Shown piece by piece: positions 1 through 64,000 of a DNA stretch of 64,000 nt. Source of the stretch: Streptomyces adustus (lineage in GTDB: Bacteria; Actinomycetota; Actinomycetes; Streptomycetales; Streptomycetaceae); assembly GCF_009377175.1 (NCBI RefSeq), contig NZ_VJZD01000017.1, positions 1 through 64,000 on the forward strand, written 5' to 3'. How positions within the stretch are numbered: position 1 is the first letter of the stretch; each line of letters opens with the position of its first letter. Position numbers and translations under genes: made by a program. Under the pieces are notes generated by a model, which saw only the letters and a program-made list of their open reading frames with translations, had not been told where the DNA came from and searched no databases.

Positions 1-43
1 CCGCTCACCCCCCGAACCCCCCACTCCCGACTGGAGAAGCCGT

Positions 44-2428
44 ATGGCTATCGCCCGGCGACAGTTATTGCAGACCGGAGGCCTCGCCGCCGGTGCCCTG
101 GCCGTCGGCGCCCTGCTCCCGGCGCCGCCCGCGGCCGCGGCGGCCGGTCTCGCCCCGGACGCCTTCACCCGGCTGCCGCCCGGCAGCATCACCGCCCGCG
201 GCTGGCTCGCCGGCCAACTGCGGTTGCAGCTGGCCGGACTGTGCGGACGCTACGCCGAACGCTCCCACTTCCTCGACCTGTCGACCAGCGGCTGGGCCCA
301 CCCCGACCGCGACGGCTGGGAGGAACTCCCCTACTGGCTGCGCGGATACGTCCCCCTCGCCATCGCCACCCGCGACTCCACCGCCCTCGCCACGGCCCGC
401 CGCTGGATCGACGCCGTCCTCGCCACCCAGCAGAGCGACGGGTTCTTCGGCCCGCGGGCCCTGCGCACCGCGCTGAACGGCGGCCCCGACTTCTGGCCCT
501 TCCTGCCCCTGCTCCAGGCGCTGCGCACCTACGAGGAGTACACGCACGACACCCGGATCGTGCCGTTCGTCGGCCGGTTCCTGCGCTTCATGAACGCCCA
601 GGGGGCCGGTGCGTTCGATTCGAGCTGGGTGTCCCTGCGCTGGGGCGACGGGATGGACATCGCGCTGTGGCTGTACCACCGTACCGGTGAGGCCTATCTC
701 CTCGATCTCGTCGACAAGATGCACGCCTGGGGCGCCGACTGGACCGGTCCCCTGCCCAGCGCGCACAACGTCAACATCGCCCAGGGCTTCCGGGAGCCCG
801 CGCAGTACGCCCAGCGCTCCGGCTCCGCCGACCTGACCCGGGCCGCGTACCGCACGTACGAGCAAGTCCTCGGCGGCTACGGGCAGTTCCCCGGCGGCGG
901 GTTCGCGGGCGACGAGAACATCCGGCCGGGATTCGGCGACCCGCGGCAGGGCTTCGAGACCTGCGGCATCGTCGAGTTCATGGCCAGCCACGAGCTGCTG
1001 ACGCGGATCACCGGCGACCCCGTGTGGGCGGACCGCTGCGAGGAGCTGGCGTTCAACCTGCTGCCCGCCGCTCTCGACCCCGACGGCAAGGGGGTGCACT
1101 ACATCACGAACGCCAACTGCGTGGACCTGGACGACGTCCGCAAGACCGAGGGCCAGTTCCAGAACGGCTTCGCCATGCAGTCGTACCAGCCGGGGGTCGA
1201 CCAGTACCGCTGCTGTCCGCACAACTACGGCATGGGCTGGCCCTACTTCGGCGAGGAGCTGTGGCTCGCGACCCCGGACGGCGGGCTCGCCGCCGCGATG
1301 TACGCGCCCAGCAGCGTGACGGCGACCGTCGCGGGCACGGCGGTCACCGTCACCGAGACCACGGACTATCCGTTCGACGAGACCGTCACCCTGACCCTGT
1401 CCACCCCGCGCGCCGTCGCGTTCCCGCTGCTGCTGCGGGTGCCGGGCTGGTGCACGGCGCCCGTGCTGCGGGTCAACGGCGCGGCGGTCGACGCCCCGGC
1501 CGGGCCGGCGTTCGTGCGGGTCGCGCGCACCTGGCAGAACGGGGACCGCGTCACCCTGACCCTGCCGCAGCGCACCACGATCCGCGGCTGGCCCGGCAAC
1601 CGGGACGCGGTGAGCGTCGTGCACGGGCCGCTGACCTACGCGCTGAGGATCGGGGAGCGGTACGACCGGTACGCGGGCGACGACACCTTCCCCGAGTACG
1701 CGGTCCACGCCACGACGCCCTGGAACTACGGTCTGGTGCCCGGCACTTCACCGGTACTGCACCGCGCCACCGGACCGCTCGCGGCCAACCCGTTCACGCT
1801 CGGGACCACTCCGCTGACGCTCACCGCCGAGGCCCGCCGGGTCCCCGAGTGGGTCGCCGACGACGAGCACGTGGTCGCTCCGCTGCAACAGAGCCCGGCC
1901 CGGGCCACGGGGGCCGTGGAGCAGGTGACGCTCGTCCCGATGGGCGCGGCCAGGCTGCGCATCACCTCGTTCCCGACCGCCTCCCCGGACGGTCGTCCGT
2001 GGGTGCCCGAGCCGCCGTACCGGCGCGTGCTCAACAAGCACAGCGGGAAGGTGCTCGGGGTCGACGGGATGTCCACGGCGAACAGCGCGCGGGTCGTGCA
2101 GTTCGACGACAACGGCACCGGGGACCACGCCTGGCAGTTGGTCGACAGGGGCGAGGGCTGGTTCCTGGTGCGCAACGGCCAGAGCGGCAAGGTGCTCGGC
2201 GTCGACGGCATGTCGACGCAGAACAGCGCCCACGTCGTGCAGTACGAGGACAACGGCACCGACGACCACCTGTGGACGCTGGTGGACCGGGGCGACGGCT
2301 GGTTCCTCGTGCGCAACCGGCACAGCGGAAAGGTCCTCGGCGTGGACGGGATGTCGACCCAGAACAGCGCCCAGGTCGTGCAGTTCGACGACAACGGCAC
2401 CGACGACCATCTGTGGCGGCTGCTCTGA
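44..2428 (+). CDS. Secreted GH127-like glycosidase with C-terminal ricin-type lectin repeats
   Basis: A 794-residue exported protein. A twin-arginine-like signal (ARRQLLQ, then a hydrophobic stretch ending in an alanine run) covers residues 1-34. Residues about 40-640 match the beta-L-arabinofuranosidase GH127 (DUF1680) family. They include the E-T-C motif (E305, C307) and the double cysteine C390-C391 in RCCPHN, which in GH127 bind zinc and supply the cysteine nucleophile. Residues about 660-794 hold three near-identical repeats of about 44 residues around SGKVLGVDGMST, a ricin/CBM13-type beta-trefoil lectin. I infer removal of beta-linked arabinofuranose or a related sugar from plant polysaccharide outside the cell. 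A strong terminator follows immediately. Substrate is not provable from sequence. Confidence 0.85.
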   Translation: MAIARRQLLQTGGLAAGALAVGALLPAPPAAAAAGLAPDAFTRLPPGSITARGWLAGQLRLQLAGLCGRYAERSHFLDLSTSGWAHPDRDGWEELPYWLRGYVPLAIATRDSTALATARRWIDAVLATQQSDGFFGPRALRTALNGGPDFWPFLPLLQALRTYEEYTHDTRIVPFVGRFLRFMNAQGAGAFDSSWVSLRWGDGMDIALWLYHRTGEAYLLDLVDKMHAWGADWTGPLPSAHNVNIAQGFREPAQYAQRSGSADLTRAAYRTYEQVLGGYGQFPGGGFAGDENIRPGFGDPRQGFETCGIVEFMASHELLTRITGDPVWADRCEELAFNLLPAALDPDGKGVHYITNANCVDLDDVRKTEGQFQNGFAMQSYQPGVDQYRCCPHNYGMGWPYFGEELWLATPDGGLAAAMYAPSSVTATVAGTAVTVTETTDYPFDETVTLTLSTPRAVAFPLLLRVPGWCTAPVLRVNGAAVDAPAGPAFVRVARTWQNGDRVTLTLPQRTTIRGWPGNRDAVSVVHGPLTYALRIGERYDRYAGDDTFPEYAVHATTPWNYGLVPGTSPVLHRATGPLAANPFTLGTTPLTLTAEARRVPEWVADDEHVVAPLQQSPARATGAVEQVTLVPMGAARLRITSFPTASPDGRPWVPEPPYRRVLNKHSGKVLGVDGMSTANSARVVQFDDNGTGDHAWQLVDRGEGWFLVRNGQSGKVLGVDGMSTQNSAHVVQYEDNGTDDHLWTLVDRGDGWFLVRNRHSGKVLGVDGMSTQNSAQVVQFDDNGTDDHLWRLL

Positions 2429-2436
2429 GCGGGCGA

Positions 2437-2472
2437 CGTCCTGTTCTCCTCCCGCCGGAGGAGAACAGGACG
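2437..2472. terminator. Bidirectional hairpin terminator
   Basis: A perfect 16-bp stem (5' arm CGTCCTGTTCTCCTCC, 2437-2452) with a 4-nt loop (2453-2456) and the matching arm at 2457-2472. It lies 9 bp after the glycosidase stop and 18 bp before the end of the convergent lipoprotein gene, so it can serve both. Confidence 0.85.
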
Positions 2473-2489
2473 CCTTGGGGCGGTGGACC

Positions 2490-2966
2490 TCAGCCGGCGA
2501 GGAACACCCGGCAGGTGCTGGAGCGTTCGAAGACCGCCCCGGTGACCTTGGGGAGTTTTGATCCCTTCGCCCGGACGTAGGCCGGACCGGAATCCGGCGT
2601 GAAGCCCGCGTCGATGACCTCCGTCAGCACCTCGTCGGGGGTCGTCCTCCCGGCGGAGGCGAGCCGGTTGTCCCGGACGAACGCCGCAACAGCGTCGCAC
2701 GGCACCGAGAACTGGACGTTGAACGGGTATCCGTCCAAGGCCTTGAGGGCACCGTAGGCGATGTCCTCGGCCCCCTCGGGCAGGCGGACGCCGTAGTCGG
2801 ACAGGGCCTGGTCGAGGCTGACGTCGGCGGCGTCCGACGGAGACTCGTGCGGGAACGGCCCCGCGTGCTCGGCGGAGCGCAGGCCGCCCGGATCACAGGC
2901 GGCCAGGCTCCCGGCCAGCAACATCCCCGCGATCAGCCCCGGCATGCGGGTCGGTCGGTGGAACAA
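2490..2966 (-). CDS. Small lipoprotein of unknown function
   Basis: A 158-residue protein. The TTG start at 2966 is preceded by GGGGAGA at good spacing; the ATG eight codons further in has no comparable site. The signal peptide ends in a lipobox, L-A-A-C (C24), so it should be a lipid-anchored extracellular protein. The mature part has two further cysteines that could form one disulfide. No enzyme motif is visible. It is divergent from the small secreted protein at 3111 and shares about 145 bp of upstream DNA with it. I do not recognise the family. Confidence 0.75.
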   Translation of the reverse strand: MFHRPTRMPGLIAGMLLAGSLAACDPGGLRSAEHAGPFPHESPSDAADVSLDQALSDYGVRLPEGAEDIAYGALKALDGYPFNVQFSVPCDAVAAFVRDNRLASAGRTTPDEVLTEVIDAGFTPDSGPAYVRAKGSKLPKVTGAVFERSSTCRVFLAG

Positions 2967-3110
2967 CGATGTCTCCCCTCACCGGTGATGCGCGTGGGTC
3001 GATCCGCATGCAGACTGGCCGTAGAGGTCCGACAGTGCTGCGACGGCGCGGACCCGGTCCGTGCCACCGGAGCGAGAGGTCGCGACGACCTCGAGACGCC
3101 GGAGGTGTCC

Positions 3111-3494
3111 ATGTCCCGTCCCACGATCTCCCGCCGGGTCAAGCTCGCCCTGGCGACCGGTACCGCCCTTCTGCTCGCCTGGGCCCTGCCCACCTCGGCC
3201 TGGCCCGCCGCGGGCGACGTACAGGTCGTACTCGGCCAGCCCGGGGAGGATTCCATCCTGCTCGCTCCGCGACTGGTCGTGAACAACCCCCAGGACGGCC
3301 ACTGTTACACCGTCCTCCAGCTGTTCCCCAACGCTCCCGAGGGCAACTACTTCCGTTCGGTGGCCAATTACACCATCAGGCCCGTCTCCGTGTACGAGAA
3401 CAGCACATGCACCGGGACTCCGTACGGCGGGTCGGCCATGTCGTACGCCATAGGTGTGACCGGCGCCCCGCTTCATTCCTTCAGGGTCGGCTGA
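3111..3494 (+). CDS. Small secreted protein, unknown function
   Basis: A 127-residue product. The ATG at 3111 is chosen because GGAGGTG lies just upstream (3101-3107) and a textbook Sec signal follows (positively charged start, hydrophobic core, cut near WPAA). The mature domain of about 93 residues has two cysteines (HCYTV and STCTG), probably one disulfide, and a C-terminal beta-rich look. It resembles small secreted proteins common in Streptomyces, but I cannot name a family. Confidence 0.7.
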   Translation: MSRPTISRRVKLALATGTALLLAWALPTSAWPAAGDVQVVLGQPGEDSILLAPRLVVNNPQDGHCYTVLQLFPNAPEGNYFRSVANYTIRPVSVYENSTCTGTPYGGSAMSYAIGVTGAPLHSFRVG

Positions 3495-3524
3495 GACCCT
3501 CCGTAAGAGCTCCGCACACGACTC

Positions 3525-3560
3525 CCGCATCCGCATCCGCATCCGCATCCGCATCCGCAG
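3525..3560. repeat. CCGCAT hexamer tandem repeat
   Basis: Five exact copies of CCGCAT followed by CCGCAG, 36 bp in all. It lies between the stop of the small secreted gene and the end of the minus-strand membrane protein gene, and no supported gene covers it. Confidence 0.9.
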
Positions 3561-3561
3561 G

Positions 3562-4167
3562 TCACGGTCGCAGACCCGCATTCCTGAGCGTGACCGCGGA
3601 CAATGCGGTGATGACCTCCTGATCCCCGCGCCGCCAGGCGTCCGCGAGGCCACCGGGCGGTGCGGGAATCACGGCGAGTGCACGCTGCGGCCCGGTGAGG
3701 GCGCGCAGGGCGAGCAGGTCCGCGCCGCCCGGTGCGTCGAGCAGCCGGCGAGTGGTGGCGCTGCGCCTGATCCAGTGCAGCCGCGGCGGGAGCCACAGCA
3801 CCAGGACGAAGGCCACCGGGAGAACGATCAGGGCGACCGTGGTCAGTGTGGCGACCTGGCCCACGGTGTCCTGCAACGACCGGCCGGCGTCGGACAGGCC
3901 GTTGCCGGCGTCGGCGGCGGCCAGGAGCGGCTGCTTCAGGGAATCCCCGACGAACGGCACCTTCGAGGCCGCGTCACCGGCGTCGTTGAGACCGCCCGCG
4001 AGCGCGTCGCCCGCGTCCTGCGCCTTCTGGCCGGGCTCCGCCAGGAGCATGATCACGTGACGGACGGCCAGGGCGAACCACACCGCGGCCGCGATCAGGA
4101 CCAGGGCGATCAGGTCGGCGAGCACCTGGCGGCTCCGACGCACTGGGGTCTGGGCATAAAGACGCAT
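3562..4167 (-). CDS. Membrane protein with two transmembrane segments
   Basis: A 201-residue protein. Start ATG 4167, preceded by CAGGAG. Two hydrophobic segments are visible, at about residues 13-38 and 110-134. The loop between them (about 70 residues) is rich in A, G and D with repeated DAG motifs and is likely extracytoplasmic. The C-terminal tail of about 65 residues is R/A-rich and cytoplasmic. Streptomyces genomes carry many such conserved membrane proteins. I infer no function. It lies 209 bp downstream of anmK on the same strand and could be its distal partner. Confidence 0.75.
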   Translation of the reverse strand: MRLYAQTPVRRSRQVLADLIALVLIAAAVWFALAVRHVIMLLAEPGQKAQDAGDALAGGLNDAGDAASKVPFVGDSLKQPLLAAADAGNGLSDAGRSLQDTVGQVATLTTVALIVLPVAFVLVLWLPPRLHWIRRSATTRRLLDAPGGADLLALRALTGPQRALAVIPAPPGGLADAWRRGDQEVITALSAVTLRNAGLRP

Positions 4168-4376
4168 GCGTGTGCTCCTGTTCCGGCGGTGACATCGGGA
4201 CGGTCCGGCTCTGGGCGGGCCGGGGCGTTCGCGGTGGCTGTGGCGGGATCGGGCCCATGGTGGCATTCCGTCCCAGGTGCCGGAAGTACGGCGCCCGGAC
4301 GCATGCCCCGGCTCGCTGACGGCGGCCCCCGCGCCTCCGGGCGCACGCTTCGACCCGCTGACAGCGGCCCCGCGCC

Positions 4377-5561
4377 TCACGCTCGGAGTCTCGGGCCGAT
4401 CCGCAGTACCCGGGGCGGGTGCCCGGCCGGTTCGGGCAGGCGCAGCGGTGACCGGCCCGGGGTGACCGTGCCGAGCAGGGTCGCCCGACGGGCTCCGGTG
4501 CCCGACGGCAATGTGCCGGGCAGGCCGTGCATCGTGAGGAATCCCAGGATCGCGAAGGCCAGGGCCTCCTTCGCGTCCGAGGGAAGGCCCAGCTCGTGAC
4601 TGGGGCGCAACGGCACATCGGGCAGTTCCTCGGCGATCATGCGCATCAGCACGGGGTTGCGCACACCGCCGCCGGACACGACGAGCTGGGTGGCGCCGTG
4701 GGCCCGGCACGCGTCGGCGACGGTGACCGCGGTCAGCCGGGTCAGGGTGGCCAGTACGTCGTCGGGGCGGGGCGCGGGCAGCACTGCTTCGAGGGCCCGT
4801 TGCAGATAGGGCAGATGGAAGTACTCCTTGCCGGTGGTCTTCGGGGCGGGCCTGCGGTAGTAGGGGTCGGCCAGGAGGACACGGAGCAGCTCGGGACGCG
4901 TCCGGCCGGCCGCGGCCCCTCGCCCGTCCGCGTCGTAGGCATGGGCGCCGCCGGTGAAGTGCCGTACGGCCGCGTCCAGGAGCGCGTTGGCGGGGCCGGT
5001 GTCGAAGGCCAACGGGTCGGTGCCGGGCGCGAGCACGGTGATGTTGGCGATGCCTCCCAGGTTGAGCGCGGCGGGTGTGCCGGGCAGGCCGCGCAGCAGC
5101 AGGGTGTCGGTCATGCCCACCAGCGGGGCTCCCTGCCCGCCCGCCGCCACGTCCCTGCTGCGCAGGTCGGAAACGACGGGGAGGCCGGTGGCCTCGGCGA
5201 TCCAGGCGGGCTGGCCGAGTTGGAGAGTGCCGTGCACGGCGCCGTCCTCGACCCAGTGGTGCATGGTCTGGCCGTGCGAGACGACGAGGTCCGCCCTGCC
5301 GTCGCACAGGTCGTGCAGGGCGCGTTCGGCGGCGGCCGCGAAGGCCTGGCCGATGCGGGTGTCCAGGGTGCAGACGGCCCGGGTGGTCGTGGTGGCCGGC
5401 GGCAGCGTGGCGGCGATCAGGTCGCGCACGGCGTCGGGGTAGGGGGCGGACAGGTGCCCGATGGGGTGCAGGTGCAGGACGTCGCCGTCCAGGGCGAGGT
5501 CCGCGGCGGCGGCCTCGATGGCGTCGTACGAGGTGCCCGACATCAGGCCGATCACCCGCAC
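4377..5561 (-). CDS. anmK: Anhydro-N-acetylmuramic acid kinase
   Basis: A 394-residue sugar kinase of the ASKHA fold. It phosphorylates and opens 1,6-anhydro-MurNAc to MurNAc-6-phosphate during cell-wall recycling in the cytoplasm. Visible family motifs are GLMSGTS at the N-terminus, VSHGQTMHHW, SDLRSRDVAAGGQGAPL, the nucleotide motif NLGGIANIT, FDTGPANALLD, and VSGGGVRN near the C-terminus. The GTG at 5561 is chosen because the first recognisable family residues (VRVIGLMSGTS) start there and a GGGAAGGGGAG stretch precedes it. An in-frame upstream extension of 66 residues is low-complexity and unlike the family. MurQ or NagA partners are not seen nearby. Confidence 0.93.
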   Translation of the reverse strand: MRVIGLMSGTSYDAIEAAAADLALDGDVLHLHPIGHLSAPYPDAVRDLIAATLPPATTTTRAVCTLDTRIGQAFAAAAERALHDLCDGRADLVVSHGQTMHHWVEDGAVHGTLQLGQPAWIAEATGLPVVSDLRSRDVAAGGQGAPLVGMTDTLLLRGLPGTPAALNLGGIANITVLAPGTDPLAFDTGPANALLDAAVRHFTGGAHAYDADGRGAAAGRTRPELLRVLLADPYYRRPAPKTTGKEYFHLPYLQRALEAVLPAPRPDDVLATLTRLTAVTVADACRAHGATQLVVSGGGVRNPVLMRMIAEELPDVPLRPSHELGLPSDAKEALAFAILGFLTMHGLPGTLPSGTGARRATLLGTVTPGRSPLRLPEPAGHPPRVLRIGPRLRA

Positions 5562-6051
5562 GACCGCTCCCCTTCCCTCTGCCGCACGGGCCGGGCGACG
5601 GGAACCGGCCGCGACAGGACCCTTGACCGGAACGGTGGTTGTGAGCGGGGCCGGGACCCCGTCGGCTGTTGCGGCGTGAACTGTGGGGCGGGCCGGGGCA
5701 CTGACTGCGACGACGGGTGCGGCATGGCGTCTCCGTGGGGGAACGTCCGTGGCGGTCAAAGGGGGACGCGGCGAGACCCGACGGGGGCCGTGTCACCGTG
5801 CCCGCCCTGCAAGCGTGCCGTCACTTCCGGCCGACGGCCGCCGTGACACGGCCGGGATCCGTGCCCGGGCTGCCGTGTCCGTGGCGGACCCCGACGGTTC
5901 CGGTCGCCCCGCGAGGCCGGGACCATCGGCCCGGCACCTCGTGCCCGACGGCCCATGACGTGCGGCGGCGGCGGGACGACAATGGAGGTGCGACGCCGGG
6001 AGGACGGGCGCGTGGCCCGGGTCCGGCGGCCGCCTGGAAGTGGGTGACGTG
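5562..6051. other. Divergent intergenic region, anmK / SHOCT gene
   Basis: 490 bp between two divergent genes. Open frames on both strands are low-complexity (R/P/G/A-rich) with no credible ribosome site. It should hold both promoters. A possible -10 (GACAAT, 5978-5983) faces the SHOCT gene. I see no other structure. Confidence 0.6.
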
Positions 6052-6333
6052 ATGTTCTGGTACGGCCATGATCCCGGCGGATGGGGCTGGTTCGGCATGT
6101 CGATCGGCATGATCCTCTTCTGGGCCGCTCTCATCACCGTCGGCGTTCTGCTGTTCCGGGCCCTGTCCCGGCCGTCCGGCACCGGGGCGGCGGGCCACCG
6201 CCCCCCGTACCGGCCCGGCCCCGAGCAGCTGCTCGCCGAACGGTTCGCCCGCGGGGAGATCGACGAGGACGAGTACCACCGCCGTCTGGACGTCCTGCGC
6301 GGCACCGGCGGCACCCGGCTCGACAAAGCCTGA
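6052..6333 (+). CDS. Single-pass membrane protein with SHOCT domain
   Basis: A 93-residue protein. ATG 6052 has GGAAG 11 nt upstream; an in-frame GTG at 6049 is possible. The N-terminus is rich in W and G (HDPGGWGWFGM), then one transmembrane helix (about residues 18-40) and a short linker. The SHOCT motif is at about residues 62-84 (QLLAERFARGEIDEDEYHRRLDVL). SHOCT is a short helical module at the C-terminus of many bacterial membrane proteins, thought to mediate oligomerisation. It stands upstream of the nitroreductase and may belong to the same stress block. Confidence 0.85.
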   Translation: MFWYGHDPGGWGWFGMSIGMILFWAALITVGVLLFRALSRPSGTGAAGHRPPYRPGPEQLLAERFARGEIDEDEYHRRLDVLRGTGGTRLDKA

Positions 6334-6493
6334 GCCGGCGTCCGCGGGGTGCCTGCCGAGGCGCCGGGCGACGCCGTCCGACGGCCGCGCGTGGCCCGAC
6401 CCCCGGTGCCATAGTGGGAAGAGCGCACAGGTGGAGGAGACGGAAGCCGCCTCCACGTGGACGAACGGTCGGCCCTGGAGGGAGGCAGGTCCG

Positions 6494-7489
6494 TTGTCGG
6501 TACGCACACTCGACCCGAAGACCGTGACGGCCCTGGTCGCGGACGCCACGTCCGCGCCCTCCATGCACAACGCCCAGCCGTGGAGGTTCCGCTTCCGGCG
6601 CAAGGACGGCGCCTTCGAGGTGTACGCGGACCTCGACCGCGCCATGCCCCACTCCGACCCCACCACCCGCGCCCTGCACCTGGGCTGTGCCGCCGCCGTG
6701 TTCAATCTGCGCGTGGCCGCCGCGCACGCGGGCTGGGAGCCCGTCACCCGGCTGCTGCCCGATCCGGCGGACCCCAGCCTGATCGCCGAGGTACGGCTGG
6801 CCGGTCCCACGGCCGCCGACGACGACCTCGCCGCGCTGTATCCGGCGATCCGCCGCCGCCGCACCAGCCGTCACCCGTTCACGGACGAGGAGATCCCCCA
6901 GGCCGTCAAGGACACCCTGAGCGGTGCCGCCGTGCTGGAGGGCGCCCAGCTGGTCTTCCCCGGGGCCTGGCACGTCCGGACACTGCTGCACCTGGTCCAC
7001 GACGCCGAGGGACGCGACGACCGGGACTCCGCCGCCGCCGAGGAACTGAGCCGCTGGACCCGCGTGGGCGCACCGGCGGCCGGAGAGTCGGGCGACGGGG
7101 TGCCGGAGGACGCCTTCGGCCCGCGACAGCGCTTCGGCCAGGCACCCGTGCGTGACTTCGCCGGCCGGCACCCCGTGCCCGGCCGGGAGACCGCCGTGTT
7201 CGAGGAGACACCGCAGCTCGCCGTGCTGGGCACCCAGGACGACCGGCCGCGGGACTGGCTGGCGGCGGGCCAGGCGCTGGAGCGCGTACTGCTCCAGGCC
7301 ACCCTCGACGGGCTCGCCACCTCGCTCACCTCCCATGCCCTCGAATGGCCCGAGCTCCGCTGGACCGTACGCGACCCGGAATCGGCGATGGGCTTCGTCC
7401 AGATGGTCCTGCGGCTCGGCTACGGCCCCTCGGGGCCCGGGACGCCCCGGCGCCCCGTGGACGAGGTGCTCGACATCGAGGGCGACTGA
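6494..7489 (+). CDS. Acg-family nitroreductase-like flavoprotein
   Basis: A 331-residue protein of the Acg family (M. tuberculosis Rv2032 type), distant relatives of FMN nitroreductases. The family motif P-S-x-H-N-x-Q-P-W is at residues 22-30, and tandem nitroreductase-like halves cover the rest. TTG 6494 is chosen as the start because GGAGGGAGG lies just upstream; a GTG at 6431 would add 21 residues but has no ribosome site. In mycobacteria the Acg protein is induced by hypoxia through DosR and is thought to sequester flavin. The role here is inferred from family and neighbours. A possible -10 box (CATAGT) is at 6410-6415. Confidence 0.87.
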   Translation: MSVRTLDPKTVTALVADATSAPSMHNAQPWRFRFRRKDGAFEVYADLDRAMPHSDPTTRALHLGCAAAVFNLRVAAAHAGWEPVTRLLPDPADPSLIAEVRLAGPTAADDDLAALYPAIRRRRTSRHPFTDEEIPQAVKDTLSGAAVLEGAQLVFPGAWHVRTLLHLVHDAEGRDDRDSAAAEELSRWTRVGAPAAGESGDGVPEDAFGPRQRFGQAPVRDFAGRHPVPGRETAVFEETPQLAVLGTQDDRPRDWLAAGQALERVLLQATLDGLATSLTSHALEWPELRWTVRDPESAMGFVQMVLRLGYGPSGPGTPRRPVDEVLDIEGD

Positions 7490-7539
7490 CGGCATGGCGT
7501 CGGCCTCCGTCTCGTACGAAGCTGGATACGACGGACGGG

Positions 7540-7559
7540 CGCGGCGGTGGACCGCCGCG
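7540..7559. terminator. Short inverted repeat after the nitroreductase gene
   Basis: A perfect 9-bp inverted repeat (CGCGGCGGT / ACCGCCGCG) around GG, 51 bp after the nitroreductase stop. As RNA it would fold as a 7-bp stem with a 6-nt loop. It could be a weak terminator or a protein site. Confidence 0.4.
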
Positions 7560-7616
7560 ATGAGATGCCCGGTCCACTCGGCGCCGGGGCCGCCCCGGAC
7601 GGCTCCGGCCCCCCGA

Positions 7617-7705
7617 CAGCACCCGTCCGGACCGCACCGGACCGGACAGCACCGGACCGCACCGGTCGGCTTCCGTCCGCATCGGATCGCACCGGTCCGC
7701 ATCGA
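7617..7705. repeat. Degenerate CACCGG-ACCG repeats in the leader of the DUF1876 gene
   Basis: Imperfect copies of a roughly 10-bp unit (CACCGGACCG and variants) run for almost 90 bp directly before the ribosome site of the DUF1876 gene. No ORF is supported here. Confidence 0.6.
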
Positions 7706-7721
7706 GCCGAGGAGGAGAGCC

Positions 7722-8009
7722 ATGTCGCATACGTTGGAATGGAAGGTCCGTATTCATCTGTACGAGGACGACACGGGAACGACCAAGGCACAGCTGGTGC
7801 TGGACACCGGCTCGGGCGAGCTCACCGCCCTGGGCACCGCGCACTGCAATCCCGCGGACGAGGACGTGCCGCGGATCGGCGACGAGCTCGCCGCGGGCCG
7901 GGGCCTGAGCGACCTGGCACGACAGCTGCTGAAAGCGGCCGAGCAGGACATCCAGGGCATGGGCGTGCCGGAGCCGGGCGACCGGCAGACCGCCGGGTGG
8001 CCCGGCTGA
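7722..8009 (+). CDS. DUF1876 protein, Rv1738-like (dormancy-associated)
   Basis: A 95-residue cytoplasmic protein. ATG 7722 has a strong GAGGAGGAGAG site. The segment around residues 45-70 reads NPAD-x-DVP-x-IGDEL-x-AGRGLSDL, the hallmark of DUF1876, and matches M. tuberculosis Rv1738, a DosR-regulon protein whose structure resembles ribosome hibernation factors. The fold is a small alpha/beta domain. I infer a role in slow growth or hypoxia, possibly in lowering translation; the window itself does not test this. It sits between an Acg homologue and the DUF1918 fusion gene, all on the same strand. Confidence 0.9.
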   Translation: MSHTLEWKVRIHLYEDDTGTTKAQLVLDTGSGELTALGTAHCNPADEDVPRIGDELAAGRGLSDLARQLLKAAEQDIQGMGVPEPGDRQTAGWPG

Positions 8010-8121
8010 CCGGCGGCCGCGCACCGGCCCCCCAGCTCCGGGTGTCCGGGGCGATCACCCCCTGCGCGCCGCCGCGCGCGGCACGTCGGGAACAGCACCA
8101 CTCTCAGGGAAGGGCGGCGTC

Positions 8122-9042
8122 ATGAGGGCTCACGTCGGCGATCGGCTGGTCATCGAGAACATGACGACCGAGGGCACCGTACGCGACGGCGAGATCGTCG
8201 GGCTCCACCACGAGGACGGGACGCCGCCCTACGACGTGTACTGGTCGGACACCGGCGAAATAACCCTGGTGTTCCCCGGGCCCGATGCGCACATCCGCCC
8301 GCTCGAACACGGGCAGCCTCCACCCGCCCAGGCTCCACACCCGGCCGACGGGGACATCAAGCCGGCCGGGTACGAGGCCGCCGCACTGCGGGTTCCCCGC
8401 CCCGGTGACATCGGCCGACGCGTGATCGTCGAGCGCCGGAAACGGGGGCTCAGCCGTGAGGAGACGGCCCAGCGGGCCCGGATGTCCCCCGCCTATCTGC
8501 GGTACCTGGAGGAACAGCCCGCCGACCCGGGGGTGGCGAGCCTGATCAGGCTCGCCGACGCACTGGGCACCACGGTGACCTCCCTGCGCGGCGGCGACGC
8601 GGATCTGCCGCCGGGCCAGGGCTTCGCCCTGCTCCATCCTCAGCTGCGGGACCTCGACACGGAGGAATGCCGTGCGCTGCTCTCCACCCACGGTGTGGGG
8701 CGCGTCGCGGTGTGCGCACCCGACGGCCGCCCTGCGGTCGTCCCGGTCAACTACGCGGTCGTCGACGACGCGATCGTCTACCGGACCGCGCCGCATTCCA
8801 CGCCCGCGGCGGCTGTCGGGGCGGAGGTCGCCTTCGAGGTCGACCACATGGACGAGGCCCTGAGCAAGGGCTGGAGCGTCCTCGTGGTCGGTCCCGCGAG
8901 CGCCGTGACGGCTCCCGACGCGGTGCGCCGGCTCACCGAGCTGGCCCCCGGCACTCCGTGGGCGGGCGGCGTACGCGAGATGTGGGTGTCGATCCGGCCC
9001 GAACGCCTCACTGGCCGCCGCATCACCGCGGCCCCGGGATGA
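8122..9042 (+). CDS. DUF1918 - XRE helix-turn-helix - flavin-binding (PPOX) fusion
   Basis: A 306-residue three-part protein. Residues 1-60 are a DUF1918 beta-barrel (AHVGDRLVIE...DGTPPYDVYW). Residues about 95-155 are an XRE/Cro helix-turn-helix (GRRVIVERRKRGLSREETAQRARMSPAYLRYLE, cut here for length). Residues about 165-300 are a pyridoxamine 5'-phosphate oxidase-like split barrel (RALLSTHGVGRVAV, VPVNYAVVDDAIVYRT), which usually binds FMN or F420. ATG 8122 follows GGGAAGGG. DNA-binding plus flavin-binding suggests a redox-sensing regulator, but that is inference. The stop codon lies inside a 17-bp tandem repeat. Confidence 0.88.
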   Translation: MRAHVGDRLVIENMTTEGTVRDGEIVGLHHEDGTPPYDVYWSDTGEITLVFPGPDAHIRPLEHGQPPPAQAPHPADGDIKPAGYEAAALRVPRPGDIGRRVIVERRKRGLSREETAQRARMSPAYLRYLEEQPADPGVASLIRLADALGTTVTSLRGGDADLPPGQGFALLHPQLRDLDTEECRALLSTHGVGRVAVCAPDGRPAVVPVNYAVVDDAIVYRTAPHSTPAAAVGAEVAFEVDHMDEALSKGWSVLVVGPASAVTAPDAVRRLTELAPGTPWAGGVREMWVSIRPERLTGRRITAAPG

Positions 9043-9085
9043 CCGCGGCCCCCGGATGACCGCGACCGTCGGATGACCGGGCGCG
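9022..9085. repeat. 17-bp tandem repeat across the stop codon of the fusion gene
   Basis: Units start at 9022, 9039, 9056 and 9073 (last partial). Unit 2 reads ATGACCGCGGCCCCCGG; the others differ by one to four bases. The stop codon TGA at 9040-9042 falls in unit 2. Since 17 is not a multiple of 3, copy-number change would alter the protein C-terminus. Confidence 0.85.
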
Positions 9086-9140
9086 GGTCACCGGGCAGCG
9101 CCACGGACTGACTCCGACGGGCCCGACACCGTTTCCCAGG

Positions 9141-9205
9141 GCCGCCTCAGGCCGTCTCAGGCCGCTTGAGGCCGCTCGGACCGCTTCAGGTCGCCTCAGG
9201 CCGCC
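9141..9205. repeat. About seven 10-bp repeats at the 3' end of the alcohol dehydrogenase gene
   Basis: Repeats of the form GGCCGCCTCA, with variants such as GGCCGTCTCA, GGCCGCTTGA and GGTCGCCTCA, run up to and across the dehydrogenase stop (9196-9198). Together with the 17-bp array they fill most of the convergent intergenic space. Confidence 0.8.
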
Positions 9206-10266
9206 CGCACGGCGACCTCGTCGTGCGTCGGCTCCCCGAGGACCACCTTGAGGGCGCCGGTCTCGGCGGCGCGGGCGAAGACGTCGTACGCCTCCTCCAT
9301 CTGGTCCGGCAGGAAGGTGTGAGTCACGAGCTGTGCCGTGGGCAGCCGGCCGGCGGCCGTCATGCTCAGCAGGGTGGGCGTGGAGTGGGTGTCCACCAGG
9401 CCGGTGGTGATGGTGACGTTCTTGCTCCACAGGTCTTCGAGGTGCAGCACGGCGGGTTCGCCGTGGACGCCGATATTGGCCACCCGGCCGCCGGGCCGCA
9501 CCATGCGCGTGCACAGCTCGAAGCTCTCCGGTTCGCCGACCGCCTCGATGACCACGTCCGCGCCGAGTCCGTCGGTGAGGTCGGCGACCAGTTGCTCGGG
9601 AACCTCGCCGGCCTCGGCCACGGCGTCGGCGCCCAGCCGTCTGGCCGCCTCCAGTCGCGATGCGGCCAGGTCGACGGCGATGATCCGCTCGGGCCCGAAC
9701 AGACGTGCCGTGGCGATCGCCGCGAGGCCGATGGGACCGGCTCCGACGACGGCGACGGTGTCGCTCGGGCGGACGTGCCCCTTGCGGACGCCCACCTCGT
9801 ACGCGGTCGGGAAGATGTCGGCGAGCAGGACGGCGTCCTTGCTCCCGACCGCGCCGGGCAGGGCGTACACGGACAGGTCGGCGAAGGGGACGCGCACGTA
9901 CTCGGCCTGGGTGCCGTCGATCAGACGGCCGAGGATCCAGCCCCCGCCGCCCCGGCACTGGCCGTAGGCGCTCTCGCGGCAGTAGCGGCAGCGGCCGCAG
10001 GCGCTGATGCAGGAGACCAGTACACGGTCGCCCGGACGCACGGTCCGCACATCGTCGCCCACCTCCACGATCTCGCCGACGGCCTCGTGTCCCAGGACCG
10101 TTCCGGGCTGGACCTCTGGGAGGTCACCCTTGAGGATGTGCAGGTCGGTGCCGCAGATGGTGGTGGTGTCGACCCGCACGACGGCGTCGGTGGGCTCCTT
10201 GACCTCAGGGTCGGGGACATCCGACCAGGCGGACCGTCCGGGGCCGTGGAAGACGAAGCCTTTCAT
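9196..10266 (-). CDS. Zinc-dependent alcohol dehydrogenase (MDR family)
   Basis: A 356-residue cytoplasmic enzyme. Catalytic zinc ligands are visible as C38 (CGTD) and H60-E61 (GHE). Structural zinc cysteines are C90, C93, C96 and C104. The NAD-binding glycine motif GAGPIG is at residues 175-180. It belongs to the threonine-dehydrogenase-like branch of medium-chain dehydrogenases, acting on an unknown alcohol or aldehyde. Start ATG 10266. In Streptomyces related genes occur beside nitroreductase and universal-stress genes of the hypoxia type, which fits the neighbours here. It runs convergent to the DUF1918 fusion gene. Confidence 0.9.
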   Translation of the reverse strand: MKGFVFHGPGRSAWSDVPDPEVKEPTDAVVRVDTTTICGTDLHILKGDLPEVQPGTVLGHEAVGEIVEVGDDVRTVRPGDRVLVSCISACGRCRYCRESAYGQCRGGGGWILGRLIDGTQAEYVRVPFADLSVYALPGAVGSKDAVLLADIFPTAYEVGVRKGHVRPSDTVAVVGAGPIGLAAIATARLFGPERIIAVDLAASRLEAARRLGADAVAEAGEVPEQLVADLTDGLGADVVIEAVGEPESFELCTRMVRPGGRVANIGVHGEPAVLHLEDLWSKNVTITTGLVDTHSTPTLLSMTAAGRLPTAQLVTHTFLPDQMEEAYDVFARAAETGALKVVLGEPTHDEVAVRAA

Positions 10267-10430
10267 GACGTCCCTCACCATCCATCGCTCGAATGACGAA
10301 AATGCCCTATAAGGCCATTCTCTCCGGCATTCGCCCGCTTCGTCACTCGTACGGTCGGCCGCTCGTACGGTCGCGGAGGAGCGGGAGGCCGGCGGGCAAC
10401 GGTCCGAGGCACCCGCCGTCGACCGTCGGG

Positions 10431-10443
10431 CACAATCTGCGAC
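10431..10443 (+). promoter_or_regulatory. Probable -10 box of a leaderless VOC mRNA
   Basis: CACAAT (10431-10436, TANNNT-like) ends 7 nt before the ATG at 10444, and no ribosome site is present. This is the layout of leaderless transcripts in actinobacteria. No good -35 is seen. Confidence 0.45.
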
Positions 10444-10815
10444 ATGCCTCTGTCGCTGCATCACATCGTCATCGACACCCATGATCTGCCCTCGCTGGCC
10501 CGGTTCTGGGCCGAGGTACTGAACTGGCGGATCCTGTCCGAGCGTGAGCGGGAGGTGGTGATCGGGCCGGAGGAGACCGGCCCGGTGGGCATCTGCTTCA
10601 TGCCGGTGACGGACCGCAAGGTCGTCAAGAACCGGCTGCACCTCGATCTGACGTCCGCCGCCGAGGACCGGGAGGCCGAGATCGAGCGCATCCTCGCGCT
10701 CGGCGCCCGCCGGATGGACGTCGGGCAGCGCGGCGACGAGTCGTGGACCGTGCTGGCCGACCCGGAGGGCAACGAGTTCTGCGTGGTCCGCCCGAAGACG
10801 AACCTGATCACCTAG
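10444..10815 (+). CDS. VOC-family protein (glyoxalase/bleomycin-resistance fold)
   Basis: A 123-residue protein with the two beta-alpha-beta-beta-beta halves of the vicinal oxygen chelate fold. LHHIVIDTHDLPSLARFW starts the first half; RLHLDLTS and the C-terminal DPEGNEFCVV are typical of the second. H7 (HHIVIDT), H72 (LHLDL) and E119 (GNEFC region) are possible metal ligands; exact numbers are approximate. Members include metal-dependent dioxygenases, glyoxalases and resistance proteins. Nothing here selects among them. Confidence 0.85.
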   Translation: MPLSLHHIVIDTHDLPSLARFWAEVLNWRILSEREREVVIGPEETGPVGICFMPVTDRKVVKNRLHLDLTSAAEDREAEIERILALGARRMDVGQRGDESWTVLADPEGNEFCVVRPKTNLIT

Positions 10816-10932
10816 GGTTCGACCCGAAGCCGACAACGACGCGTACGGCCAACGGCTTTGCGGGAGTCGCGATTAGGCCGGTTGCCTTGGTGCGGATGCG
10901 CCTCGCCCTCGTCCCGCCGCAGGATCCTGGAC

Positions 10933-11739
10933 ATGCGGACATCCCCTGGTACCCGGTCCCCGGTTCGGCGGCGGCTGCGCGTCGGTGCGCGTCGAGCCAT
11001 GGCCGCGTCCGCGGCCCTCGCCTGCGGCGTCCTGCTCTGGGGAACCGCGGCCTGCGCCCCCACCACCGAGCCCCCGGGCCCCGGCGGAGCACCGGCGAGC
11101 AGACTCCCGGCGGCGGGTTCACCCCGTCCGGCCAGTCCGGCCAGTCCGGCCACGGACCTGCGTCCTGAAGGCATCGGGGAGCGGATGTGGCAGCAGGTCC
11201 CGGCCGCCACCCGTCAGCTGGTCGTCGTCTACGGCGACGACCGGGACTCGCCGGACGGTCTCGTCGCGCTCTACGAGAAACAGGGCACGGCCTGGGAGCG
11301 GACAGGCGGTTGGCCCGCCCACAACGGCAGGAAGGGCTGGACGACGGACCATCACATGGACGACGAGCGCACTCCCGTCGGGGTGTTCACCCTGACCGAC
11401 GCGGGAGGCGCGCGCCGTGATCCGGGCAGCCGGCTGCGGTACTGGTACGACGACCACGCCTACGCGTCCATGACGATCCAGACCGAGGCGCACGCCCATG
11501 ACTTCGACTACGTCATCGCCGTCGACTACAACCGGCGCACGGGCGTCCCGCCCTTCGACTGGACCCGGCCCGAGGGGGTGGAGCGGGGCGGCGGCATCTG
11601 GCTGCACCTGGACCACGGTGACGGCACGTCGGCGTGTGTCACCCTCCCGGAGCCGGGGATGCGGACACTGCTGCGCACCCTCGATCCCGAGAGCCGTCCG
11701 GTCGTGGTGATGGGCGACCGGGAACGCCTCGGGATCTGA
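10933..11739 (+). CDS. L,D-transpeptidase-like (YkuD family) exported protein
   Basis: A 268-residue protein. ATG 10933 follows AGGA; CAGGAT at 10920-10925 could alternatively be a -10 box. The N-terminus is arginine-rich, then a hydrophobic segment ends at a weak lipobox (TAAC, C41), so it is lipid-anchored or secreted. After a P/A/S-rich linker the catalytic domain (about 80-268) shows TPVGVFTL, and GIWLHLDHGDGTSACVTLP, in which C235 fits the YkuD nucleophile and the preceding histidines its partner. Family members make 3-3 peptidoglycan cross-links or attach proteins to the wall. The exact role is unproven. Confidence 0.8.
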   Translation: MRTSPGTRSPVRRRLRVGARRAMAASAALACGVLLWGTAACAPTTEPPGPGGAPASRLPAAGSPRPASPASPATDLRPEGIGERMWQQVPAATRQLVVVYGDDRDSPDGLVALYEKQGTAWERTGGWPAHNGRKGWTTDHHMDDERTPVGVFTLTDAGGARRDPGSRLRYWYDDHAYASMTIQTEAHAHDFDYVIAVDYNRRTGVPPFDWTRPEGVERGGGIWLHLDHGDGTSACVTLPEPGMRTLLRTLDPESRPVVVMGDRERLGI

Positions 11740-11808
11740 CACCCGCGGGTCGGGGTCGGCACGTGCGGAGGCGGCAGCGGGTGATCACGCGGGTCCGGCA
11801 GCGGGTGG

Positions 11809-12267
11809 TCAGCCGGACACGGATCCGGGCGCGCTCTCGGCGGACGCCTTCTGGCACTCCGCGCACAGCCCCCACCAGGTGATCTCGGCCTCGTCGACGG
11901 CGAAACCCCGCTCCTGCACCGGAGCGAGGCACGGAGCCGACCCCACGGCGCAGTCGATGTCCTCGATGCGGCCGCAGCCGCGGCAGACGAGGTGATGGTG
12001 GTTGTCACCGACCCGCAGCTCGTAGCGGGCGGGTGAGCCCGCCGGTTCGATGCAGCGGACGAGTCGCGCCCTGGCCAGGTCGTCCAGGACGTTGTAGAGA
12101 CCCTGTCGCGAGAGTCCGCCGCCCGATGAGCCGGTCCCGCCGATCCTCGTCTCCAGTTCGGCCGCCGTGGAGTGCGGATGGCCGCGCAGCGCGGTCAGGA
12201 CGGCTCGCCGCTGTGTCGTGCTGCGCAGCCCCTTGCTCTTGAGCAGGTCGCCGGCCGACTGCTCCAT
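11809..12267 (-). CDS. Fur-family metalloregulator (PerR/CatR-like)
   Basis: A 152-residue repressor. A winged helix lies at about 10-80 (TTQRRAVLTAL, GLYNVLDDLARARLV). The metal-sensing dimerisation domain carries D88-N-H-H-H92 and the C4 structural zinc site C95/C98 and C135/C138. This combination is seen in PerR, CatR and FurA, which sense peroxide or iron. An inserted Gly/Ser loop (GGTGSSGGGLS) is slightly unusual. No catalase gene lies adjacent in this window, so CatR identity is not supported. It is probably transcribed with the DUF2180 gene 82 bp upstream from the palindrome-covered promoter. Confidence 0.9.
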   Translation of the reverse strand: MEQSAGDLLKSKGLRSTTQRRAVLTALRGHPHSTAAELETRIGGTGSSGGGLSRQGLYNVLDDLARARLVRCIEPAGSPARYELRVGDNHHHLVCRGCGRIEDIDCAVGSAPCLAPVQERGFAVDEAEITWWGLCAECQKASAESAPGSVSG

Positions 12268-12349
12268 GCCCGACTCACACTCCTCGTATCCGTCGCGTCC
12301 CGTTCGTCACCGTACAACCCGTGTCGCCCCGGCCGGATCGGCCGGGCGG

Positions 12350-12559
12350 TCAGCGGGCGAGCTCGGCCGTGCGGCAGGTCGCGCAGACCAGGCGCCGGGC
12401 CGCGACGGGGCTGGTCCGGGGCACCACGCCGATGGGCCGCTGGACACCGGCGCCCACGATGCGGGCGTGATCGCGGCAGACGAACAGGCCGCAGCCGGTG
12501 CAGGCGCCGATGCCGGCCGTCGTACCGCTCCCTTCCTGGGTGCAGTCGAAGCAGTGCAT
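12350..12559 (-). CDS. DUF2180 small cysteine-rich protein
   Basis: A 69-residue protein. ATG 12559 has GGAG upstream. Cysteine pairs C3/C6 (MHCFDC), C20/C23 and C28, and C59/C62 make likely zinc sites; the start MHCFDC and the CRDHA segment are typical of DUF2180. Function is unknown. It is the first gene of an apparent DUF2180-Fur unit, so it may be redox- or metal-responsive. Confidence 0.82.
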   Translation of the reverse strand: MHCFDCTQEGSGTTAGIGACTGCGLFVCRDHARIVGAGVQRPIGVVPRTSPVAARRLVCATCRTAELAR

Positions 12560-12716
12560 GGTGAACTCCGTCGGTTGTCGGCCCACGTGAAGTGAGTGGT
12601 TTCGAGTGACTGGCGCCGCCGGCGGCAGACCGGGGCGATCGCGCCGGCGCGCACAGGACATGCGGGGGAACCGGACACCGCTGCGGGACCTCACCCGTCG
12701 GCCGTCCGGTGAAGAC

Positions 12717-12753
12717 AGACTAGCCCGCTAGTTTGGACAGAGTCAAAACTAGC
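12717..12753 (-). promoter_or_regulatory. Promoter with overlapping palindromic operator upstream of DUF2180-Fur
   Basis: Reading the minus strand, TTGACT (plus 12741-12746) and TAGTCT (plus 12717-12722) form -35 and -10 boxes with an 18-bp spacer. A near-perfect inverted repeat lies across the -35 and upstream spacer: GCTAGTTTGGAC (12727-12738), AGA, then GTCAAAACTAGC (12742-12753), one mismatch in 12. A second small palindrome, ACTAGC-CC-GCTAGT (12719-12732), overlaps it. The rest of the 315-bp gap (12560-12874) holds nothing else I can support. Confidence 0.7.
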
Positions 12754-12874
12754 CACTGCCCATGGCGTCCGACCCTTCAGTCCGGACCTCCGGCATGGTG
12801 GGCCCGCACATGTTCCGCACGGTGATCGCGCCTCTAGCCTCCGGCCTGTCCCCCACTCGACCCGGAGGAATCGG

Positions 12875-14347
12875 ATGCCCGCAGCGCACACCGTCACCAC
12901 CCCGCCCCGTGAACGGCCCGGACGGCCCGTACGACCCGGTCGGCGTACCGCCCTCGGCGCCCTGTCGCTCGCGGCCGTGTGCGCGCTCCTGCCCACGGCC
13001 GCACCCGCAGCCGGTGCGCAGGCGACGCCCGAGGGCCACTGCGCCGCACGCGCCCTGATCCACGTACCGGGCGCGGCCCTTCAGCAGGCCGACTGCCTGG
13101 AGGAACTGACCACGGCCGGGACAGTGGCCTCCGGCCACACCGACCCGGCCGACTTCGCGGGGCTCACCCCCCGGGATCTGCCCACGCCCAGTGGCGTTCC
13201 GGGCATCCAGATCGACGGCTACTTCCCCGACTCCTCGACCACGAACACCAACCACGGCTGGAACCACGACGCGCAGTTCGTCATCCGGCTGCCCGACCAC
13301 TGGAACGGCGGACTGGTGGTCTCCGGGACACCGGGCAACCGCGAGCAGTACGCCAACGACCGCGCGATCTCCGACTGGGTGCTCTCCCGCGGCTACGCCT
13401 ACGCCGCCACCGACAAGGGCAACACCGGACTCGCCTTCTACCGCGACGGCGGCAGGCCCGGCGACGCCATCGCCGAGTGGAACACCCGCCTCACCCAGCT
13501 CACCCGGGCCGCCCGCGCGGTCGTCGCGCAGCGCTACCACCGGCCCCCGGCCCGGACCATCGCCACGGGCATCTCCAACGGCGGCTACCTGGTGCGCTGG
13601 CAGTTGGAGAACCACCCAGAGCTGTACGACGGCGGAGTGGACTGGGAGGGCACGCTGTGGCGCGCCGACGGTCCCAACCTGCTCACCTTCCTGCCGTCCG
13701 CGCTGCGCGCCTACCCCGTGTACGCCGCCGGCGGCCCCGGCGCCGCGGACGCCCTGGAGGCCATGCACCGGGCCGGGTACCCGGCGGGCTCCGAGTTCCT
13801 GTGGCCGTACCACGAGCAGGTCTACTGGGACCTGACCCAGCGCATCTACCGCGAGGAACTCGACCCCGGCTTCGACGGGGCCATCGAGGCGGGCACCCCG
13901 TTCTGCGCCTCGGGCACGCCGGGCTGCGACGCCGACTACTCCTACGCCACCCGGCCGGAGCGGGTGCACCGTGCCGTCGGCCGCATCGCCCTGACCGGCC
14001 GTATCGGCAAGCCGCTCATCACTCTCCAGGGCACCCTCGACGTGCTGCTGCCCATCGGCCGGGACTCCGACGTCTACGCCCGTATGGTGCACGACGCCGG
14101 GCGTGGCGCGCTGCTGCGCTACTACCGGATCGAGGACGGGACGCACACGGACTCGCTCGTCGACGTCTTCCCGGACCGGCTGCGCCCCATGGTCCCCTGC
14201 CACCGCGCCGCGTTCACCGCCCTGGAACGGTGGCTGGGCGGGGACGGTCTGCCGCCGGCGGACCACACGGTCCGGCGGCCGGCCGGAGCGGATCCCGCGA
14301 CCCTGCTGGCCGACTGCCCGCTGGACCGGACGGTTTCGTCCGGCTGA
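12875..14347 (+). CDS. Secreted alpha/beta hydrolase (tannase/oligomer-hydrolase-like)
   Basis: A 490-residue exported protein. Residues 1-48 form an R-rich signal (PGRRTALGALSLAAV, cut near AGAQA), possibly Tat. The nucleophile elbow is G-I-S-N-G-G (TGISNGGYLVRWQ), preceded by ATDKGNTG. A late aspartate (GTLDVLLP) and histidine (EDGTHTDS) complete a plausible triad. Several cysteines suggest disulfides. The family resembles tannase/feruloyl esterases and 3-hydroxybutyrate oligomer hydrolases; I cannot decide between them. ATG 12875 follows GGAGG. Confidence 0.78.
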   Translation: MPAAHTVTTPPRERPGRPVRPGRRTALGALSLAAVCALLPTAAPAAGAQATPEGHCAARALIHVPGAALQQADCLEELTTAGTVASGHTDPADFAGLTPRDLPTPSGVPGIQIDGYFPDSSTTNTNHGWNHDAQFVIRLPDHWNGGLVVSGTPGNREQYANDRAISDWVLSRGYAYAATDKGNTGLAFYRDGGRPGDAIAEWNTRLTQLTRAARAVVAQRYHRPPARTIATGISNGGYLVRWQLENHPELYDGGVDWEGTLWRADGPNLLTFLPSALRAYPVYAAGGPGAADALEAMHRAGYPAGSEFLWPYHEQVYWDLTQRIYREELDPGFDGAIEAGTPFCASGTPGCDADYSYATRPERVHRAVGRIALTGRIGKPLITLQGTLDVLLPIGRDSDVYARMVHDAGRGALLRYYRIEDGTHTDSLVDVFPDRLRPMVPCHRAAFTALERWLGGDGLPPADHTVRRPAGADPATLLADCPLDRTVSSG

Positions 14348-14376
14348 CGGGCCGACGACCGGCCGGACTGCGTCGG

Positions 14377-15137
<761 letters not shown>

Positions 15138-15141
<4 letters not shown>

Positions 15142-15938
15142 CGCGCGCTCCTCAGGTCCAGGGCGGACTCCAGCTTGCGGGCGCCCGCGACGAGCGCCTT
15201 GGTGTACGCGGCCCGCGGCGCGCCGACGACGTCCAGGACGGGGCCTTCCTCGACGGCCCGTCCGTCCTTCATGACGAGGGCGCGGTCGGTGACCGCGGCG
15301 ACGACGGCGAGGTCGTGGCTGACGAACAGCACGGCCATCTCCCGTTCGCGTACGAGGGTGTCGAGGAGTTCGAGCATCTCGGCCTGCACGGACACGTCGA
15401 GCGCGGTGGTGGGCTCGTCGGCGATGAGCAGGCTCGGCTCGCAGGCGAGGGCCATGGCCAGGGCGACGCGCTGGCGCTGGCCGCCGGAGATCTCGTGCGG
15501 GAAGGCGCGGGCGATCCGCTCGGGTTCGGGCAGTCGTACCCGCAGCAGCGCCTCGGTGACGGCGGTGCGCAGGTTGCGGCCGCGCAGACCGGTGCGGCGG
15601 GCCAGCGGCTCGGCGATCTGGCGGCCCACCCGCATCAGCGGGTCGAGGGCGGTCAGGGGCTCCTGGAAGACCACGGCCGCGTCCCGGCCCCGGACCGCGG
15701 TGAGCCGCTTCTCCGGGGCGCCGACGATCTGCGTGCCGGCCAGCTCCACGCTGCCGGTCACGGTCATGCCGTCGGGCAGCAGGCCCAGCACGGCGAGCGT
15801 GGTCAGGGACTTGCCGGAGCCGGACTCTCCGATCAGGCCGAGCCGTTCACCGCTGTCGACGGTGAAGGAGAGGTCGTCGACGAGGGTGCGCCCGTCGTCG
15901 GTGCGCACGGTCAGTCCGCGTACGTCGAGCAGGGTCAT
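15138..15938 (-). CDS. Oligopeptide-type ABC transporter ATPase (OppD/DppD-like)
   Basis: A 266-residue ATPase with Walker A GESGSGKS, Q-loop VFQEPLTALDP, signature ISGGQRQR, Walker B LLIADEP and SHD switch. ATG 15938 overlaps the stop of the upstream permease (ATGA), and its own stop overlaps the next ATPase start. It pairs with the OppF-like subunit as the heterodimeric motor on the cytoplasmic face. Confidence 0.92.
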
Positions 15939-16792
15939 GACCGCCTCCGGCGGGTCGCCGGGTCGAGGGTGTCGCGCAGTCCGTCGGCGACGAGGTTGAC
16001 CCCGACGACGAGGACCACGAGCAGGATGCCGGGGGCGAGCGCGCCGGCGGGGGCGGTGGTGAAGGTGGCCTGGGCCTCCTGGAGCATCCGGCCCCAGGAG
16101 GCGTTGGGCGGCGGGGCGCCCAGGCCGAGGTAGGACAGGCCGGCCTCGGCGAGCACGGCGAGGCCGAACTGGAGGGCCAGGTTGACCACGAGGGTGGGCC
16201 AGATGTTCGGCAGCACGTGTCCGACGACGGTACGCGGCCAGGAGGTGCCCGAGGTGCGGGCGGCGGTGACGTAGTCCTGGGCCAGGACCCGTTTGACCAG
16301 GATCCGCACCAGCCGGGCGACGACCGCGCTCTGGGCGAGGCCGATCGCGAGGACGGCCGAGCCGAGGGTGGCCGAGCGGGCGGCGACGACGAGCATCGCC
16401 AGCAGCAGGGTCGGGAACGCGATGAGGATGTCGAGGAACGCGGCGAGGGTGTCGTCCAGCCAGCCCTGCGCGAACGCGGCGAGCACGCCCAGGGTGACAC
16501 CGATGAGCGCGGCGATCGTCACCGAGCCGAGTCCGGCCTCGACGGCGATCCGGGAGCCCGTCATCAGCTGGGTGAACAGGTCGCGGCCGAGCTTGTCGGT
16601 GCCGAGCAGGTGTCCGTCGCCGGGTCCGGCGAGCCGGCCGCCGGAGGTGTCGTCGGCGTCGTAGGGCAGCCACACCAGCGAGACGACGGCGAGCAGCGCG
16701 ATCAGGGCGGTCAGCGTGCAGCCGGCCAGCAGGGTGGCGGAACGGCGGCGGCGGGCCTCCGCCGGCTTGCGCAGGACGTCCGTGTACGTCAC
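15935..16792 (-). CDS. ABC permease (OppC/DppC-like)
   Basis: A 285-residue inner-membrane subunit. GTG 16792 is chosen because GGGAGGT precedes it and it overlaps the end of the upstream permease. The N-terminal helix (about 21-43) is followed by the extracytoplasmic GHLLGTDKLGRDLF segment typical of DppC, then five membrane helices with the ATPase-contact EAA-type loop (YVTAARTSGTSWPRTVVGHVLPN). Forms the pore with the OppB-like protein. Confidence 0.9.
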   Translation of the reverse strand: MTYTDVLRKPAEARRRRSATLLAGCTLTALIALLAVVSLVWLPYDADDTSGGRLAGPGDGHLLGTDKLGRDLFTQLMTGSRIAVEAGLGSVTIAALIGVTLGVLAAFAQGWLDDTLAAFLDILIAFPTLLLAMLVVAARSATLGSAVLAIGLAQSAVVARLVRILVKRVLAQDYVTAARTSGTSWPRTVVGHVLPNIWPTLVVNLALQFGLAVLAEAGLSYLGLGAPPPNASWGRMLQEAQATFTTAPAGALAPGILLVVLVVGVNLVADGLRDTLDPATRRRRS

Positions 16793-17754
16793 CGGGCACC
16801 TCCCGAGAGACGGCCGCGCAGCCGCGGGTCGATGATGCGCTGCGCCAGGTCGGCGGCGAAGCCGATGCCGAGCACGGCGAGCGTGGACACGAACAGGACG
16901 CCCTGGATCACCGGGTAGTCGTGCTGGGCGATGCCGGTGGCGAGCAGCGAGCCGAGGCCGGGCAGCGCGTACACCGACTCCACGACGACGGCCCCGAGCA
17001 GTGTCGAGGCGAGCTCGATGCCCAGGACGGAGATCACCGGGACGGAGGCGTTGCGCAGCCCGTGCCGCCACATGGCCCTGGGGAAGGAGGCGCCCAGGGC
17101 GCGGGCGGTGCGCAGGTAGTCGCTGCCCAGCACGTCGAGGGCGGCGGAGCGGACGTAGCGGATGAGTGAGGCGCTCATCACCAGGGCGATGGTGACGACC
17201 GGCAGCACGAGGGAGCGTACGGCGTCGGCGGGCGCGGACCAGCCGTCCAGCGGGAAGCCGCCGGAGGGCAGCCAGCCCGCGTTCAGCGCGAAAACCGCGA
17301 CGAGGATCATGCCGAGCCAGAACACCGGTACGGCGATGCCCAGTTGGGAGATCCCGCTGAGCAGGGCGCCGTACCAGGTGTGACGCTTGTAGGCGGCCAC
17401 GAAGCCGACGGGTACGGCGATGACGACGGCCAGGACGAACGCGGCCAGCGTCAGCGGGACGGTGACGTTCAGACGGGCCGCGACCTCGGGGCCGACCGGC
17501 AGCGAGCTGACGAAGGACGTGCCGAGGTCGCCGCTCGCCAGCTGCCCGAGCCAGTGGGTGAACTGCTCGGGCAGCGGCCGGTCGGAGCCGATGGAGTGCC
17601 GGGCCGCCGCGATCTGCTCCGGGCTCGCGCCCACCGAGGTGAGCGCGTTGGCCGGGTCGCCCGGGAGCAGGCGCAGCAGGACGAACAGCACCACGCTCGC
17701 CAGGGCCAGCGAGACCAGCAGGAAGACGAAGCGGCGCAGGAGATAGCGCCCCAT
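16789..17754 (-). CDS. ABC permease (OppB/DppB-like)
   Basis: A 321-residue permease starting MGRYLLRRFVFLLV, the standard OppB N-terminal helix, followed by LLPGDPA. Six predicted helices; the EAA loop reads LGSDYLRTARALGASFPRAMWRHGLRNA. ATG 17754 overlaps the stop of the binding-protein gene (ATGA); its own stop overlaps the next GTG. Confidence 0.92.
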   Translation of the reverse strand: MGRYLLRRFVFLLVSLALASVVLFVLLRLLPGDPANALTSVGASPEQIAAARHSIGSDRPLPEQFTHWLGQLASGDLGTSFVSSLPVGPEVAARLNVTVPLTLAAFVLAVVIAVPVGFVAAYKRHTWYGALLSGISQLGIAVPVFWLGMILVAVFALNAGWLPSGGFPLDGWSAPADAVRSLVLPVVTIALVMSASLIRYVRSAALDVLGSDYLRTARALGASFPRAMWRHGLRNASVPVISVLGIELASTLLGAVVVESVYALPGLGSLLATGIAQHDYPVIQGVLFVSTLAVLGIGFAADLAQRIIDPRLRGRLSGGAR

Positions 17755-19274
17755 CAGCCCTGCTTCTTGATGTCGTACGCGTAGAACTGGGAGTTGAGGC
17801 CGTTGAGCGGGTAGCCGGAGAGCTTGCTGTTCGCGACGACGATCTGCGGGTACAGGTACAGCCAGTCGCTGGCCGCGTCCTCGGCGGTCTGCCGGTTGAC
17901 CTTCTTCAGCAGTTCGGTCTGCTGCGCGGTGGTGGTGGCTTCCTCGGCCTGCGCCACCCACTGGGTGACCTGCTTGTTGTCGTAGCCCCAGTAGAAGTCG
18001 GGGTTGCCGTACCAGACGAGGTCGCGGTCGTTGACGTGCTCCTGGAGCGTGGCCGTGAAGTCGTGGTTCTTGTAGACCTTCGTGTACCACTCGTCCGGGG
18101 TGATCGTGTTGATCTTGACGGTGATGCCGACCTTCGCGAGCTGCGACTTGATGAAGGTCGCGGCGGTGGGGTGCGGGTCGTAGTTCGGGGTGTCGAGGGT
18201 GAAGGAGAAGCCCTTGGCGTAACCGGCCTCGGCGAGCAGCTTCTTGGCCTTGGTGACGTCGTAGGCGTTGACCTTGGTGAGGTCCTCGTACCAGGGGTCG
18301 GTGGGCGGCACCATGGAGCCGATGAGCTTGCCGTAGCCGCCCCAGACCGACTCCAGGAGCTTCTGGTCGTCGATGGCCGCGGAGACCGCCTGGCGGACCT
18401 TGACGTCGGTGAACGGCTTGGCCTTGTCGTTGAAGGCGAGCAGCAGCTTGGTGGTGGAGTTGCCGTCGTTGACCTTGTAGCTCTGGTTGCTCTTGAACTG
18501 CGCGAGGGCGTCGGGCGACTGCTCGCTGGTGACCACGTCGACGGCGTTGGTCAGCAGCGCGTTGTTCAGCGCGGTGGCGTCCTTGTAGTAGTGGAAGACC
18601 ACCTGCTTGTTGGCGGCGGCGTCGCCCCAGTACCCGGCGAAGCGGTTCAGGCTCAGCGCGGAGCCGCGGGTCCACTTGGCGAGGGTGTAGGGGCCGGTGC
18701 CGTCCTCGCTCGTCTTCAGTTCCTTCGCCTCGGAGTTGATGATCCAGACGTAGGAGAGGTTGTAGACGAAGGAGATCGACTTCTGGGACAGCGTGACCTT
18801 GACGGTGTGCGCGTCCGGGGTGGCGATGTCCTTGACGACCTCGAGGTTGCTCTTGCGGGCGGACTGCGAGTCGTCCGCGAGGACCTTCTCCAGGCTGTAC
18901 TTGACGTCGGCGCTGGTGAGTTCCTTGCCGCTGTGGAACTTCACACCGCTGCGCAGGGTGAAGGTGTAGGTGAGGCCGTCCGCCGAGGCCTGGTAGTCCT
19001 GGGCGAGGAGCTTGTCGACCTTGCCGTCGTCGGTGAGCCGGAACAGGCCTTCGTACACGTTGCCGTTGAGGGCCTCGGTGACGCCCTGGCCGCCGCCCGC
19101 GGTGTTGTCGAGGTTCTGCGGCTCGTACAGGGAGCCGACGTTGACGGTGGCGTTCTTGTCCCAGGTGCCGGCGGAGGTGCTCTTCGCGCCGGAGCCGCCG
19201 CCGCAGGCGGTGAGGACGAGGGCGAGGCCGGCCGTGGTGGCGGTGACGTAGAGGGTCGACGTGCTGAGTCTCAT
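17754..19274 (-). CDS. Family 5 extracellular solute-binding lipoprotein
   Basis: A 506-residue lipoprotein with signal peptide and lipobox L-T-A-C (C24). The mature part has the family 5 pattern: LYEPQNLDNT, GLFRLTDDGKV, YTFTLRSGVKFHSGKELTSADVKYS (cut in two here), VRQAVSAAIDD and EAGYAKGFSFTLDTP. It delivers peptides, nickel chelates or similar ligands to the permeases encoded directly downstream. The ligand cannot be read from sequence. It follows the DUF1684 gene by 47 bp. Confidence 0.92.
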   Translation of the reverse strand: MRLSTSTLYVTATTAGLALVLTACGGGSGAKSTSAGTWDKNATVNVGSLYEPQNLDNTAGGGQGVTEALNGNVYEGLFRLTDDGKVDKLLAQDYQASADGLTYTFTLRSGVKFHSGKELTSADVKYSLEKVLADDSQSARKSNLEVVKDIATPDAHTVKVTLSQKSISFVYNLSYVWIINSEAKELKTSEDGTGPYTLAKWTRGSALSLNRFAGYWGDAAANKQVVFHYYKDATALNNALLTNAVDVVTSEQSPDALAQFKSNQSYKVNDGNSTTKLLLAFNDKAKPFTDVKVRQAVSAAIDDQKLLESVWGGYGKLIGSMVPPTDPWYEDLTKVNAYDVTKAKKLLAEAGYAKGFSFTLDTPNYDPHPTAATFIKSQLAKVGITVKINTITPDEWYTKVYKNHDFTATLQEHVNDRDLVWYGNPDFYWGYDNKQVTQWVAQAEEATTTAQQTELLKKVNRQTAEDAASDWLYLYPQIVVANSKLSGYPLNGLNSQFYAYDIKKQG

Positions 19275-19321
19275 GGTTCGGGGCGCTTTCGTGCTGGGTG
19301 GAACGGGAGGTCTGCGGACGG

Positions 19322-20062
19322 TCAGTGCTGTGCGAGGAAGCCGTCGCGGAAGACGGGGCGCTTCTCGCCGGCCTGGACCGGCAGGTGGAAGCGGTTCTGC
19401 CGCGGCGGCATCGGACAGTTGTACTGATCGGAGAATCCGCAGGGCGGCACGAAGGCCCGGTTGAAGTCCAGGACGACACGGCCGTCGTCGTCGGTGCGCC
19501 GGACGAACAGGAAGCGGCCGGCGCCGTAGGTGGTGTCCCCGTTGGTGGGGTCGCCGAAGACGAGCAGCAGGGTGCCGTCGTCGTCGAAGGCGCTGAGGGT
19601 GTACTCGCGGCCGTCGACGGTGAGCGTGATGTCGCCCGGCACCACGAGGTCACGGGTGCCGCCGTTGTCCCGGAGGTGCTCGAAGGGAATACGGCGGGCG
19701 CCGGGCACGGCCGTGTAGGTGGCCTCCAGAACCCAGGCCGGGTCGTACGGGAAGGCCTCGACGCCCTCGAAGTTCCGGATGGCGGGCGCGTCCGCGTCCC
19801 AGAAGCGCAGTCCGTGCTCGGGCTCGCCGGTGACGAGGTCGGTGCGGCGCAGCGTGGTGACGGTCACACTGTCCGGCTGTCCGGCGCGGGCCGCCTCGGC
19901 GTCGGGTTCCTCGCCGGCCGGGAGCCAGCGGGTCTCCACGAGGGCGAGATTCCCGGTCGGCGCGGGGAGCGCCCCAAGACGCTCGGCACGCCAGAGGTTC
20001 CACTCCTCCTCGGGGTCGACGGGGGTCGGGACGGCGGAGGACAGGGACACGGCGTGACTCAT
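19322..20062 (-). CDS. DUF1684 protein heading the ABC operon
   Basis: A 246-residue cytoplasmic protein of DUF1684. Typical segments are EEEWNLWRAER near the N-terminus, GLRFWDADAPAIRNFEGVEAFP, and the conserved C-terminal RFLFVRRT...VVLDFNRAFVPPCGFSDQYNCPMPPRQNR (quoted in parts), which carries two cysteines and the N-R-A-F-x-P-P-C core. The molecular function of DUF1684 is not established as far as I know. It is the first gene downstream of a near-consensus promoter and probably shares the transcript with the whole importer. Confidence 0.85.
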   Translation of the reverse strand: MSHAVSLSSAVPTPVDPEEEWNLWRAERLGALPAPTGNLALVETRWLPAGEEPDAEAARAGQPDSVTVTTLRRTDLVTGEPEHGLRFWDADAPAIRNFEGVEAFPYDPAWVLEATYTAVPGARRIPFEHLRDNGGTRDLVVPGDITLTVDGREYTLSAFDDDGTLLLVFGDPTNGDTTYGAGRFLFVRRTDDDGRVVLDFNRAFVPPCGFSDQYNCPMPPRQNRFHLPVQAGEKRPVFRDGFLAQH

Positions 20063-20118
20063 TCGGCTAGACGGGCACGACCATCACGGATCGTTACATG
20101 GTGGCCAAAGCATGTTCT

Positions 20119-20147
20119 TTATCAGCCATAAGCCGTCCTAATGTCAA
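20119..20147 (-). promoter_or_regulatory. Near-consensus housekeeping promoter for the DUF1684-ABC operon
   Basis: On the minus strand TTGACA (plus 20142-20147), exactly 17 bp, then TGATAA (plus 20119-20124), ending 56 nt before the DUF1684 start. The flanking DNA is unusually AT-rich. The rest of the 371-bp gap 20063-20433 has no supported gene. Confidence 0.65.
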
Positions 20148-20433
20148 ACCGCTTCTCGGCAGGTGAGACGACCGTCCACGTGATCGGAGCCCCCGGATCA
20201 TCGCGCCACCATCACGTACAGTGACTATTCCCGATGGGCCGGTTCTCTCGCGGGGAACCGGCGGCCCCGAGTCCGGCTTCAACAGCCGCGCGCCGTACGC
20301 CAGTCGGGACGCCGACGGCCCTGGGCGCGCTTCCCGGCGCTCCCTCACGGATCCGAACCGATCCGCCCTCGCCCCGGAACCTCATGGCAGCCCGGGACGT
20401 CCCCCACAGGAACGGGCGAGGGGCTGGGGAATC

Positions 20434-21093
20434 ATGCGCAGACAGTTCATGTGCGGTCTGGCCGCGTTGGCGATGTCGGTCCTGACGGCCTGTTCCACCG
20501 GTGGTGACGACACCTCCCCGCGGCCGTCGGCGCCTTCGGCCCGGCCGAAGGCCTCGGCCCCGTCGGCCCCGTCGGCCCAGGACGGCGCCGACACCGACGC
20601 CGCCACCCGTGCCGCCGCGGAGCAGTGGCTGCGGTCGCAGCCGGGCGAGCAGGGCAAGGACGCCCCCGACGAGCGGGGCTTCGTGGAGGTGCGCACCGAG
20701 AGCGGGAGTTCCGGCTTCGTCTGGCAGACACGGGACGACCGGTTCTGCGCCGCCGACGTCGGCGGCGGCTTCAGCGTCGTGACGTGTCTGCCGCACCCCA
20801 TACCGCTCCGCAAGGATCCCCACATCACCGAACTGGGCTACGTGCCGAGCCCCGGATGGACCGTGCTGTTCGCCGCCGACCACCAGGAGGTCACGTCCGC
20901 GACCTGCGCGGGCGCGCCCGTCGAGGTGCGCAGGGTCGAGACGCTGAACGAGGGCCGGCGCATCGTGTACGCCGCCCATTTCACGGAACGCCGACTGGGC
21001 TTCATGACCGTCGCTCTGCGACGCGGGACCGCTTCGGCCACCGCACGTGTGAACGTGAACGGAGTGGTCTCCCAAGGTCCTCGCTGCGGCTAG
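20434..21093 (+). CDS. Lipoprotein of unknown function
   Basis: A 219-residue lipoprotein. ATG 20434 follows GGGGA. Lipobox L-T-A-C (C20), then a P/S/A-rich linker (about 25-48) and a globular domain of about 170 residues with four cysteines (RFCAAD, VTCLP, ATCAG, PRCG), probably two disulfides. I do not recognise the family. A large hairpin begins in its stop codon region. Confidence 0.75.
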   Translation: MRRQFMCGLAALAMSVLTACSTGGDDTSPRPSAPSARPKASAPSAPSAQDGADTDAATRAAAEQWLRSQPGEQGKDAPDERGFVEVRTESGSSGFVWQTRDDRFCAADVGGGFSVVTCLPHPIPLRKDPHITELGYVPSPGWTVLFAADHQEVTSATCAGAPVEVRRVETLNEGRRIVYAAHFTERRLGFMTVALRRGTASATARVNVNGVVSQGPRCG

Positions 21094-21153
21094 GCCCTGT
21101 CGTCGAATTCCCGTCGTCGCCCGTGGGACAGACGGGAATGTGACGACAGGGCC
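21093..21153. repeat. Large palindrome (terminator or dispersed palindromic element)
   Basis: Outer arms GGCCCTGTCGTC (21093-21104) and its exact complement (21142-21153). Inner arms ATTCCCGTC (21107-21115) and GACGGGAAT (21131-21139). Loop of 15 nt. It starts on the last base of the lipoprotein stop codon and would terminate transcription. Its length and two-step stem also fit a small dispersed palindromic element. Confidence 0.75.
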
Positions 21154-21206
21154 CAGGGCCGGTTCCGAAGGTGGCGTCGTCCTCCCTGCCGCGGTGTCCG
21201 GGCAGG

Positions 21207-21836
21207 TCAGGTGGAGGTCGTCCACCGGGGGGCCGTGCGGGCCCAGGCGATGTCCCACAGCGCGAGGTTGCGCCGCTCCAGCCTGCGCGCGGCCCAGCCG
21301 TACACGACGGCGCCCATGACGGGAACGGTCAGGGCGGCGACCATCGCGGCGCCCATCGTGCGGTTGCGGATCTGCTCGGTGCTCAGCGGCGGCTCGGTGA
21401 TCTTCCCTTCGTCACTGACCCAGACCCGGACCTCACTGCCGGCGCGCAGTGCGGGTTCGACGTCGGTCGTGGCGGTCCGCGAGTGTCCGTGCGGATCGGT
21501 GAAGCGGACGGCGACCGGATACCGGGTGATCTTCGCCTCGGGGGAACCGGGTTCAGGATGGCGAGGGGCGTCGTGCACGAGGACCGCGGGCATGTGGTGC
21601 CGGACGGCGGCCTCGTCCCGCGCGGTCTGCCGGTGGTGACGGTAGGCCGCGTCGCCGACCAGGAACATGGCGGCGGGGGTCGCGGCCGTCACGGCGAGGA
21701 GCAGCCCGAGCGCGATCCACCCCTGCACGACATCGGTTCGGCGGCGCAGCGGGTTGCGCCGCCACCGCCACAGCAGAACACCGTGCGGGTCTTCAGGGGG
21801 GCGGCGGCTGTTCCGGCGTATTTCACGGGCCACCAT
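21207..21836 (-). CDS. Rv1733c-like membrane protein
   Basis: A 209-residue protein. ATG 21836 follows AAGGAG. An R-rich cytoplasmic start (WRWRRNPLRRRTDVVQGW) leads to TM1 (about 40-62), an extracytoplasmic domain of about 90 residues, TM2 (about 163-183), and a tail (RRNLALWDIAWARTAPRWT, cut for length). The NPLRRRxD motif, two-helix layout and W-rich tail fit the actinobacterial family of M. tuberculosis Rv1733c, a DosR-regulated membrane antigen of unknown function. It is the last gene of the unit starting with the TraR genes, 39 bp after the actin-like gene. Confidence 0.8.
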   Translation of the reverse strand: MVAREIRRNSRRPPEDPHGVLLWRWRRNPLRRRTDVVQGWIALGLLLAVTAATPAAMFLVGDAAYRHHRQTARDEAAVRHHMPAVLVHDAPRHPEPGSPEAKITRYPVAVRFTDPHGHSRTATTDVEPALRAGSEVRVWVSDEGKITEPPLSTEQIRNRTMGAAMVAALTVPVMGAVVYGWAARRLERRNLALWDIAWARTAPRWTTST

Positions 21837-21875
21837 GTGTCTCCTTCCGTAGAGCGGGGCGCGGTCCTGGCCGCG

Positions 21876-22697
21876 CTACCGCGGGTGTGTGGACTCGGTG
21901 AGTCCGGTGGTCGAGGGGTGCGTATGGGCGTCCTCCAGCAGCCGGCCGGCCCCCCGGACGGCCGCGGTGTGCGGGGCGGGCACCGGTGAGACGGGGGCGT
22001 GCAGTCGCCCGCTCAGGCGGTAGGTGATGTCGGGACGCAGCGCGCCCCCGCCGGCCAGGAGCACCCCTCGTCGCAGCGCGTCGAGCGTCTGGGTGGTGCG
22101 GTCCTGTTCCAACATGGTGGTGACCATCGCGACGACCGCGTCGGCGATCCGGGCCGGCGGGGTGTCGCTGTCCAGGTCGCTGGTGCCCAGGGCGGTGCGG
22201 CGGGCGTCCGTCACGAAGCCGTCGGTGAGCAGGACGACCTCGGTGACGTGGGCGCCGAGGTCCACCACGAGCAGGGGCCTGCTCAGGTCGGCGCCGACGG
22301 CGGTGGCGACGGCTCGCGCCGCCGGGACGGTCAGCACGCCGTGCGGCCGCAGCCGCTCCACCGCGGCGCGGGCCGCCTCGCGGAAGGCGAGGCCGCTCAG
22401 GACGGGTGTGGTCAGGATGAACATGGGACGGGTGGCGTGCGGCAGCCGGTGGCCGAGCAGGCGGTCCAGCATCCGGGCGGTGCCCGGGACGTCGACGATG
22501 GTGGCGCGCTGGATGGGGTGCAGGCCGCCGTCGCCCGGGAAGGTCACCGTGGGCACGTCCAGGATCACGCCCCGGCCGGACACCCAGACCCGGGTGCGTT
22601 CGCTGCCCAGGTCCAGGGCGACGCCGCAGCAATCCCGACAGCAGGGCCAGGGACGGTGCCGCGCGCTCCGGGAGCGCGGGCGGGGTGTCTCGGTCAC
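21876..22697 (-). CDS. Short MreB/Mbl-like actin homologue
   Basis: A 273-residue protein. GTG 22697 follows GGGAGGCGGG and overlaps the TraR stop by 4 bp. ATPase motifs of the actin fold are present: phosphate-1 region GVALDLGSERTRVWV (25-39), phosphate-2 VVDLGAHVTEVV (144-155) and adenosine motif LLAGGGAL (213-220). It is clearly shorter than standard MreB (about 340 residues), as if parts of the outer subdomains are missing, like short Mbl-type proteins in Streptomyces. A cysteine cluster, C19-C20-R-D-C23-C24, stands just before the first motif and is unusual. Coupling to zinc-finger TraR proteins suggests a stress or spore-wall link; this is inference. Confidence 0.82.
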   Translation of the reverse strand: MTETPRPRSRSARHRPWPCCRDCCGVALDLGSERTRVWVSGRGVILDVPTVTFPGDGGLHPIQRATIVDVPGTARMLDRLLGHRLPHATRPMFILTTPVLSGLAFREAARAAVERLRPHGVLTVPAARAVATAVGADLSRPLLVVDLGAHVTEVVLLTDGFVTDARRTALGTSDLDSDTPPARIADAVVAMVTTMLEQDRTTQTLDALRRGVLLAGGGALRPDITYRLSGRLHAPVSPVPAPHTAAVRGAGRLLEDAHTHPSTTGLTESTHPR

Positions 22698-23068
22698 CGG
22701 CCCGCCTCCCGCACCTGCTGGCAGCGCCCGCAGTAGCGGGCCTGCGGCACGATGATCAGGCGCTCCCGGGCGATGGGCCTGCGGCACAGGTGGCAGCTGC
22801 CGTACCGGCCCTGCTCCATGCGTACGAGGGCCGCCTCGACGTCGGCGAGGACCATCCGGGCGGAGGCGGCGAGCTTGGCCCGGACCTCCGTCTGGGAGGC
22901 GGTGCGCCGGTCGGGCAGCGCCTGGGGGCGGTGCGCGGCGGCGGCCGAGAGCTGCTGGAGCTGTTCCAGGCGGAACAGGCGCTGCTCGTGCAGGTTCTCG
23001 CGCAGGGCGGCGAGGTCCTCGGTCGACAGGGTCGTGTTGCGGTGGCGGGTGCTCTGCTGGTTCACCAA
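22694..23068 (-). CDS. TraR/DksA-type zinc-finger protein
   Basis: A 124-residue protein. A coiled-coil-like helix (about 15-85) precedes the C4 zinc finger C92/C95 and C113/C116 (CHLCRRPI...YCGRC). Family members such as DksA bind in the secondary channel of RNA polymerase and change promoter choice with or without ppGpp. The Gly-Arg-Tyr-Gly before the finger is typical. It is the second of two tandem paralogues, and its stop overlaps the actin-like gene start (GTGA). Confidence 0.88.
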   Translation of the reverse strand: MVNQQSTRHRNTTLSTEDLAALRENLHEQRLFRLEQLQQLSAAAAHRPQALPDRRTASQTEVRAKLAASARMVLADVEAALVRMEQGRYGSCHLCRRPIARERLIIVPQARYCGRCQQVREAGR

Positions 23069-23113
23069 TTCCCCCTCGGACGGGGCAGCGGACGGAGGCG
23101 GGGCGGACGTCGG

Positions 23114-23488
23114 TCAGGCGGCGTCGCGCTGGCAGGGGACGCAGTACCGCGTGTGCGGCAGGATCTCCAGGCGCTCGACGGGGATGGGCTTGGCGCAGCC
23201 CTCGCAGTCTCCGTAGCTGCCGTCCTGGACCCGGGTGAACGCCGCGTCGATCTCCTTGAGGACCCGGTGCACGGTGTCCCGTTGCGCGCTCGCCATCGGG
23301 TCCGGCGTGCTCGGCTCGGCCTCGGCGATGGCCCGCAGCTGCGTCAGCCGGGAGTTGCGTTCGTGTTCGAGCCGCTGCCGGGCTTCGTGCGCCGTCAGAC
23401 GCTCGGGGCGGGGTTCGGGACGAGGTTCGGAGCGGGTTTCGGCCCGGGGTTCGGGGCGCGTTTCAGTCCGGGGCGTGTCGAGCGACAT
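23114..23488 (-). CDS. TraR/DksA-type zinc-finger protein with charged repeat N-terminus
   Basis: A 124-residue paralogue of the next gene. ATG 23488 follows AAAGGA. Residues 8-30 are a low-complexity tract of E, R, T and P (RTETRPEPRAE and similar), mirrored in the DNA as GGTTCGG-type tandem repeats. The helix then runs to about 90, and the zinc finger uses C95/C98 and C116/C119. First gene of the four-gene unit (45 bp to the next TraR gene), divergent from the histidine kinase gene. Confidence 0.87.
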   Translation of the reverse strand: MSLDTPRTETRPEPRAETRSEPRPEPRPERLTAHEARQRLEHERNSRLTQLRAIAEAEPSTPDPMASAQRDTVHRVLKEIDAAFTRVQDGSYGDCEGCAKPIPVERLEILPHTRYCVPCQRDAA

Positions 23489-23906
23489 GACGGTCCTTTC
23501 ATCGACGGAACGGGGGTGTACGGAGCTGAGGCGAGGCACGAGGCCTCGGAACGGAGAAGTCTTGAAGGGGAGAAGCCTTGGACCGGAGAGGCGCGACCCG
23601 GACCGGGAACGGTGCGGCTACGGGGTCACGAGGTCACGGTGAGTGGTCCATGCCCCCACCTTGGCCGAGGCGCCGTACGAAACCCATCGGGCGCGATACC
23701 CATCTGCGGCGCCGCGCCGAGCCCCTCGCGACCTGGGCGGACACGGCAGCGGAAATGGGCATTGGAGCCCATCGACGGGGCGGGCGGGGCGGAGGGAGGC
23801 TGGGCGCAGGACGGTCGCCGAGCCGCGGCCGCGGCCCGGGCACAGGGTGCGCGGTGACCGACAGTAGAGACAGAGCCGTATCGCACGAGGAAGGGTTGTC
23901 ATCCCG
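23489..23906. other. Divergent intergenic region, TraR unit / histidine kinase
   Basis: 418 bp with no supported gene. Frames that cross it are R/P/G-rich shadows. Around 23538-23590 there are three degenerate copies of a purine-rich unit (GGAGAAG...TTG) near the TraR side. Promoters for both directions should lie here; I cannot place them with confidence. Confidence 0.55.
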
Positions 23907-24860
23907 GTGTCGCTGTTCTGGCGGATCTTCGCCCTCAACGCCGTGGTGCTGGGGTCAGCCACCGCACTGCTGCTGTGGGCCCCGGTGACGGTGTCCGTGC
24001 CGGTCGTACTGACCGAGGCGGTCATCCTCGTGGCCGGTCTGGCCGTCATGCTGGTCGCCAACGCCGCCCTGCTGGGGATCGGCCTGGCCCCCCTGGGCCG
24101 GCTCGCGAAGCTGATGACCACCGTCGACCTGCTGCGCCCCGGCCAACGCCTGCCGGAACGCGGGCACAGCGAGATCGCCGAGCTGATCCGCACCTTCAAC
24201 GCCATGCTCGATCGCCTCGAACACGAACGGGCCTCCAGCAGCGCCCGCGTCCTGCTCGCGCAGGAGGCCGAGCGGCGCCGCATCGCCCAGGAACTCCACG
24301 ACGAGGTCGGCCAGAGCATGACCGCGATCCTGCTGGCGCTGAAGCGGGCGGCGGACACGGCGGCCGAGCCGCTGCGCGGTGAGCTGCAACAGGCTCAGGA
24401 GATCACCCGCGAGAGCCTGGACGAGGTCCGCCGCCTGGTGCGTCGGCTGCGGCCGGGCGTGCTGGAGGATCTCGGCCTGGTCAGCGCCCTCACCTCGCTG
24501 ACCACCGAGTTCGCCACGCACGCCGGGCTGCGCGTGGTGCGCCGCTTCGACCCCGGGCTGCCCGCGCTGGACGAGCAGACGGAACTCGTGCTCTACCGGG
24601 TCGTCCAGGAGGCCCTGACCAACGCCGCCCGGCACGCCGAGGCCGGCCGGGTGGAGGTGACCCTGCGCCACGCCGACGGCGCGGTGGTCCTGACCGTCGC
24701 GGACGACGGCCGTGGGAGCGCCGTCGTCCGCGAGGGCGCCGGGATCCGCGGGATGCGCGAGCGGGCCCTGCTGATCGGGGCGGCTCTCGACATCACCTCC
24801 GAGCCGACGGCCGGTACCCAGGTCCGGCTGACCGTGCCCGCCAGCCCCAGAAAGTCGTGA
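23907..24860 (+). CDS. Membrane sensor histidine kinase (HisKA_3, NarL-type partner)
   Basis: A 317-residue kinase. GTG 23907 has GAGGAAGGG about 12 nt upstream. Two N-terminal membrane helices (about 5-27 and 34-57) enclose almost no periplasmic loop, so there is no extracellular sensor domain. A HAMP linker (about 55-108) leads to the HisKA_3 dimer helix with phospho-acceptor H131 (AQELHDEVGQ). The ATPase domain has N-box EALTNAARHA and G-box DDGRG. Signals are probably sensed within the membrane or through the HAMP. Its stop overlaps the regulator start. Confidence 0.9.
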   Translation: MSLFWRIFALNAVVLGSATALLLWAPVTVSVPVVLTEAVILVAGLAVMLVANAALLGIGLAPLGRLAKLMTTVDLLRPGQRLPERGHSEIAELIRTFNAMLDRLEHERASSSARVLLAQEAERRRIAQELHDEVGQSMTAILLALKRAADTAAEPLRGELQQAQEITRESLDEVRRLVRRLRPGVLEDLGLVSALTSLTTEFATHAGLRVVRRFDPGLPALDEQTELVLYRVVQEALTNAARHAEAGRVEVTLRHADGAVVLTVADDGRGSAVVREGAGIRGMRERALLIGAALDITSEPTAGTQVRLTVPASPRKS

Positions 24861-25522
24861 CCATGACCGAAACACCGACGATCCGGATCCTGCTCGCCGA
24901 CGACCACGCGCTGGTACGACGCGGGGTGCGGCTCATCCTCGACGGCGAACCCGACCTCGAAGTCGTCGCCGAGGCCGGGGACGGCGCCGAGGCCGTCGCG
25001 CTGGCCCGCACCCACCAGGTCGACCTGGCCGTCCTGGACATCGCGATGCCCCGGATGACCGGCCTCCAGGCCGCCCGCGAACTCCACACGGTCAAGCCCG
25101 GCGTGCGGGTCCTGATGCTGACGATGCACGACAACGAGCAGTACTTCTTCCAGGCGCTCAAGGCCGGGGCCGGCGGGTACGTGCTGAAGTCGGTGGCCGA
25201 CCGCGACCTGGTCGCCGCCTGCCGGGCCGCCATGCGCGACGAGCCGTTCCTCTACCCCGGCGCGGTCACCGCCCTCGTCCGCAACTACCTCGACCGCGTC
25301 CACGACGGCGAGGAACCCCCGGACCAGGTGCTGACGCCCCGGGAGGAGGAGGTGCTCAAGCTGGTGGCCGAGGGCCACTCCTCCAAGGAGATCGCGGAGC
25401 TGCTGTTCATCAGCATCAAGACCGTCCACCGGCACCGGGAGAACCTCCTGCACAAGCTCGGGATGCGCGACCGCCTGGGGCTCACGCGCTACGCCATCCG
25501 GGCCGGCCTCATCGAACCCTGA
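24857..25522 (+). CDS. NarL/LuxR-family response regulator
   Basis: A 221-residue regulator (GTG 24857; ATG 24863 is an equally possible start). The receiver domain has the acidic pair DD near the N-terminus, phospho-acceptor D61 (AVLDIAMP) and the conserved lysine in YVLKS. The C-terminal LuxR helix-turn-helix (LTPREEEVLKLVAEG, SSKEIAELLFISIKTVHRH) binds DNA. The 4-bp overlap with the kinase gene makes them a pair. Targets are unknown; the divergent TraR unit and the downstream secDF gene are natural candidates. Confidence 0.92.
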   Translation: MTMTETPTIRILLADDHALVRRGVRLILDGEPDLEVVAEAGDGAEAVALARTHQVDLAVLDIAMPRMTGLQAARELHTVKPGVRVLMLTMHDNEQYFFQALKAGAGGYVLKSVADRDLVAACRAAMRDEPFLYPGAVTALVRNYLDRVHDGEEPPDQVLTPREEEVLKLVAEGHSSKEIAELLFISIKTVHRHRENLLHKLGMRDRLGLTRYAIRAGLIEP

Positions 25523-25541
25523 CCGCCGGCCCCCTCCGACC

Positions 25542-25586
25542 GCCTCAAGGCTCCGGCCGTCCACTCCCCCGCCGGAGCCTTGAGGC
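25542..25586 (+). terminator. Terminator after the response regulator
   Basis: A perfect 16-bp stem, GCCTCAAGGCTCCGGC (25542-25557) with its complement at 25571-25586, around a 13-nt loop, 20 bp after the stop. It separates the two-component pair from the secDF region. Confidence 0.85.
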
Positions 25587-25638
25587 ACCCCGCTCCCCCC
25601 AGGACCAGCGCCCACCGCAGCCGAAGCGAGGACGACGT

Positions 25639-26118
25639 ATGGCACGCTCCTCGCACGCCCCCGCGCGCTCGTGCGTCCTCGGGGCCTCGGCGGTGATCGC
25701 GATCCTGCTCGCCTCGCTCGCCGCGCTGCTCACCGCCGCGACACCCGGCGGCGCGTCCCCGGGTACACCCGTCGACGCGAGGGGGACGACAGCCTCGACA
25801 GCGGCGCCGCGGTCCGCCACCGCATCGCCGTCCACGTCACCGACCGCCTCCGGACCGGCTGCCGCGACCGTCCGGGCCCAGCGCGGCCATCACGCGGACG
25901 ACGGGCAGCCGGCCCTCCGCGCCGGTGCGGCACGGATCCAGCGCCCCGCCGTCGGCGAACGCCACTCGCCGCCGCCCGCCCTCGGCACCCCGGGCTGTCC
26001 GAGCGGCGCCCTGGCGCGCGCCGTCCACGCTTCCGCGGCGACGCCACCCGTGTCCACCTCCGCACAGCCGACGTACGACGTCCGCCTGCGGGCACCTCCT
26101 CGACGGCCGGGCAACTGA
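25639..26118 (+). CDS. Secreted or membrane-anchored low-complexity protein
   Basis: A 159-residue product. ATG 25639 follows GAGGA. A hydrophobic segment (about 13-35) is a signal peptide or anchor; the rest is rich in A, P, S and T with no fold I recognise. It lies 81 bp upstream of secDF on the same strand. Base composition agrees with coding, but the protein could be lineage-specific or poorly conserved, so confidence is moderate. Confidence 0.5.
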   Translation: MARSSHAPARSCVLGASAVIAILLASLAALLTAATPGGASPGTPVDARGTTASTAAPRSATASPSTSPTASGPAAATVRAQRGHHADDGQPALRAGAARIQRPAVGERHSPPPALGTPGCPSGALARAVHASAATPPVSTSAQPTYDVRLRAPPRRPGN

Positions 26119-26199
26119 CCCCGCACTCGCTGCCTCCGTCTCTTTCTCTTTCCGCCGTGGACCACGCGCCGGCCGCGGCATGCCCGCCGAAGGACCGTT

Positions 26200-28425
26200 G
26201 TGAACCGATCCCTGCACCTCAGAGGGCTGATCGCCCTCGCCGCCGTCGCCGTGTCGCTGTACGTCGCGCTCACGGTGCCCATCCATCTCGGCCTCGATCT
26301 GCGCGGTGGCACGCAGATCGTCCTCCAGACCAGACCGACCGCCGCGGCCGACGAGGACGGCGACGCGGTCGAGCGCACCGTCGAGGTGCTGCGCGACCGC
26401 ATCGACGCGCTCGGCGTCGCCGAACCCGGCATCGTCGGCTCCGGCAGCAACCGGATCATCGTCGAACTGCCCGGTGTGCAGGACCCGGCGAAGGCCGCCG
26501 AGCTCCTCGGCCGCACCGCCCAGCTCACCTTCCACCCTGTCGTCGGCACCGCGTCCGACACCGACGACGTCCCCGAACCGCAGCCCGGTCGGCCTCGCCC
26601 GCTGGTGCTGCCCGACGAATCCGGGCAACTCCTGCGCCTCGAGGCCGCCACGCTGACCGGAAAGGACGTCCGCAAGGCCGCCGCGCGCTTCGACCAGCAA
26701 AGCGGCGCCGGATGGCACGTCACCGTCGACTTCGAGGGCGCCGGGAAGGACGGCTGGGCCCGCCTGACCGGTGCGGCCGCCTGCCGTCCGGCGGGGGACC
26801 CGTCCCGCCGGGTCGCCATCGTCCTGGACGACAAGATCGTCTCCTCGCCGCAGGTCGACCCGTCCGTCGCCTGCCGCTCCGGGATAACCGGCGGTTCCAC
26901 GCAGATCACCGGTTCCTTCGACGACGCGGAAGCCAGGGAACTGGCTCTGCTCATCAACGGCGGAGCCCTGCCCGTGCCGGTGGAGATCGTCGAACAGCGC
27001 ACGGTCGGCCCCACCCTCGGGTCCGCGGCCATCACGGCCAGCGCCTGGGCCGCCGTCATCGGCACGGCGCTGACCTCGCTGTTCATCATCGTCGTCTACC
27101 GGTTCCTGGGCCTGCTGGCCACCGTGTCCCTGGCCTGCTACGGCCTCGTCTCCTACGCCGCCCTGGCCGCCCTCGGCGCCACCCTCACCCTGCCGGGACT
27201 CGCCGGGTTCGTCCTGGCCATCGGCATGGCCGTCGACGCAAACGTGCTGGTCTTCGAGCGCGCCCGCGAGGAGTACGCCTCCCGCCTGCGCTCCACCCCC
27301 CGCTCCTCGCTGACCGCCGGGTTCCGCGGCGCCCTCAGCGCGATCGCCGACTCCAACATCACCACGCTCATCGCCGCCGGCCTGCTGTTCTTCCTCGCCT
27401 CCGGTCCCGTCCGCGGCTTCGGCGTCACTCTGGGCATCGGCGTCCTCGCCTCCATGCTCAGCGCGCTGGTCGTCACCCGTGTGCTCGCGGAGTACGCCGC
27501 CGCCCGCTCCTGGGCTCGTCGCCGCCCCGGCCTGTTCGGTATCGCGCACACCGGCACCGTCCGCGACCATCTCACCCGCAGGAACCCGCAGTTGATGCGC
27601 CACCCGCGCAGATGGCTGGCCGTCTCCGCCGCCGCCCTCGTCCTGGCCGCCTCCGGGATCGCGCTGCGCGGTCTCGACCTCGGCGTCGAGTTCACCGGTG
27701 GGCGTCTCGTCGAGTACACCACCGCCACCGCCGTCGACCCCGACCGGGCGCGCGCCTCACTCGCCGACGCGGGCCTTCCCGACGCCGTCGTACAGACCTC
27801 GGGCGACGACCGACTCACCGTACGGACAGGTCCCCTGACGGACGATCAGACGGCGGGCGCCACCGAAGTCGTCCGCGGGCTGGCCGGCGGTGCCGAGGTG
27901 CTGCGCGACGAGAGCATCGGCCCCAGCCTCGGCAAGGAGCTCCGCCGTGGCGCGCTCGTCGCCCTGGCGGTCGCCCTCGGGGCCCAACTCGTCTATCTGG
28001 CAGCGCGGTTCCGCTGGCTGTTCGCCACCGCTTCGGTCGCGGCGCTGGCCCACGACGTGGTGATCCTCACCGGTGTCTTCGCCTGGCTCGGCAAGCCCGT
28101 CGACGGTGTCTTCCTGGCCGCGCTGCTGACCGTCATCGGCTACTCCGTGAACGACTCGGTCGTCGTCTTCGACCGGGTCAGGGAGCTCGCCCACCACCGC
28201 AGAACGCCGTTCCTCGACATCACCAACCGGGCGCTCCTGCAAACCCTGCCGCGCACCGTCAACACCGGCATGGGCGCCGCGTTCGTCCTGACCGCGCTGG
28301 CCGTCCTCGGCGGTGACACCCTCACCGACTTCGCCCTTGCCCTGCTCATCGGCCTCGCGGTCGGCACCTACTCCTCCATGTTCACCGCCGCACCGCTGGC
28401 CGTCGCGCTGCACGACCGCGGCTGA
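26200..28425 (+). CDS. secDF: Fused SecD-SecF protein translocase subunit
   Basis: A 741-residue fusion. GTG 26200 follows AAGGA. The SecD half (about 1-435) starts with one helix and the LGLDLRGGTQIVL motif, a periplasmic domain and five helices with VGPTLGSAAI and GMAVDANVLVFER. The SecF half (about 460-741) repeats the plan: GLDLGVEFTGGRLVEY, IGPSLGKELRRGA and GYSVNDSVVVFDRVRE. SecDF uses the proton gradient to pull exported proteins across the membrane. Streptomyces usually also has separate secD and secF genes, so this is probably an extra copy. Confidence 0.93.
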   Translation: MNRSLHLRGLIALAAVAVSLYVALTVPIHLGLDLRGGTQIVLQTRPTAAADEDGDAVERTVEVLRDRIDALGVAEPGIVGSGSNRIIVELPGVQDPAKAAELLGRTAQLTFHPVVGTASDTDDVPEPQPGRPRPLVLPDESGQLLRLEAATLTGKDVRKAAARFDQQSGAGWHVTVDFEGAGKDGWARLTGAAACRPAGDPSRRVAIVLDDKIVSSPQVDPSVACRSGITGGSTQITGSFDDAEARELALLINGGALPVPVEIVEQRTVGPTLGSAAITASAWAAVIGTALTSLFIIVVYRFLGLLATVSLACYGLVSYAALAALGATLTLPGLAGFVLAIGMAVDANVLVFERAREEYASRLRSTPRSSLTAGFRGALSAIADSNITTLIAAGLLFFLASGPVRGFGVTLGIGVLASMLSALVVTRVLAEYAAARSWARRRPGLFGIAHTGTVRDHLTRRNPQLMRHPRRWLAVSAAALVLAASGIALRGLDLGVEFTGGRLVEYTTATAVDPDRARASLADAGLPDAVVQTSGDDRLTVRTGPLTDDQTAGATEVVRGLAGGAEVLRDESIGPSLGKELRRGALVALAVALGAQLVYLAARFRWLFATASVAALAHDVVILTGVFAWLGKPVDGVFLAALLTVIGYSVNDSVVVFDRVRELAHHRRTPFLDITNRALLQTLPRTVNTGMGAAFVLTALAVLGGDTLTDFALALLIGLAVGTYSSMFTAAPLAVALHDRG

Positions 28426-28458
28426 GGCACCCAGGGCCTGTCGGCTGCCGGCCTGCCG

Positions 28459-28734
28459 TCAGGGCGGGGGGTTGGCAGCCAGCCGGCAGGCTCCGGTCGC
28501 GGCGCCGCCCGGCACGCCGAGCGCGCCCAGTGCGTCGGCACAGCCCCGCAGGTCGGCGTGCACACCCCGGGTGCACGCGGTGTTCACGGCGTCGGTGACT
28601 TCGACGCCGGTCTGCCGGACCATGTTCGTACAGGCCGGGATGTCCGCCCGGGCGGCGGGCGCGACGAGGACCGCGCCGCCGAGCACAAGGGTCAGACCGG
28701 TGAGGAAACCGGCGACATGGGCCGATGGACGCAT
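28459..28734 (-). CDS. Small secreted cysteine-containing protein
   Basis: A 91-residue precursor. ATG 28734 follows GGAGAG. Signal peptide about 1-30 (cut after ARA), leaving a mature peptide of about 61 residues with four cysteines (C35, C54, C65, C83), probably two disulfides. No family recognised. It runs convergent to secDF with a 33-bp gap. Confidence 0.7.
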   Translation of the reverse strand: MRPSAHVAGFLTGLTLVLGGAVLVAPAARADIPACTNMVRQTGVEVTDAVNTACTRGVHADLRGCADALGALGVPGGAATGACRLAANPPP

Positions 28735-28784
28735 GGCGGGTACCTGCTCTCCAGGGTCGGTGGGTCTCGCGGATCCGACGCCGG

Positions 28785-28828
28785 GCAGCGGACACGGCAG
28801 GTGGGCCGAGCAGCGGACACGGCGGGTG
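28785..28828. repeat. Direct repeat upstream of the small secreted gene
   Basis: GCAGCGGACACGGCAGGTG (28785-28803) recurs at 28810-28828 with one change, 25 bp apart. The two-and-a-half-turn spacing could suit paired binding of a regulator, or it is a plain duplication. Confidence 0.6.
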
Positions 28829-28992
28829 TACGACTCCTCACCCACGGCCCGCACCCGGGCCCCGCACCCGCCCGTTCGCCGGGCGGAACCGCCCCTCCTC
28901 ACCTCCGACGCTAGAACAGCCCGCCATCAAGCGCACCCTGGCCCGGACCCGTCGCCCCCAGGCCCCCGGAGCCACGGCGCCGGGCCGGTGTC

Positions 28993-29217
28993 TCACTCGC
29001 GTTGCGTGGCGAACAGTTCCAGGTGCGCGCAGGCGGGGCAGCGGTAGGCCTCGATCGTCCAGCGCGGCCGGCCCAACCTTTTGACACCGCCCAGCGGGCC
29101 TCGCTGAAGGGCGCCTTCGATCCACCGCGCGTTGCCGCGAGCGCCCTGCCCCGAGTCCTCGATGAAGCCCGGCTCCAGTCCCACCGTGCCGCAGTGGGTG
29201 CACTGTATGTCGTTCAT
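28993..29217 (-). CDS. Small zinc-ribbon protein
   Basis: A 74-residue protein with two CxxC knuckles, C6/C9 (IQCTHCG) and C60/C63 (YRCPACAH), a compact zinc ribbon. The linker holds a G/R-rich segment. The start ATG 29217 lacks a ribosome site but has TACACT (TANNNT) 6 nt upstream, so the mRNA is probably leaderless. Function unknown; such proteins often contact nucleic acid. Confidence 0.75.
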   Translation of the reverse strand: MNDIQCTHCGTVGLEPGFIEDSGQGARGNARWIEGALQRGPLGGVKRLGRPRWTIEAYRCPACAHLELFATQRE

Positions 29218-29223
29218 CGGGCG

Positions 29224-29229
29224 AGTGTA
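29224..29229 (-). promoter_or_regulatory. -10 box of a leaderless zinc-ribbon mRNA
   Basis: Minus-strand TACACT, 6 nt before the ATG at 29217; no Shine-Dalgarno sequence is present. Confidence 0.5.
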
Positions 29230-29437
29230 TTGACCCGCCGTCAGCGGCGGCCACGAGGGTGGCGCGCCACGCGTCCGCACGCTTCAGGACCATCCTGGGG
29301 ACGCACAGCCACCGTTACTCAGGCGGGGTTGAGTATGCGCGCTCATGTCCGACCGGACCGCCCGCGGCGAGGATCGACGCAGTGGCGCGGTCGAGGAACG
29401 GCAGCGCGATACAGCTGACACAGTTACGGAGAATCGC

Positions 29438-29896
29438 ATGTCCCGACGTTTGGCTCTGTCCGTGGCCACCGGTGTCGTCGTCCTCGGTGGGGTTGGCGCC
29501 GGCGCGCTGGCTCTCGCGTACGCCGGGGATCAGCCTCCGGCGATCGCCGACAGCAGCGCGCGTTACACCGCTCCCGTCGGCGAGCGCGACGGCGCGCTGA
29601 CCTTCGTCGCGGACGTCTCGGCGTCCTCCGGGGTCAGGAGCGTGAAGGTGCTCGCCTGGCCGGAGAACTCCTCCCTCGCCAAGAATCGGCCGACCGCGAA
29701 GGACATGGCCGCCGTGGAGTCGGCGATCTGCAAGCCCGCCGGGCAGGACACCGTGCGCTGCACCTACACGGCCCCGGTCAGGCGGTCGGACGCCCAGTCG
29801 TCGCCGCACGGTGTCTGGCATGTCGCCGTGCTGGCCACCGCCAAGGACGGCACGACCACCCTGGACGACGAGGCGGCCGACTTCACCGTCGGGTGA
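29438..29896 (+). CDS. Secreted DUF5707-like protein
   Basis: A 152-residue protein. ATG 29438 is preceded by ACGGAG; longer upstream starts add a charged tail before the signal peptide. Signal segment about 5-30. The mature domain is an all-beta, immunoglobulin-like sequence (ALTFVADVSASSGVRSVKVLAWP) with two cysteines (ICKPAG, VRCTYTAP). This agrees with DUF5707, a Streptomyces secreted family of unknown role; the assignment is from memory of the pattern. Confidence 0.7.
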   Translation: MSRRLALSVATGVVVLGGVGAGALALAYAGDQPPAIADSSARYTAPVGERDGALTFVADVSASSGVRSVKVLAWPENSSLAKNRPTAKDMAAVESAICKPAGQDTVRCTYTAPVRRSDAQSSPHGVWHVAVLATAKDGTTTLDDEAADFTVG

Positions 29897-29929
29897 ACCG
29901 GACGCGAGCGAGGGCAGAGATCCCGCGGC

Positions 29930-30005
29930 CACGTCCGGCGTGTCCCATGAGCATGTAATTGCATAATTTGTGGACATAGCAGAACATTTTCCAGCTACCG
30001 CTACG
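29930..30005 (+). promoter_or_regulatory. AT-rich promoter region before the GNAT-sugar ABC operon
   Basis: The stretch around 29948-29998 (ATGTAATTGCATAATTTG and onward) is far more AT-rich than its surroundings. It contains a -10-like CATAAT but no clear -35. It probably carries the operon promoter and an operator. Confidence 0.45.
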
Positions 30006-30033
30006 AGAAGTCACCGGCGGACGGGGCAGGGCA

Positions 30034-31035
30034 ATGAGCACGGACGACCCGTTGACGACCGAGCTCGGGACGCGGTCCCGGGCCGGGATCCGTGGCTTTC
30101 GCGGGGGTGACGGACCGCGGGTGGTGGAGGCGTGGCGCCGGAGCCTGCCGGCCGACCCGATCACCCGGGACCGCTTCCGCTCCCTGGTGCTGCTCGACGC
30201 CAACTTCGATCCGGAGGGGCTGCGGATCGCCGTCGACGGCGACCGTGTCGTCGGCGCCGCCTACGCCGTGCGCCGGCTGACCCCGCTGTACGGCACCGAC
30301 CTGGAGCCGCGGCAGGGCTGGCTCCCGTTCTTCTTCGTCGACCCGGTCGCACGCGGGCGGGGCCTCGGCCGACGGCTGCTGACCGACGCCCTCGACTGGC
30401 TGCACGGTCACGGCCGTACCCGGGTGGACTTCTCCTCGTACACCCCCAACTACGTCCTCCCCGGCCTGGACGCGGCGGCCTATCCGGAAGCGGCCGGGCT
30501 CCTGTCCTCCCTGGGCTTTCGCACCCGGTACGAGGCGGCGGCGATGGACCGCGGTCTGGTCGGCTACCGCCTCCCCGCGGAGGTCGCCCGACGCGTGGAC
30601 GAACTGGCCGCCCAGGGCTACCGGTTCGCCACTCCGTCCGACGACGACCTGGTGGAGCTGATCGCGCTCGCCGGGAGCCGCTTCGACCCGGACTGGGCGC
30701 GCGCGATCCGCGAGTGCCTGCTCGCGGGCGCGCGGCCCGACCGGATCGTCGTCGCACGGGCCCCTTCGGGCCGTCTGGTCGGCTGGGCGATGCACGGCGC
30801 GTACGCGTCGACGGACGAGCGGTTCGGCCCGTTCGGTGTCGTGGAGGAGATGCGCGGCAACGGACTCGGCGGGGTCCTGCTCCATCTGGTGCTGGAGCGG
30901 ATGCGGGCGCACGGCGCCCACTCGGCGTGGTTCCTGTGGACCGGCGAGCGGTCCCCGGCGGGCCGTCTGTACCGCAAGGCCGGGTTCGGGACGACCCGGG
31001 TGTTCCAGGTGATGCGCCGGGAGGCCACCCGGTGA
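30034..31035 (+). CDS. Tandem GNAT-domain acetyltransferase
   Basis: A 333-residue protein with two GNAT folds. The first has the acetyl-CoA loop R-G-R-G-L-G after FFFVDPV (about residues 105-115). The second has R-G-N-G-L-G after FGVVEE (about 270-278), then a typical LYRKAGF end. It acetylates an unknown amine. Its TGA overlaps the GTG of a solute-binding protein gene, so it is the first gene of a four-gene sugar-import operon and may modify an amino sugar or protect against it. Confidence 0.82.
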   Translation: MSTDDPLTTELGTRSRAGIRGFRGGDGPRVVEAWRRSLPADPITRDRFRSLVLLDANFDPEGLRIAVDGDRVVGAAYAVRRLTPLYGTDLEPRQGWLPFFFVDPVARGRGLGRRLLTDALDWLHGHGRTRVDFSSYTPNYVLPGLDAAAYPEAAGLLSSLGFRTRYEAAAMDRGLVGYRLPAEVARRVDELAAQGYRFATPSDDDLVELIALAGSRFDPDWARAIRECLLAGARPDRIVVARAPSGRLVGWAMHGAYASTDERFGPFGVVEEMRGNGLGGVLLHLVLERMRAHGAHSAWFLWTGERSPAGRLYRKAGFGTTRVFQVMRREATR

Positions 31036-32423
31036 CACCGCCCCACCGCACGGGCGATCCTGGCCCCGGTCGGCCGACCGATCGTCAAAGCCCGTGGCAG
31101 GGACGCGGCTTGGGTCGGCGTCACTTCGCGCTGGCGCTCCCCTCGGCGTTGCTCGTCTCCGGCTGTGCCGCGCCGTACCGGGGCAGCGGACGGCCCGGTG
31201 ATCCGATCGTGCTCACCCTGCTGTCGCACTACGCGAGCGGGGAGCTCAAGCAGGCCCTCCAGGGCCCGGTCGACGAGTGGAACGCCACCCACGACCGGGT
31301 CAAGGTGCGGACGAAGGCGGTCGAGTTCACGGACCTGCTGACCACGTTCATGGTCCGGCAGGCCGCGGGCCAGGGCGCCGACATCATCCACCCGTACTGC
31401 CTGTGGAACGGCCAGCTCGTCCGGGCCGGCGTCCTGCGGCCCGCGCCGTCCGGACACGCCGTGGAGATCGGGCGCGGCTACGGCAGGGCCGCGGTGGACG
31501 CCGCATCGGTGGGCGGCAGGGTGTACGGCTATCCCACCGAGGTGCAGACGTACGCCCTCTACTACAACAAGCGGCTGCTGCGCGCGGCCGGCCTCGGCTC
31601 CCCGCCGCGCACCTGGCGGGAGCTGGAGGAGGCGGCGTACCGCACCGCGCGCCGGGACCGGTACGGCAACACGCTCGTCCAGGGGTTCGGGCTGTCGACG
31701 TACGACGACTCCACCACCGTCGGCCAGACCCTCGCGCTGCTCGGCGCGGCCGGCGGCTCGTTCGTCTCGGCGGACGGCCGCAGCACCGCCATCGACTCGC
31801 CCGCCGGCCGTGCCGTGTTCGAGCTGGAGCACCGCCTCGTCGTCCGGGGCGCGAGCACCCCCGGCATCAACGTCTACAAGGCGTTCCAGTCCGGGCAGGC
31901 GGCCATGGTGATCAGCGCCGGCTGGTGGACGGCGAGTCTGCGGGCCGAGATGGGCCGGGACTACCGCGAGGTGGGCGTCGCGCCCGTGCCCGTCCCACGG
32001 GCGGGCGACCGGCCCGGCACGCTCTCCACCGGCTTCATGCTGGGGGTCAACACGGCCAGTGAACACCCGCGCGAGGCCTGGGAGTTCCTGCGCTGGCTCA
32101 ACGCCGAGAAGGTGGGCGTGCGGACCGCCCGGCAGGGCGCGGTGGCGACCCGGATGAGCTCGCTACAGGTGTCGGTCGGCTCGCTGACCGGTCGCGCCGA
32201 CGACATGGGGACCCTGCTGGGCGCGGGCGGCGATCCGAATCTGCGCCCGTTCCGGGAGGCGCTGGCGTACGCCGTCCCGGAGCCCAACGTGCCGGGCGCG
32301 CAGCAGGCCAAGTCCCTGCTGCGCCAGAACATCGAGGCGTTGTGGACCGGTCAGCGGTCGGTCGACGAGGCGCTGCGCGCCGTCCGCCGCCAGGTCGATC
32401 AGGAGGTGTCGCGGTCATGGTGA
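31032..32423 (+). CDS. Sugar ABC transporter solute-binding lipoprotein
   Basis: A 463-residue family 1 binding protein. GTG 31032 overlaps the GNAT stop (GTGA); a TTG at 31110 with GGCAGGGA upstream is a possible alternative. The signal looks like a twin-arginine lipoprotein signal (GRRHFALALPSALLVSGC, C45). Mature motifs such as LYYNKRLLRAAGL, PPRTWRELEEAA and the late TGFMLGVNTASEHPREAWEFL are standard for sugar binders. Sugar unknown. The permease start overlaps its end by 7 bp. Confidence 0.9.
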   Translation: MTPPHRTGDPGPGRPTDRQSPWQGRGLGRRHFALALPSALLVSGCAAPYRGSGRPGDPIVLTLLSHYASGELKQALQGPVDEWNATHDRVKVRTKAVEFTDLLTTFMVRQAAGQGADIIHPYCLWNGQLVRAGVLRPAPSGHAVEIGRGYGRAAVDAASVGGRVYGYPTEVQTYALYYNKRLLRAAGLGSPPRTWRELEEAAYRTARRDRYGNTLVQGFGLSTYDDSTTVGQTLALLGAAGGSFVSADGRSTAIDSPAGRAVFELEHRLVVRGASTPGINVYKAFQSGQAAMVISAGWWTASLRAEMGRDYREVGVAPVPVPRAGDRPGTLSTGFMLGVNTASEHPREAWEFLRWLNAEKVGVRTARQGAVATRMSSLQVSVGSLTGRADDMGTLLGAGGDPNLRPFREALAYAVPEPNVPGAQQAKSLLRQNIEALWTGQRSVDEALRAVRRQVDQEVSRSW

Positions 32424-33376
32424 ACGTGCTGACGCCGGAGCGGGCCGAGCGGGCGCACGGCCCGCGGCCCGCCAGGCCGGTCGTCGCGGCCCGCGACCGC
32501 ACCCGGCGCCGCCAGACCGTCGTGGCCTATCTGTTCCTGGCGCCGACGCTGCTGTTCTTCGCCGTCTTCCTGGTCCTGCCGCTCGGCTTCGCGCTGCTGC
32601 TGTCCCTGTCGCACTGGTCGGGGTTCGCCCTCGGCGACATCCGCCCGGTCGGCCTGGACAACTTCACCGGCCTGTTCGCGGACGGATCGACGTTCCTGGC
32701 GCCCGTCCTCACCAACACGCTGCTGTTCGCCCTGGGCACGGTGGCGCTCGCGCTCGCCGGCTCGCTGACCGTCGCCACCTGCATCGACAATCTGCGGTTC
32801 CAGGGGCTGTGGCGCACCCTGTACTTCCTGCCGATCGTGACGACGGTCGTCGCCGTCGGCAACGTGTGGAAGTACATGTACGAGCCGGGCGGCCTGGTCA
32901 ACGGCGCCCTCAACGCCCTCGGGCTCGACTCGGTGGCGTTCCTCCAGGACCCGGACACGGCGCTGCCCTCGGTCGTGGTCGTACAGGCCTGGGCGTCGGT
33001 CGGCACGGCGATCCTCGTCCTCACGGCCGGGCTGAAGTCCATTCCCGAGTCGTACTACGAGGCCGCCGCGCTCGACGGCGCCGGGCCCGTCACCGTCTTC
33101 CGGCGGATCACCCTGCCGCTGCTGCGGCCGTCGCTGCTGCTCGTGTGCGTCACCCAGATCGTCACCGGCCTCCAGTCGTTCGCGCTGATCGTCGTGATGA
33201 CCAGGGGCGGGCCGGGCGACGCGACCGACGTGGCCGCCCTGGAGATGTACCGGCAGGCCTTCTCCTACGGGGACTGGGGTACGGCGAGCGCCGCCGCGTT
33301 CGTGCTGTTCGCGGTGGTCCTCGCGGTCACCCTGCTCCAGCTGTGGATCTTCCGGCGCGGCGGGGAGGACGCGTGA
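32417..33376 (+). CDS. Sugar ABC permease (MalF-like)
   Basis: A 319-residue permease. ATG 32417 follows AGGAGGTG. Six helices; first helix VVAYLFLAPTLLFFAVFLVLP. The EAA motif reads YYEAAALDGAGPVTVFRRITLPLLRP. Partner of the next permease. No ATPase gene is in the operon. Confidence 0.92.
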   Translation: MVNVLTPERAERAHGPRPARPVVAARDRTRRRQTVVAYLFLAPTLLFFAVFLVLPLGFALLLSLSHWSGFALGDIRPVGLDNFTGLFADGSTFLAPVLTNTLLFALGTVALALAGSLTVATCIDNLRFQGLWRTLYFLPIVTTVVAVGNVWKYMYEPGGLVNGALNALGLDSVAFLQDPDTALPSVVVVQAWASVGTAILVLTAGLKSIPESYYEAAALDGAGPVTVFRRITLPLLRPSLLLVCVTQIVTGLQSFALIVVMTRGGPGDATDVAALEMYRQAFSYGDWGTASAAAFVLFAVVLAVTLLQLWIFRRGGEDA

Positions 33377-34242
33377 GCCGCCGCCGTTTCCCGTGGCTGT
33401 CGTATCTGGTGGTCGTGACCGGCGCCGTACTGACGGTGGTGCCGTTCCTCGACATGGTGATGACGTCCTTCAAAGGGCCCGGCGAGTCCGGCACGCTGCC
33501 GTACCGGTTCCTGCCCGAGGCGTTCGACCTGGCCAACTACCGGGCGGCGATGGACCAGCTCGATCTGCCGGTGCTCTTTCGCAACAGCGTCGTCGCCACC
33601 GCCCTGATCACCGGATCGGTGCTGCTCACGTCGTCGCTGGCCGGCTACGCGCTCGCCAAACTCCGCTTCCCCGGCCGGGATCTCATCTTCCGGCTGGTGC
33701 TGTCGACGATGATGTTCCCGCCGTTCCTCTTCTTCGTCCCGCACTTCCTGATCCTGGTGCACTGGCCGCTGGCGGGCGGCAACGACCTGTTCGGGCGCGG
33801 CGGGGCGGGACTGACCGTCAGCATCTGCGCGCTCGCCATACCGTTCCTGGTCAACGGCTTCGGGATCTTCCTGATGCGTCAGTTCATGGTCTCGATCCCG
33901 GACGAGGTGCTGGAGGCCGCCCGGATCGACGGCGCCGGCGAGTTCGCCGTGTGGTGGCGGATCGTGCTGCCGCAGACCAAGCCGGTCCTGGTGACGCTCG
34001 GCCTGCTCACCTTCGTCGACGCCTGGAACGAGTACATCTGGGCGCTGCTCGTCTCGACCGCCGACCCGGACGTGATGACACTGCCCGTCGGCATCCAGTT
34101 GCTCCAGGACTACGTCGACCCGACCCGCACGATGCCGATCGTGATGGCCGGTCTGGTCCTGAGCGTCCTGCCGGTGCTGGTCCTCTTCCTTCTGCTCCAG
34201 AAGTACTACATCCGCGGCGTGATGCTCAGCGGCCTCAGGTGA
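33373..34242 (+). CDS. Sugar ABC permease (MalG-like)
   Basis: A 289-residue permease. GTG 33373 overlaps the previous stop (GTGA). EAA motif VLEAARIDGAGEFAVWWRIVLPQTKP, preceded by FLMRQFMVSIP, is typical of the MalG family; the C-terminal KYYIRGVMLSGLR is the usual family ending. The missing ATPase is probably supplied from elsewhere, as MsiK does for several Streptomyces sugar importers. Confidence 0.92.
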   Translation: MSRRRFPWLSYLVVVTGAVLTVVPFLDMVMTSFKGPGESGTLPYRFLPEAFDLANYRAAMDQLDLPVLFRNSVVATALITGSVLLTSSLAGYALAKLRFPGRDLIFRLVLSTMMFPPFLFFVPHFLILVHWPLAGGNDLFGRGGAGLTVSICALAIPFLVNGFGIFLMRQFMVSIPDEVLEAARIDGAGEFAVWWRIVLPQTKPVLVTLGLLTFVDAWNEYIWALLVSTADPDVMTLPVGIQLLQDYVDPTRTMPIVMAGLVLSVLPVLVLFLLLQKYYIRGVMLSGLR

Positions 34243-34383
34243 GACCGACGGATCCGCAGGCGGGCCGGGCGTCCGGAAGCCTCCGGGGCCGTCGCGCACA
34301 CTGGTGATTTAGCCGATGGCGCCCGCGTCCCGCCCCACGACTCTGGTCGGGTCAAGCACCCGCATCCTCGTCTGGAGGGTTCC

Positions 34384-35130
34384 ATGCGTCGTCGTTCCCC
34401 GCGTCGGCTTCTCGGCGTTCTCGCGGCCTCCGCGGTCGCGTTCACCCTGTTCTCCTCGGCGTCGACGGCCGGCGCGGCCGACGCCGCGACCACCACCGTC
34501 GCCTCCGCGCGGGCGGCCGACGCGGCCGCGCAGCCGCTGTCGACCAGCACCCCGGTCGTGTTCGTCCACGGGTACACCGGCAACGCCTCCAACTGGGTCA
34601 CCGCCATGGCCGTCTTCCAGGCCAACGGCTGGTCCAGCTCCAACCTGTTCGCCTACGAGTACGACTCCTACGGCAACAACATCACCAACGCGCAGGGCCT
34701 GGCGACCTTCGTCAACAACGTGAAGGCGCGCACCGGCGCGAGCAAGGTCGCCATCGTCAACCACTCGATGGGCGGTCTCGTCAGCCAGTACTACCTGAAG
34801 GTGCTGGGCGGCAACACCAGCGTCAGCCACCTCGCCTCGATCGCCGGCGCCAACCACGGGACCACGTACGCCAGTGCCTGTCTGATCTACACGACGTGCC
34901 AGCAGATGTACCCGGGCTCCTCGTTCATCGCCCAGATCACCGCGGGCGACGAGACGCCGGGTGACACCAAGTACGCCACCTGGTACTCGGCGTGCGACGG
35001 CGTCATCATCCCGTACACCAGCACGAAGCTGGACGGCGCGACGAACAACAACGTCGCCTGCCAGACCCACATCGGCTATCTCACCGACACGACCGTGCTC
35101 GGCCAGATCGCCCGCTTCGTCGCCTCCTGA
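34384..35130 (+). CDS. Secreted lipase/esterase (alpha/beta hydrolase)
   Basis: A 248-residue precursor with a signal peptide of about 32 residues. The oxyanion motif VVFVHGYTGNASNW, nucleophile N-H-S-M-G-G (VAIVNHSMGGLVSQYY), D in YSACDGVI, and H in CQTHIGYL give a full triad. Four cysteines form likely disulfides. It matches the short lipase class 2/EstA-type enzymes of Streptomyces and Bacillus. Start ATG 34384 follows GGAGGG. Confidence 0.9.
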   Translation: MRRRSPRRLLGVLAASAVAFTLFSSASTAGAADAATTTVASARAADAAAQPLSTSTPVVFVHGYTGNASNWVTAMAVFQANGWSSSNLFAYEYDSYGNNITNAQGLATFVNNVKARTGASKVAIVNHSMGGLVSQYYLKVLGGNTSVSHLASIAGANHGTTYASACLIYTTCQQMYPGSSFIAQITAGDETPGDTKYATWYSACDGVIIPYTSTKLDGATNNNVACQTHIGYLTDTTVLGQIARFVAS

Positions 35131-35196
35131 CCCACCGCGCCACGAAGCGCCCGGGCCGGGCCACCCGACCGGCCGCAGTTCCGCCCCTCACCCGTC

Positions 35197-35241
35197 CCCG
35201 TCCCCTTCCCCGGCAGCGGCAACGCCGGGGAAGGGGACGGG
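35197..35241 (+). terminator. Strong terminator after the lipase gene
   Basis: A perfect 18-bp stem, CCCGTCCCCTTCCCCGGC at 35197-35214 with its complement at 35224-35241, around a 9-nt loop. It lies in the 331-bp gap 35131-35461, in which I see no gene. Confidence 0.88.
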
Positions 35242-35461
35242 CCGGTGTCGGAGGCGGCGGCTGGGGTGCGCGGGCCCGCTTCGACCGGCCGCACCGGCCC
35301 GTGGGGCGATCCGGCGGACCGGTCCTCGACCAGCGACCCCGGGTCCGTCACCCGCCCGGGTGAATCCGGCGGCGTTCACTCCTCGTCACCGCATGGCTGT
35401 TGTCCCGCGGGGGATGAAACCGGCATCCGATGCGGTTCCCGGCGCCACAAGGAGCCCGTGC

Positions 35462-36160
35462 GTGCGCTCAGTCGTCTTCACAGCTGATTTCACCTCCACA
35501 CGCCAGTGGGTCGCCGGGCGTTCCTGGGCCTATCCGGACGGCGGCCCGACCAATACCGGCGACAACAAACTGGACCACCTCACCGCCGACGGCGAGTTCT
35601 CCCGCACGGGCACGTTCCGCGCCCGCCGCCGGGCCGACGGGCTGTGGGACACGGGACTGCTGACCACGGAGGAGAGCGCCGAGGGATTCATGGTCCGCGC
35701 CGGGGACCGCCTGGACGCCACGGTGCGGCTGCCCACCGAGTCGGGCGCGTGGCCGGCGATCTGGACCTGGCGGGACGGGGGGAACGAGGTGGACGTCTTC
35801 GAGTACCACCCGGACAACCCCGACCTGCTGGAGCTGAGCAACCACGTACGCGACAGCTACAGGTACGTACGCGACGCGGCCGTCCGCCCCGGCGGTGTCG
35901 TCGACCTGAGCGTGACGTTCGGCGCGCGCAGTGTGGTCTGGACGCTGAACGGCAGGCAGGTCTTCGCCGACGGCCGCGGTGTCGGCTCCCGCTGGCGCGC
36001 CCACCTCATCGTCAACCTCTCCGTCTGCGCGGGGCGTTACCACCCCGCCCCGGACCCCGACGTCACCGAGATGGCGTACGCGGTCACGAGCCTGGTGGTC
36101 CATCGCACCCCGAGGGCCCTCCAGGAACCGGAGGACGAGGAGCCCGCACAGGCCTGCTGA
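35462..36160 (+). CDS. GH16-like jelly-roll protein without signal peptide
   Basis: A 232-residue protein. GTG 35462 is chosen because AAGGAG (35449-35454) lies 7 nt upstream. Segments such as SGAWPAIWTWRDGGNEVDVFEY contain the GH16 signature E-x-D-x-x-E as E109, D111 and E114. The order of strands and the final MAYAVTSLVVHR agree with the laminarinase/GH16 concanavalin-like fold. Unlike most GH16 enzymes it has no signal peptide or carbohydrate module. Possible roles are a cytoplasmic glucan enzyme or a non-classically exported one. Catalysis is inferred from the motif only. Confidence 0.75.
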   Translation: MRSVVFTADFTSTRQWVAGRSWAYPDGGPTNTGDNKLDHLTADGEFSRTGTFRARRRADGLWDTGLLTTEESAEGFMVRAGDRLDATVRLPTESGAWPAIWTWRDGGNEVDVFEYHPDNPDLLELSNHVRDSYRYVRDAAVRPGGVVDLSVTFGARSVVWTLNGRQVFADGRGVGSRWRAHLIVNLSVCAGRYHPAPDPDVTEMAYAVTSLVVHRTPRALQEPEDEEPAQAC

Positions 36161-36341
36161 GCCCCGCGCACCCCCGCGCGCACCGGGCGTCGAGCCGTTC
36201 ACGTTCGGGTGGCCGAAATGCTCTCGCTGCACATGCTTCGTTCTTGATGTCACCATCATCCCGCATCCCTGCGTTCACGAAGGCTTCTCAGACTCTGCAC
36301 GTCCCCAGCGTGTACGCCCTGGTTACCAGCGGGAGTTGAGC

Positions 36342-38051
36342 ATGAGTCACGGCCACAGCCATGACCACGGTCACGGTCACCACCACCATCACCACGACAG
36401 CGGCGAGGCCTCGTCGCTGCCGCCGGCCCTCGACCTGTCGGTCCCGGACGAGGAACTGACCCCCGGCCAGCTCTCCCGGCGCTCCATGCTGCGCCGTACG
36501 GGTCTGCTCGGCGCCGGTCTGGCGGCGGGCAGCGTGCTGGGCGGTGCGGGCCAGGCCGCCGCGGCACCCGGGTCCCTGGCGGCGCACCACGACTCGCACT
36601 CCGGCGGTTACCTGTGGCTCGCCGGTGACCACCACATCCACACCCAGTACAGCTCCGACGCCAAGTACCGGGTCATCGACCACGTCCGCCAGGCGAACGC
36701 GCACGGCCTGGACTGGATGGTCATCACCGACCACGGCAGCGTCGCGCACGCCAAGATCGGTGTGGAGAAGGTCAACCCGGACATCGTCGCGGCCCGTGAC
36801 CAGATCGACGACACGCTCGTCTTCCAGGGGCTGGAGTGGAACATCCCGGCCGCCGAGCACGGCACCGTCTTCGTGCACCCGGGCAAGAACGAGGTCGCGG
36901 TGCTGAAGGAGTTCGAGAACTCCTTCGACGGCAGCGTCAAGGGCGCCTCCGCCAGCTCTCCGGCCAATGAGGCGCTCGCCATCGCGGGCATCAACTTCCT
37001 CGCCGAGCAGGTGCAGCGCCGCAAGGTGAAGGACGTGCTGTTCCTCGCCAACCACCCGGCGCGCAAGGGCATCGACTCCCCGCACGAGATACGCGGCTGG
37101 CGTGACGCGCAGCCGACGATCGCCGTCGGCATGGAGGGCGCCCCCGGTCACCAGGCCGCCGGTCTGCCCGCCCCGCTGGGCGCCGGTTCCGGGCGTGGCA
37201 TCTACGACAACAGCCCGAGCGCCGACTCCTTCGGCGGGTACCCGCTGGAGAGCTACCGCACCTGGGGCGGCTTCGACTGGATGACCTCCACCGTGGGCGG
37301 CCTGTGGGACAGCCTGCTGGCCGAGGGCAAGCCGTGGTGGGTCACGGCGAACTCCGACTCCCACAACGTGTACGCCGACACCGCGGTCCGCGGCCCCAAC
37401 AGCGACTTCAACAACAACGGCCGTTACGAGGACCCGGTCTACGGCGGCACCCTCAACGTCACCGACACCGACTTCTGGCCCGGCCAGTACTCCCGCACGC
37501 ACGTCGGCGCCGCCTCCTTCTCGTACAAGGCGGTCATGGACGGCATCCGGGCCGGCCGGGTGTGGGTGGACCACGGCGGGCTCATCAGCGGCCTGAACGC
37601 CCAGCTGCGCTCCGGAAACCGCGCGGTCACCCTGGGCGGTGCGCTCACCGTGCGCCGCGGCAGCCAGGTCGACCTGGTCGTCGAGATCAGTCTCGCCAAC
37701 GGCCCCAACTGGGCCCAGTTCGTGCCGAAGCTGGCCCGCGTCGACGTCGTCCAGGGCGACGTGACCGGACCGGTCGCCGACAAGGACACGTTCGCCACCC
37801 CGGCCACCAAGGTCGTGAAGTCCTTCGAGGTGAACAAGTCCACCGGCGCGGTGCGTCTCACCTACTCCCTCGGCCGGGTGGACAAGCCGGTGTACGTGCG
37901 GCTGCGCGGCACCGACGGCAACCGGTCCGCGGTCGGCCTGCGCGGCGCGGCCGTCGACCCGGCCGGTCCGGCGATGGACGTCATCGGCGACGCCGACCCG
38001 TGGAAGGACCTGTGGTTCTACTCCAACCCGATGTGGGTCCTGCCCTCATGA
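36342..38051 (+). CDS. Exported PHP-domain metal phosphoesterase with His-rich N-terminus
   Basis: A 569-residue protein. ATG 36342 follows GGGAG. Residues 2-19 carry 11 histidines, an exposed metal-binding tract. A twin-arginine signal follows (SRRSMLRRTGLLGAG, about 46-75). The PHP domain starts with the metal motif DHHIHTQYS and has ITDHGS, FQGLEW and SDSHN further on; these are the clusters that bind two or three metals. A beta-rich C-terminal domain (from about 400) closes the chain. It should be a folded, Tat-exported phosphatase or phosphodiesterase. Substrate unknown. The last codon overlaps the next gene (ATGA). Confidence 0.85.
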   Translation: MSHGHSHDHGHGHHHHHHDSGEASSLPPALDLSVPDEELTPGQLSRRSMLRRTGLLGAGLAAGSVLGGAGQAAAAPGSLAAHHDSHSGGYLWLAGDHHIHTQYSSDAKYRVIDHVRQANAHGLDWMVITDHGSVAHAKIGVEKVNPDIVAARDQIDDTLVFQGLEWNIPAAEHGTVFVHPGKNEVAVLKEFENSFDGSVKGASASSPANEALAIAGINFLAEQVQRRKVKDVLFLANHPARKGIDSPHEIRGWRDAQPTIAVGMEGAPGHQAAGLPAPLGAGSGRGIYDNSPSADSFGGYPLESYRTWGGFDWMTSTVGGLWDSLLAEGKPWWVTANSDSHNVYADTAVRGPNSDFNNNGRYEDPVYGGTLNVTDTDFWPGQYSRTHVGAASFSYKAVMDGIRAGRVWVDHGGLISGLNAQLRSGNRAVTLGGALTVRRGSQVDLVVEISLANGPNWAQFVPKLARVDVVQGDVTGPVADKDTFATPATKVVKSFEVNKSTGAVRLTYSLGRVDKPVYVRLRGTDGNRSAVGLRGAAVDPAGPAMDVIGDADPWKDLWFYSNPMWVLPS

Positions 38052-38671
38052 CATCCCCGCTCGGCGCCGCCGGCGTCCACACCGTCATCGGGGTGGACGC
38101 CGGTTCGGCGAACCTGCGGGAGGCCGATCACCTGATCCACCACCTGGTGGACGGGTTCGGCCTCCCGCGGGGCACCGTCGCCTGCACCCATCTGATCCGC
38201 ACCGACGAGCGCCGCAGCACGGCCGTGTCGCTGGCCCTGCCCGACGCCGGGGCGGCGGAGGTGGCGTGGACGCGGGTCCTCGACTGGGCGGGTCCGGACA
38301 CGGGCGCCGCCTTCGGGGATCGGACGCACGGCTCGGCGCAGGCCGCCGGCGCGGCGCGGCTGGCCGCCGAGGAACACGCCGGGCGCCGCGCCGGGCGGGC
38401 CGTGTCGTACCCCGGCGTCGACGCTCTCGTCGGGACCGTCACCGTGGCCGATCTGCTCGGCCTGAGCGCCGTCGACCGGGTCGTCGTGGTCGGCGCGCCG
38501 TCGGTGGACGGCGCCGGGCCCGACCCGGCCACCGCGGTGCGCACCCGCGACCATGTGCGCCCCGAATGGCGCGACGGCCGGCTCACCCTGGCCCTGGTCC
38601 CGGCCGTCGGCGGTGCGCTCGCCCCGTTCGAGGTGCCCAACCCGACCCCCTGCTGCGCCGATCACGGGTGA
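38048..38671 (+). CDS. Unknown protein coupled to the PHP phosphoesterase
   Basis: A 207-residue, probably cytoplasmic protein without signal peptide. Its ATG overlaps the PHP gene stop by 4 bp, so the two are translated together. It shows VIGVDAGSANLREADHLIHHL near the start, a central A/G/R-rich helix region, and a C-terminal CC pair (PTPCCADHG). I do not recognise the family. Coupling suggests work with the exported phosphoesterase. Confidence 0.7.
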   Translation: MTSPLGAAGVHTVIGVDAGSANLREADHLIHHLVDGFGLPRGTVACTHLIRTDERRSTAVSLALPDAGAAEVAWTRVLDWAGPDTGAAFGDRTHGSAQAAGAARLAAEEHAGRRAGRAVSYPGVDALVGTVTVADLLGLSAVDRVVVVGAPSVDGAGPDPATAVRTRDHVRPEWRDGRLTLALVPAVGGALAPFEVPNPTPCCADHG

Positions 38672-38686
38672 CGGCGTCCTGAAGCA

Positions 38687-38716
38687 CCGCCGGGTGCCCT
38701 GCACGGCACCCGGCGG
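38687..38716. terminator. Bidirectional terminator between convergent genes
   Basis: A perfect 12-bp stem CCGCCGGGTGCC (38687-38698) and complement (38705-38716), 6-nt loop, midway between the unknown gene and the HEAT-repeat gene. Confidence 0.82.
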
Positions 38717-38739
38717 GTCGCGCCCGCGGGCCGTACGGG

Positions 38740-40146
38740 TCAGACCGCAAGGGCTCCGGCCGGGTGGCCGTGCTCCCGGCCGCACGCGGTGAGGGCGAGC
38801 ACGCCGCGGCCGGTGACCCGGGTGCGCGCGTCCAGTGCGCCGGGGTCGACCGAGAGCCGGGCCGCGATGTCGGTGGCGTAGCAGGTGTCGGGGATGCCGA
38901 GTTCCTCCTTCACCTGCTCGTACCTGGCCCGGAACGCCTCCGGGTCCGAGGAGGGGACACCGGCGAAGGCGTCGTCGGGAAAGCCGTCCTGGTGGGGCAG
39001 CAGGTAGCCGGCTTCCGCCGGGTGCGCGGGACCTTCGTCGCCGCCCGTCTCGCCGCCGTTCTCACCGTCCTCGTCGCCGCCCTCCTCGGCGTCGAACGCG
39101 TCGTAGTGGCGCACCACTTCCCCGCCCTCGGCGATGCACCAGGCAGTCCAGCCGTCGCCGCAGCTCATTCCGTACCACTGGGCCGCGCCGAAACGGCGGC
39201 TGAGGTCGGCGCAGCGCCGGCGCACCACGTGCTCGAACGCTCCGTCTTCGTCGTCCGCGTCCTCGATGCGATGGGTGTCCTGGGAGGTGTGGCCGAAGAC
39301 CAGCGTCCAGCCGTCCAGCGCCGGGCTGACGAAGACGCGTGCGCAGCACGCATGCGGCCGCTTGCGGTCCCATGCGTGCTGGTCCTGGTTCCAGGCCGAG
39401 GCGCCCGTCCGCAGGGTGACCGGCTCGGGGTCGCCCAGGTCGAACGCCTCGAGTACCGCCGCCTGATCGCCGGTCGGCACCGCGTACCACGATCCGCACA
39501 GGTGCAGGGCCTCCGGGATCTCGGTCAGCCGTTTGATCCTGGTCAGCCGACGCCAGGCGTCCTGGTCCCGGCGGCCGAGGGCGGCCGGTCCGCCGACGGC
39601 CGCCAGCGCCTCCAGGGCACCGGAGCGGATCCGGGGACCGGTCGCGGGCTGCTCCCGCAGGTGCCGCAACGCCGAAAGGGCACCGGCGCCGATCGCCTCG
39701 AAGGCCCACACGGCTCGCTGCCGGACCTTGGGGTCGGGGTCGCCCAGCGAGGGGAGCAGCCGGCCGACGAAGCGCGCCGCGGCCTCGCCCCGGCGCTGGA
39801 AGGCGAACAGCGCGTCACCGCGGACCTCCGGGTGCGGGTGCTTCAACAGCGGTTCGTAGACCGCCGGATCGGCCACGTCCAGCCGTCCCAGGGACCAGCC
39901 CGCCCGCCGGGCCACCTCGGGCGAGTCCGCCGACGCGACGGCCTGCGCCAGCGGAAGGAGCGCGGGCTCCCCGATCCTGCACAGGACGTCCGCCGATATC
40001 GTCCAGTCGACCGGTGACCGCTCGTCGGCCAGCACGTCCACCACGGCCGTGGCCACGGCCGCCCCCTGCCGCACCAGTGCGTCGCGAGCGGGCCGGGTGT
40101 CCTGCCATGACCCCGAGAGCTGTTCGGTCACCTGATCCTTGTCCAT
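38740..40146 (-). CDS. HEAT-repeat protein with C-terminal unknown domain
   Basis: A 468-residue cytoplasmic protein. Residues about 15-190 form HEAT-like helical repeats (for example HPHPEVRGDALFAFQRRG, DPDPKVRQRAVWAFEAIG). Residues about 210-345 are a separate domain (SWYAVPTGDQAAVLEAF, GWTLVFGHTSQDTH, YGMSCGDGWTAWCIAEGGEVVRHY, cut). An acidic G/E/D stretch (about 347-370) follows, then a tail with TCYATDIAARLSVDP. HEAT repeats usually bind proteins. The second domain resembles Streptomyces proteins of unknown function. Its mRNA is probably leaderless (TAGGGT 7 nt before ATG 40146). Confidence 0.8.
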   Translation of the reverse strand: MDKDQVTEQLSGSWQDTRPARDALVRQGAAVATAVVDVLADERSPVDWTISADVLCRIGEPALLPLAQAVASADSPEVARRAGWSLGRLDVADPAVYEPLLKHPHPEVRGDALFAFQRRGEAAARFVGRLLPSLGDPDPKVRQRAVWAFEAIGAGALSALRHLREQPATGPRIRSGALEALAAVGGPAALGRRDQDAWRRLTRIKRLTEIPEALHLCGSWYAVPTGDQAAVLEAFDLGDPEPVTLRTGASAWNQDQHAWDRKRPHACCARVFVSPALDGWTLVFGHTSQDTHRIEDADDEDGAFEHVVRRRCADLSRRFGAAQWYGMSCGDGWTAWCIAEGGEVVRHYDAFDAEEGGDEDGENGGETGGDEGPAHPAEAGYLLPHQDGFPDDAFAGVPSSDPEAFRARYEQVKEELGIPDTCYATDIAARLSVDPGALDARTRVTGRGVLALTACGREHGHPAGALAV

Positions 40147-40153
40147 GCCGGGC

Positions 40154-40159
40154 ACCCTA
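40154..40159 (-). promoter_or_regulatory. -10 box of a leaderless HEAT-repeat mRNA
   Basis: Minus-strand TAGGGT (TANNNT), 7 nt before the ATG at 40146, with no ribosome site between. Confidence 0.5.
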
Positions 40160-40295
40160 ACCGGGCGGACCGACATCGCCTTTCCGGCGCCGACGGCCCG
40201 CCACTACGCCCCGCCCCACCCGGCGCCGCGTCTCCGCCCTGCCGTCGTCCCGGCGTGCGCCGGACGTGGTTCAGAGCCGGGACACCTCGCCCGGG

Positions 40296-41543
40296 TCAGG
40301 CCGTGTTCCCGGCGTTGCGCAGTCGCGCGAACGACGTGTCCAGGCCCCTCTTCAGCAGTCGCGCGAGCGGTCGTTCGACCAGCCGGTGCACCAGCCAGCT
40401 CAGCGCCAGGAATCCGGCGATGACGGTCACGACCAGCAGCCGGGCGTCCATGGTGTCCCGCAGCCGGTTGATCACCGTGGTACCGGCCGCGTAGTGCATC
40501 AGGTAGAAGGGGTAGGTCAGAGCGCCCGCGGTGACCAGCCACCTGCCGTGGACGCGGTCGGTCAGACCGAGCGCGATCGCCACCATGACCAGCAGGAACA
40601 CACTGAAGATCAGTACGCTGCCCCGCCATCCGGAGACGCGCTCGACCTGGTCGATCCGGTGGCCCAGCTCCAGTTGGCCCATCAGCCACGCCATACCGAG
40701 GATGCCCCACAGCAGCAGGTCCTGGCCGAAGCGGTGCATGAGATAGAGCGCCAGACCGGCGATGAAGTACCAGGCGCCCTGCGGGTTGGCCACCAGCACC
40801 AGCAGACGGAAACCGGAGGCCGGGGCGATCATCGCGGCGGCCCCCCACACACAGCAGAACACCACGACCTTGCGGTAGGTCAGCCCGGTGGCGACGACGG
40901 CCAGGAACAGCAGATAGAAGCGCAGTTCGGACCAGAGGGTCCAGTACACGCCGTCGATGTTCGACACACCCGAACCGGACTGCAACATGGTGAAGTTGAG
41001 CAGTATCTCGCGGGTCCGCTGCCGTTCCCACACTCCCGGCAGGCTCACCAGGACGGCCGTGGTGACCACGATGGCGACCCAGTAGGCGGGATACAGCCGG
41101 ATGACCCGGGAGACGAAGAACTGCCGCGGGGTGCGGCCCCAGCACGACATGCAGATCACGAAGCCGCTGATCACGAAGAAGATCTCGACGCCGATCCAGC
41201 CGTAGGCGCCGAAGCGGAACACCGTGGGCATGATGTCGGACACCGGCCTGTTCCAGATCAGGTTGGCCGGCTGGTCGACCCGCCAGGTGCCCGCGTAGTG
41301 ATGCACCGCCACCATCAGGGCGGCCAGCAGGCGCAGCCCGTCGATGGCGTACAGCCGTCCGCTCCCCCGTCCGCCCGCGGTGGCGCGCTTCGCTTCCGCC
41401 GCGCCGGTTCCCGACCGCTGTCCGGCCGGGGCGAGCGAGGAGAACGGCCTGCGCAGCCCGACGACAAACTGTCTCTCCGTCGACGACGATCTGCGGGCGG
41501 CGACGGGCGTTGCCCCCACGCCCGTCACAACACGTTCAGACAT
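40296..41543 (-). CDS. Acyltransferase-3 family membrane protein
   Basis: A 415-residue multi-pass protein. ATG 41543 is chosen because GGGGA lies just before it; an upstream ATG at 41555 has no ribosome site. After a Ser/Arg-rich cytoplasmic start (about 55 residues) the first helix contains the family motif around AALMVAVHHY. VEIFFVISGFVI and the arginine of VSRVIRLYPAYW are further markers. About ten helices follow. Family members acylate sugars, lipids or antibiotics on the membrane. Substrate unknown. Confidence 0.88.
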   Translation of the reverse strand: MSERVVTGVGATPVAARRSSSTERQFVVGLRRPFSSLAPAGQRSGTGAAEAKRATAGGRGSGRLYAIDGLRLLAALMVAVHHYAGTWRVDQPANLIWNRPVSDIMPTVFRFGAYGWIGVEIFFVISGFVICMSCWGRTPRQFFVSRVIRLYPAYWVAIVVTTAVLVSLPGVWERQRTREILLNFTMLQSGSGVSNIDGVYWTLWSELRFYLLFLAVVATGLTYRKVVVFCCVWGAAAMIAPASGFRLLVLVANPQGAWYFIAGLALYLMHRFGQDLLLWGILGMAWLMGQLELGHRIDQVERVSGWRGSVLIFSVFLLVMVAIALGLTDRVHGRWLVTAGALTYPFYLMHYAAGTTVINRLRDTMDARLLVVTVIAGFLALSWLVHRLVERPLARLLKRGLDTSFARLRNAGNTA

Positions 41544-41972
41544 GCGAATCCCCATCAGGTATATGACCTAGAAATGGCGCGCGAAATCCCCCACGAACAG
41601 CATGGGCTCAGAACTCACACCCTGAGACACCCGTCACTCCCGGATGGTTGTACGCCCAATCACTTTTCACTCCAGCGCGCCTCCGCCCGGCTCGCTCCGG
41701 ACCGGATCCGACTGAACGGAATCGTGAATTCCCCTGTTCCAATGGGGTTTCGGAGGCATGATGCGCCCGCCGGACGACCCCGATCCCCCGAGGGCGACAG
41801 CCCGCTCGACACCTCGCCATCAACCCCTCCGCGCGCAACCGGACCCGGACGAGCCGCTTCCCGAAACCCGACGGACCGAGTCCTGTTCATGTCCTGTACA
41901 CCTCACATCAGTTCATGGACGTGATCGACATCGCGCACAACTACCCGCGCCCGCCGCGTGCGACCATGAGCC
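41544..41972. other. Divergent intergenic region, acyltransferase / GNAT
   Basis: 429 bp, more AT-rich than average between 41550 and 41740. Frames that cross it are low-complexity and lack ribosome sites. A -10-like TATACC on the minus strand (plus about 41558-41563) is near the acyltransferase start. No further structure recognised. Confidence 0.5.
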
Positions 41973-42866
41973 ATGCGCCCGGACGGCTGGCACCTCACCG
42001 CAGACCTCGCCGAATTCCTCGCCCGGAGCGGGGACTTCCTGCGCACGCGCCCCGCTCTGCACACGGTCGCGCTCACGGTGACCGAGACACTGCGCGTCCG
42101 CGGGATGCACATGTACGGCGCCGAGGCTCCCGTCTTCGGCCTCCTGGAGCAGGCGGGCGAGGTCCGGGCCGCGTTCTTCCGCACCCCGCCCCGGAACCTG
42201 GGTCTGACCTCGCTCGACCCGGAGCACGCCGACACCCTCGCCGCCCGTCTGGCCGGCCTCGGCCACCGCCTTCCCGGCGTCGACGCGGACCACGACACGG
42301 CCACCGTCTTCGCCGAGGCCTGGCAGCGGCACACCGGCGCGACGCCGACGCTCCGCAGGCGCCACCGCCTGTACCGACTCGGCGAGCTCACCCCGGCACA
42401 GCCGCTCCCGGCCGGCCGGGCACGGATCGCGGGCGCCCAGGACCGCGAGCAACTCATGCACTGGCACGACGAGTTCATCGCCTCCGTAGGAAACGTCGGG
42501 TCCATGGACGCCGGTTCCTGGGCCGACGCGCGCATCGCCCACGCGGGCGTCACGTTCTGGGAGACTCCGGACGGCACACCCGTCTCGATGGCGGGCGCGA
42601 CTCCGATGGTCGCCGGCCAGATCCGGGTGACCGCCGTGTACACCCCGGCCCGGCTGCGCGGGCGCGGCTACGCGGGGGCGGTGACGGTCGAGGTGAGCCG
42701 GGCCGCCCTGGCCTCGGGCGCGAAGGAGGTCGTGCTCTTCGCCGACCTGGCCAACCCCACCAGCAACGGTCTCTACCGGCGGATCGGGTATCTGCCGGTC
42801 GCCGACTTCGCCGTGTACGAGTTCTCGGAGACCTCGGCGGAAGACGCTCCGGGCCGGTCCGGCTGA
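41973..42866 (+). CDS. GNAT-family acetyltransferase
   Basis: A 297-residue protein. The N-terminal half (about 1-140) has no clear motif. The C-terminal half is a GNAT domain: VTAVYTPARLRGRGYAGAVTVEV (with the acetyl-CoA loop R-x-R-G-R-G-Y-A, quoted in part), then LFADLANPTSNGLYRRIGY. Such two-part proteins are common in Streptomyces and acetylate unknown targets. The ribosome site is weak. Confidence 0.82.
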   Translation: MRPDGWHLTADLAEFLARSGDFLRTRPALHTVALTVTETLRVRGMHMYGAEAPVFGLLEQAGEVRAAFFRTPPRNLGLTSLDPEHADTLAARLAGLGHRLPGVDADHDTATVFAEAWQRHTGATPTLRRRHRLYRLGELTPAQPLPAGRARIAGAQDREQLMHWHDEFIASVGNVGSMDAGSWADARIAHAGVTFWETPDGTPVSMAGATPMVAGQIRVTAVYTPARLRGRGYAGAVTVEVSRAALASGAKEVVLFADLANPTSNGLYRRIGYLPVADFAVYEFSETSAEDAPGRSG

Positions 42867-42884
42867 CGGGGTACGCCGCCTGAA

Positions 42885-42899
42885 TTGACGGTCCGTCAA
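42885..42899. promoter_or_regulatory. Perfect 15-bp palindrome upstream of the ABC-phosphoesterase operon
   Basis: TTGACGG-T-CCGTCAA, 172 bp before the ABC ATPase start. It is the kind of site bound by TetR-type repressors, and its left arm doubles as a -35-like TTGACG, with TATCCT at 42906-42911. No TetR gene is in the window. Confidence 0.55.
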
Positions 42900-43071
42900 C
42901 ATCCGTATCCTCGCGCCGGGTGAACGTGGCGGCCGGTGGGGTGACGGCCCTCGGCCAGGCATCGGCGTATCGAGCGGAGGTCGGCTCCCGTTCCGCGAGC
43001 GTTCAACTCGTGGTGCCTGCACGCGCTGTGTGGTGTCTCTATGTTTCCTGAGGGTTTTGACGGAGGGGGCT

Positions 43072-44202
43072 ATGGACACTCTTCTTGCAGTCCGGGCTCG
43101 TGGGATCACCCGATACTTCGGTGACGTCGTCGCACTCGACGGCGTCGACCTGGATGTGGCGCAGGGGCAGATCCACGGCCTGGTCGGACCGAACGGCGCC
43201 GGGAAGACGACCCTGCTCGGCCTCCTGCTGGGCCTGGCCGTCGCCGACAGCGGCCGCCTGGAGGTGCTGGGCACGCCGGTCGGCCGGGCGCTCGCCGTTC
43301 CCGACGGGGTCGCCGGATTCGTGGACGGCCCCGGTCTCTACCCCGCGCTCACCGCCCGGCAGAACCTCGCGGCGCTGGCCGCCCTGCGTGGCCGGACGGC
43401 GCGGACGGCGGGGATCGACGACGTGCTCGACCAGGTCGGGCTCACCGATGTCGCCGACGACCGGGCCCGCGGCTTCTCCCTCGGCATGCGGCAGCGGCTC
43501 GGGCTCGCCGCCGCCCTGCTCACCAGGCCCAGGCTGCTCGTGCTCGACGAACCCTCCAACGGCCTCGACCCCGCCGGGAAGCGGCATGTGCACCGGGTCC
43601 TCACCCGGCTCGCCGCTGACGGGACCGGCATCGTGCTGTCGAGTCACCGCATGGACGACGTCGAGGCGTTGTGCTCGGACGTCACCCTGCTGGCCACCGG
43701 GCGGGTCGTCTTCTCCGGTCCGCTGGGCAAACTGGCCGCCGAGAGCCGTGAACTCGACTACCGGCTGCTCACCTCCGACCCGCGGGCCGCCCGCGCGCTG
43801 GCCCTGAGCACGCCCGGCATCGCGGTCGTCGACGACGGCGGAACACCGACCGCCGCGGCGGCACGGCACAACGCGCCCGCACCGCCGGGCATCGTTCCCG
43901 CACAGCACGGCACACCCACGCCCCCGCCCACCGTCCCCGCACAGCACGGCACACCCACATCCTCACCAACCGTTCCCCCACAGCACGGCGCCCCCACCCC
44001 GCACACCGTGCCCGCGCAGCGCGGCGGCACGGCGCGGTACGGGGCCGAGGCGTTCGTCGTCAGCGCGCTGGTGCCCGCGCTCGACGTCCTGGTGGCGCGG
44101 ATCGTGCGGGCGGGCATCGCGGTGCGCGAGCTGGCTCCCGTGGTGTCGCCGCTGGAGGCCGCGTTCCTGGCCCTCACCGAACAGCAGGAGGCCGACCGAT
44201 GA
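43072..44202 (+). CDS. ABC transporter ATPase with internal repeat insertion
   Basis: A 376-residue ATPase. ATG 43072 follows GGAGGGGG. Walker A GPNGAGKTT, signature FSLGMRQR, Walker B LLVLDEPSNGLDP and switch SSHRMDD are in place (about 15-205). The usual C-terminal domain is split by a repeat insertion (about residues 264-322) of three 13- and 12-residue units TVPAQHGTPT-like. The family is the DrrA/CcmA exporter type. It is coupled to the permease by a 4-bp overlap. Confidence 0.9.
   Translation: MDTLLAVRARGITRYFGDVVALDGVDLDVAQGQIHGLVGPNGAGKTTLLGLLLGLAVADSGRLEVLGTPVGRALAVPDGVAGFVDGPGLYPALTARQNLAALAALRGRTARTAGIDDVLDQVGLTDVADDRARGFSLGMRQRLGLAAALLTRPRLLVLDEPSNGLDPAGKRHVHRVLTRLAADGTGIVLSSHRMDDVEALCSDVTLLATGRVVFSGPLGKLAAESRELDYRLLTSDPRAARALALSTPGIAVVDDGGTPTAAAARHNAPAPPGIVPAQHGTPTPPPTVPAQHGTPTSSPTVPPQHGAPTPHTVPAQRGGTARYGAEAFVVSALVPALDVLVARIVRAGIAVRELAPVVSPLEAAFLALTEQQEADR
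43894..44040 (+). repeat. Coding tandem repeat in the ABC ATPase
   Basis: Units start at 43894, 43933, 43972 and 44008 (spacing 39, 39, 36 bp). Each begins with a Val-Pro codon pair and contains CAGCACGGC (CAGCGCGGC in the last). All spacings are multiples of 3, so the frame is kept. Confidence 0.88.
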
Positions 44203-45608
44203 CCACCGACGCCGCTGCCGCGGACCCGGCCGCCGCCGGTACCCCGGCCGACGACCGGGCGGGCGACAGCGGCGACTCGGGCAGGATCCGCGGTGTCCCG
44301 GTGGCGCGCGGCTTCCGCTTCGAACTGGTCAAGCTGGTCGCCCAGTGGCGGATCCGGCTGCTGGTGCTGGCCTGCTGGATCGCGCCGGCGCTGTTCGTCG
44401 CGGCGGTGAGCCGACAGAGCACGCTTCCCTCCGACACCCTCTTCGGCCGCTGGATGCACGCCACGGGGTGGGCCGGGCCGCTGGTGGTGCTCGGGTTCGC
44501 GGGCACCTGGGCACTGCCGTTGCTGACGTCGGTGGTCGCCGGTGACGTGTTCGCCTCCGAGGACCGGCTCGGCACCTGGCGTCATCTGCTGGTGGCGGTC
44601 CGCTCGCCCCGGCGCATCTTCGCGGCGAAGGCGCTGGCCAGTCTCACCGTCATCGTGCTGCTGGTGACGGGGATGGCGTGCTCCAGCACGGTCGGCGGGC
44701 TGGTGGCGGTCGGCGACCAGCCGCTGATCGGCCTCGACGGGCATGTGCTGGCCCCTTCGGACGCCGTCGGCGAGGTCCTTCTCGCCTGGGTGTGCGCGCT
44801 CGCGCCGACCCTGGCCCTGGCCGCGATCGGACTGCTCGGATCGGTCGCGCTGGGGCGCTCGCCGATGGGGCTGCTGCTGCCCGCGCTGGTCGCGCTCACG
44901 ATGCAGCTCGCCCAGATGCTCCCGCTGCCCGTGACCGTGCGGCTCGCCCTGCCCGGCTATGCGTTCATCGCCTGGAGCGGACTGTTCACCAGCCCGGCGC
45001 AGCTCGGCCCGCTCCTCGTCGGCGTCACGGTCAGCCTGGTGTGGGCGGTGACCGCCACCGTGCTGGCGTACCTCCTCTTCCTGCGGCGCGACTTCACCAA
45101 CCCGTCCTACGACGGTCCGGGGCGCCGCGCGCTGACCCTCGGCGTGCTCCCGCCGGTCTGCCTGCTGGTCCTCACGGTCGTGGCGGTCGCCGTGGCGAGG
45201 CCGTCCATGGGTTCCGGGATCGACCAGGGCAAGGTCCAGCGGTCGGTCGCCACGGCGTTCGCGCATCTGTACCGCCTCCAGACGGAGCAGCTGAACCGCC
45301 CCGCCGTCACCGAGGCGCAGTTGCGGGTCACGGCCGCGTGCGACAAGGGCGCCGGCCGCGGCGCCGCCGAGGGGCCGGGCAACGACTGGCGCTGCGTCGT
45401 CACCTGGCATCTCCCGGGCGTCCAGGCCCCTGGGACGGCGATCTACCAGCTCGACCTCACCTCGGACGGGCGGTACATGGCCGACGGTGACGGACCGAAG
45501 GAAGTGAACGGCTACTTCCTGGTGCGGACCCCGACGGGGGACGCGCCGAACCCGCTGTGGCAGTTCGACGGCAATGTCGAGCTGCTCTCCACCACGCCGA
45601 AGGGATGA
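44199..45608 (+). CDS. ABC transporter permease
   Basis: A 469-residue protein. A cytoplasmic A/D/G-rich start (about 45 residues), then six to seven membrane helices between about 52 and 330 (for example LLVLACWIAPALFVAAV and LTLGVLPPVCLLVLTVVAVAV). The last 130 residues form a soluble extracytoplasmic domain with two cysteines (AACDKG, WRCVVTW) and the segment SDGRYMADGDGPKEVNG. The ABC-2-type layout suggests export. Its start overlaps the ATPase stop by 4 bp. Confidence 0.85.
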   Translation: MTTDAAAADPAAAGTPADDRAGDSGDSGRIRGVPVARGFRFELVKLVAQWRIRLLVLACWIAPALFVAAVSRQSTLPSDTLFGRWMHATGWAGPLVVLGFAGTWALPLLTSVVAGDVFASEDRLGTWRHLLVAVRSPRRIFAAKALASLTVIVLLVTGMACSSTVGGLVAVGDQPLIGLDGHVLAPSDAVGEVLLAWVCALAPTLALAAIGLLGSVALGRSPMGLLLPALVALTMQLAQMLPLPVTVRLALPGYAFIAWSGLFTSPAQLGPLLVGVTVSLVWAVTATVLAYLLFLRRDFTNPSYDGPGRRALTLGVLPPVCLLVLTVVAVAVARPSMGSGIDQGKVQRSVATAFAHLYRLQTEQLNRPAVTEAQLRVTAACDKGAGRGAAEGPGNDWRCVVTWHLPGVQAPGTAIYQLDLTSDGRYMADGDGPKEVNGYFLVRTPTGDAPNPLWQFDGNVELLSTTPKG

Positions 45609-45612
45609 GCCC

Positions 45613-48372
45613 ATGCAGGTAACGCGCCGGCGGCGGCACGACGAGAAGAGAGGCTCCTTCGTCGTTCTCGGCAGACCCGTCGGTCGCCGGATCACGTTCG
45701 TGACCGCGGGCCTCACCGCGGTCGCCGTGGCGGCCGCGGGCACCGCCTTCGCCCAGACCCACCAGTTCGGCACCGACCAGGTCGGCCAGGTCACCGCTCG
45801 GGGCCAGGTCGTCTCCAGCGACCAGTACATCGCCCCCTACGGCGACCGTCTGGTCGTGAACAACGGCAAGATCATGTCGTCCGCGGTCAGCCCGGACGGC
45901 ACCCACCTCGCGGCCTCGGTCGCCGACGGCGGGATGGCGCTGGCCCTCGTGGACCTCAAGAGCTGGAAGGTGCAGCAGCTCGTCGGCACCTCCACGTCGG
46001 CCGACCTGCGCATCAGCAGCAACGCCGTGGGGCAGGAGGCTCCGGCGTACTCCCCCGACGGCACCCAGCTGTGGCTCGGCCAGACCGACGGCTACACCCG
46101 GTTCACCGTGAACGCGGACGGCACCCTCGCGAGCCCGACGTCCGTGCGGATCCCGGCGGACGGGGCCCGGCACGCCCTGGCGGCCCAAGCCGTGTTCTCG
46201 CCCGACGGGTCCACCGTGTACTCCGCGGTCAACGGGCAGAACCGGGTGGTCGCGATCGACGCGGCGACCGGGACCGTCCGGCAGAGCTGGGCCGTGGGCA
46301 ACGCCCCGCGCGGCATCGCCGAGGTCGGCGGCAAGCTCTACGTGAGCAACGAGGGCGGGCGCCCGGCGCAGCCCGGCGACACCACGATCAACTCGTACAA
46401 CACCCAGGTGCCGGCCGACCCGGTCACCGCGGCCACCACCACCGGCACGGTCAGCGTCATCGACCTGGCGGACCCCGCCGCCGCCGTCAGGAGCATCGAC
46501 GTCGGCCTGCATCCGACCGCCGTCTACGCGGCGAAGGGCGCGGTGTTCGTCACCGACACCGCCACCAACGACGTGTCGGTCATCGACACCGCCCGCGACA
46601 AGGTCGTACAGACCATCGCCACCCGGCCGTGGCCGGAGGCGTCGGTGGGCTACGAGCCCGACGCGGTGACGCTCACCGGCGACGGCCGTCTGCTGGTGAC
46701 GCTCGGCCGCGCCAACGCGGTCGCCGTCTACCGGTACACCTCCCCGCAGGAGCCGGTCGGTTACGTCGGCCTGCTCCCGACGGACTACTTCCCCGCCGAG
46801 ATCGCCACCGTCGGCGACTCGGTCGTGGTCTCCAACACCCGGGGGATCGACGCCCGTCGGCCCACCAGCAGCGCCGGGCACGGCACGCACGACACCACGT
46901 CCAGCCTGACGCGGTTCACCCTGCCGAGCGACCGGGTCATCCGTTCCGAGACCGCCAAGGTGTTCCGGCAGAACGGCTGGACCGGCCGCGCGGTCACCCT
47001 CGCCAAGGGCCACGGCAAGGCGAGGCCGGTACCGGTCCCGGTACGGCTCGGCGACCCGTCGACGATCAAGCACGTCTTCCTGATCGTCAAGGAGAACCGC
47101 ACCTACGACCAGCTCTTCGGCGACCTTCCGCAGGGCAACGGCGCGCCCGCGCTGGCCGAGTTCGGCGAGAACGTGACGCCGAACCAGCACGCCCTGGCCG
47201 AGCGGTTCGGCCTCTACGACAACACGTACGACATCGGCACGAACTCCGCCGAGGGCCACAACTGGCTGATGCAGGCGGACAATCCGGAGTACACCGAGTC
47301 CTCGGCCGGTGAGTACCTGCGCAGTTACGACACCGAGGACGACGCGCTGGGCCATCAGCGGACCGGGTTCCTGTGGACCGGGGCGCAGGCGGTCGGCAAG
47401 TCCGTGCGGGACTTCGGCGAGTTCCAGCAGTTCCTGACCAAACCGTCGGGCGCGAGCTGGCAGAACCTGTACTGCGACGCGAAGAACATGGGCGCGACCG
47501 GGCAGAGCACCGCCTACGCGCTGAACTCGTCCTCGCCGATCCCGTCGCTCAACAGCGTGTCGGTGCCCGGCTTCCCGAAGTTCGACACCAGCATCCCGGA
47601 CATCTACCGCGCCGAGATCTGGAAGCAGGACTTCGAGAAGAACGGTCCGGCGAACCTGAACATGTTCTGGCTCTCCAGCGACCACACCGGCGGACCGGCG
47701 AACGCGGCGGCCCAGGTCGCCGACAACGACCTCGCGACCGGCCGGATCGTCGACGAGATCTCGCACAGCAAGTACTGGAAGGACTCGGCGATCTTCGTGG
47801 TCGAGGACGACTCCCAGGCCGGTCTCGACCATGTCGACGGCCACCGCGCCCCGATCCAGATCATCAGTCCCTGGGCCCGGCACGGCGTCGTCGACAGCCA
47901 CTACTACACGCAGATCACGATGATCCGGACCATCGAGCAGATCCTCGGGATCCACCCGATGAACCAGAAGGACAGCGCGGCCGACCCGATGCGCGCGGCG
48001 TTCAGTCCGAAGCCGGACTACACGCCGTTCGAGGCGCTGCCCAACCGGACCTCGCTGACCGCGGGTCTGAGCACGCCGCCCTCCTGCGGGGTGGACACCC
48101 CGGCGCCGCAGGACCCGACCGCGGCGGCCGCGCCGAAGGCGATCGTGCCGGCGGCCGAGGTGGCGGTCGCGAAGGCGTGGGACACCTGGAAGTCGCACCA
48201 GCGGCTGACGGGGACCCGTGCCGTGCCCGACTTCGCCAACCCCGCGCAGCTGAACCACTTCACGTGGTACCAGACGCACGACTGGGCGAAGCCGTACCCC
48301 GGCGAGGCGCGGATCTTCCTGCCCGAGGACGTGCCGGGTGCCTACATCCCGTCCGCGGAGTCCGACGGTTGA
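45613..48372 (+). CDS. Beta-propeller fused to a phosphoesterase
   Basis: A 919-residue exported protein. ATG 45613 lies 2 nt after the permease stop and follows GAAGGG. Signal or anchor about 25-47. Residues about 60-440 are a seven-bladed-type propeller of YVTN repeats (YSPDGTQLWLGQT, FSPDGSTVYSAVN, GTVSVIDLADP, DVSVIDTARDKVVQTI). From about 487, KHVFLIVKENRTYDQLFGD starts an alkaline-phosphatase-like phosphoesterase (phospholipase C/AcpA type). VEDDSQAGLDHVDGHRAP and SPWARHG hold later metal ligands. A terminator follows. The neighbouring ABC pair may export its partner or product. Confidence 0.87.
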   Translation: MQVTRRRRHDEKRGSFVVLGRPVGRRITFVTAGLTAVAVAAAGTAFAQTHQFGTDQVGQVTARGQVVSSDQYIAPYGDRLVVNNGKIMSSAVSPDGTHLAASVADGGMALALVDLKSWKVQQLVGTSTSADLRISSNAVGQEAPAYSPDGTQLWLGQTDGYTRFTVNADGTLASPTSVRIPADGARHALAAQAVFSPDGSTVYSAVNGQNRVVAIDAATGTVRQSWAVGNAPRGIAEVGGKLYVSNEGGRPAQPGDTTINSYNTQVPADPVTAATTTGTVSVIDLADPAAAVRSIDVGLHPTAVYAAKGAVFVTDTATNDVSVIDTARDKVVQTIATRPWPEASVGYEPDAVTLTGDGRLLVTLGRANAVAVYRYTSPQEPVGYVGLLPTDYFPAEIATVGDSVVVSNTRGIDARRPTSSAGHGTHDTTSSLTRFTLPSDRVIRSETAKVFRQNGWTGRAVTLAKGHGKARPVPVPVRLGDPSTIKHVFLIVKENRTYDQLFGDLPQGNGAPALAEFGENVTPNQHALAERFGLYDNTYDIGTNSAEGHNWLMQADNPEYTESSAGEYLRSYDTEDDALGHQRTGFLWTGAQAVGKSVRDFGEFQQFLTKPSGASWQNLYCDAKNMGATGQSTAYALNSSSPIPSLNSVSVPGFPKFDTSIPDIYRAEIWKQDFEKNGPANLNMFWLSSDHTGGPANAAAQVADNDLATGRIVDEISHSKYWKDSAIFVVEDDSQAGLDHVDGHRAPIQIISPWARHGVVDSHYYTQITMIRTIEQILGIHPMNQKDSAADPMRAAFSPKPDYTPFEALPNRTSLTAGLSTPPSCGVDTPAPQDPTAAAAPKAIVPAAEVAVAKAWDTWKSHQRLTGTRAVPDFANPAQLNHFTWYQTHDWAKPYPGEARIFLPEDVPGAYIPSAESDG

Positions 48373-48400
48373 ACCGAGCCGAACCGAGCCGAACCGAGCT
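48371..48400. repeat. 10-bp tandem repeat at the end of the phosphoesterase gene
   Basis: GAACCGAGCC twice, then GAACCGAGCT (48371-48400), starting inside the stop codon. Confidence 0.85.
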
Positions 48401-48433
48401 GCTGAACCGCTGAACTGACGGTCCGGCGGACCG

Positions 48434-48470
48434 AGACCGCGGCATCCCGGAGCACGGGATGCCGCGGTCT
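48434..48470 (+). terminator. Terminator after the ABC-phosphoesterase operon
   Basis: A perfect 16-bp stem, AGACCGCGGCATCCCG (48434-48449) with its complement at 48455-48470, and a 5-nt loop. Confidence 0.87.
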
Positions 48471-48626
48471 TCGGCGTCCCTGGCCACGAAGATCATCTGT
48501 CGGCCGTTGTTCGTCTTCCCGACCGGTTGCCGCGGTCCGGCGTTGGGCGGCGCGCTGAACTCTGCTCGACGGCGCCGGCCTTCCTTGGCCGACCGCACCG
48601 AGCCGTGTCGCCGAAGGGAACCGACT

Positions 48627-50021
48627 GTGCAGTCGATATCCGCCGTCTCCCCGCAGTCCGTCCGCAGGGTGGCGCTCGCCGCCGCCACCGTGCTGCTGTC
48701 GGGCGCCGCGAGCGCCCTGCCCGTGCACGCCGCGAGCTACGGCACGCCGACGATCAAGCTGTCCACGGCCTACCTCTCCGGCGCCGTCGGGGCCACCGGC
48801 GACCCGACCGTCACCGTGACCGTCGCCCAGAGCGGCGCCGACGCCTCCGCGCTCACCGTGGCCGCGACGAAGACCACCAAGTCCGCCGTCGCCGCGACCA
48901 CCGGCGTCACGGTCACCGGGACCGCCGGCACCCGCACGGTGGCCGTGAACGCCCTGGGCCGGGGGTACACCGACCTCACGCTGACGGTCACGGGCCTGGG
49001 CGGCAAGACGGCGACCACCACCCTGCACTACGCCGCGTCGCCCGCCGTGCAGTACTCCACCGACGCCCGCTACCTCACCGGCGCCAGCGACGCCTCCGCC
49101 GCGGTCTCCGTGGGCGGCGGCTACGTCCTCGTCGGCAACGACGAGGACAACACCCTGCGGCTGTACGACGGCAGCGCCTCCGGTGCGCCCGTGAAGACCT
49201 GGGACCTCGACAGCGCGCTCAACGCCGACAAGGAGGTGGACATCGAAGGCGCCACCCTCGTCGGCGACACCGTCTACTGGACCGGCTCCCTCGGCAACAA
49301 CAAGGACGGCGTCTACAAGGCGGACCGCAACACCGTCTTCACCACCAAGCTGACCGGTTCCGGCGCCTCCACCGCGCTGACCTTCGGCACGGGCGGCCAC
49401 ACCCTGCGCGACGACCTCGTGGCGTGGGACAAGGCCAACGGCAACCGCTTCGGCTTCGCGAAGGGCACCGCTGACGGCTCGATCCCCAAGTCGATCGACG
49501 GATTCAACGTCGAGGGCCTGGAGTTCGCCAGCGGCAGCACCACCACGGCCTACGTCGGCTTCCGCGCCCCGCTGGTGCCGCCGCAGACCGGCGGCAAGGC
49601 CCTCGTCGTACCGGTGACCAACATGGACAAGGTCGCCTCCGGCACCCACGCGACGTTCGGCACGCCGCTCCAGTGGGACCTCGGCGGCCTGGCCGTCCGC
49701 GACATCCGCCGCAACTCCCTGGGCCAGTTCCTGATCCTGGCCGGCTCCTGGGCGGCCGACGACAACAGCGACCCGTACGCGCTGTACTCCTGGGACGGTG
49801 TCGCCGCCGACCAGCCGGTGAAGGTGCTCGACCTGCCGACGACGGACGCGGGCGGCTGGGAGGCGATCGTGGCGGTCCCCGACCTCACCCAGTCCGGCGC
49901 CCGGGTCCAGCTGATCACCGACGACGGCGCCGCCGACCTGTACGGCGACGGTGTCGAGGCGAAGGACCTCACGCACCCCGAGTGGCAGAAGTCGCGCAGC
50001 ACCTGGTTCACGATCGGCTGA
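48627..50021 (+). CDS. Secreted beta-propeller protein (DUF3616/phytase-like)
   Basis: A 464-residue precursor. GTG 48627 follows GAAGGGAA; signal peptide about 1-36 (cut near HAAS). Residues about 37-145 are an immunoglobulin-like domain (TVTVAQSGADASALTV and so on). From about 150 a beta-propeller includes VLVGNDEDNTLRLYD, EVDIEGATLVGDTVYWTGSLGN (in part), FNVEGLEFASGSTTTAYVGFRAPLV (in part) and WEAIVAVPD. These agree with DUF3616 or phytase-like secreted proteins. Ligand or substrate unknown. Confidence 0.75.
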   Translation: MQSISAVSPQSVRRVALAAATVLLSGAASALPVHAASYGTPTIKLSTAYLSGAVGATGDPTVTVTVAQSGADASALTVAATKTTKSAVAATTGVTVTGTAGTRTVAVNALGRGYTDLTLTVTGLGGKTATTTLHYAASPAVQYSTDARYLTGASDASAAVSVGGGYVLVGNDEDNTLRLYDGSASGAPVKTWDLDSALNADKEVDIEGATLVGDTVYWTGSLGNNKDGVYKADRNTVFTTKLTGSGASTALTFGTGGHTLRDDLVAWDKANGNRFGFAKGTADGSIPKSIDGFNVEGLEFASGSTTTAYVGFRAPLVPPQTGGKALVVPVTNMDKVASGTHATFGTPLQWDLGGLAVRDIRRNSLGQFLILAGSWAADDNSDPYALYSWDGVAADQPVKVLDLPTTDAGGWEAIVAVPDLTQSGARVQLITDDGAADLYGDGVEAKDLTHPEWQKSRSTWFTIG

Positions 50022-50128
50022 CCGTTCGGCGTCGGTCCCGGTGCCGGTCCCGCCCTGGGGCCGGCACCTTTCGCGTGCCCGCCCCACCGTTGTGTAGTCA
50101 AACACTAAATGGCTAAAAGGTGAACTGT

Positions 50129-50172
50129 AGGTGACACGCTAGGTACTCTTCGGAGTAGGTAGGGTGTCACCT
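50129..50172. promoter_or_regulatory. Nested inverted-repeat structure upstream of the Ppx/GppA gene
   Basis: Outer arms AGGTGACAC (50129-50137) and GTGTCACCT (50164-50172) enclose a second hairpin, TACTC (50144-50148)-TTCG-GAGTA (50153-50157). The neighbourhood (50095-50130) is AT-rich. It lies 88 bp before the Ppx/GppA start, either as a promoter operator or as a structured leader. Confidence 0.6.
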
Positions 50173-50259
50173 GGTTCTGTGCGAGCGTTTGCGCCGCGAA
50201 AGGCGCACTCTCTTCCCGTACGGCACGGTTCGATCGGCAGGGAAAGGCGAGGCGGTGCA

Positions 50260-51222
50260 ATGCGCCAGGCAGGAGTGCTCGACGTCGGCTGCCACAGTGC
50301 GCTGCTCACGGTGGCCCGGCACCGACCCACGACCCACATGGACTCCGTTCTCTCCCGCAAGGTGCGGCTGACCCTGCACCAGTGCCTGGAGGAGGACGGA
50401 CGGCTGAGCGAGCTCGGCGTGCGAGGCGTGCAGCGGGCCGTGACGGAGACGCTCGCCGGGGATCTGTGCCTGCCCCGCTCCGAGATCTTCGCGTTCGCCA
50501 CGTCCGTCATCCGCGACGCGCCCAACCGGCACGAGGTCATCACCCGGGTCGCTCGCGCCACCGGCGTACGACTGCGGGTGCTCTCCGGCGAGGAGGAGGC
50601 GCGGCTCGCCTATGTGGCCGCCCGTCGGTGGTCCGGTCCCGCGGTGGGCCCGCTCCTGGTCCTCGACATCGGCGGCGGCACCCTGGAGATCGCCGCCGGC
50701 AGCGGGCACGCCCCGGACCGGGTGCTCTCCCTGCCGTCGGGCGCCCGCGCCGTCACCCGGTCCCTGCTCCCCGGCGGAACCGTCTCCTCCGAACGACATC
50801 TGGCGAAGGTACGGCGACAGCTGCGCGAGCGGCTGCACAGCGCCCCCGGGTTGCCCCGGGCCGAACGCGGCGGACGGGTCCTGGCCTCCTCCAAGACCTT
50901 CGCCCAGCTCGCCCGACTCGCCGCCGGCCGCGGCGCACCGCGCCACGCGGCGCACCGGCTGACCCTGTCCGACCTGCGCGCCGCGGTCGACGTGCTGGCC
51001 GCCACCAGCCCGGACCGCCGCGGCCGGCTGCCCGGCATCTCCCGGCACCGCGGGGAACAGTCCCTCGCCGGGGCCCTGGTGGCCGAGGCGCTCCTGGAGG
51101 CGTGCGAGGCCGACAGCGTGGCGATCTGCCCCTGGTCCACCAGGGAAGGTCTCCTCCTGGAACACCTGACCGTGCCCCGCCCGTCGCACGCCGACGGGCC
51201 GACGGCCGCGCTGGCCGGCTGA
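50260..51222 (+). CDS. Ppx/GppA-family phosphatase
   Basis: A 320-residue protein of the ASKHA fold. ATG 50260 follows GGAAAGGCGAGG. Visible are an N-terminal GVLDVGCHSALLTV (phosphate-1), the ATSVIRDAPNR segment, SGEEEARLAYVAAR, and LVLDIGGGTLEIA (phosphate-2), all family signatures. Members hydrolyse polyphosphate or pppGpp. The N-terminal motif has C instead of the usual T/S after DVG (DVGCHS), a small deviation. It is likely cytoplasmic and monocistronic. Confidence 0.9.
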   Translation: MRQAGVLDVGCHSALLTVARHRPTTHMDSVLSRKVRLTLHQCLEEDGRLSELGVRGVQRAVTETLAGDLCLPRSEIFAFATSVIRDAPNRHEVITRVARATGVRLRVLSGEEEARLAYVAARRWSGPAVGPLLVLDIGGGTLEIAAGSGHAPDRVLSLPSGARAVTRSLLPGGTVSSERHLAKVRRQLRERLHSAPGLPRAERGGRVLASSKTFAQLARLAAGRGAPRHAAHRLTLSDLRAAVDVLAATSPDRRGRLPGISRHRGEQSLAGALVAEALLEACEADSVAICPWSTREGLLLEHLTVPRPSHADGPTAALAG

Positions 51223-51277
51223 CCGGACCCGCTCCCGGTGCGGCACCGGACGCGAAGCCGATCCCGTCGTCACCGGC

Positions 51278-51306
51278 CGAGGTGTCCAGCCCACCCGGAC
51301 ACCTCG
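51278..51306. terminator. Bidirectional terminator between Ppx/GppA and SARP genes
   Basis: A 10-bp perfect stem CGAGGTGTCC (51278-51287) and CGAGGTGTCC complement (51297-51306), 9-nt loop, between convergent genes. Confidence 0.75.
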
Positions 51307-51349
51307 TCACGGACCGGGCCGCTCGGACGGCCGGGCGGACCGGTCGTCC

Positions 51350-54300
51350 TCACGCGGTGTCCGGAGCTCCGAGCGGTCCCGGATCCGGCGACGGCACGCC
51401 CGGCGGCCACACTCCGCCCAGGACCTCTCCGCCCTTGAGCAGGTCACGCGCGGCGGACAGCCGGCGTGTTCCGGCCGGGTACGGAAGCCGCCCGGACAGC
51501 TCGGCGGCCCGCTCCAGGGCGTCCCGCGCCTCGTCGGCACGGTCGAGCCGCGACAGGGCCACGCCGAGGGCGATCCGCGCCTCCACCTCGGCCAGCCGCT
51601 CCCCCGTCCGCCCGGCCCGTGACACCTCCGCAAGCGCGTGCCGCAGCGCGGAAGCGGCCCGCCCCGCCAGCAGCTCGGCCCAGGCGACCAGGACCGGCGC
51701 CTCCTCCTCGAAGCCCTCCAGGGCGGCGAGCGCGACGCCCGGACGACCGGTGCGCAGGGCGAGTTCGGCTCGGGCCGTGCGCACCTCGTGACCCGCCTGC
51801 CGGTCCCGGGGCACGGCGGCGGCATCGCCGGCCCGGCTCAGCAGGGCCTCGGCCTCGGCGGTGGCGCCGGTGTGCATCCGGACACGGGCCAGGGTCGCCA
51901 GCGCGTACGGCAGACACCACGCGTCGTCCCGTTCGGCACCGGCCACCGCCGCCTCGGCGAGGACACCCGCGGGTCCGGGTTCCGCCAGCAGCAGCCGCAG
52001 CTCGGCGAGGTTGGCCCGCTCGAACGCGGTGGCGGTCGGATCACCGGACCGCTCGGCGAGGGCCAGAGCCCGCTCCCCGGAATCGACGGCCTCGCGCAGC
52101 CGGCCTGCGCGCCGCGCGTTCTCCCTCAGGGTCGACAGGACGGAGACCAGCAGAGTCGGGTCGCCGTACGCCTCGGCGGGCGCGAGGGCCTGGTCGGCCG
52201 CCTCCCGGGCTTCGTGGAAGCGGCCCGCGAGGCCCAGGTTGCGGGCCTGCTGGGTGTAGGAGCGGGCCTGGAGTCCCTGTCCCTCGGTTCCGGGGACCTG
52301 CCGTGCGGTCTCCAGGGCCCGCAGCGCGGACGCGTGCCCCTCCTCGTAGCGGCCGAGGATGCCGCGGACCAGGGCGAGGGCGAGGAAGTGGCGGGCGGCC
52401 GGTCCGGGCGCGGTCGCCTCGGCCGCCGGGTGGGCCCGCAGCACCTCCTGGGCCGCCGCCGTCGCACCGGCTTTGGCGAGGGTGTCCGCGAGCTGCGCGG
52501 CCGCGAGCACCGTGTCGTCGTGGTCGCCGCGCCGCTGGAACTCCGCCAGGGCGACCCGCAGTACCTCGGCCGCCTCGGTGAAGTGGCCCATGCGGCCCAG
52601 GACCAGGCTGTGGGCCAGCCGCGCCTGGGCGGCGTCCGCGTCGAGCCGGGTGACCAGTTCGCGGTAGTAGCGGTCGGCGGTGTCGTTGGCGTACAGGGCC
52701 GCGGCCCGTTCGGCCGCCCGGCGCAGGTACTCGGCGGCGCGCGGGTCGTCCGCGCGGGCGAAGTGGGAGGCCAGCGCGTCGACCGCGTCCGGGCGGCGGC
52801 GCAGCACGGCCTGGGCGAACGCCGCGTGCAGCTGCCGTCGGCGTACGACGGTGAGCTGCTCGTAGCAGGTCAGCCGGACCACCGGATGCCGGAAGGCGAG
52901 CCCGGCCTCGGGCCGGCCGGCCACCACGACATGCCGCTCCTCGACCAGCGAGACGGAGATCGCCCGTTCCAGGGCGTCGGCGGCGGCCGCCCCGGCCACC
53001 GGCGGGCGCAGCCCGTGCTCGGCGACGTCGAGCAGCTCGGACAGGGCGGCCTCACCGCCGGCCGCGGACAGCGCCTCGACGACGCGGCGGGTGTCCTGGT
53101 CGAGCCGTCCGAGCCGCTCGGCGACCAGCTGACGTACCCCGTCCGGCGCGACGGCGTCGGGGCCGCCCTCGGCCAGACCGCGGGCCAGCTCGACGGCGAA
53201 CAGCGGGTTGCCCAGGGAGAGTTCCCACACCCGGCGCAGTCTCTCGTCCGGCCCGACGTCCGGCCCGACGTCCGGCCCGGTCGGCCCGCCCGGATGCGGC
53301 GCGCCGTCCGGGTCCGATGCGTCCGCTCCCCTCCGCGTCCCCGCGCCCCGAGCCACGGCGGCCCGAGCCACGGCGTCCGCCGCCACCGCCAGACAGGCCG
53401 CGCGGTCCAGACGCTCCACCTCCTCGCGGGTGGCGAGTCCCTGCCGCAGCAGTGCCGCCAGGCCGCTCCTGCGCGGGTCGCCGCCGGGCAGTTCCTCCTC
53501 CCGGCAGGTCACCAGGAACCGCAGGCGGGTCCCCGTGTCCGCCGAGCGCCGGGCCAGATGGCTCAGCAGCTGGAACGAGCCGGTGTCGGCGGCGTGCAGA
53601 TCGTCGAGGACCATCAGCACCGGGTGCGCGGCGGCCAGTTCACCGAGCAGAGCCGCCGTAGCGCGGAAGAGCCGGTCACGTTCCTCCTCGGGGCTGCGCT
53701 CGACACCGTCGCCGACCCGTCCCAACGACGGCAGAAAGGAGGCCAGTTCGGGATGCTCGGTGCCGGCGCGGGCCCGTTCGGCGGCGTCCCGCCCGGCCAG
53801 CCAGCCGTCCAGGGCCTCGGCGAACGCCCCGTAGGGCGTGTGCCCCTCCGCGTCGTGGCCGCCGCCCCACAGCACGGCGCTGCCCGAGGCCCCGGCCCGT
53901 CGCGCCGCCTCGGCGACCAGCCGGGTCTTGCCCACGCCCGCCTCGCCGGTCAGCAGTCGTACGGGTGTCCCCTCGGCCACGAGCAGCCGGCGCAGCAGAT
54001 CGTCGCGCCCCCGCAGCGGCGCGCCCGCCCGGCCGCGCAGGGCCGCGGGCAGGGAGGGCGCGGACGGCGTCGCCGGGGGCCGGGCGGCGAGCGCGGCCCG
54101 GTGCAGCCGCTCCGTCTCCGGGCCCGGACGCACGCCCAGTTCGGTGTCGAGTGCCTCCCGGCATACGTGATACTGACGGACCGCCCGCCGCCGCAGCCCC
54201 TGCCGCGTGTAGGCGTCGATCAGGACGCGGTGGGCGAGTTCCTCGGCGGGGCTGGCCGCGAGGACCTGTTCGGCGACGGCCACGGCCTCGTGCGGCGCGC

Positions 54301-54865
54301 CGCGTTCGAGGTGGGCGACGGCCAGGGCGAGCAGCGTCTCCTCGCGCAGCCTGGCGAGCCGGTCGCGGCGCGGCTGGGCCCAGGTCGCGTACCGGTCCTC
54401 CGGCAACAGCTCGCCGGTGAACTCCCGCAGCGCCCGATCCAGTTGTGCCGGGTCGTCGGAGGCGAGGGCGCTCTCGGCCGCCGACTCGGCATGGTCGGCG
54501 TCTATCCAGACGGTCGCGGGGTCGAGCCGGAGCATCGCCCCGTCGGCGACCAGATAGGACGAGGCGGCGCGTGGGGCCAGTTCGGGTTCCAGCGCGCGGC
54601 GCGCGGCATGCAGGGCGACCCGCAGACTGCCGGCCGCGGCCTGCGGGTCGGCGTCGGGCCAGCAGACGTCCATGGTCTGTTCGCGATGGAGGCTGTGCCC
54701 GGGAACCACGGCGAGCAGCTTCACCAGGGCGCGGGCGCCGGGGCGCGGCCAGCGTTCGGCGAGCGCGGGCCCGCCGTCGCGGGTCGCCCGGAATCCGCCG
54801 AAGAGATGCAGACGCAACAGAGGGGCCGTGCCGTCGGTGCCGTTCGTGGTGTGCCGCGCGTTCAT
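51350..54865 (-). CDS. Large SARP-family transcriptional regulator with ATPase and TPR-like domains
   Basis: A 1171-residue regulator of the AfsR type. ATG 54865 begins the OmpR-like winged helix (RLHLFGGFRATRDGGPALAERW in part, about 15-100), followed by a bacterial transcriptional activation domain (about 105-245). An AAA ATPase follows with Walker A GEAGVGKT (about 305-312) and Walker B LMVLDDLH. The long rest (about 600-1171) is alpha-helical, TPR-like. SARPs activate antibiotic or differentiation genes; the ATPase part gates DNA binding. No biosynthetic cluster is adjacent, so targets are unknown. The ribosome site is weak; TACAGT lies 9 nt upstream on the minus strand (plus 54875-54880). 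Confidence 0.9.
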   Translation of the reverse strand: MNARHTTNGTDGTAPLLRLHLFGGFRATRDGGPALAERWPRPGARALVKLLAVVPGHSLHREQTMDVCWPDADPQAAAGSLRVALHAARRALEPELAPRAASSYLVADGAMLRLDPATVWIDADHAESAAESALASDDPAQLDRALREFTGELLPEDRYATWAQPRRDRLARLREETLLALAVAHLERGAPHEAVAVAEQVLAASPAEELAHRVLIDAYTRQGLRRRAVRQYHVCREALDTELGVRPGPETERLHRAALAARPPATPSAPSLPAALRGRAGAPLRGRDDLLRRLLVAEGTPVRLLTGEAGVGKTRLVAEAARRAGASGSAVLWGGGHDAEGHTPYGAFAEALDGWLAGRDAAERARAGTEHPELASFLPSLGRVGDGVERSPEEERDRLFRATAALLGELAAAHPVLMVLDDLHAADTGSFQLLSHLARRSADTGTRLRFLVTCREEELPGGDPRRSGLAALLRQGLATREEVERLDRAACLAVAADAVARAAVARGAGTRRGADASDPDGAPHPGGPTGPDVGPDVGPDERLRRVWELSLGNPLFAVELARGLAEGGPDAVAPDGVRQLVAERLGRLDQDTRRVVEALSAAGGEAALSELLDVAEHGLRPPVAGAAAADALERAISVSLVEERHVVVAGRPEAGLAFRHPVVRLTCYEQLTVVRRRQLHAAFAQAVLRRRPDAVDALASHFARADDPRAAEYLRRAAERAAALYANDTADRYYRELVTRLDADAAQARLAHSLVLGRMGHFTEAAEVLRVALAEFQRRGDHDDTVLAAAQLADTLAKAGATAAAQEVLRAHPAAEATAPGPAARHFLALALVRGILGRYEEGHASALRALETARQVPGTEGQGLQARSYTQQARNLGLAGRFHEAREAADQALAPAEAYGDPTLLVSVLSTLRENARRAGRLREAVDSGERALALAERSGDPTATAFERANLAELRLLLAEPGPAGVLAEAAVAGAERDDAWCLPYALATLARVRMHTGATAEAEALLSRAGDAAAVPRDRQAGHEVRTARAELALRTGRPGVALAALEGFEEEAPVLVAWAELLAGRAASALRHALAEVSRAGRTGERLAEVEARIALGVALSRLDRADEARDALERAAELSGRLPYPAGTRRLSAARDLLKGGEVLGGVWPPGVPSPDPGPLGAPDTA

Positions 54866-54895
54866 CAGGGCGCCACTGTAACCGAGCACGCTGAG

Positions 54896-54924
54896 GGCCC
54901 CCCGGGCGGAGTGCCCGAGGGGCC
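54896..54924. promoter_or_regulatory. Hairpin upstream of the SARP gene
   Basis: Arms of 12 bp (54896-54907 and 54913-54924) with one mismatch, 5-nt loop, 31 bp before the SARP start. It could be an operator, or an attenuator if transcription starts further up. The remaining part of the gap to 55117 shows nothing I can support. Confidence 0.45.
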
Positions 54925-55117
54925 GCAGGTCACAGCGTCGACGGCCACCCCCGTGCCCTCGCGGCTGTGACGTCGGAGGCCACCGCGCCGGTGCCTGCGC
55001 GCCGGTCACGGCGGCCTTCGCCTCATCGGTGCTTGCGCAACGACGACAACTCCGGTCACGCCCTGGGCGCTTGCGCGACGGTCGCCGTGGACGACCGCCG
55101 CGCTCGCGACCTGGCCG

Positions 55118-58084
55118 TCAGGACAACTTGTACGTGGTCACCTGGTGGATGGCGTTGTTCGGGATGTAGTAGCGGCCACCGAACTCCTCGGCCGTCCGGT
55201 CGAAACCGTTGTCGTCACCCGCGAGCGACAGCGCCTCGTCGACCCCGTCGCCGTCCAGGTCGGCGGCGAGGTAGTTGCGCGCGCCCATCAGGCTGGCGCC
55301 GCCGACGCTGCCGGACCAGGTGTCGGAGCTGTCGAAGATGCTCGGGTCCCACAGGTCGAGCCCGCCGTCGGCACCGGCGACGAGCAGCTTGCGGCCGCCG
55401 GGGCCGGTCATGAAGCCGCCGCCGTACGACTGCGCGACCACCCCGGCCTTGCTGTCCTTGCCGTCGGCCTCGTACCGACGGAAGGCGGCCGTGCCCCCCT
55501 CGTACAGCACGCCGTCCTCGGCCCAGTAGCTGAAGTGCGTCCACAGGCCGCCCTCGTAGCCGGAGTGCAGCACCTCGCCGGTGCGGCCGTCGCGGATCTC
55601 GAAGTAGTTACGGGGGCTGAGGGACTCGGCACCGTTGATGTTGATCGGGGCGGTGACGTTCCACTGGTAGACGACCGCGTGCCCGTCCGCGTACGGGATC
55701 TCCTCGGACGCGAGGATGCCGTCGTTCGGGGTGGCGGTGCGGACGGGGCCGACCGCGTCCGTCGGGGCCTTCGGGGCGATGTCCCAGCGGGCCTTGCCGT
55801 TCTTGGCGTTGAGCGCCACCGCGTCGGTCACCGGGTCGGTCAGCTGGTACGCGTCCAGGCCGGCGTAGGCCGCGTACACCTGGCCGTCGTTCACCGAAGG
55901 GTCGGTGAAGCGGACGTCGCCCGCGCTCTGGGGCGCGCTGTACGTCCACAGCGCGTGGCCGTCGCCGTAGTAGGCGCGCAGGGCGTCGGTCGGGACGAGG
56001 ATGTCCAGCTCGCCGTCCCCGTCCAGGTCGGCCAGCTTCGCCGAGCGCACGTACTGGCCCTCGCCGCCCTCGATGGTCGCGAGGGTCTTGCCGGTCTTCC
56101 CGTTGAGGACGACCACGGCGGTGTCGGCCGCGACGACGATCTCCGGCCTGCCGTCGCCGTTGACGTCGCCGGTCTCGACGTCGTGCACCGCGCCGGGCAC
56201 GGTGGCCTGCCACAGCTTCTCGGGCTTGCCGCTCACCAGCGACGGGCCCGAGTAGGCCCACACGCCGTCGGACGACCCGGCCATGACGACGTCGTTCCTG
56301 CCGTCCTTGTTCAGGTCGACGGCCTTGGCGTACCCGATGTCCGCCAGCAGCGGCGTCACGTCCTCGGCCTTGCCGTTGGCGAGCTTGAAGGTGCGGATGT
56401 TCTCGGCCTGGTCGATGATCCGCACATGCGTGCCCGCGGAGTCGCTGAACACGTCCTGGTACATCGGCGCGGCGGCAACACCCTTGCTCTGCCAGCTGAC
56501 CACACCTTTGGCGTTGTACACGGTCAGGGACGCGTAGCGCCCGCCGCCCGGGTTGCCCGCGCCGTTGATCTCACGGTCGTCCTGGGCGGAGGTGACCAGC
56601 TTGCCGTCGGCCACCTGGAGCCGCCAGATGCTCGCCGCGTCCTTGGCGTTGGCGGCGTCGCGCTTGACGGTGCTCGACCACAGCAGCTTGTCCGGGTCGG
56701 TGCCGTCGAGGACGCGCACGGTGCTGGCGTTGACGTAGTAGTTCTCGTCGAGCGAGGACTCGGCGACCGCGTACTCGTCGCCGTCCTTCGCGGTGAGGTC
56801 GCCCACCGTCAGCGCGGTGGGCAGGACGTTGTCCCGCGCCTCCAGCGTGGCGCGATGGCCGGTCTTCAGGTCGTAGGAGGCGACCTCGTAGTGCACGGCG
56901 TCGGTGGAGTCCTGCTGCTCCAGCGCGACGATCCGCTTGCGGCCCGCGTCCACTCGGAGCTGACGGCCGTAGAGCATGCTGTCGGTCTGCCAGGTGACGG
57001 AGCCGTCCGCCGTGTCGAGCACCAGGGTGCGGCCGCGCGCGGCGATCCCGGTGGCCTTGGCCAGGTTCCAGGAGACGGCGATCTTGCCCTTGCCCAGGTC
57101 CTGGATGTCGCCCCAGTTGGCCTTGCGGGCCTCCCCGGTGTCGTACGTCCAGGTCTGCGCCGGCGTCAGCGCGCCGTCCGCGGCGGAGGCGAAGCGGATG
57201 CCCGTCAGGGTCGCCGTGGCGGCCGCCGGGACCCTGGAGTCGCTGCTCATCCGCGGCGCGTCGGCGACCAGCAGGGTGCCGTCGACGATCTTGACCATGG
57301 AGGCGCGGTTGTACAGCTTCGACCATCTGGTGTCGCCGGTCCTGCCGTCGAGGACGGTGACGAACGTGCCCGTGGTCAGCGACGAGCCCGGCGAGGTGAA
57401 CGGACGGGGGTACGGCGTCGTGCCGACCTGCGCCGAGAACACGATGTCCGGGACACCGTCGCCGGTCAGGTCGCCGGTGGAGTAGCCGTTGTCCGAGTTG
57501 GCGGCGAACGGCGACACCGCGTTGTAGCCCATGAGGATCTGCGCCGGGTAGGGCTCGACCCGCCACGGCTGCGTCGGCTTGACCTGCCAGTCCGTGAAGA
57601 AGGAGCTGCTGGTGCGCGCCCACGTCTCGCTGCCGTCGGCCGCGTGCCGCTGTACGTAACCCATGCTGTTGAAGGTGAAGTAGTCGCCGTTCTTCCCGAC
57701 GGGCACGGTGGCGCCCATGCCGCGCACGCCTTCCAGCGTGGAGCCGGCGGTCAGCGTGACCTTGGTCTTCGGGTCGACGGCGTCGGCGGACGAGCCGGCG
57801 GTGGACGAGTCGTCGAGCCCCGAGCCGCTGTCGGCGGCCTTGGCCGCGTCGAGGGCGGCGGAGGTCTCATCGGACTTCGGGCTCACCGTGCTGTCGTCGG
57901 CGGTGTCGCCGTACGGGTCGATCGCGACCCGGTCGGTCAGGCTCGCGGCCTCGGTGCCGGTCAGCTTCATGGCCGAGCCGCTGTCGTCGGCGGCCAGGGC
58001 CTGCGGGCTCACGCTCATGCACAGGCCCGCGGCGACCAGGGCGGAGGCGAGCCGCAGGGCCCGCCGGGACTGGGGGGCTCTCAT
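55118..58084 (-). CDS. Secreted FG-GAP/VCBS-repeat protein
   Basis: A 988-residue protein. ATG 58084 is preferred (GGGAG 7 nt upstream); it shares one base with the protease stop, and a GTG at 58087 is the alternative. Signal peptide about 1-31. After a D/S-rich linker the chain holds repeated calcium-binding FG-GAP-type loops: GDLTGDGVPDIVFSA, VDLNKDGRNDVVMAG, GDVNGDGRPEIVVAA, ADLDGDGELDILVP and AADLDGDGVDEALSL. PQQ-like propeller strands (TVLDGRTGDTRWSKL) lie between. It is probably an extracellular beta-propeller adhesin or partner of the coupled protease. Confidence 0.88.
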   Translation of the reverse strand: MRAPQSRRALRLASALVAAGLCMSVSPQALAADDSGSAMKLTGTEAASLTDRVAIDPYGDTADDSTVSPKSDETSAALDAAKAADSGSGLDDSSTAGSSADAVDPKTKVTLTAGSTLEGVRGMGATVPVGKNGDYFTFNSMGYVQRHAADGSETWARTSSSFFTDWQVKPTQPWRVEPYPAQILMGYNAVSPFAANSDNGYSTGDLTGDGVPDIVFSAQVGTTPYPRPFTSPGSSLTTGTFVTVLDGRTGDTRWSKLYNRASMVKIVDGTLLVADAPRMSSDSRVPAAATATLTGIRFASAADGALTPAQTWTYDTGEARKANWGDIQDLGKGKIAVSWNLAKATGIAARGRTLVLDTADGSVTWQTDSMLYGRQLRVDAGRKRIVALEQQDSTDAVHYEVASYDLKTGHRATLEARDNVLPTALTVGDLTAKDGDEYAVAESSLDENYYVNASTVRVLDGTDPDKLLWSSTVKRDAANAKDAASIWRLQVADGKLVTSAQDDREINGAGNPGGGRYASLTVYNAKGVVSWQSKGVAAAPMYQDVFSDSAGTHVRIIDQAENIRTFKLANGKAEDVTPLLADIGYAKAVDLNKDGRNDVVMAGSSDGVWAYSGPSLVSGKPEKLWQATVPGAVHDVETGDVNGDGRPEIVVAADTAVVVLNGKTGKTLATIEGGEGQYVRSAKLADLDGDGELDILVPTDALRAYYGDGHALWTYSAPQSAGDVRFTDPSVNDGQVYAAYAGLDAYQLTDPVTDAVALNAKNGKARWDIAPKAPTDAVGPVRTATPNDGILASEEIPYADGHAVVYQWNVTAPININGAESLSPRNYFEIRDGRTGEVLHSGYEGGLWTHFSYWAEDGVLYEGGTAAFRRYEADGKDSKAGVVAQSYGGGFMTGPGGRKLLVAGADGGLDLWDPSIFDSSDTWSGSVGGASLMGARNYLAADLDGDGVDEALSLAGDDNGFDRTAEEFGGRYYIPNNAIHQVTTYKLS

Positions 58085-60651
58085 CACTTGGCTCCCTGCG
58101 TGAAGCGGACGGTGGTGCCGTCGGCGATCACGGACTGGTTGAAGGAGTACTGGAGGGCGTCGGTGCCGGACTGGTTCGCGATGCCGACGGTGGCACCCGC
58201 GCCCTTGTCGGCGACCGACTGGTACTGGAGGGTCACGGCGCCGGTGGCCTCGTCGAAGACGGCCTCGAAGGTGGCGCGGCCCGAAGTGCCGTCGGCGTAG
58301 GCGGCGTTGTTCCAGACGATGGCGAACTTACGGCTGCCCGCGGTGCCGGTGGTGGCGGTCTGCACCGACGACTTCTTGTCGAGGGTGAGGTCGTCCCACA
58401 GCGGGGCGACGATGCCCTTGACGCCGTTCGCGCCGGTCGTCGGCAGCGCGGTGTTGGAGTAGTCGCCGACACGCGAGGACAGGAAGTTCACCAGGCCGTC
58501 GGTGGTGACGGAGGCGGAGGAGTACGAGACCCCGTACAGCTTCGCCGGGAAGGGCAGGGAGACGGTCGCGGAGTCCTCGTCACCGGTCAGCGAGACCTTC
58601 TTGGTGCCGGCGATCCAGGAGTACGCGGCCGGGGCGCAACTGTCGCCGGAGTTGTCGGTGCGGGCCGGGACCTGGACGTCCTTGGTCAGGTCGGCCGAGG
58701 CGACGGTGGCGGTGCCGGTGTAGACGCCGTTGCACAGGACCGGGGCCGCGGGCTTGACCGTGAGGCCGTAGCTGCCCTCGGCCACCTTCGCGAAGGAGTA
58801 CGCGCCCTTGGCGTCCGTGGTGACGGCGGCGACCGGGGAACCGGTCACCTCGACCGTGGCACCCGCGAGCGCCTTTCCGGTGACGTCGAGCACGGTCCCG
58901 CCGACCTTGTGCGAGGCCACCGCGGTCAGCGCGATGTCCTGGGTGAGGGCCTGGTTCTCGGTGACCGTGACGCCGGTGGCCGAGCCGTTGGCGTAGCCGT
59001 AGCCGCTGAAGGCGAAGTCGTACGTGCCGGCCGGCAGGGGGAGCTTGTACGTGCCGTCGGAGGACGTGGTGACCGTGCGGACATCACCGCCCGTGCCGGT
59101 GGCCTTGACCGTGATGTTGCCGAGGGCCGCGCCCGTCGCCTTGTCGGTCACCTTGCCGGCGACGATGGCCGCGGTGTGCGGGGCCAGGTCGACTGAGGCG
59201 AGGATGTCGAGCTTTCCCTCACCCCAGACGTTGTTCATGTCGGCGGTGCCGCCGCAGTGGGTGTCGTCGACGTTGCGCGCGCCCTCGTTGAGCAGCTTGC
59301 GCGTCTCGTCGATGTTGCCGATGAGCGAGGGGGCCGCCGACCACAGCAGCGCGACCGCGCCCGCGACATGCGGCGTCGCCATCGACGTACCGGACTCGGT
59401 GTTGTACGACGAACCGGGCCACGTGGACTCGACCTTGACACCCGGAGCCGAGATGTTCGGCTTCATGGAGCCGTCGACGAGCGAGGGGCCGAAGCCGGAG
59501 AAGGAGGCGATGGTGCCGGTGGAGTCGTAGGCGCCGACGCCGTAGGACGGGGCCTGCGAGCCCGGGGCGTGCGCGGTGGAACAGGTCTTGCCGTCACCGT
59601 CGTTGCCGGCCGCGAACGCCTCGAAGATGCCGGCGGCGTTCCAGGCCTCGACGATGTCCTGGTAGAACGTCGTGTCGCCGCCGCCCCAGGAGTTGTTGAC
59701 GATGTTCGGCGCGAGGTCCGGGCGCGGGTTCTGGCCGTTGTGGTCGGTCGGCGCGAGGATCCACTGGCCGGCCGCCAGCAGCGACTCGTCCGAACAGGAG
59801 GAGGACTCGCAGCCCTTGGCGGCTATCCACTTGGCGTTCGGGGCGACACCGATGCCGTGCTTGCCGACCATCGTGCCCATCGTGTGGGTGCCGTGGCCGT
59901 TGTTGTCGCAGGGGACACCGCTGGTGCCGCACTGACCGGTCGGGTCGTACCAGTTGTAGTCGTGCGTGAAGGAGCCGTCGCCGTTGTTGCCGCGGTACTG
60001 GGCGACCAGGTCGGGATGGTTGTACTGCACGCCCGAGTCGACGTTGGCGATGACGATGCCCTCGCCGCGGTCGTCGTACTGGTTCCACACGTCGTCGGCG
60101 TTGATGTCAGCGACGCCCCACTCGGGGGTGTCGTCACCGTTCGCGGAGGAGTCCGTGCGCGACGCGGTGATCTTGCTGTCGGCGGTCTCGATGTCGTCGA
60201 GCTTGTAGTGCTGCTCCTTGACGATCGACGCGACGTCCGCGCGCTTCGCCAGCTCGTTCACCAGAGCCTGGTCGCCGGTGACCTGGATGGCGTTGGCGAT
60301 CCAGTAGTCCTGGTGGCCGATCTTCTTCTTGTCCAGGAAGGACTTGAGGGAGGCCTGGCTGTCCGCGGCCGTCGCGCGCAGCTCCTTGAAGGCGGCCTTG
60401 GCCCGCGCCGCGTGCGTCTTCTGCTTCTTGGCGCCGGACAGGTCCGCCTGGTCCTTCAGGACGACGAAGAACGTCGCGTCGCCGCCCTGGGCGACGGCGC
60501 CGCGCAGCGACGGGTCGATCGTCGCGCTCGCGGCCGCGGACGGGGTGTCGGCGGCGACGGCCGGTATCGCGCCGGAGATCAGAGCGGTCGCGGTGAACGC
60601 GGCCGCCACCCATGCGGCGGATCTGCGCCGTGGCGGTCGGGACAGGTGCAT
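58084..60651 (-). CDS. Secreted subtilisin-like serine protease (S8) with pro-domain and repeats
   Basis: An 855-residue precursor. ATG 60651 follows AGGAGGAG. Signal about 1-34; I9-type pro-domain about 55-155. The S8 catalytic triad is D205 (NVDSGVQ), H253 (NGHGTH) and S423 (GTSMATPHVAG), with oxyanion N350. C-terminal to the protease are two carboxypeptidase-regulatory-like beta domains (about 500-580 and 585-670) and a further beta domain (about 690-855). Several cysteines form disulfides. Its stop overlaps the start of the FG-GAP gene, so the pair is co-expressed. Confidence 0.93.
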   Translation of the reverse strand: MHLSRPPRRRSAAWVAAAFTATALISGAIPAVAADTPSAAASATIDPSLRGAVAQGGDATFFVVLKDQADLSGAKKQKTHAARAKAAFKELRATAADSQASLKSFLDKKKIGHQDYWIANAIQVTGDQALVNELAKRADVASIVKEQHYKLDDIETADSKITASRTDSSANGDDTPEWGVADINADDVWNQYDDRGEGIVIANVDSGVQYNHPDLVAQYRGNNGDGSFTHDYNWYDPTGQCGTSGVPCDNNGHGTHTMGTMVGKHGIGVAPNAKWIAAKGCESSSCSDESLLAAGQWILAPTDHNGQNPRPDLAPNIVNNSWGGGDTTFYQDIVEAWNAAGIFEAFAAGNDGDGKTCSTAHAPGSQAPSYGVGAYDSTGTIASFSGFGPSLVDGSMKPNISAPGVKVESTWPGSSYNTESGTSMATPHVAGAVALLWSAAPSLIGNIDETRKLLNEGARNVDDTHCGGTADMNNVWGEGKLDILASVDLAPHTAAIVAGKVTDKATGAALGNITVKATGTGGDVRTVTTSSDGTYKLPLPAGTYDFAFSGYGYANGSATGVTVTENQALTQDIALTAVASHKVGGTVLDVTGKALAGATVEVTGSPVAAVTTDAKGAYSFAKVAEGSYGLTVKPAAPVLCNGVYTGTATVASADLTKDVQVPARTDNSGDSCAPAAYSWIAGTKKVSLTGDEDSATVSLPFPAKLYGVSYSSASVTTDGLVNFLSSRVGDYSNTALPTTGANGVKGIVAPLWDDLTLDKKSSVQTATTGTAGSRKFAIVWNNAAYADGTSGRATFEAVFDEATGAVTLQYQSVADKGAGATVGIANQSGTDALQYSFNQSVIADGTTVRFTQGAK

Positions 60652-60842
60652 CGGGTTGCTCCTCCTGAACGGAACGGGGGAGCCCGGACGCTAGAGAGGC
60701 GGCGTTACTCGCGCATTACAGGGACGCGGGAGTGACGCGGGATCAGCTGGTGATCGGCGAAAGGACGTCGGGCGCGCTCCCCGTTGTCACGCGTGCTCCC
60801 CGTCATGAGCGAGCCACCGTCCGACGGCCCGCCGCCATGCGC

Positions 60843-60848
60843 CAGGAT
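60843..60848 (+). promoter_or_regulatory. Possible -10 box of a leaderless monooxygenase mRNA
   Basis: CAGGAT, 6 nt before ATG 60855. The GGGGG between could also act as a ribosome site, so this is less certain than the other cases. Confidence 0.35.
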
Positions 60849-60854
60849 GGGGGC

Positions 60855-61187
60855 ATGAGCGTAGTCAAGATCAACGTACTGAGCGTCCCCGCCGAGCAGC
60901 GGGAGACGCTGGAGAAGCGGTTCGCCTCGCGGGCCCACGCGGTGGAGAACTCCGACGGGTTCGAGTGGTTCGAACTGCTGCGTCCCGTCGAGGGCACCGA
61001 CACCTATCTCGTGTACACGCGCTGGCGTGACGACGCCTCGTTCCAGGCCTGGATGGAGGGCCCGATGAAGGCCGCCCACCAGGGTGGCGGCGGAGCGGAG
61101 GGCGGGGAGCGTCCCAAGCCCGCGGCGAGCGGATCCACCCTGTGGTCCTTCGAGGTGGTGCAGCAGGCCGGGCCGAAGGGCGCGTAG
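60855..61187 (+). CDS. Antibiotic-biosynthesis-monooxygenase/heme-degrading-like protein
   Basis: A 110-residue protein of the dimeric alpha+beta barrel ABM fold. VVKINVLSVPAEQRETLEKRF, then DGFEWFELLRPVEGTDTYLVYTRW (in part), then the helix DASFQAWM are the pattern of the HmoA/IsdG-like family. A G/E-rich loop precedes the last strand TLWSFEVV. It may degrade heme or be a quinol-type monooxygenase. Confidence 0.85.
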   Translation: MSVVKINVLSVPAEQRETLEKRFASRAHAVENSDGFEWFELLRPVEGTDTYLVYTRWRDDASFQAWMEGPMKAAHQGGGGAEGGERPKPAASGSTLWSFEVVQQAGPKGA

Positions 61188-61212
61188 CCGGCCGACCGGC
61201 ACAGTGCGACGG

Positions 61213-61259
61213 CCGACCGCCGGTCCGCTCCCGCGGCGCGGGACCGGACCGGCGGTCGG
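61213..61259. terminator. Bidirectional terminator after the monooxygenase gene
   Basis: A perfect 15-bp stem, CCGACCGCCGGTCCG (61213-61227) with its complement at 61245-61259. The 17-nt loop contains an inner CCCGC-ggc-GCGGG hairpin. It is shared with the convergent secreted-protein gene. Confidence 0.85.
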
Positions 61260-61283
61260 GGTGTGTCTGTCAGGGACTGGGGG

Positions 61284-62225
61284 TCACTTGACGTCGACGT
61301 AGTCACCCGCGGCCGAGACGGCCGGGGTGGTGGACGTACCCGCGAAGGAGTAGCGCCAGTAGCCGTCGGCCGTGGCCTTGTACGTGGTCTTCAGGTTGCC
61401 GTGGCTGTCGGTGGTGACGGTCTTGAGGGTGGTGTAGGTGCTGCTGCCCTTCTTGCGGAACTGCAGCTTGACCTTCTGGCCCGTGTACCCGGCGTACTTG
61501 CCGGTGTCCCAGTTGGCGCGGGTGAGGCTGCCGGTGATGGTGAGCGTCTTGTTCTTCTTGACCGGCTCGGGCGAGGCGTTCACGGTCAGCTTGGACAGAC
61601 GCTGGACGGCCGGCGCGGCAAGCCCGGTCCTCGCCGCGGTGCCGATCTTGGTGACGTCCGCCGGGTTGTCCGGGTTCTGGCCGTTGAAGGCCACGGCCCA
61701 GGCCACCGAGTGCCAGCCCGCACCGGCATCGGTGATCGCGAGGTCGTACTTGGGGTAGATGTCGACGGTCCCCTTGCAGGACTCGACGGTGACGACCCCG
61801 TCGGACGAGGACGTGGACGAGGTCACGGTGCACGTCGCCGGGAGGTCGCCGTACAGGTCGGCGGAGGGAGCCGTGGCGGAACCGCGGTAGAGGTCCAGGC
61901 CGATGTAGAGGTCGTCGGCGGAGACGTCCACGTTCGTCGCGGTCAGGGTGAAGCTGTAGGGCACGTGCACGACGGCACTGGTGCCCACGGTCACGGCCGC
62001 CTTCCCGCTCGCGACCTTCACGTTGGAGAAGGTCACCGGCAGCGCGTACGGCTGGGGGGCCGCGACGGCGGAGGTGCGGGCCGTGGCGGCCGCGTGGCCG
62101 CCGAGCTGCCAGGGGCGCACGACCCCGGCGGTGTCGGCCGCCTGGGCGGTGGGCAGGGCCACACCGCTCAGCGCGGCGGCGCCGCAGACGACGGCGACGG
62201 CGGCGGCTCTTGTGCGAATTGGCAT
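61284..62225 (-). CDS. Secreted beta-rich protein of unknown function
   Basis: A 313-residue precursor. ATG 62225 follows GGAGAA. Signal peptide about 1-29 (cut after TAQA). Two immunoglobulin-like beta parts follow: about 55-190 with two cysteines (ATCTV, ESCKG), and about 215-313 (KLTVNASPEPVKKNKTLTITG, KVKLQFRKKGSSTYTTLKTV, GYWRYSFAGTSTTPAVSA), a pattern seen at the end of many Streptomyces secreted proteins. Role unknown. Confidence 0.8.
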   Translation of the reverse strand: MPIRTRAAAVAVVCGAAALSGVALPTAQAADTAGVVRPWQLGGHAAATARTSAVAAPQPYALPVTFSNVKVASGKAAVTVGTSAVVHVPYSFTLTATNVDVSADDLYIGLDLYRGSATAPSADLYGDLPATCTVTSSTSSSDGVVTVESCKGTVDIYPKYDLAITDAGAGWHSVAWAVAFNGQNPDNPADVTKIGTAARTGLAAPAVQRLSKLTVNASPEPVKKNKTLTITGSLTRANWDTGKYAGYTGQKVKLQFRKKGSSTYTTLKTVTTDSHGNLKTTYKATADGYWRYSFAGTSTTPAVSAAGDYVDVK

Positions 62226-62387
62226 GCGTTCTCCGTTGGAGAAGCGCCGGGCGGGAGCGGACGGGCCGCCCCTTTCCGGCGAACAGAATCGAAAACCAAC
62301 CGGTCGGGTCGGCACTTGACACAGACTCAGACAGGCCAGACAGGGCGATGGTTGTACGCGTCCACGACCCTGTCTTTGCGTCATTTT

Positions 62388-62417
62388 CCTGGTCCTGGTC
62401 CTGGCCCTGGTCCTGGT
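62388..62417. repeat. CCTGGT hexamer tandem repeat
   Basis: Five units of CCTGGT (third is CCTGGC) in the 231-bp gap upstream of the secreted gene and downstream of the dipeptidase. Confidence 0.88.
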
Positions 62418-62456
62418 CGTGCCGGGTGCGGGGCGGCTCGTTCCGGCCGGGAGCGG

Positions 62457-63524
62457 CTACCCCTGCCACACCCGTTCTGCGTAGTCGACGAAGTTGCGGC
62501 CCATGATCTTCTCTATGCGGGTGGAGGAGTAGCCGCGCCGCTCCAGCAGACGTATCAGCTCGCGGAACTGGTCCACGCCCCGCAGGTCGACGACGAAGGG
62601 GAAGGTGTCGGCCCGTTCGCCCGCGGCCGACACCCCGGCCTCCTGGCGCTGGGCCACGTGCTCGGCGAGCCGGGCCCGGTAGGCGTCGAGGTCGTCGATG
62701 GCGGTGACCGGCCCGTCGGTGCCGATGCCGACGTGGTCCTCTCCGCAGACGTTCACGGCGTGCGCGATGTGCTCGACGACGTCGGCGGCCCGCGCGTGGC
62801 CGGTGGGACTGAGGAACGGCATGAAGTAGATGCCGACGAACCCGCCGCGCGAGGCGACCAGGCGCAGTTCCTCGTCGGTCTTGTTGCGGGGAAGGTCGGT
62901 CAGCGCTCGGCAGCCGGTGTGGTTGATGGACACGGGGACGCGGGAGTGGGCGATGGCGTCCAGGCAGGTCCGCTCGCCGCTGTGGGACAGGTCGACCATG
63001 AGGTGGTGGTCGTTCAGGGCGTCGACGACCTCGCGTCCGAAGGCGGTCAGCCCGCTCTCGGCCGGTGCCGAGGAGCCGCCGCCGAGGTGGTTGGCCTGGT
63101 TGTACGTCAACTGCACCACGCGTACGCCGCGTTCGGCGAAGGTGGCGATCCGGCCGATGTCGTCGCCGACGGCCACCGCGTTCTGGAAGCCGTAGACGAC
63201 GCCGACGCGGCCGTCGCGCGCCGCGGTGTGGATGTCGGCCGCGGTGGTGACCTTCAGCAGGTCGTCGAGGTGGCTCTCGATGACCCGGTCCCAGACGTCG
63301 ATCTCGTGCAGGGTGTGCTCGTAGGGAGGCAGGTCGCCCATCACGTAGCCGAGGGTGATGTTCACGGCGGTGAGGCCGGAGGCGCGTGCCTCCGCCAGGG
63401 TACGGGCGTCGACGGTGAACTGTTCGCTGCTCGGGTTCAGTTCTGCCGCCGCCGCCAGGGACCGGGCGGCGTTGGGGTTGTCGAGCTGGCCGAGGGCGTT
63501 GACGATCAGGGGCGTGCCGGTCAA
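62457..63524 (-). CDS. Membrane-dipeptidase-type metallopeptidase (M19)
   Basis: A 355-residue enzyme. TTG 63524 is chosen: CCAGGAG lies upstream and the start overlaps the amidohydrolase stop (TTGA). Family markers are VVQLTYNQANHLGGGS, MVDLSHSG, VSINHTGCRAL (metal histidine), GFVGIYFMPF, and HVGIGTDGPV. It lacks a signal peptide, so it acts in the cytoplasm on dipeptides or related amides. Co-expression with an amidohydrolase suggests catabolism of peptide-like compounds. The stop lies at 62457. Confidence 0.88.
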   Translation of the reverse strand: MTGTPLIVNALGQLDNPNAARSLAAAAELNPSSEQFTVDARTLAEARASGLTAVNITLGYVMGDLPPYEHTLHEIDVWDRVIESHLDDLLKVTTAADIHTAARDGRVGVVYGFQNAVAVGDDIGRIATFAERGVRVVQLTYNQANHLGGGSSAPAESGLTAFGREVVDALNDHHLMVDLSHSGERTCLDAIAHSRVPVSINHTGCRALTDLPRNKTDEELRLVASRGGFVGIYFMPFLSPTGHARAADVVEHIAHAVNVCGEDHVGIGTDGPVTAIDDLDAYRARLAEHVAQRQEAGVSAAGERADTFPFVVDLRGVDQFRELIRLLERRGYSSTRIEKIMGRNFVDYAERVWQG

Positions 63525-64000
63525 CGGTTCTCCTGGGGTCGGTCCGCGGTGTAGGCGGTGCGCGGGAAGCGGTGGCCCCGCTTGACGGTCAGGGTGATGG
63601 TGCGCAGATGGTCGATGTCGGCCAGCGGGTCCTGCGCGAAGACCGCGAAGTCGGCCTGCTTGCCCGGCTCCAGGGTGCCCGTGAGGTGGTCCTTGCCCGC
63701 GCTGCGGGCGCCGACGAGCGTCGCGGAGCGCAGGACGTCCGCCGCGGGGAGGCCGCAGTGGCGGACGAGGAAGGCGAGTTCCTCGTACAGGGCGGGGAAG
63801 GGCTCGCCGGGGGCGGTCTCGTAGTCGGTGCCGGTGGCCAGTTGGACGCCGGCCCGGTGCGCCTGTGCGGTGAGGGCGATCGCCAGGTCGGTGTTGCGGG
63901 CGGCCCGTTCGGAGGTCTCCGGGGTGTCGCCCGCGAGTTCGGCGCTGGCCCACATGCCGGCGGTCGCGTCCAGGACGACGTCCTGCTCGCGCATCCGGGC
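63521..64000 (-). CDS. Amidohydrolase, C-terminal part (cut by window end)
   Basis: The open frame runs off the right edge; about 159 C-terminal residues are visible. LATGTDYETAPGE carries the metal aspartate typical of the imidazolonepropionase-like amidohydrolases. LRSATLVGARSAGKDHLTGTLEPGKQADFAVF (quoted in part) is the standard C-terminal beta-sandwich. An internal ATG at 63994 is not the start. It is the upstream gene of the dipeptidase. Confidence 0.85.
   Translation of the reverse strand, partial: ARMREQDVVLDATAGMWASAELAGDTPETSERAARNTDLAIALTAQAHRAGVQLATGTDYETAPGEPFPALYEELAFLVRHCGLPAADVLRSATLVGARSAGKDHLTGTLEPGKQADFAVFAQDPLADIDHLRTITLTVKRGHRFPRTAYTADRPQENR

Follow-up and report, generated by a model that had tools for sequence, protein, structure and literature searches.

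Proteins leave the cell through the Tat system in folded form, in many cases to allow cofactors to be inserted first. To our knowledge, dedicated loading factors for Tat substrates are known mainly for redox enzymes. NapD, TorD and DmsD are maturation proteins that bind Tat signals; each is small and cytoplasmic, its gene lies next to that of a Tat metalloenzyme, and the fold of NapD is ferredoxin-like. HypB, SlyD and UreE carry His-rich tracts that serve as nickel or zinc stores. The fold of PhoD and PhoX is unrelated to PHP. SlyD is described as having a nickel-binding third domain and as binding Tat signal peptides (PMC11198818); PhoD and PhoX are exported by Tat, insertion of iron in the cytoplasm before export having been proposed (PMC4223295), and both are produced by Streptomyces at phosphate limitation (PMC7866108).

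The locus described here lies in a stretch of 64,000 nucleotides from Streptomyces adustus, the whole of which is referred to as the window. A gene for a PHP-family metallohydrolase with a Tat signal is followed by a gene for a small protein, hereafter the partner, and the two appear to form a translationally coupled cassette. The PHP protein shares the PHP domain and a similar fold with the CehA/McbA family (NF038032), BVU_3505 (3e38) and TM0559 (2anu), and with 3e38 also a two-domain layout; we know of no His tract or partner in these relatives. Like NapD, TorD and DmsD, the partner appears to be small and cytoplasmic, with its gene next to that of a predicted Tat metalloenzyme, but it lacks a family match, it has an extra C-terminal half with a CCxxH motif, and its client is not a redox enzyme. 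A His-rich tract is present as in HypB, SlyD and UreE, but it is placed on the client, before the Tat signal, and would be discarded. What the proposed PHP system would have in common with PhoD and PhoX is Tat export together with a metal centre that, as proposed for those enzymes, is filled in the cytoplasm (PMC4223295); on PhoD and PhoX the available portions of the two papers mention neither a His tract nor a dedicated partner (PMC4223295, PMC7866108); the pair fits the cytoplasmic-metal logic of these enzymes, with a dedicated helper added. In the CutF-CutO-CutG operon of Rhodobacter capsulatus, a helper gene likewise serves a metalloenzyme, but CutF is an exported protein that works through control of translation (PMC9973294). 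Open-licence papers yielded nothing on the PHP-partner pair, the partner having no name by which it could be searched.

The two genes and their products

An earlier note on this DNA had described eleven histidines ahead of a twin arginine in the PHP protein, and a 207-residue partner whose gene overlaps the PHP gene by 4 bp. Both descriptions hold (Table 1): the histidines are residues 3, 5, 7, 9, 11 and 13-18, the twin arginine follows at residues 46-47, and the partner ATG at 38048 overlaps the PHP stop codon (38049-38051) as ATGA. The note had also raised a start at a later codon of the PHP gene, which is made unlikely by the ribosome-binding site, the start codons and a conserved peptide. 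GGGAG lies at the right distance from the ATG at 36342; no in-frame ATG, GTG or TTG occurs between codon 1 and M49, which itself sits behind the twin arginine; and the peptide LDxSVPDxELTPxQLSRR is conserved ahead of the twin arginine in the PHP orthologues of a 31-row alignment. This alignment (set A2) comprises the window and 30 of the 40 loci from the partner scan described below; L052, L058, L062, L063 and L064 were removed by thinning, L066 and L081 for broken frames, and L084, L085 and L086 because the PHP gene is missing or partial.

R46 and R47 are invariant in the 31 rows; the signal region reads SRRSMLRRTGLLGAGLAAGSVL followed by GGAGQAAAA, with an AxA-type site near residue 75 after the hydrophobic stretch. 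These features point to export of the PHP protein by Tat. Because the His tract precedes the hydrophobic region, it should stay cytoplasmic or go with signal peptidase cleavage, as the note had proposed.

The note's assignment of the protein to the PHP family was borne out at three levels. It scores 32.7 bits against Pfam PHP, above the cut-off of 26.4; the closest NCBIfam model, NF038032 (CehA/McbA family metallohydrolases), gives 64.3 bits, below its cut-off of 80. The structural model (pLDDT 72.4) matches 3e38 with Z 18.0 over 263 residues (rmsd 6.0) and 2anu with Z 17.4 over 199 residues (rmsd 2.6). H98/H100, H131, E165, H238 and D339/H341 are invariant in the 31 rows, and these we take to be the PHP metal-ligand motifs HxH, (T)DH, E, H and DxH. 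Because of the Pfam score, the modelled fold and the invariant residues at ligand positions, the protein is likely a phosphoesterase.

Table 1. Features of the PHP-partner cassette in the window.
Feature	Position	Strand	Basis
Candidate PhoP operator upstream of PHP gene: GTTCACC-like units every 11 bp, the best being GTTCACG at 36273	36240..36304	+	Orthologous promoters
Ribosome-binding site GGGAG of PHP gene	36331..36335	+	Sequence; many orthologues have a GGAG/GAGG-type site ahead of the His-tract start
PHP-family metallohydrolase with Tat signal, 569 aa	36342..38051	+	Pfam PHP score; PHP fold by model
His tract, residues 3-18, 11 His	36348..36395	+	Sequence; 7-13 His before the twin arginine in 42/42 A-type copies
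Twin arginine, residues 46-47	36477..36482	+	Invariant in 31-row alignment
Hydrophobic part of signal up to AxA-type cleavage site	36483..36566	+	Sequence; cleavage site predicted
PHP catalytic domain, about residues 91-410	36612..37571	+	Alignment, model; invariant H98 H100 H131 E165 H238 D339 H341
C-terminal beta-sandwich, about residues 411-569	37572..38048	+	Model, fold comparison
Partner, 207 aa, no known family	38048..38671	+	Library, profile and genome searches
Half resembling a ferredoxin-like fold, partner residues 12-94	38081..38329	+	AlphaFold2; fold matches Z up to 7.9, common arrangement
Conserved C-terminal tail of partner, PFEVPNPTPCCADH	38624..38665	+	Conservation in 82 distinct sequences

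The partner belongs to no family in the libraries searched, as the note had stated: the protein of the window has no match in Pfam, NCBIfam or PHROGs, and the family profile found no PDB sequence. No Pfam match to a chaperone family (NapD, TorD/DmsD) occurred among 37 partner members (set A1: the window and 36 of the 40 loci, leaving out L056 and L066 for broken frames and the fragments L084 and L086). The only two Pfam matches, both isolated, were FAF in L076, at 17.1 bits against a cut-off of 25, and MlrC_C in one of the 37 members (L055, residues 46-115; E 1.4e-4), at 22.6 bits against a cut-off of 27.2. The latter was absent from the other 35 partners scanned singly and was taken as chance.

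AlphaFold2 modelled the partner at a mean pLDDT of 90.3, with low confidence in the C-terminal tail. Residues 12-94 resemble a ferredoxin-like fold, as in NapD, but this is a very common arrangement and none of the fold matches (Z at most 7.9) was convincing. The N-terminus has no hydrophobic signal. At the C-terminus the pattern PFEVPNPTPCCxxH is near-invariant, with C202 retained in 78, C203 in 77 and H206 in 78 of 82 distinct sequences, counting fragments; this conserved CCxxH tail, as read from the aligned partners, is new here. H28 and C46, considered as strict metal ligands, are neither of them strictly conserved in the same 82 sequences. Both full-length orphan partners found (G461 and a second copy in G196; orphan genes at L155:5562-6209 and L160:2102-2884, with no PHP gene adjacent) keep a CTH motif but no longer have the CCxxH tail. 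A disulfide role towards the client is unlikely because 42 of 43 PHP proteins contain no cysteine, and a metal role is favoured instead. The tail as a translation-arrest peptide acting on a downstream gene was dropped, as no downstream gene is conserved.

Tract and partner across genomes

A scan of genome contigs with the partner as query gave 40 loci, 38 of which have the PHP gene immediately upstream. The same order is found in named genomes ranging from Streptomyces to Frankiales and is thus more than chance, in support of the coupling described in the earlier note. The two exceptions are L084, at a contig edge in a genome with a strong PHP match (1132 bits) near the start of a contig, and L086, a relic gene. 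The latter, from Nonomuraea jiangxiensis (L086:1131-1346), is the C-terminal half of a partner gene with its tail intact, behind unrelated sequence. The two genes overlap by 4 bp in 42 of the 46 loci examined, where the start nearest the PHP stop was chosen, a choice that favours short spacing; the remainder are L080 (1 bp), L083 (genes separated by 4 bp) and two loci whose frames are broken, L066 and L081.

Among 396 phylum-wide genomes, in which the best few candidates per genome were scored under E-value limits and weaker copies may be missed, the same eight genomes carry both the partner and a His-tract PHP, with PHP scores above 1000 bits in six, 834 in G196 and 611 in G336; the partner is missing from four other genomes, whose PHP is a paralogue or a weaker match. 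A survey of 297 Streptomycetaceae genomes with the same limits found 42 A-type PHP copies (at least 850 bits) in 41 genomes, and 42 copies at 600-700 bits. The partner is present in 40 of the 297 and, by coordinates, adjoins 40 of the 42 A-type copies and none of the 42 paralogous or divergent copies. The tract follows the same line. The note had raised its absence from orthologues, whereas every A-type copy carries it (mean 11.3 His before the twin arginine), against 0-4 His in the 42 paralogous or divergent copies of the same genomes. Paralogue rows L200 and L201 were counted from a VTEQQLP start (0 His), and L174 (1 His) was read by eye. Outside the Streptomycetaceae some tracts are shorter, with 4 His in L082, 5 in L077 and L079, and 6 in L075. 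In the paralogues L030 and L033 a His-rich stretch stands instead behind the hydrophobic part of the Tat signal, which places it on the exported side.

In the loci and genomes examined, a PHP lacking the tract never had a partner next to it. A-type PHPs with a tract and no partner occur in G686 and G460, where a decayed partner was sought and none was found; G461 has a partner and no PHP of this family. At L074:2481-6507, from Crossiella, two tandem His-tract PHP genes are followed by a single partner gene.

In a 69-row tree, with L066 and L081 left out, the paralogue clade joins G465, a copy with both tract and partner (support 96/88), inside His-tract lineages, and G544, without tract or partner, forms a separate divergent branch; the midpoint root and the long rows and branches at depth limit how far this tree can be read. 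Because the paralogue clade sits beside G465 within His-tract lineages, tract and partner were probably lost together. Joint loss at least once, and probably twice, would be the simplest account. Over the genomes compared, tract and partner behave as an evolutionary unit, and this is new here.

Promoter and neighbouring genes

The core of Streptomyces PHO boxes has been published as GTTCACC repeated every 11 nt (PMC4415409). GTTCAY occurs within 130 bp upstream of the cassette in 20 of 22 Streptomyces loci (shuffle mean 2.3) and in 7 of 16 other loci (shuffle mean 1.4). Taken in threes, GTTCACC-like units score on average 13.5 at period 11, against 11.8 at other periods, in 22 Streptomyces promoters including that of the window, and 12.9 against 11.7 in 16 promoters from other genera; in a second set of 25 Streptomyces promoters the mean is 13.5 against 12.0, with the 7-bp period higher (14.0). 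The 11-bp period is the best of ten in two of these three sets and is raised in the third, although the units are degenerate except for one and related promoters are not independent. As a positive control, pstS promoters gave 15.2 against 12.3 for the 10 of 20 loci in which a simple pattern found a usable start. The score is not raised in 46 paralogue promoters (11.1 against 11.0). The promoter looks PhoP-like, which is new here, and phosphate starvation probably activates the cassette via PhoP. The element does not define a wide regulon at high stringency, as its 32-bp core (up to three mismatches) occurs once in the genome of the window.

A wider operon was rejected: apart from the PHP gene, and setting aside antisense artefacts of a heuristic gene call, no neighbour is common to more than 5 of the 40 loci. 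In a Frankiales MAG (L083:2788-8192), a PstB-like gene (335 bits; cut-off 343.2) lies just upstream of the cassette, and downstream are an ArsR-family metalloregulator and a CDF cation exporter with a His-rich N-terminus of its own. In the window, a secreted-looking class 2 lipase (Pfam Lipase_2; 34384-35130) lies upstream of the PHP gene and a HEAT-repeat protein (38740-40176, minus strand) just downstream of the partner. At L162:97-3619 and L161:340-4597, a paralogous PHP gene adjoins a second large gene whose product has a similar C-terminus; the neighbour in L162 encodes a protein with a LamG-like (Laminin_G_3) domain that starts with a Tat-like signal.

Proposed maturation before export and its alternatives

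We propose that the PHP enzyme acquires both its fold and its metal ions while still in the cytoplasm and then leaves via Tat. The partner would act on the precursor as a cytoplasmic maturation chaperone whose CCxxH tail delivers or checks the metal, and the tract ahead of the Tat motif would concentrate metal, dock the partner, or both, before being discarded with the signal peptide after use. The partner probably prepares the putative phosphoesterase for export. Metal handling and direct contact between the two proteins would both belong to this scheme. This reading, in which a Tat enzyme made at phosphate starvation is matured in the cytoplasm by a metal-handling chaperone of its own, seems to us about evenly balanced between right and wrong. 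The most detailed form, pre-export metal loading under phosphate control, with a disposable His reservoir borne by the client and a chaperone of a new family whose CCxxH tail delivers or proofreads the metal, is more tentative and falls short of that balance.

Maturation is favoured because tract and partner occur together, the near-invariant CCxxH is lost in the orphans, the client is free of cysteine and the promoter is PHO-like. Also counted in its favour are a tract that varies freely in sequence across orthologues yet remains His-rich, the signal-less N-terminus of the partner, and the phosphate- and metal-related neighbours in L083. Several observations count against it: the partnerless A-type copies in G686 and G460; the first Crossiella tandem copy, without a partner directly behind it; the relic in L086, whose genome has only a distant PHP and none beside the partner; the divergent partner of G336, which ends in CGKDH; the short tracts of L082, L077 and L079; and paralogues that keep a few histidines, namely L203 (4 His) and L115 (HDHDH; outside the 297-genome set). 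The low confidence of the modelled tail, the variable H28 and C46, the degenerate PHO-like units with the higher 7-bp score in one Streptomyces set, and the limits of the tree weigh on the same side.

The best-surviving alternative, itself unlikely, makes the partner a cytoplasmic inhibitor or cap. A flexible CCxxH tail would plug the metal centre of the precursor until Tat export, much as a cysteine switch is a known way of plugging a metal centre, and the tract would be the docking site. The Cys/His-conserved extreme C-terminus, modelled at low confidence and perhaps flexible, fits such a plug, as do its loss from both full-length partners without an adjacent PHP and the cysteine-free client; a Tat substrate is folded, and so possibly active, inside the cell. 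A dangerous enzyme, however, should not tolerate the lack of its cap, and two A-type PHPs exist partnerless. His-rich tracts are more typical of metal handling, and no inhibitor fold was recognised in the fold comparison of the partner. We favour the maturation chaperone, at its even standing, over this doubtful cap.

Rather less probable again is that tract and partner do unrelated jobs, the tract slowing the signal peptide or binding metal accidentally and the partner acting on the substrate pathway. The tract does occur without the partner in G686 and G460, but a rich tract and the partner are jointly absent from all 42 paralogous or divergent copies, and the partner was never seen beside a tract-less PHP. 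Least probable is a small-ligand or metal sensor of PII/CutA-like fold tuning PHP expression or export, to which SbtB, ranked first by Foldseek (E 0.02), and the presence of CutA and SbtB among VIA matches would point, since no Foldseek match fell below E 0.001 in a search that barely probed the C-terminal half, Z stayed below 8, values that the tool rates as common, the matches leave the C-terminal half and tail uncovered, and the PHP gene is the sole constant neighbour of the partner.

The cassette pairs a hydrolase whose own signal region carries an apparent metal reservoir with one almost always linked accessory gene, and natural variants without the tract, the partner or both are at hand. 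It would also bring a PHP enzyme into the group of phosphatases that Streptomyces secretes.
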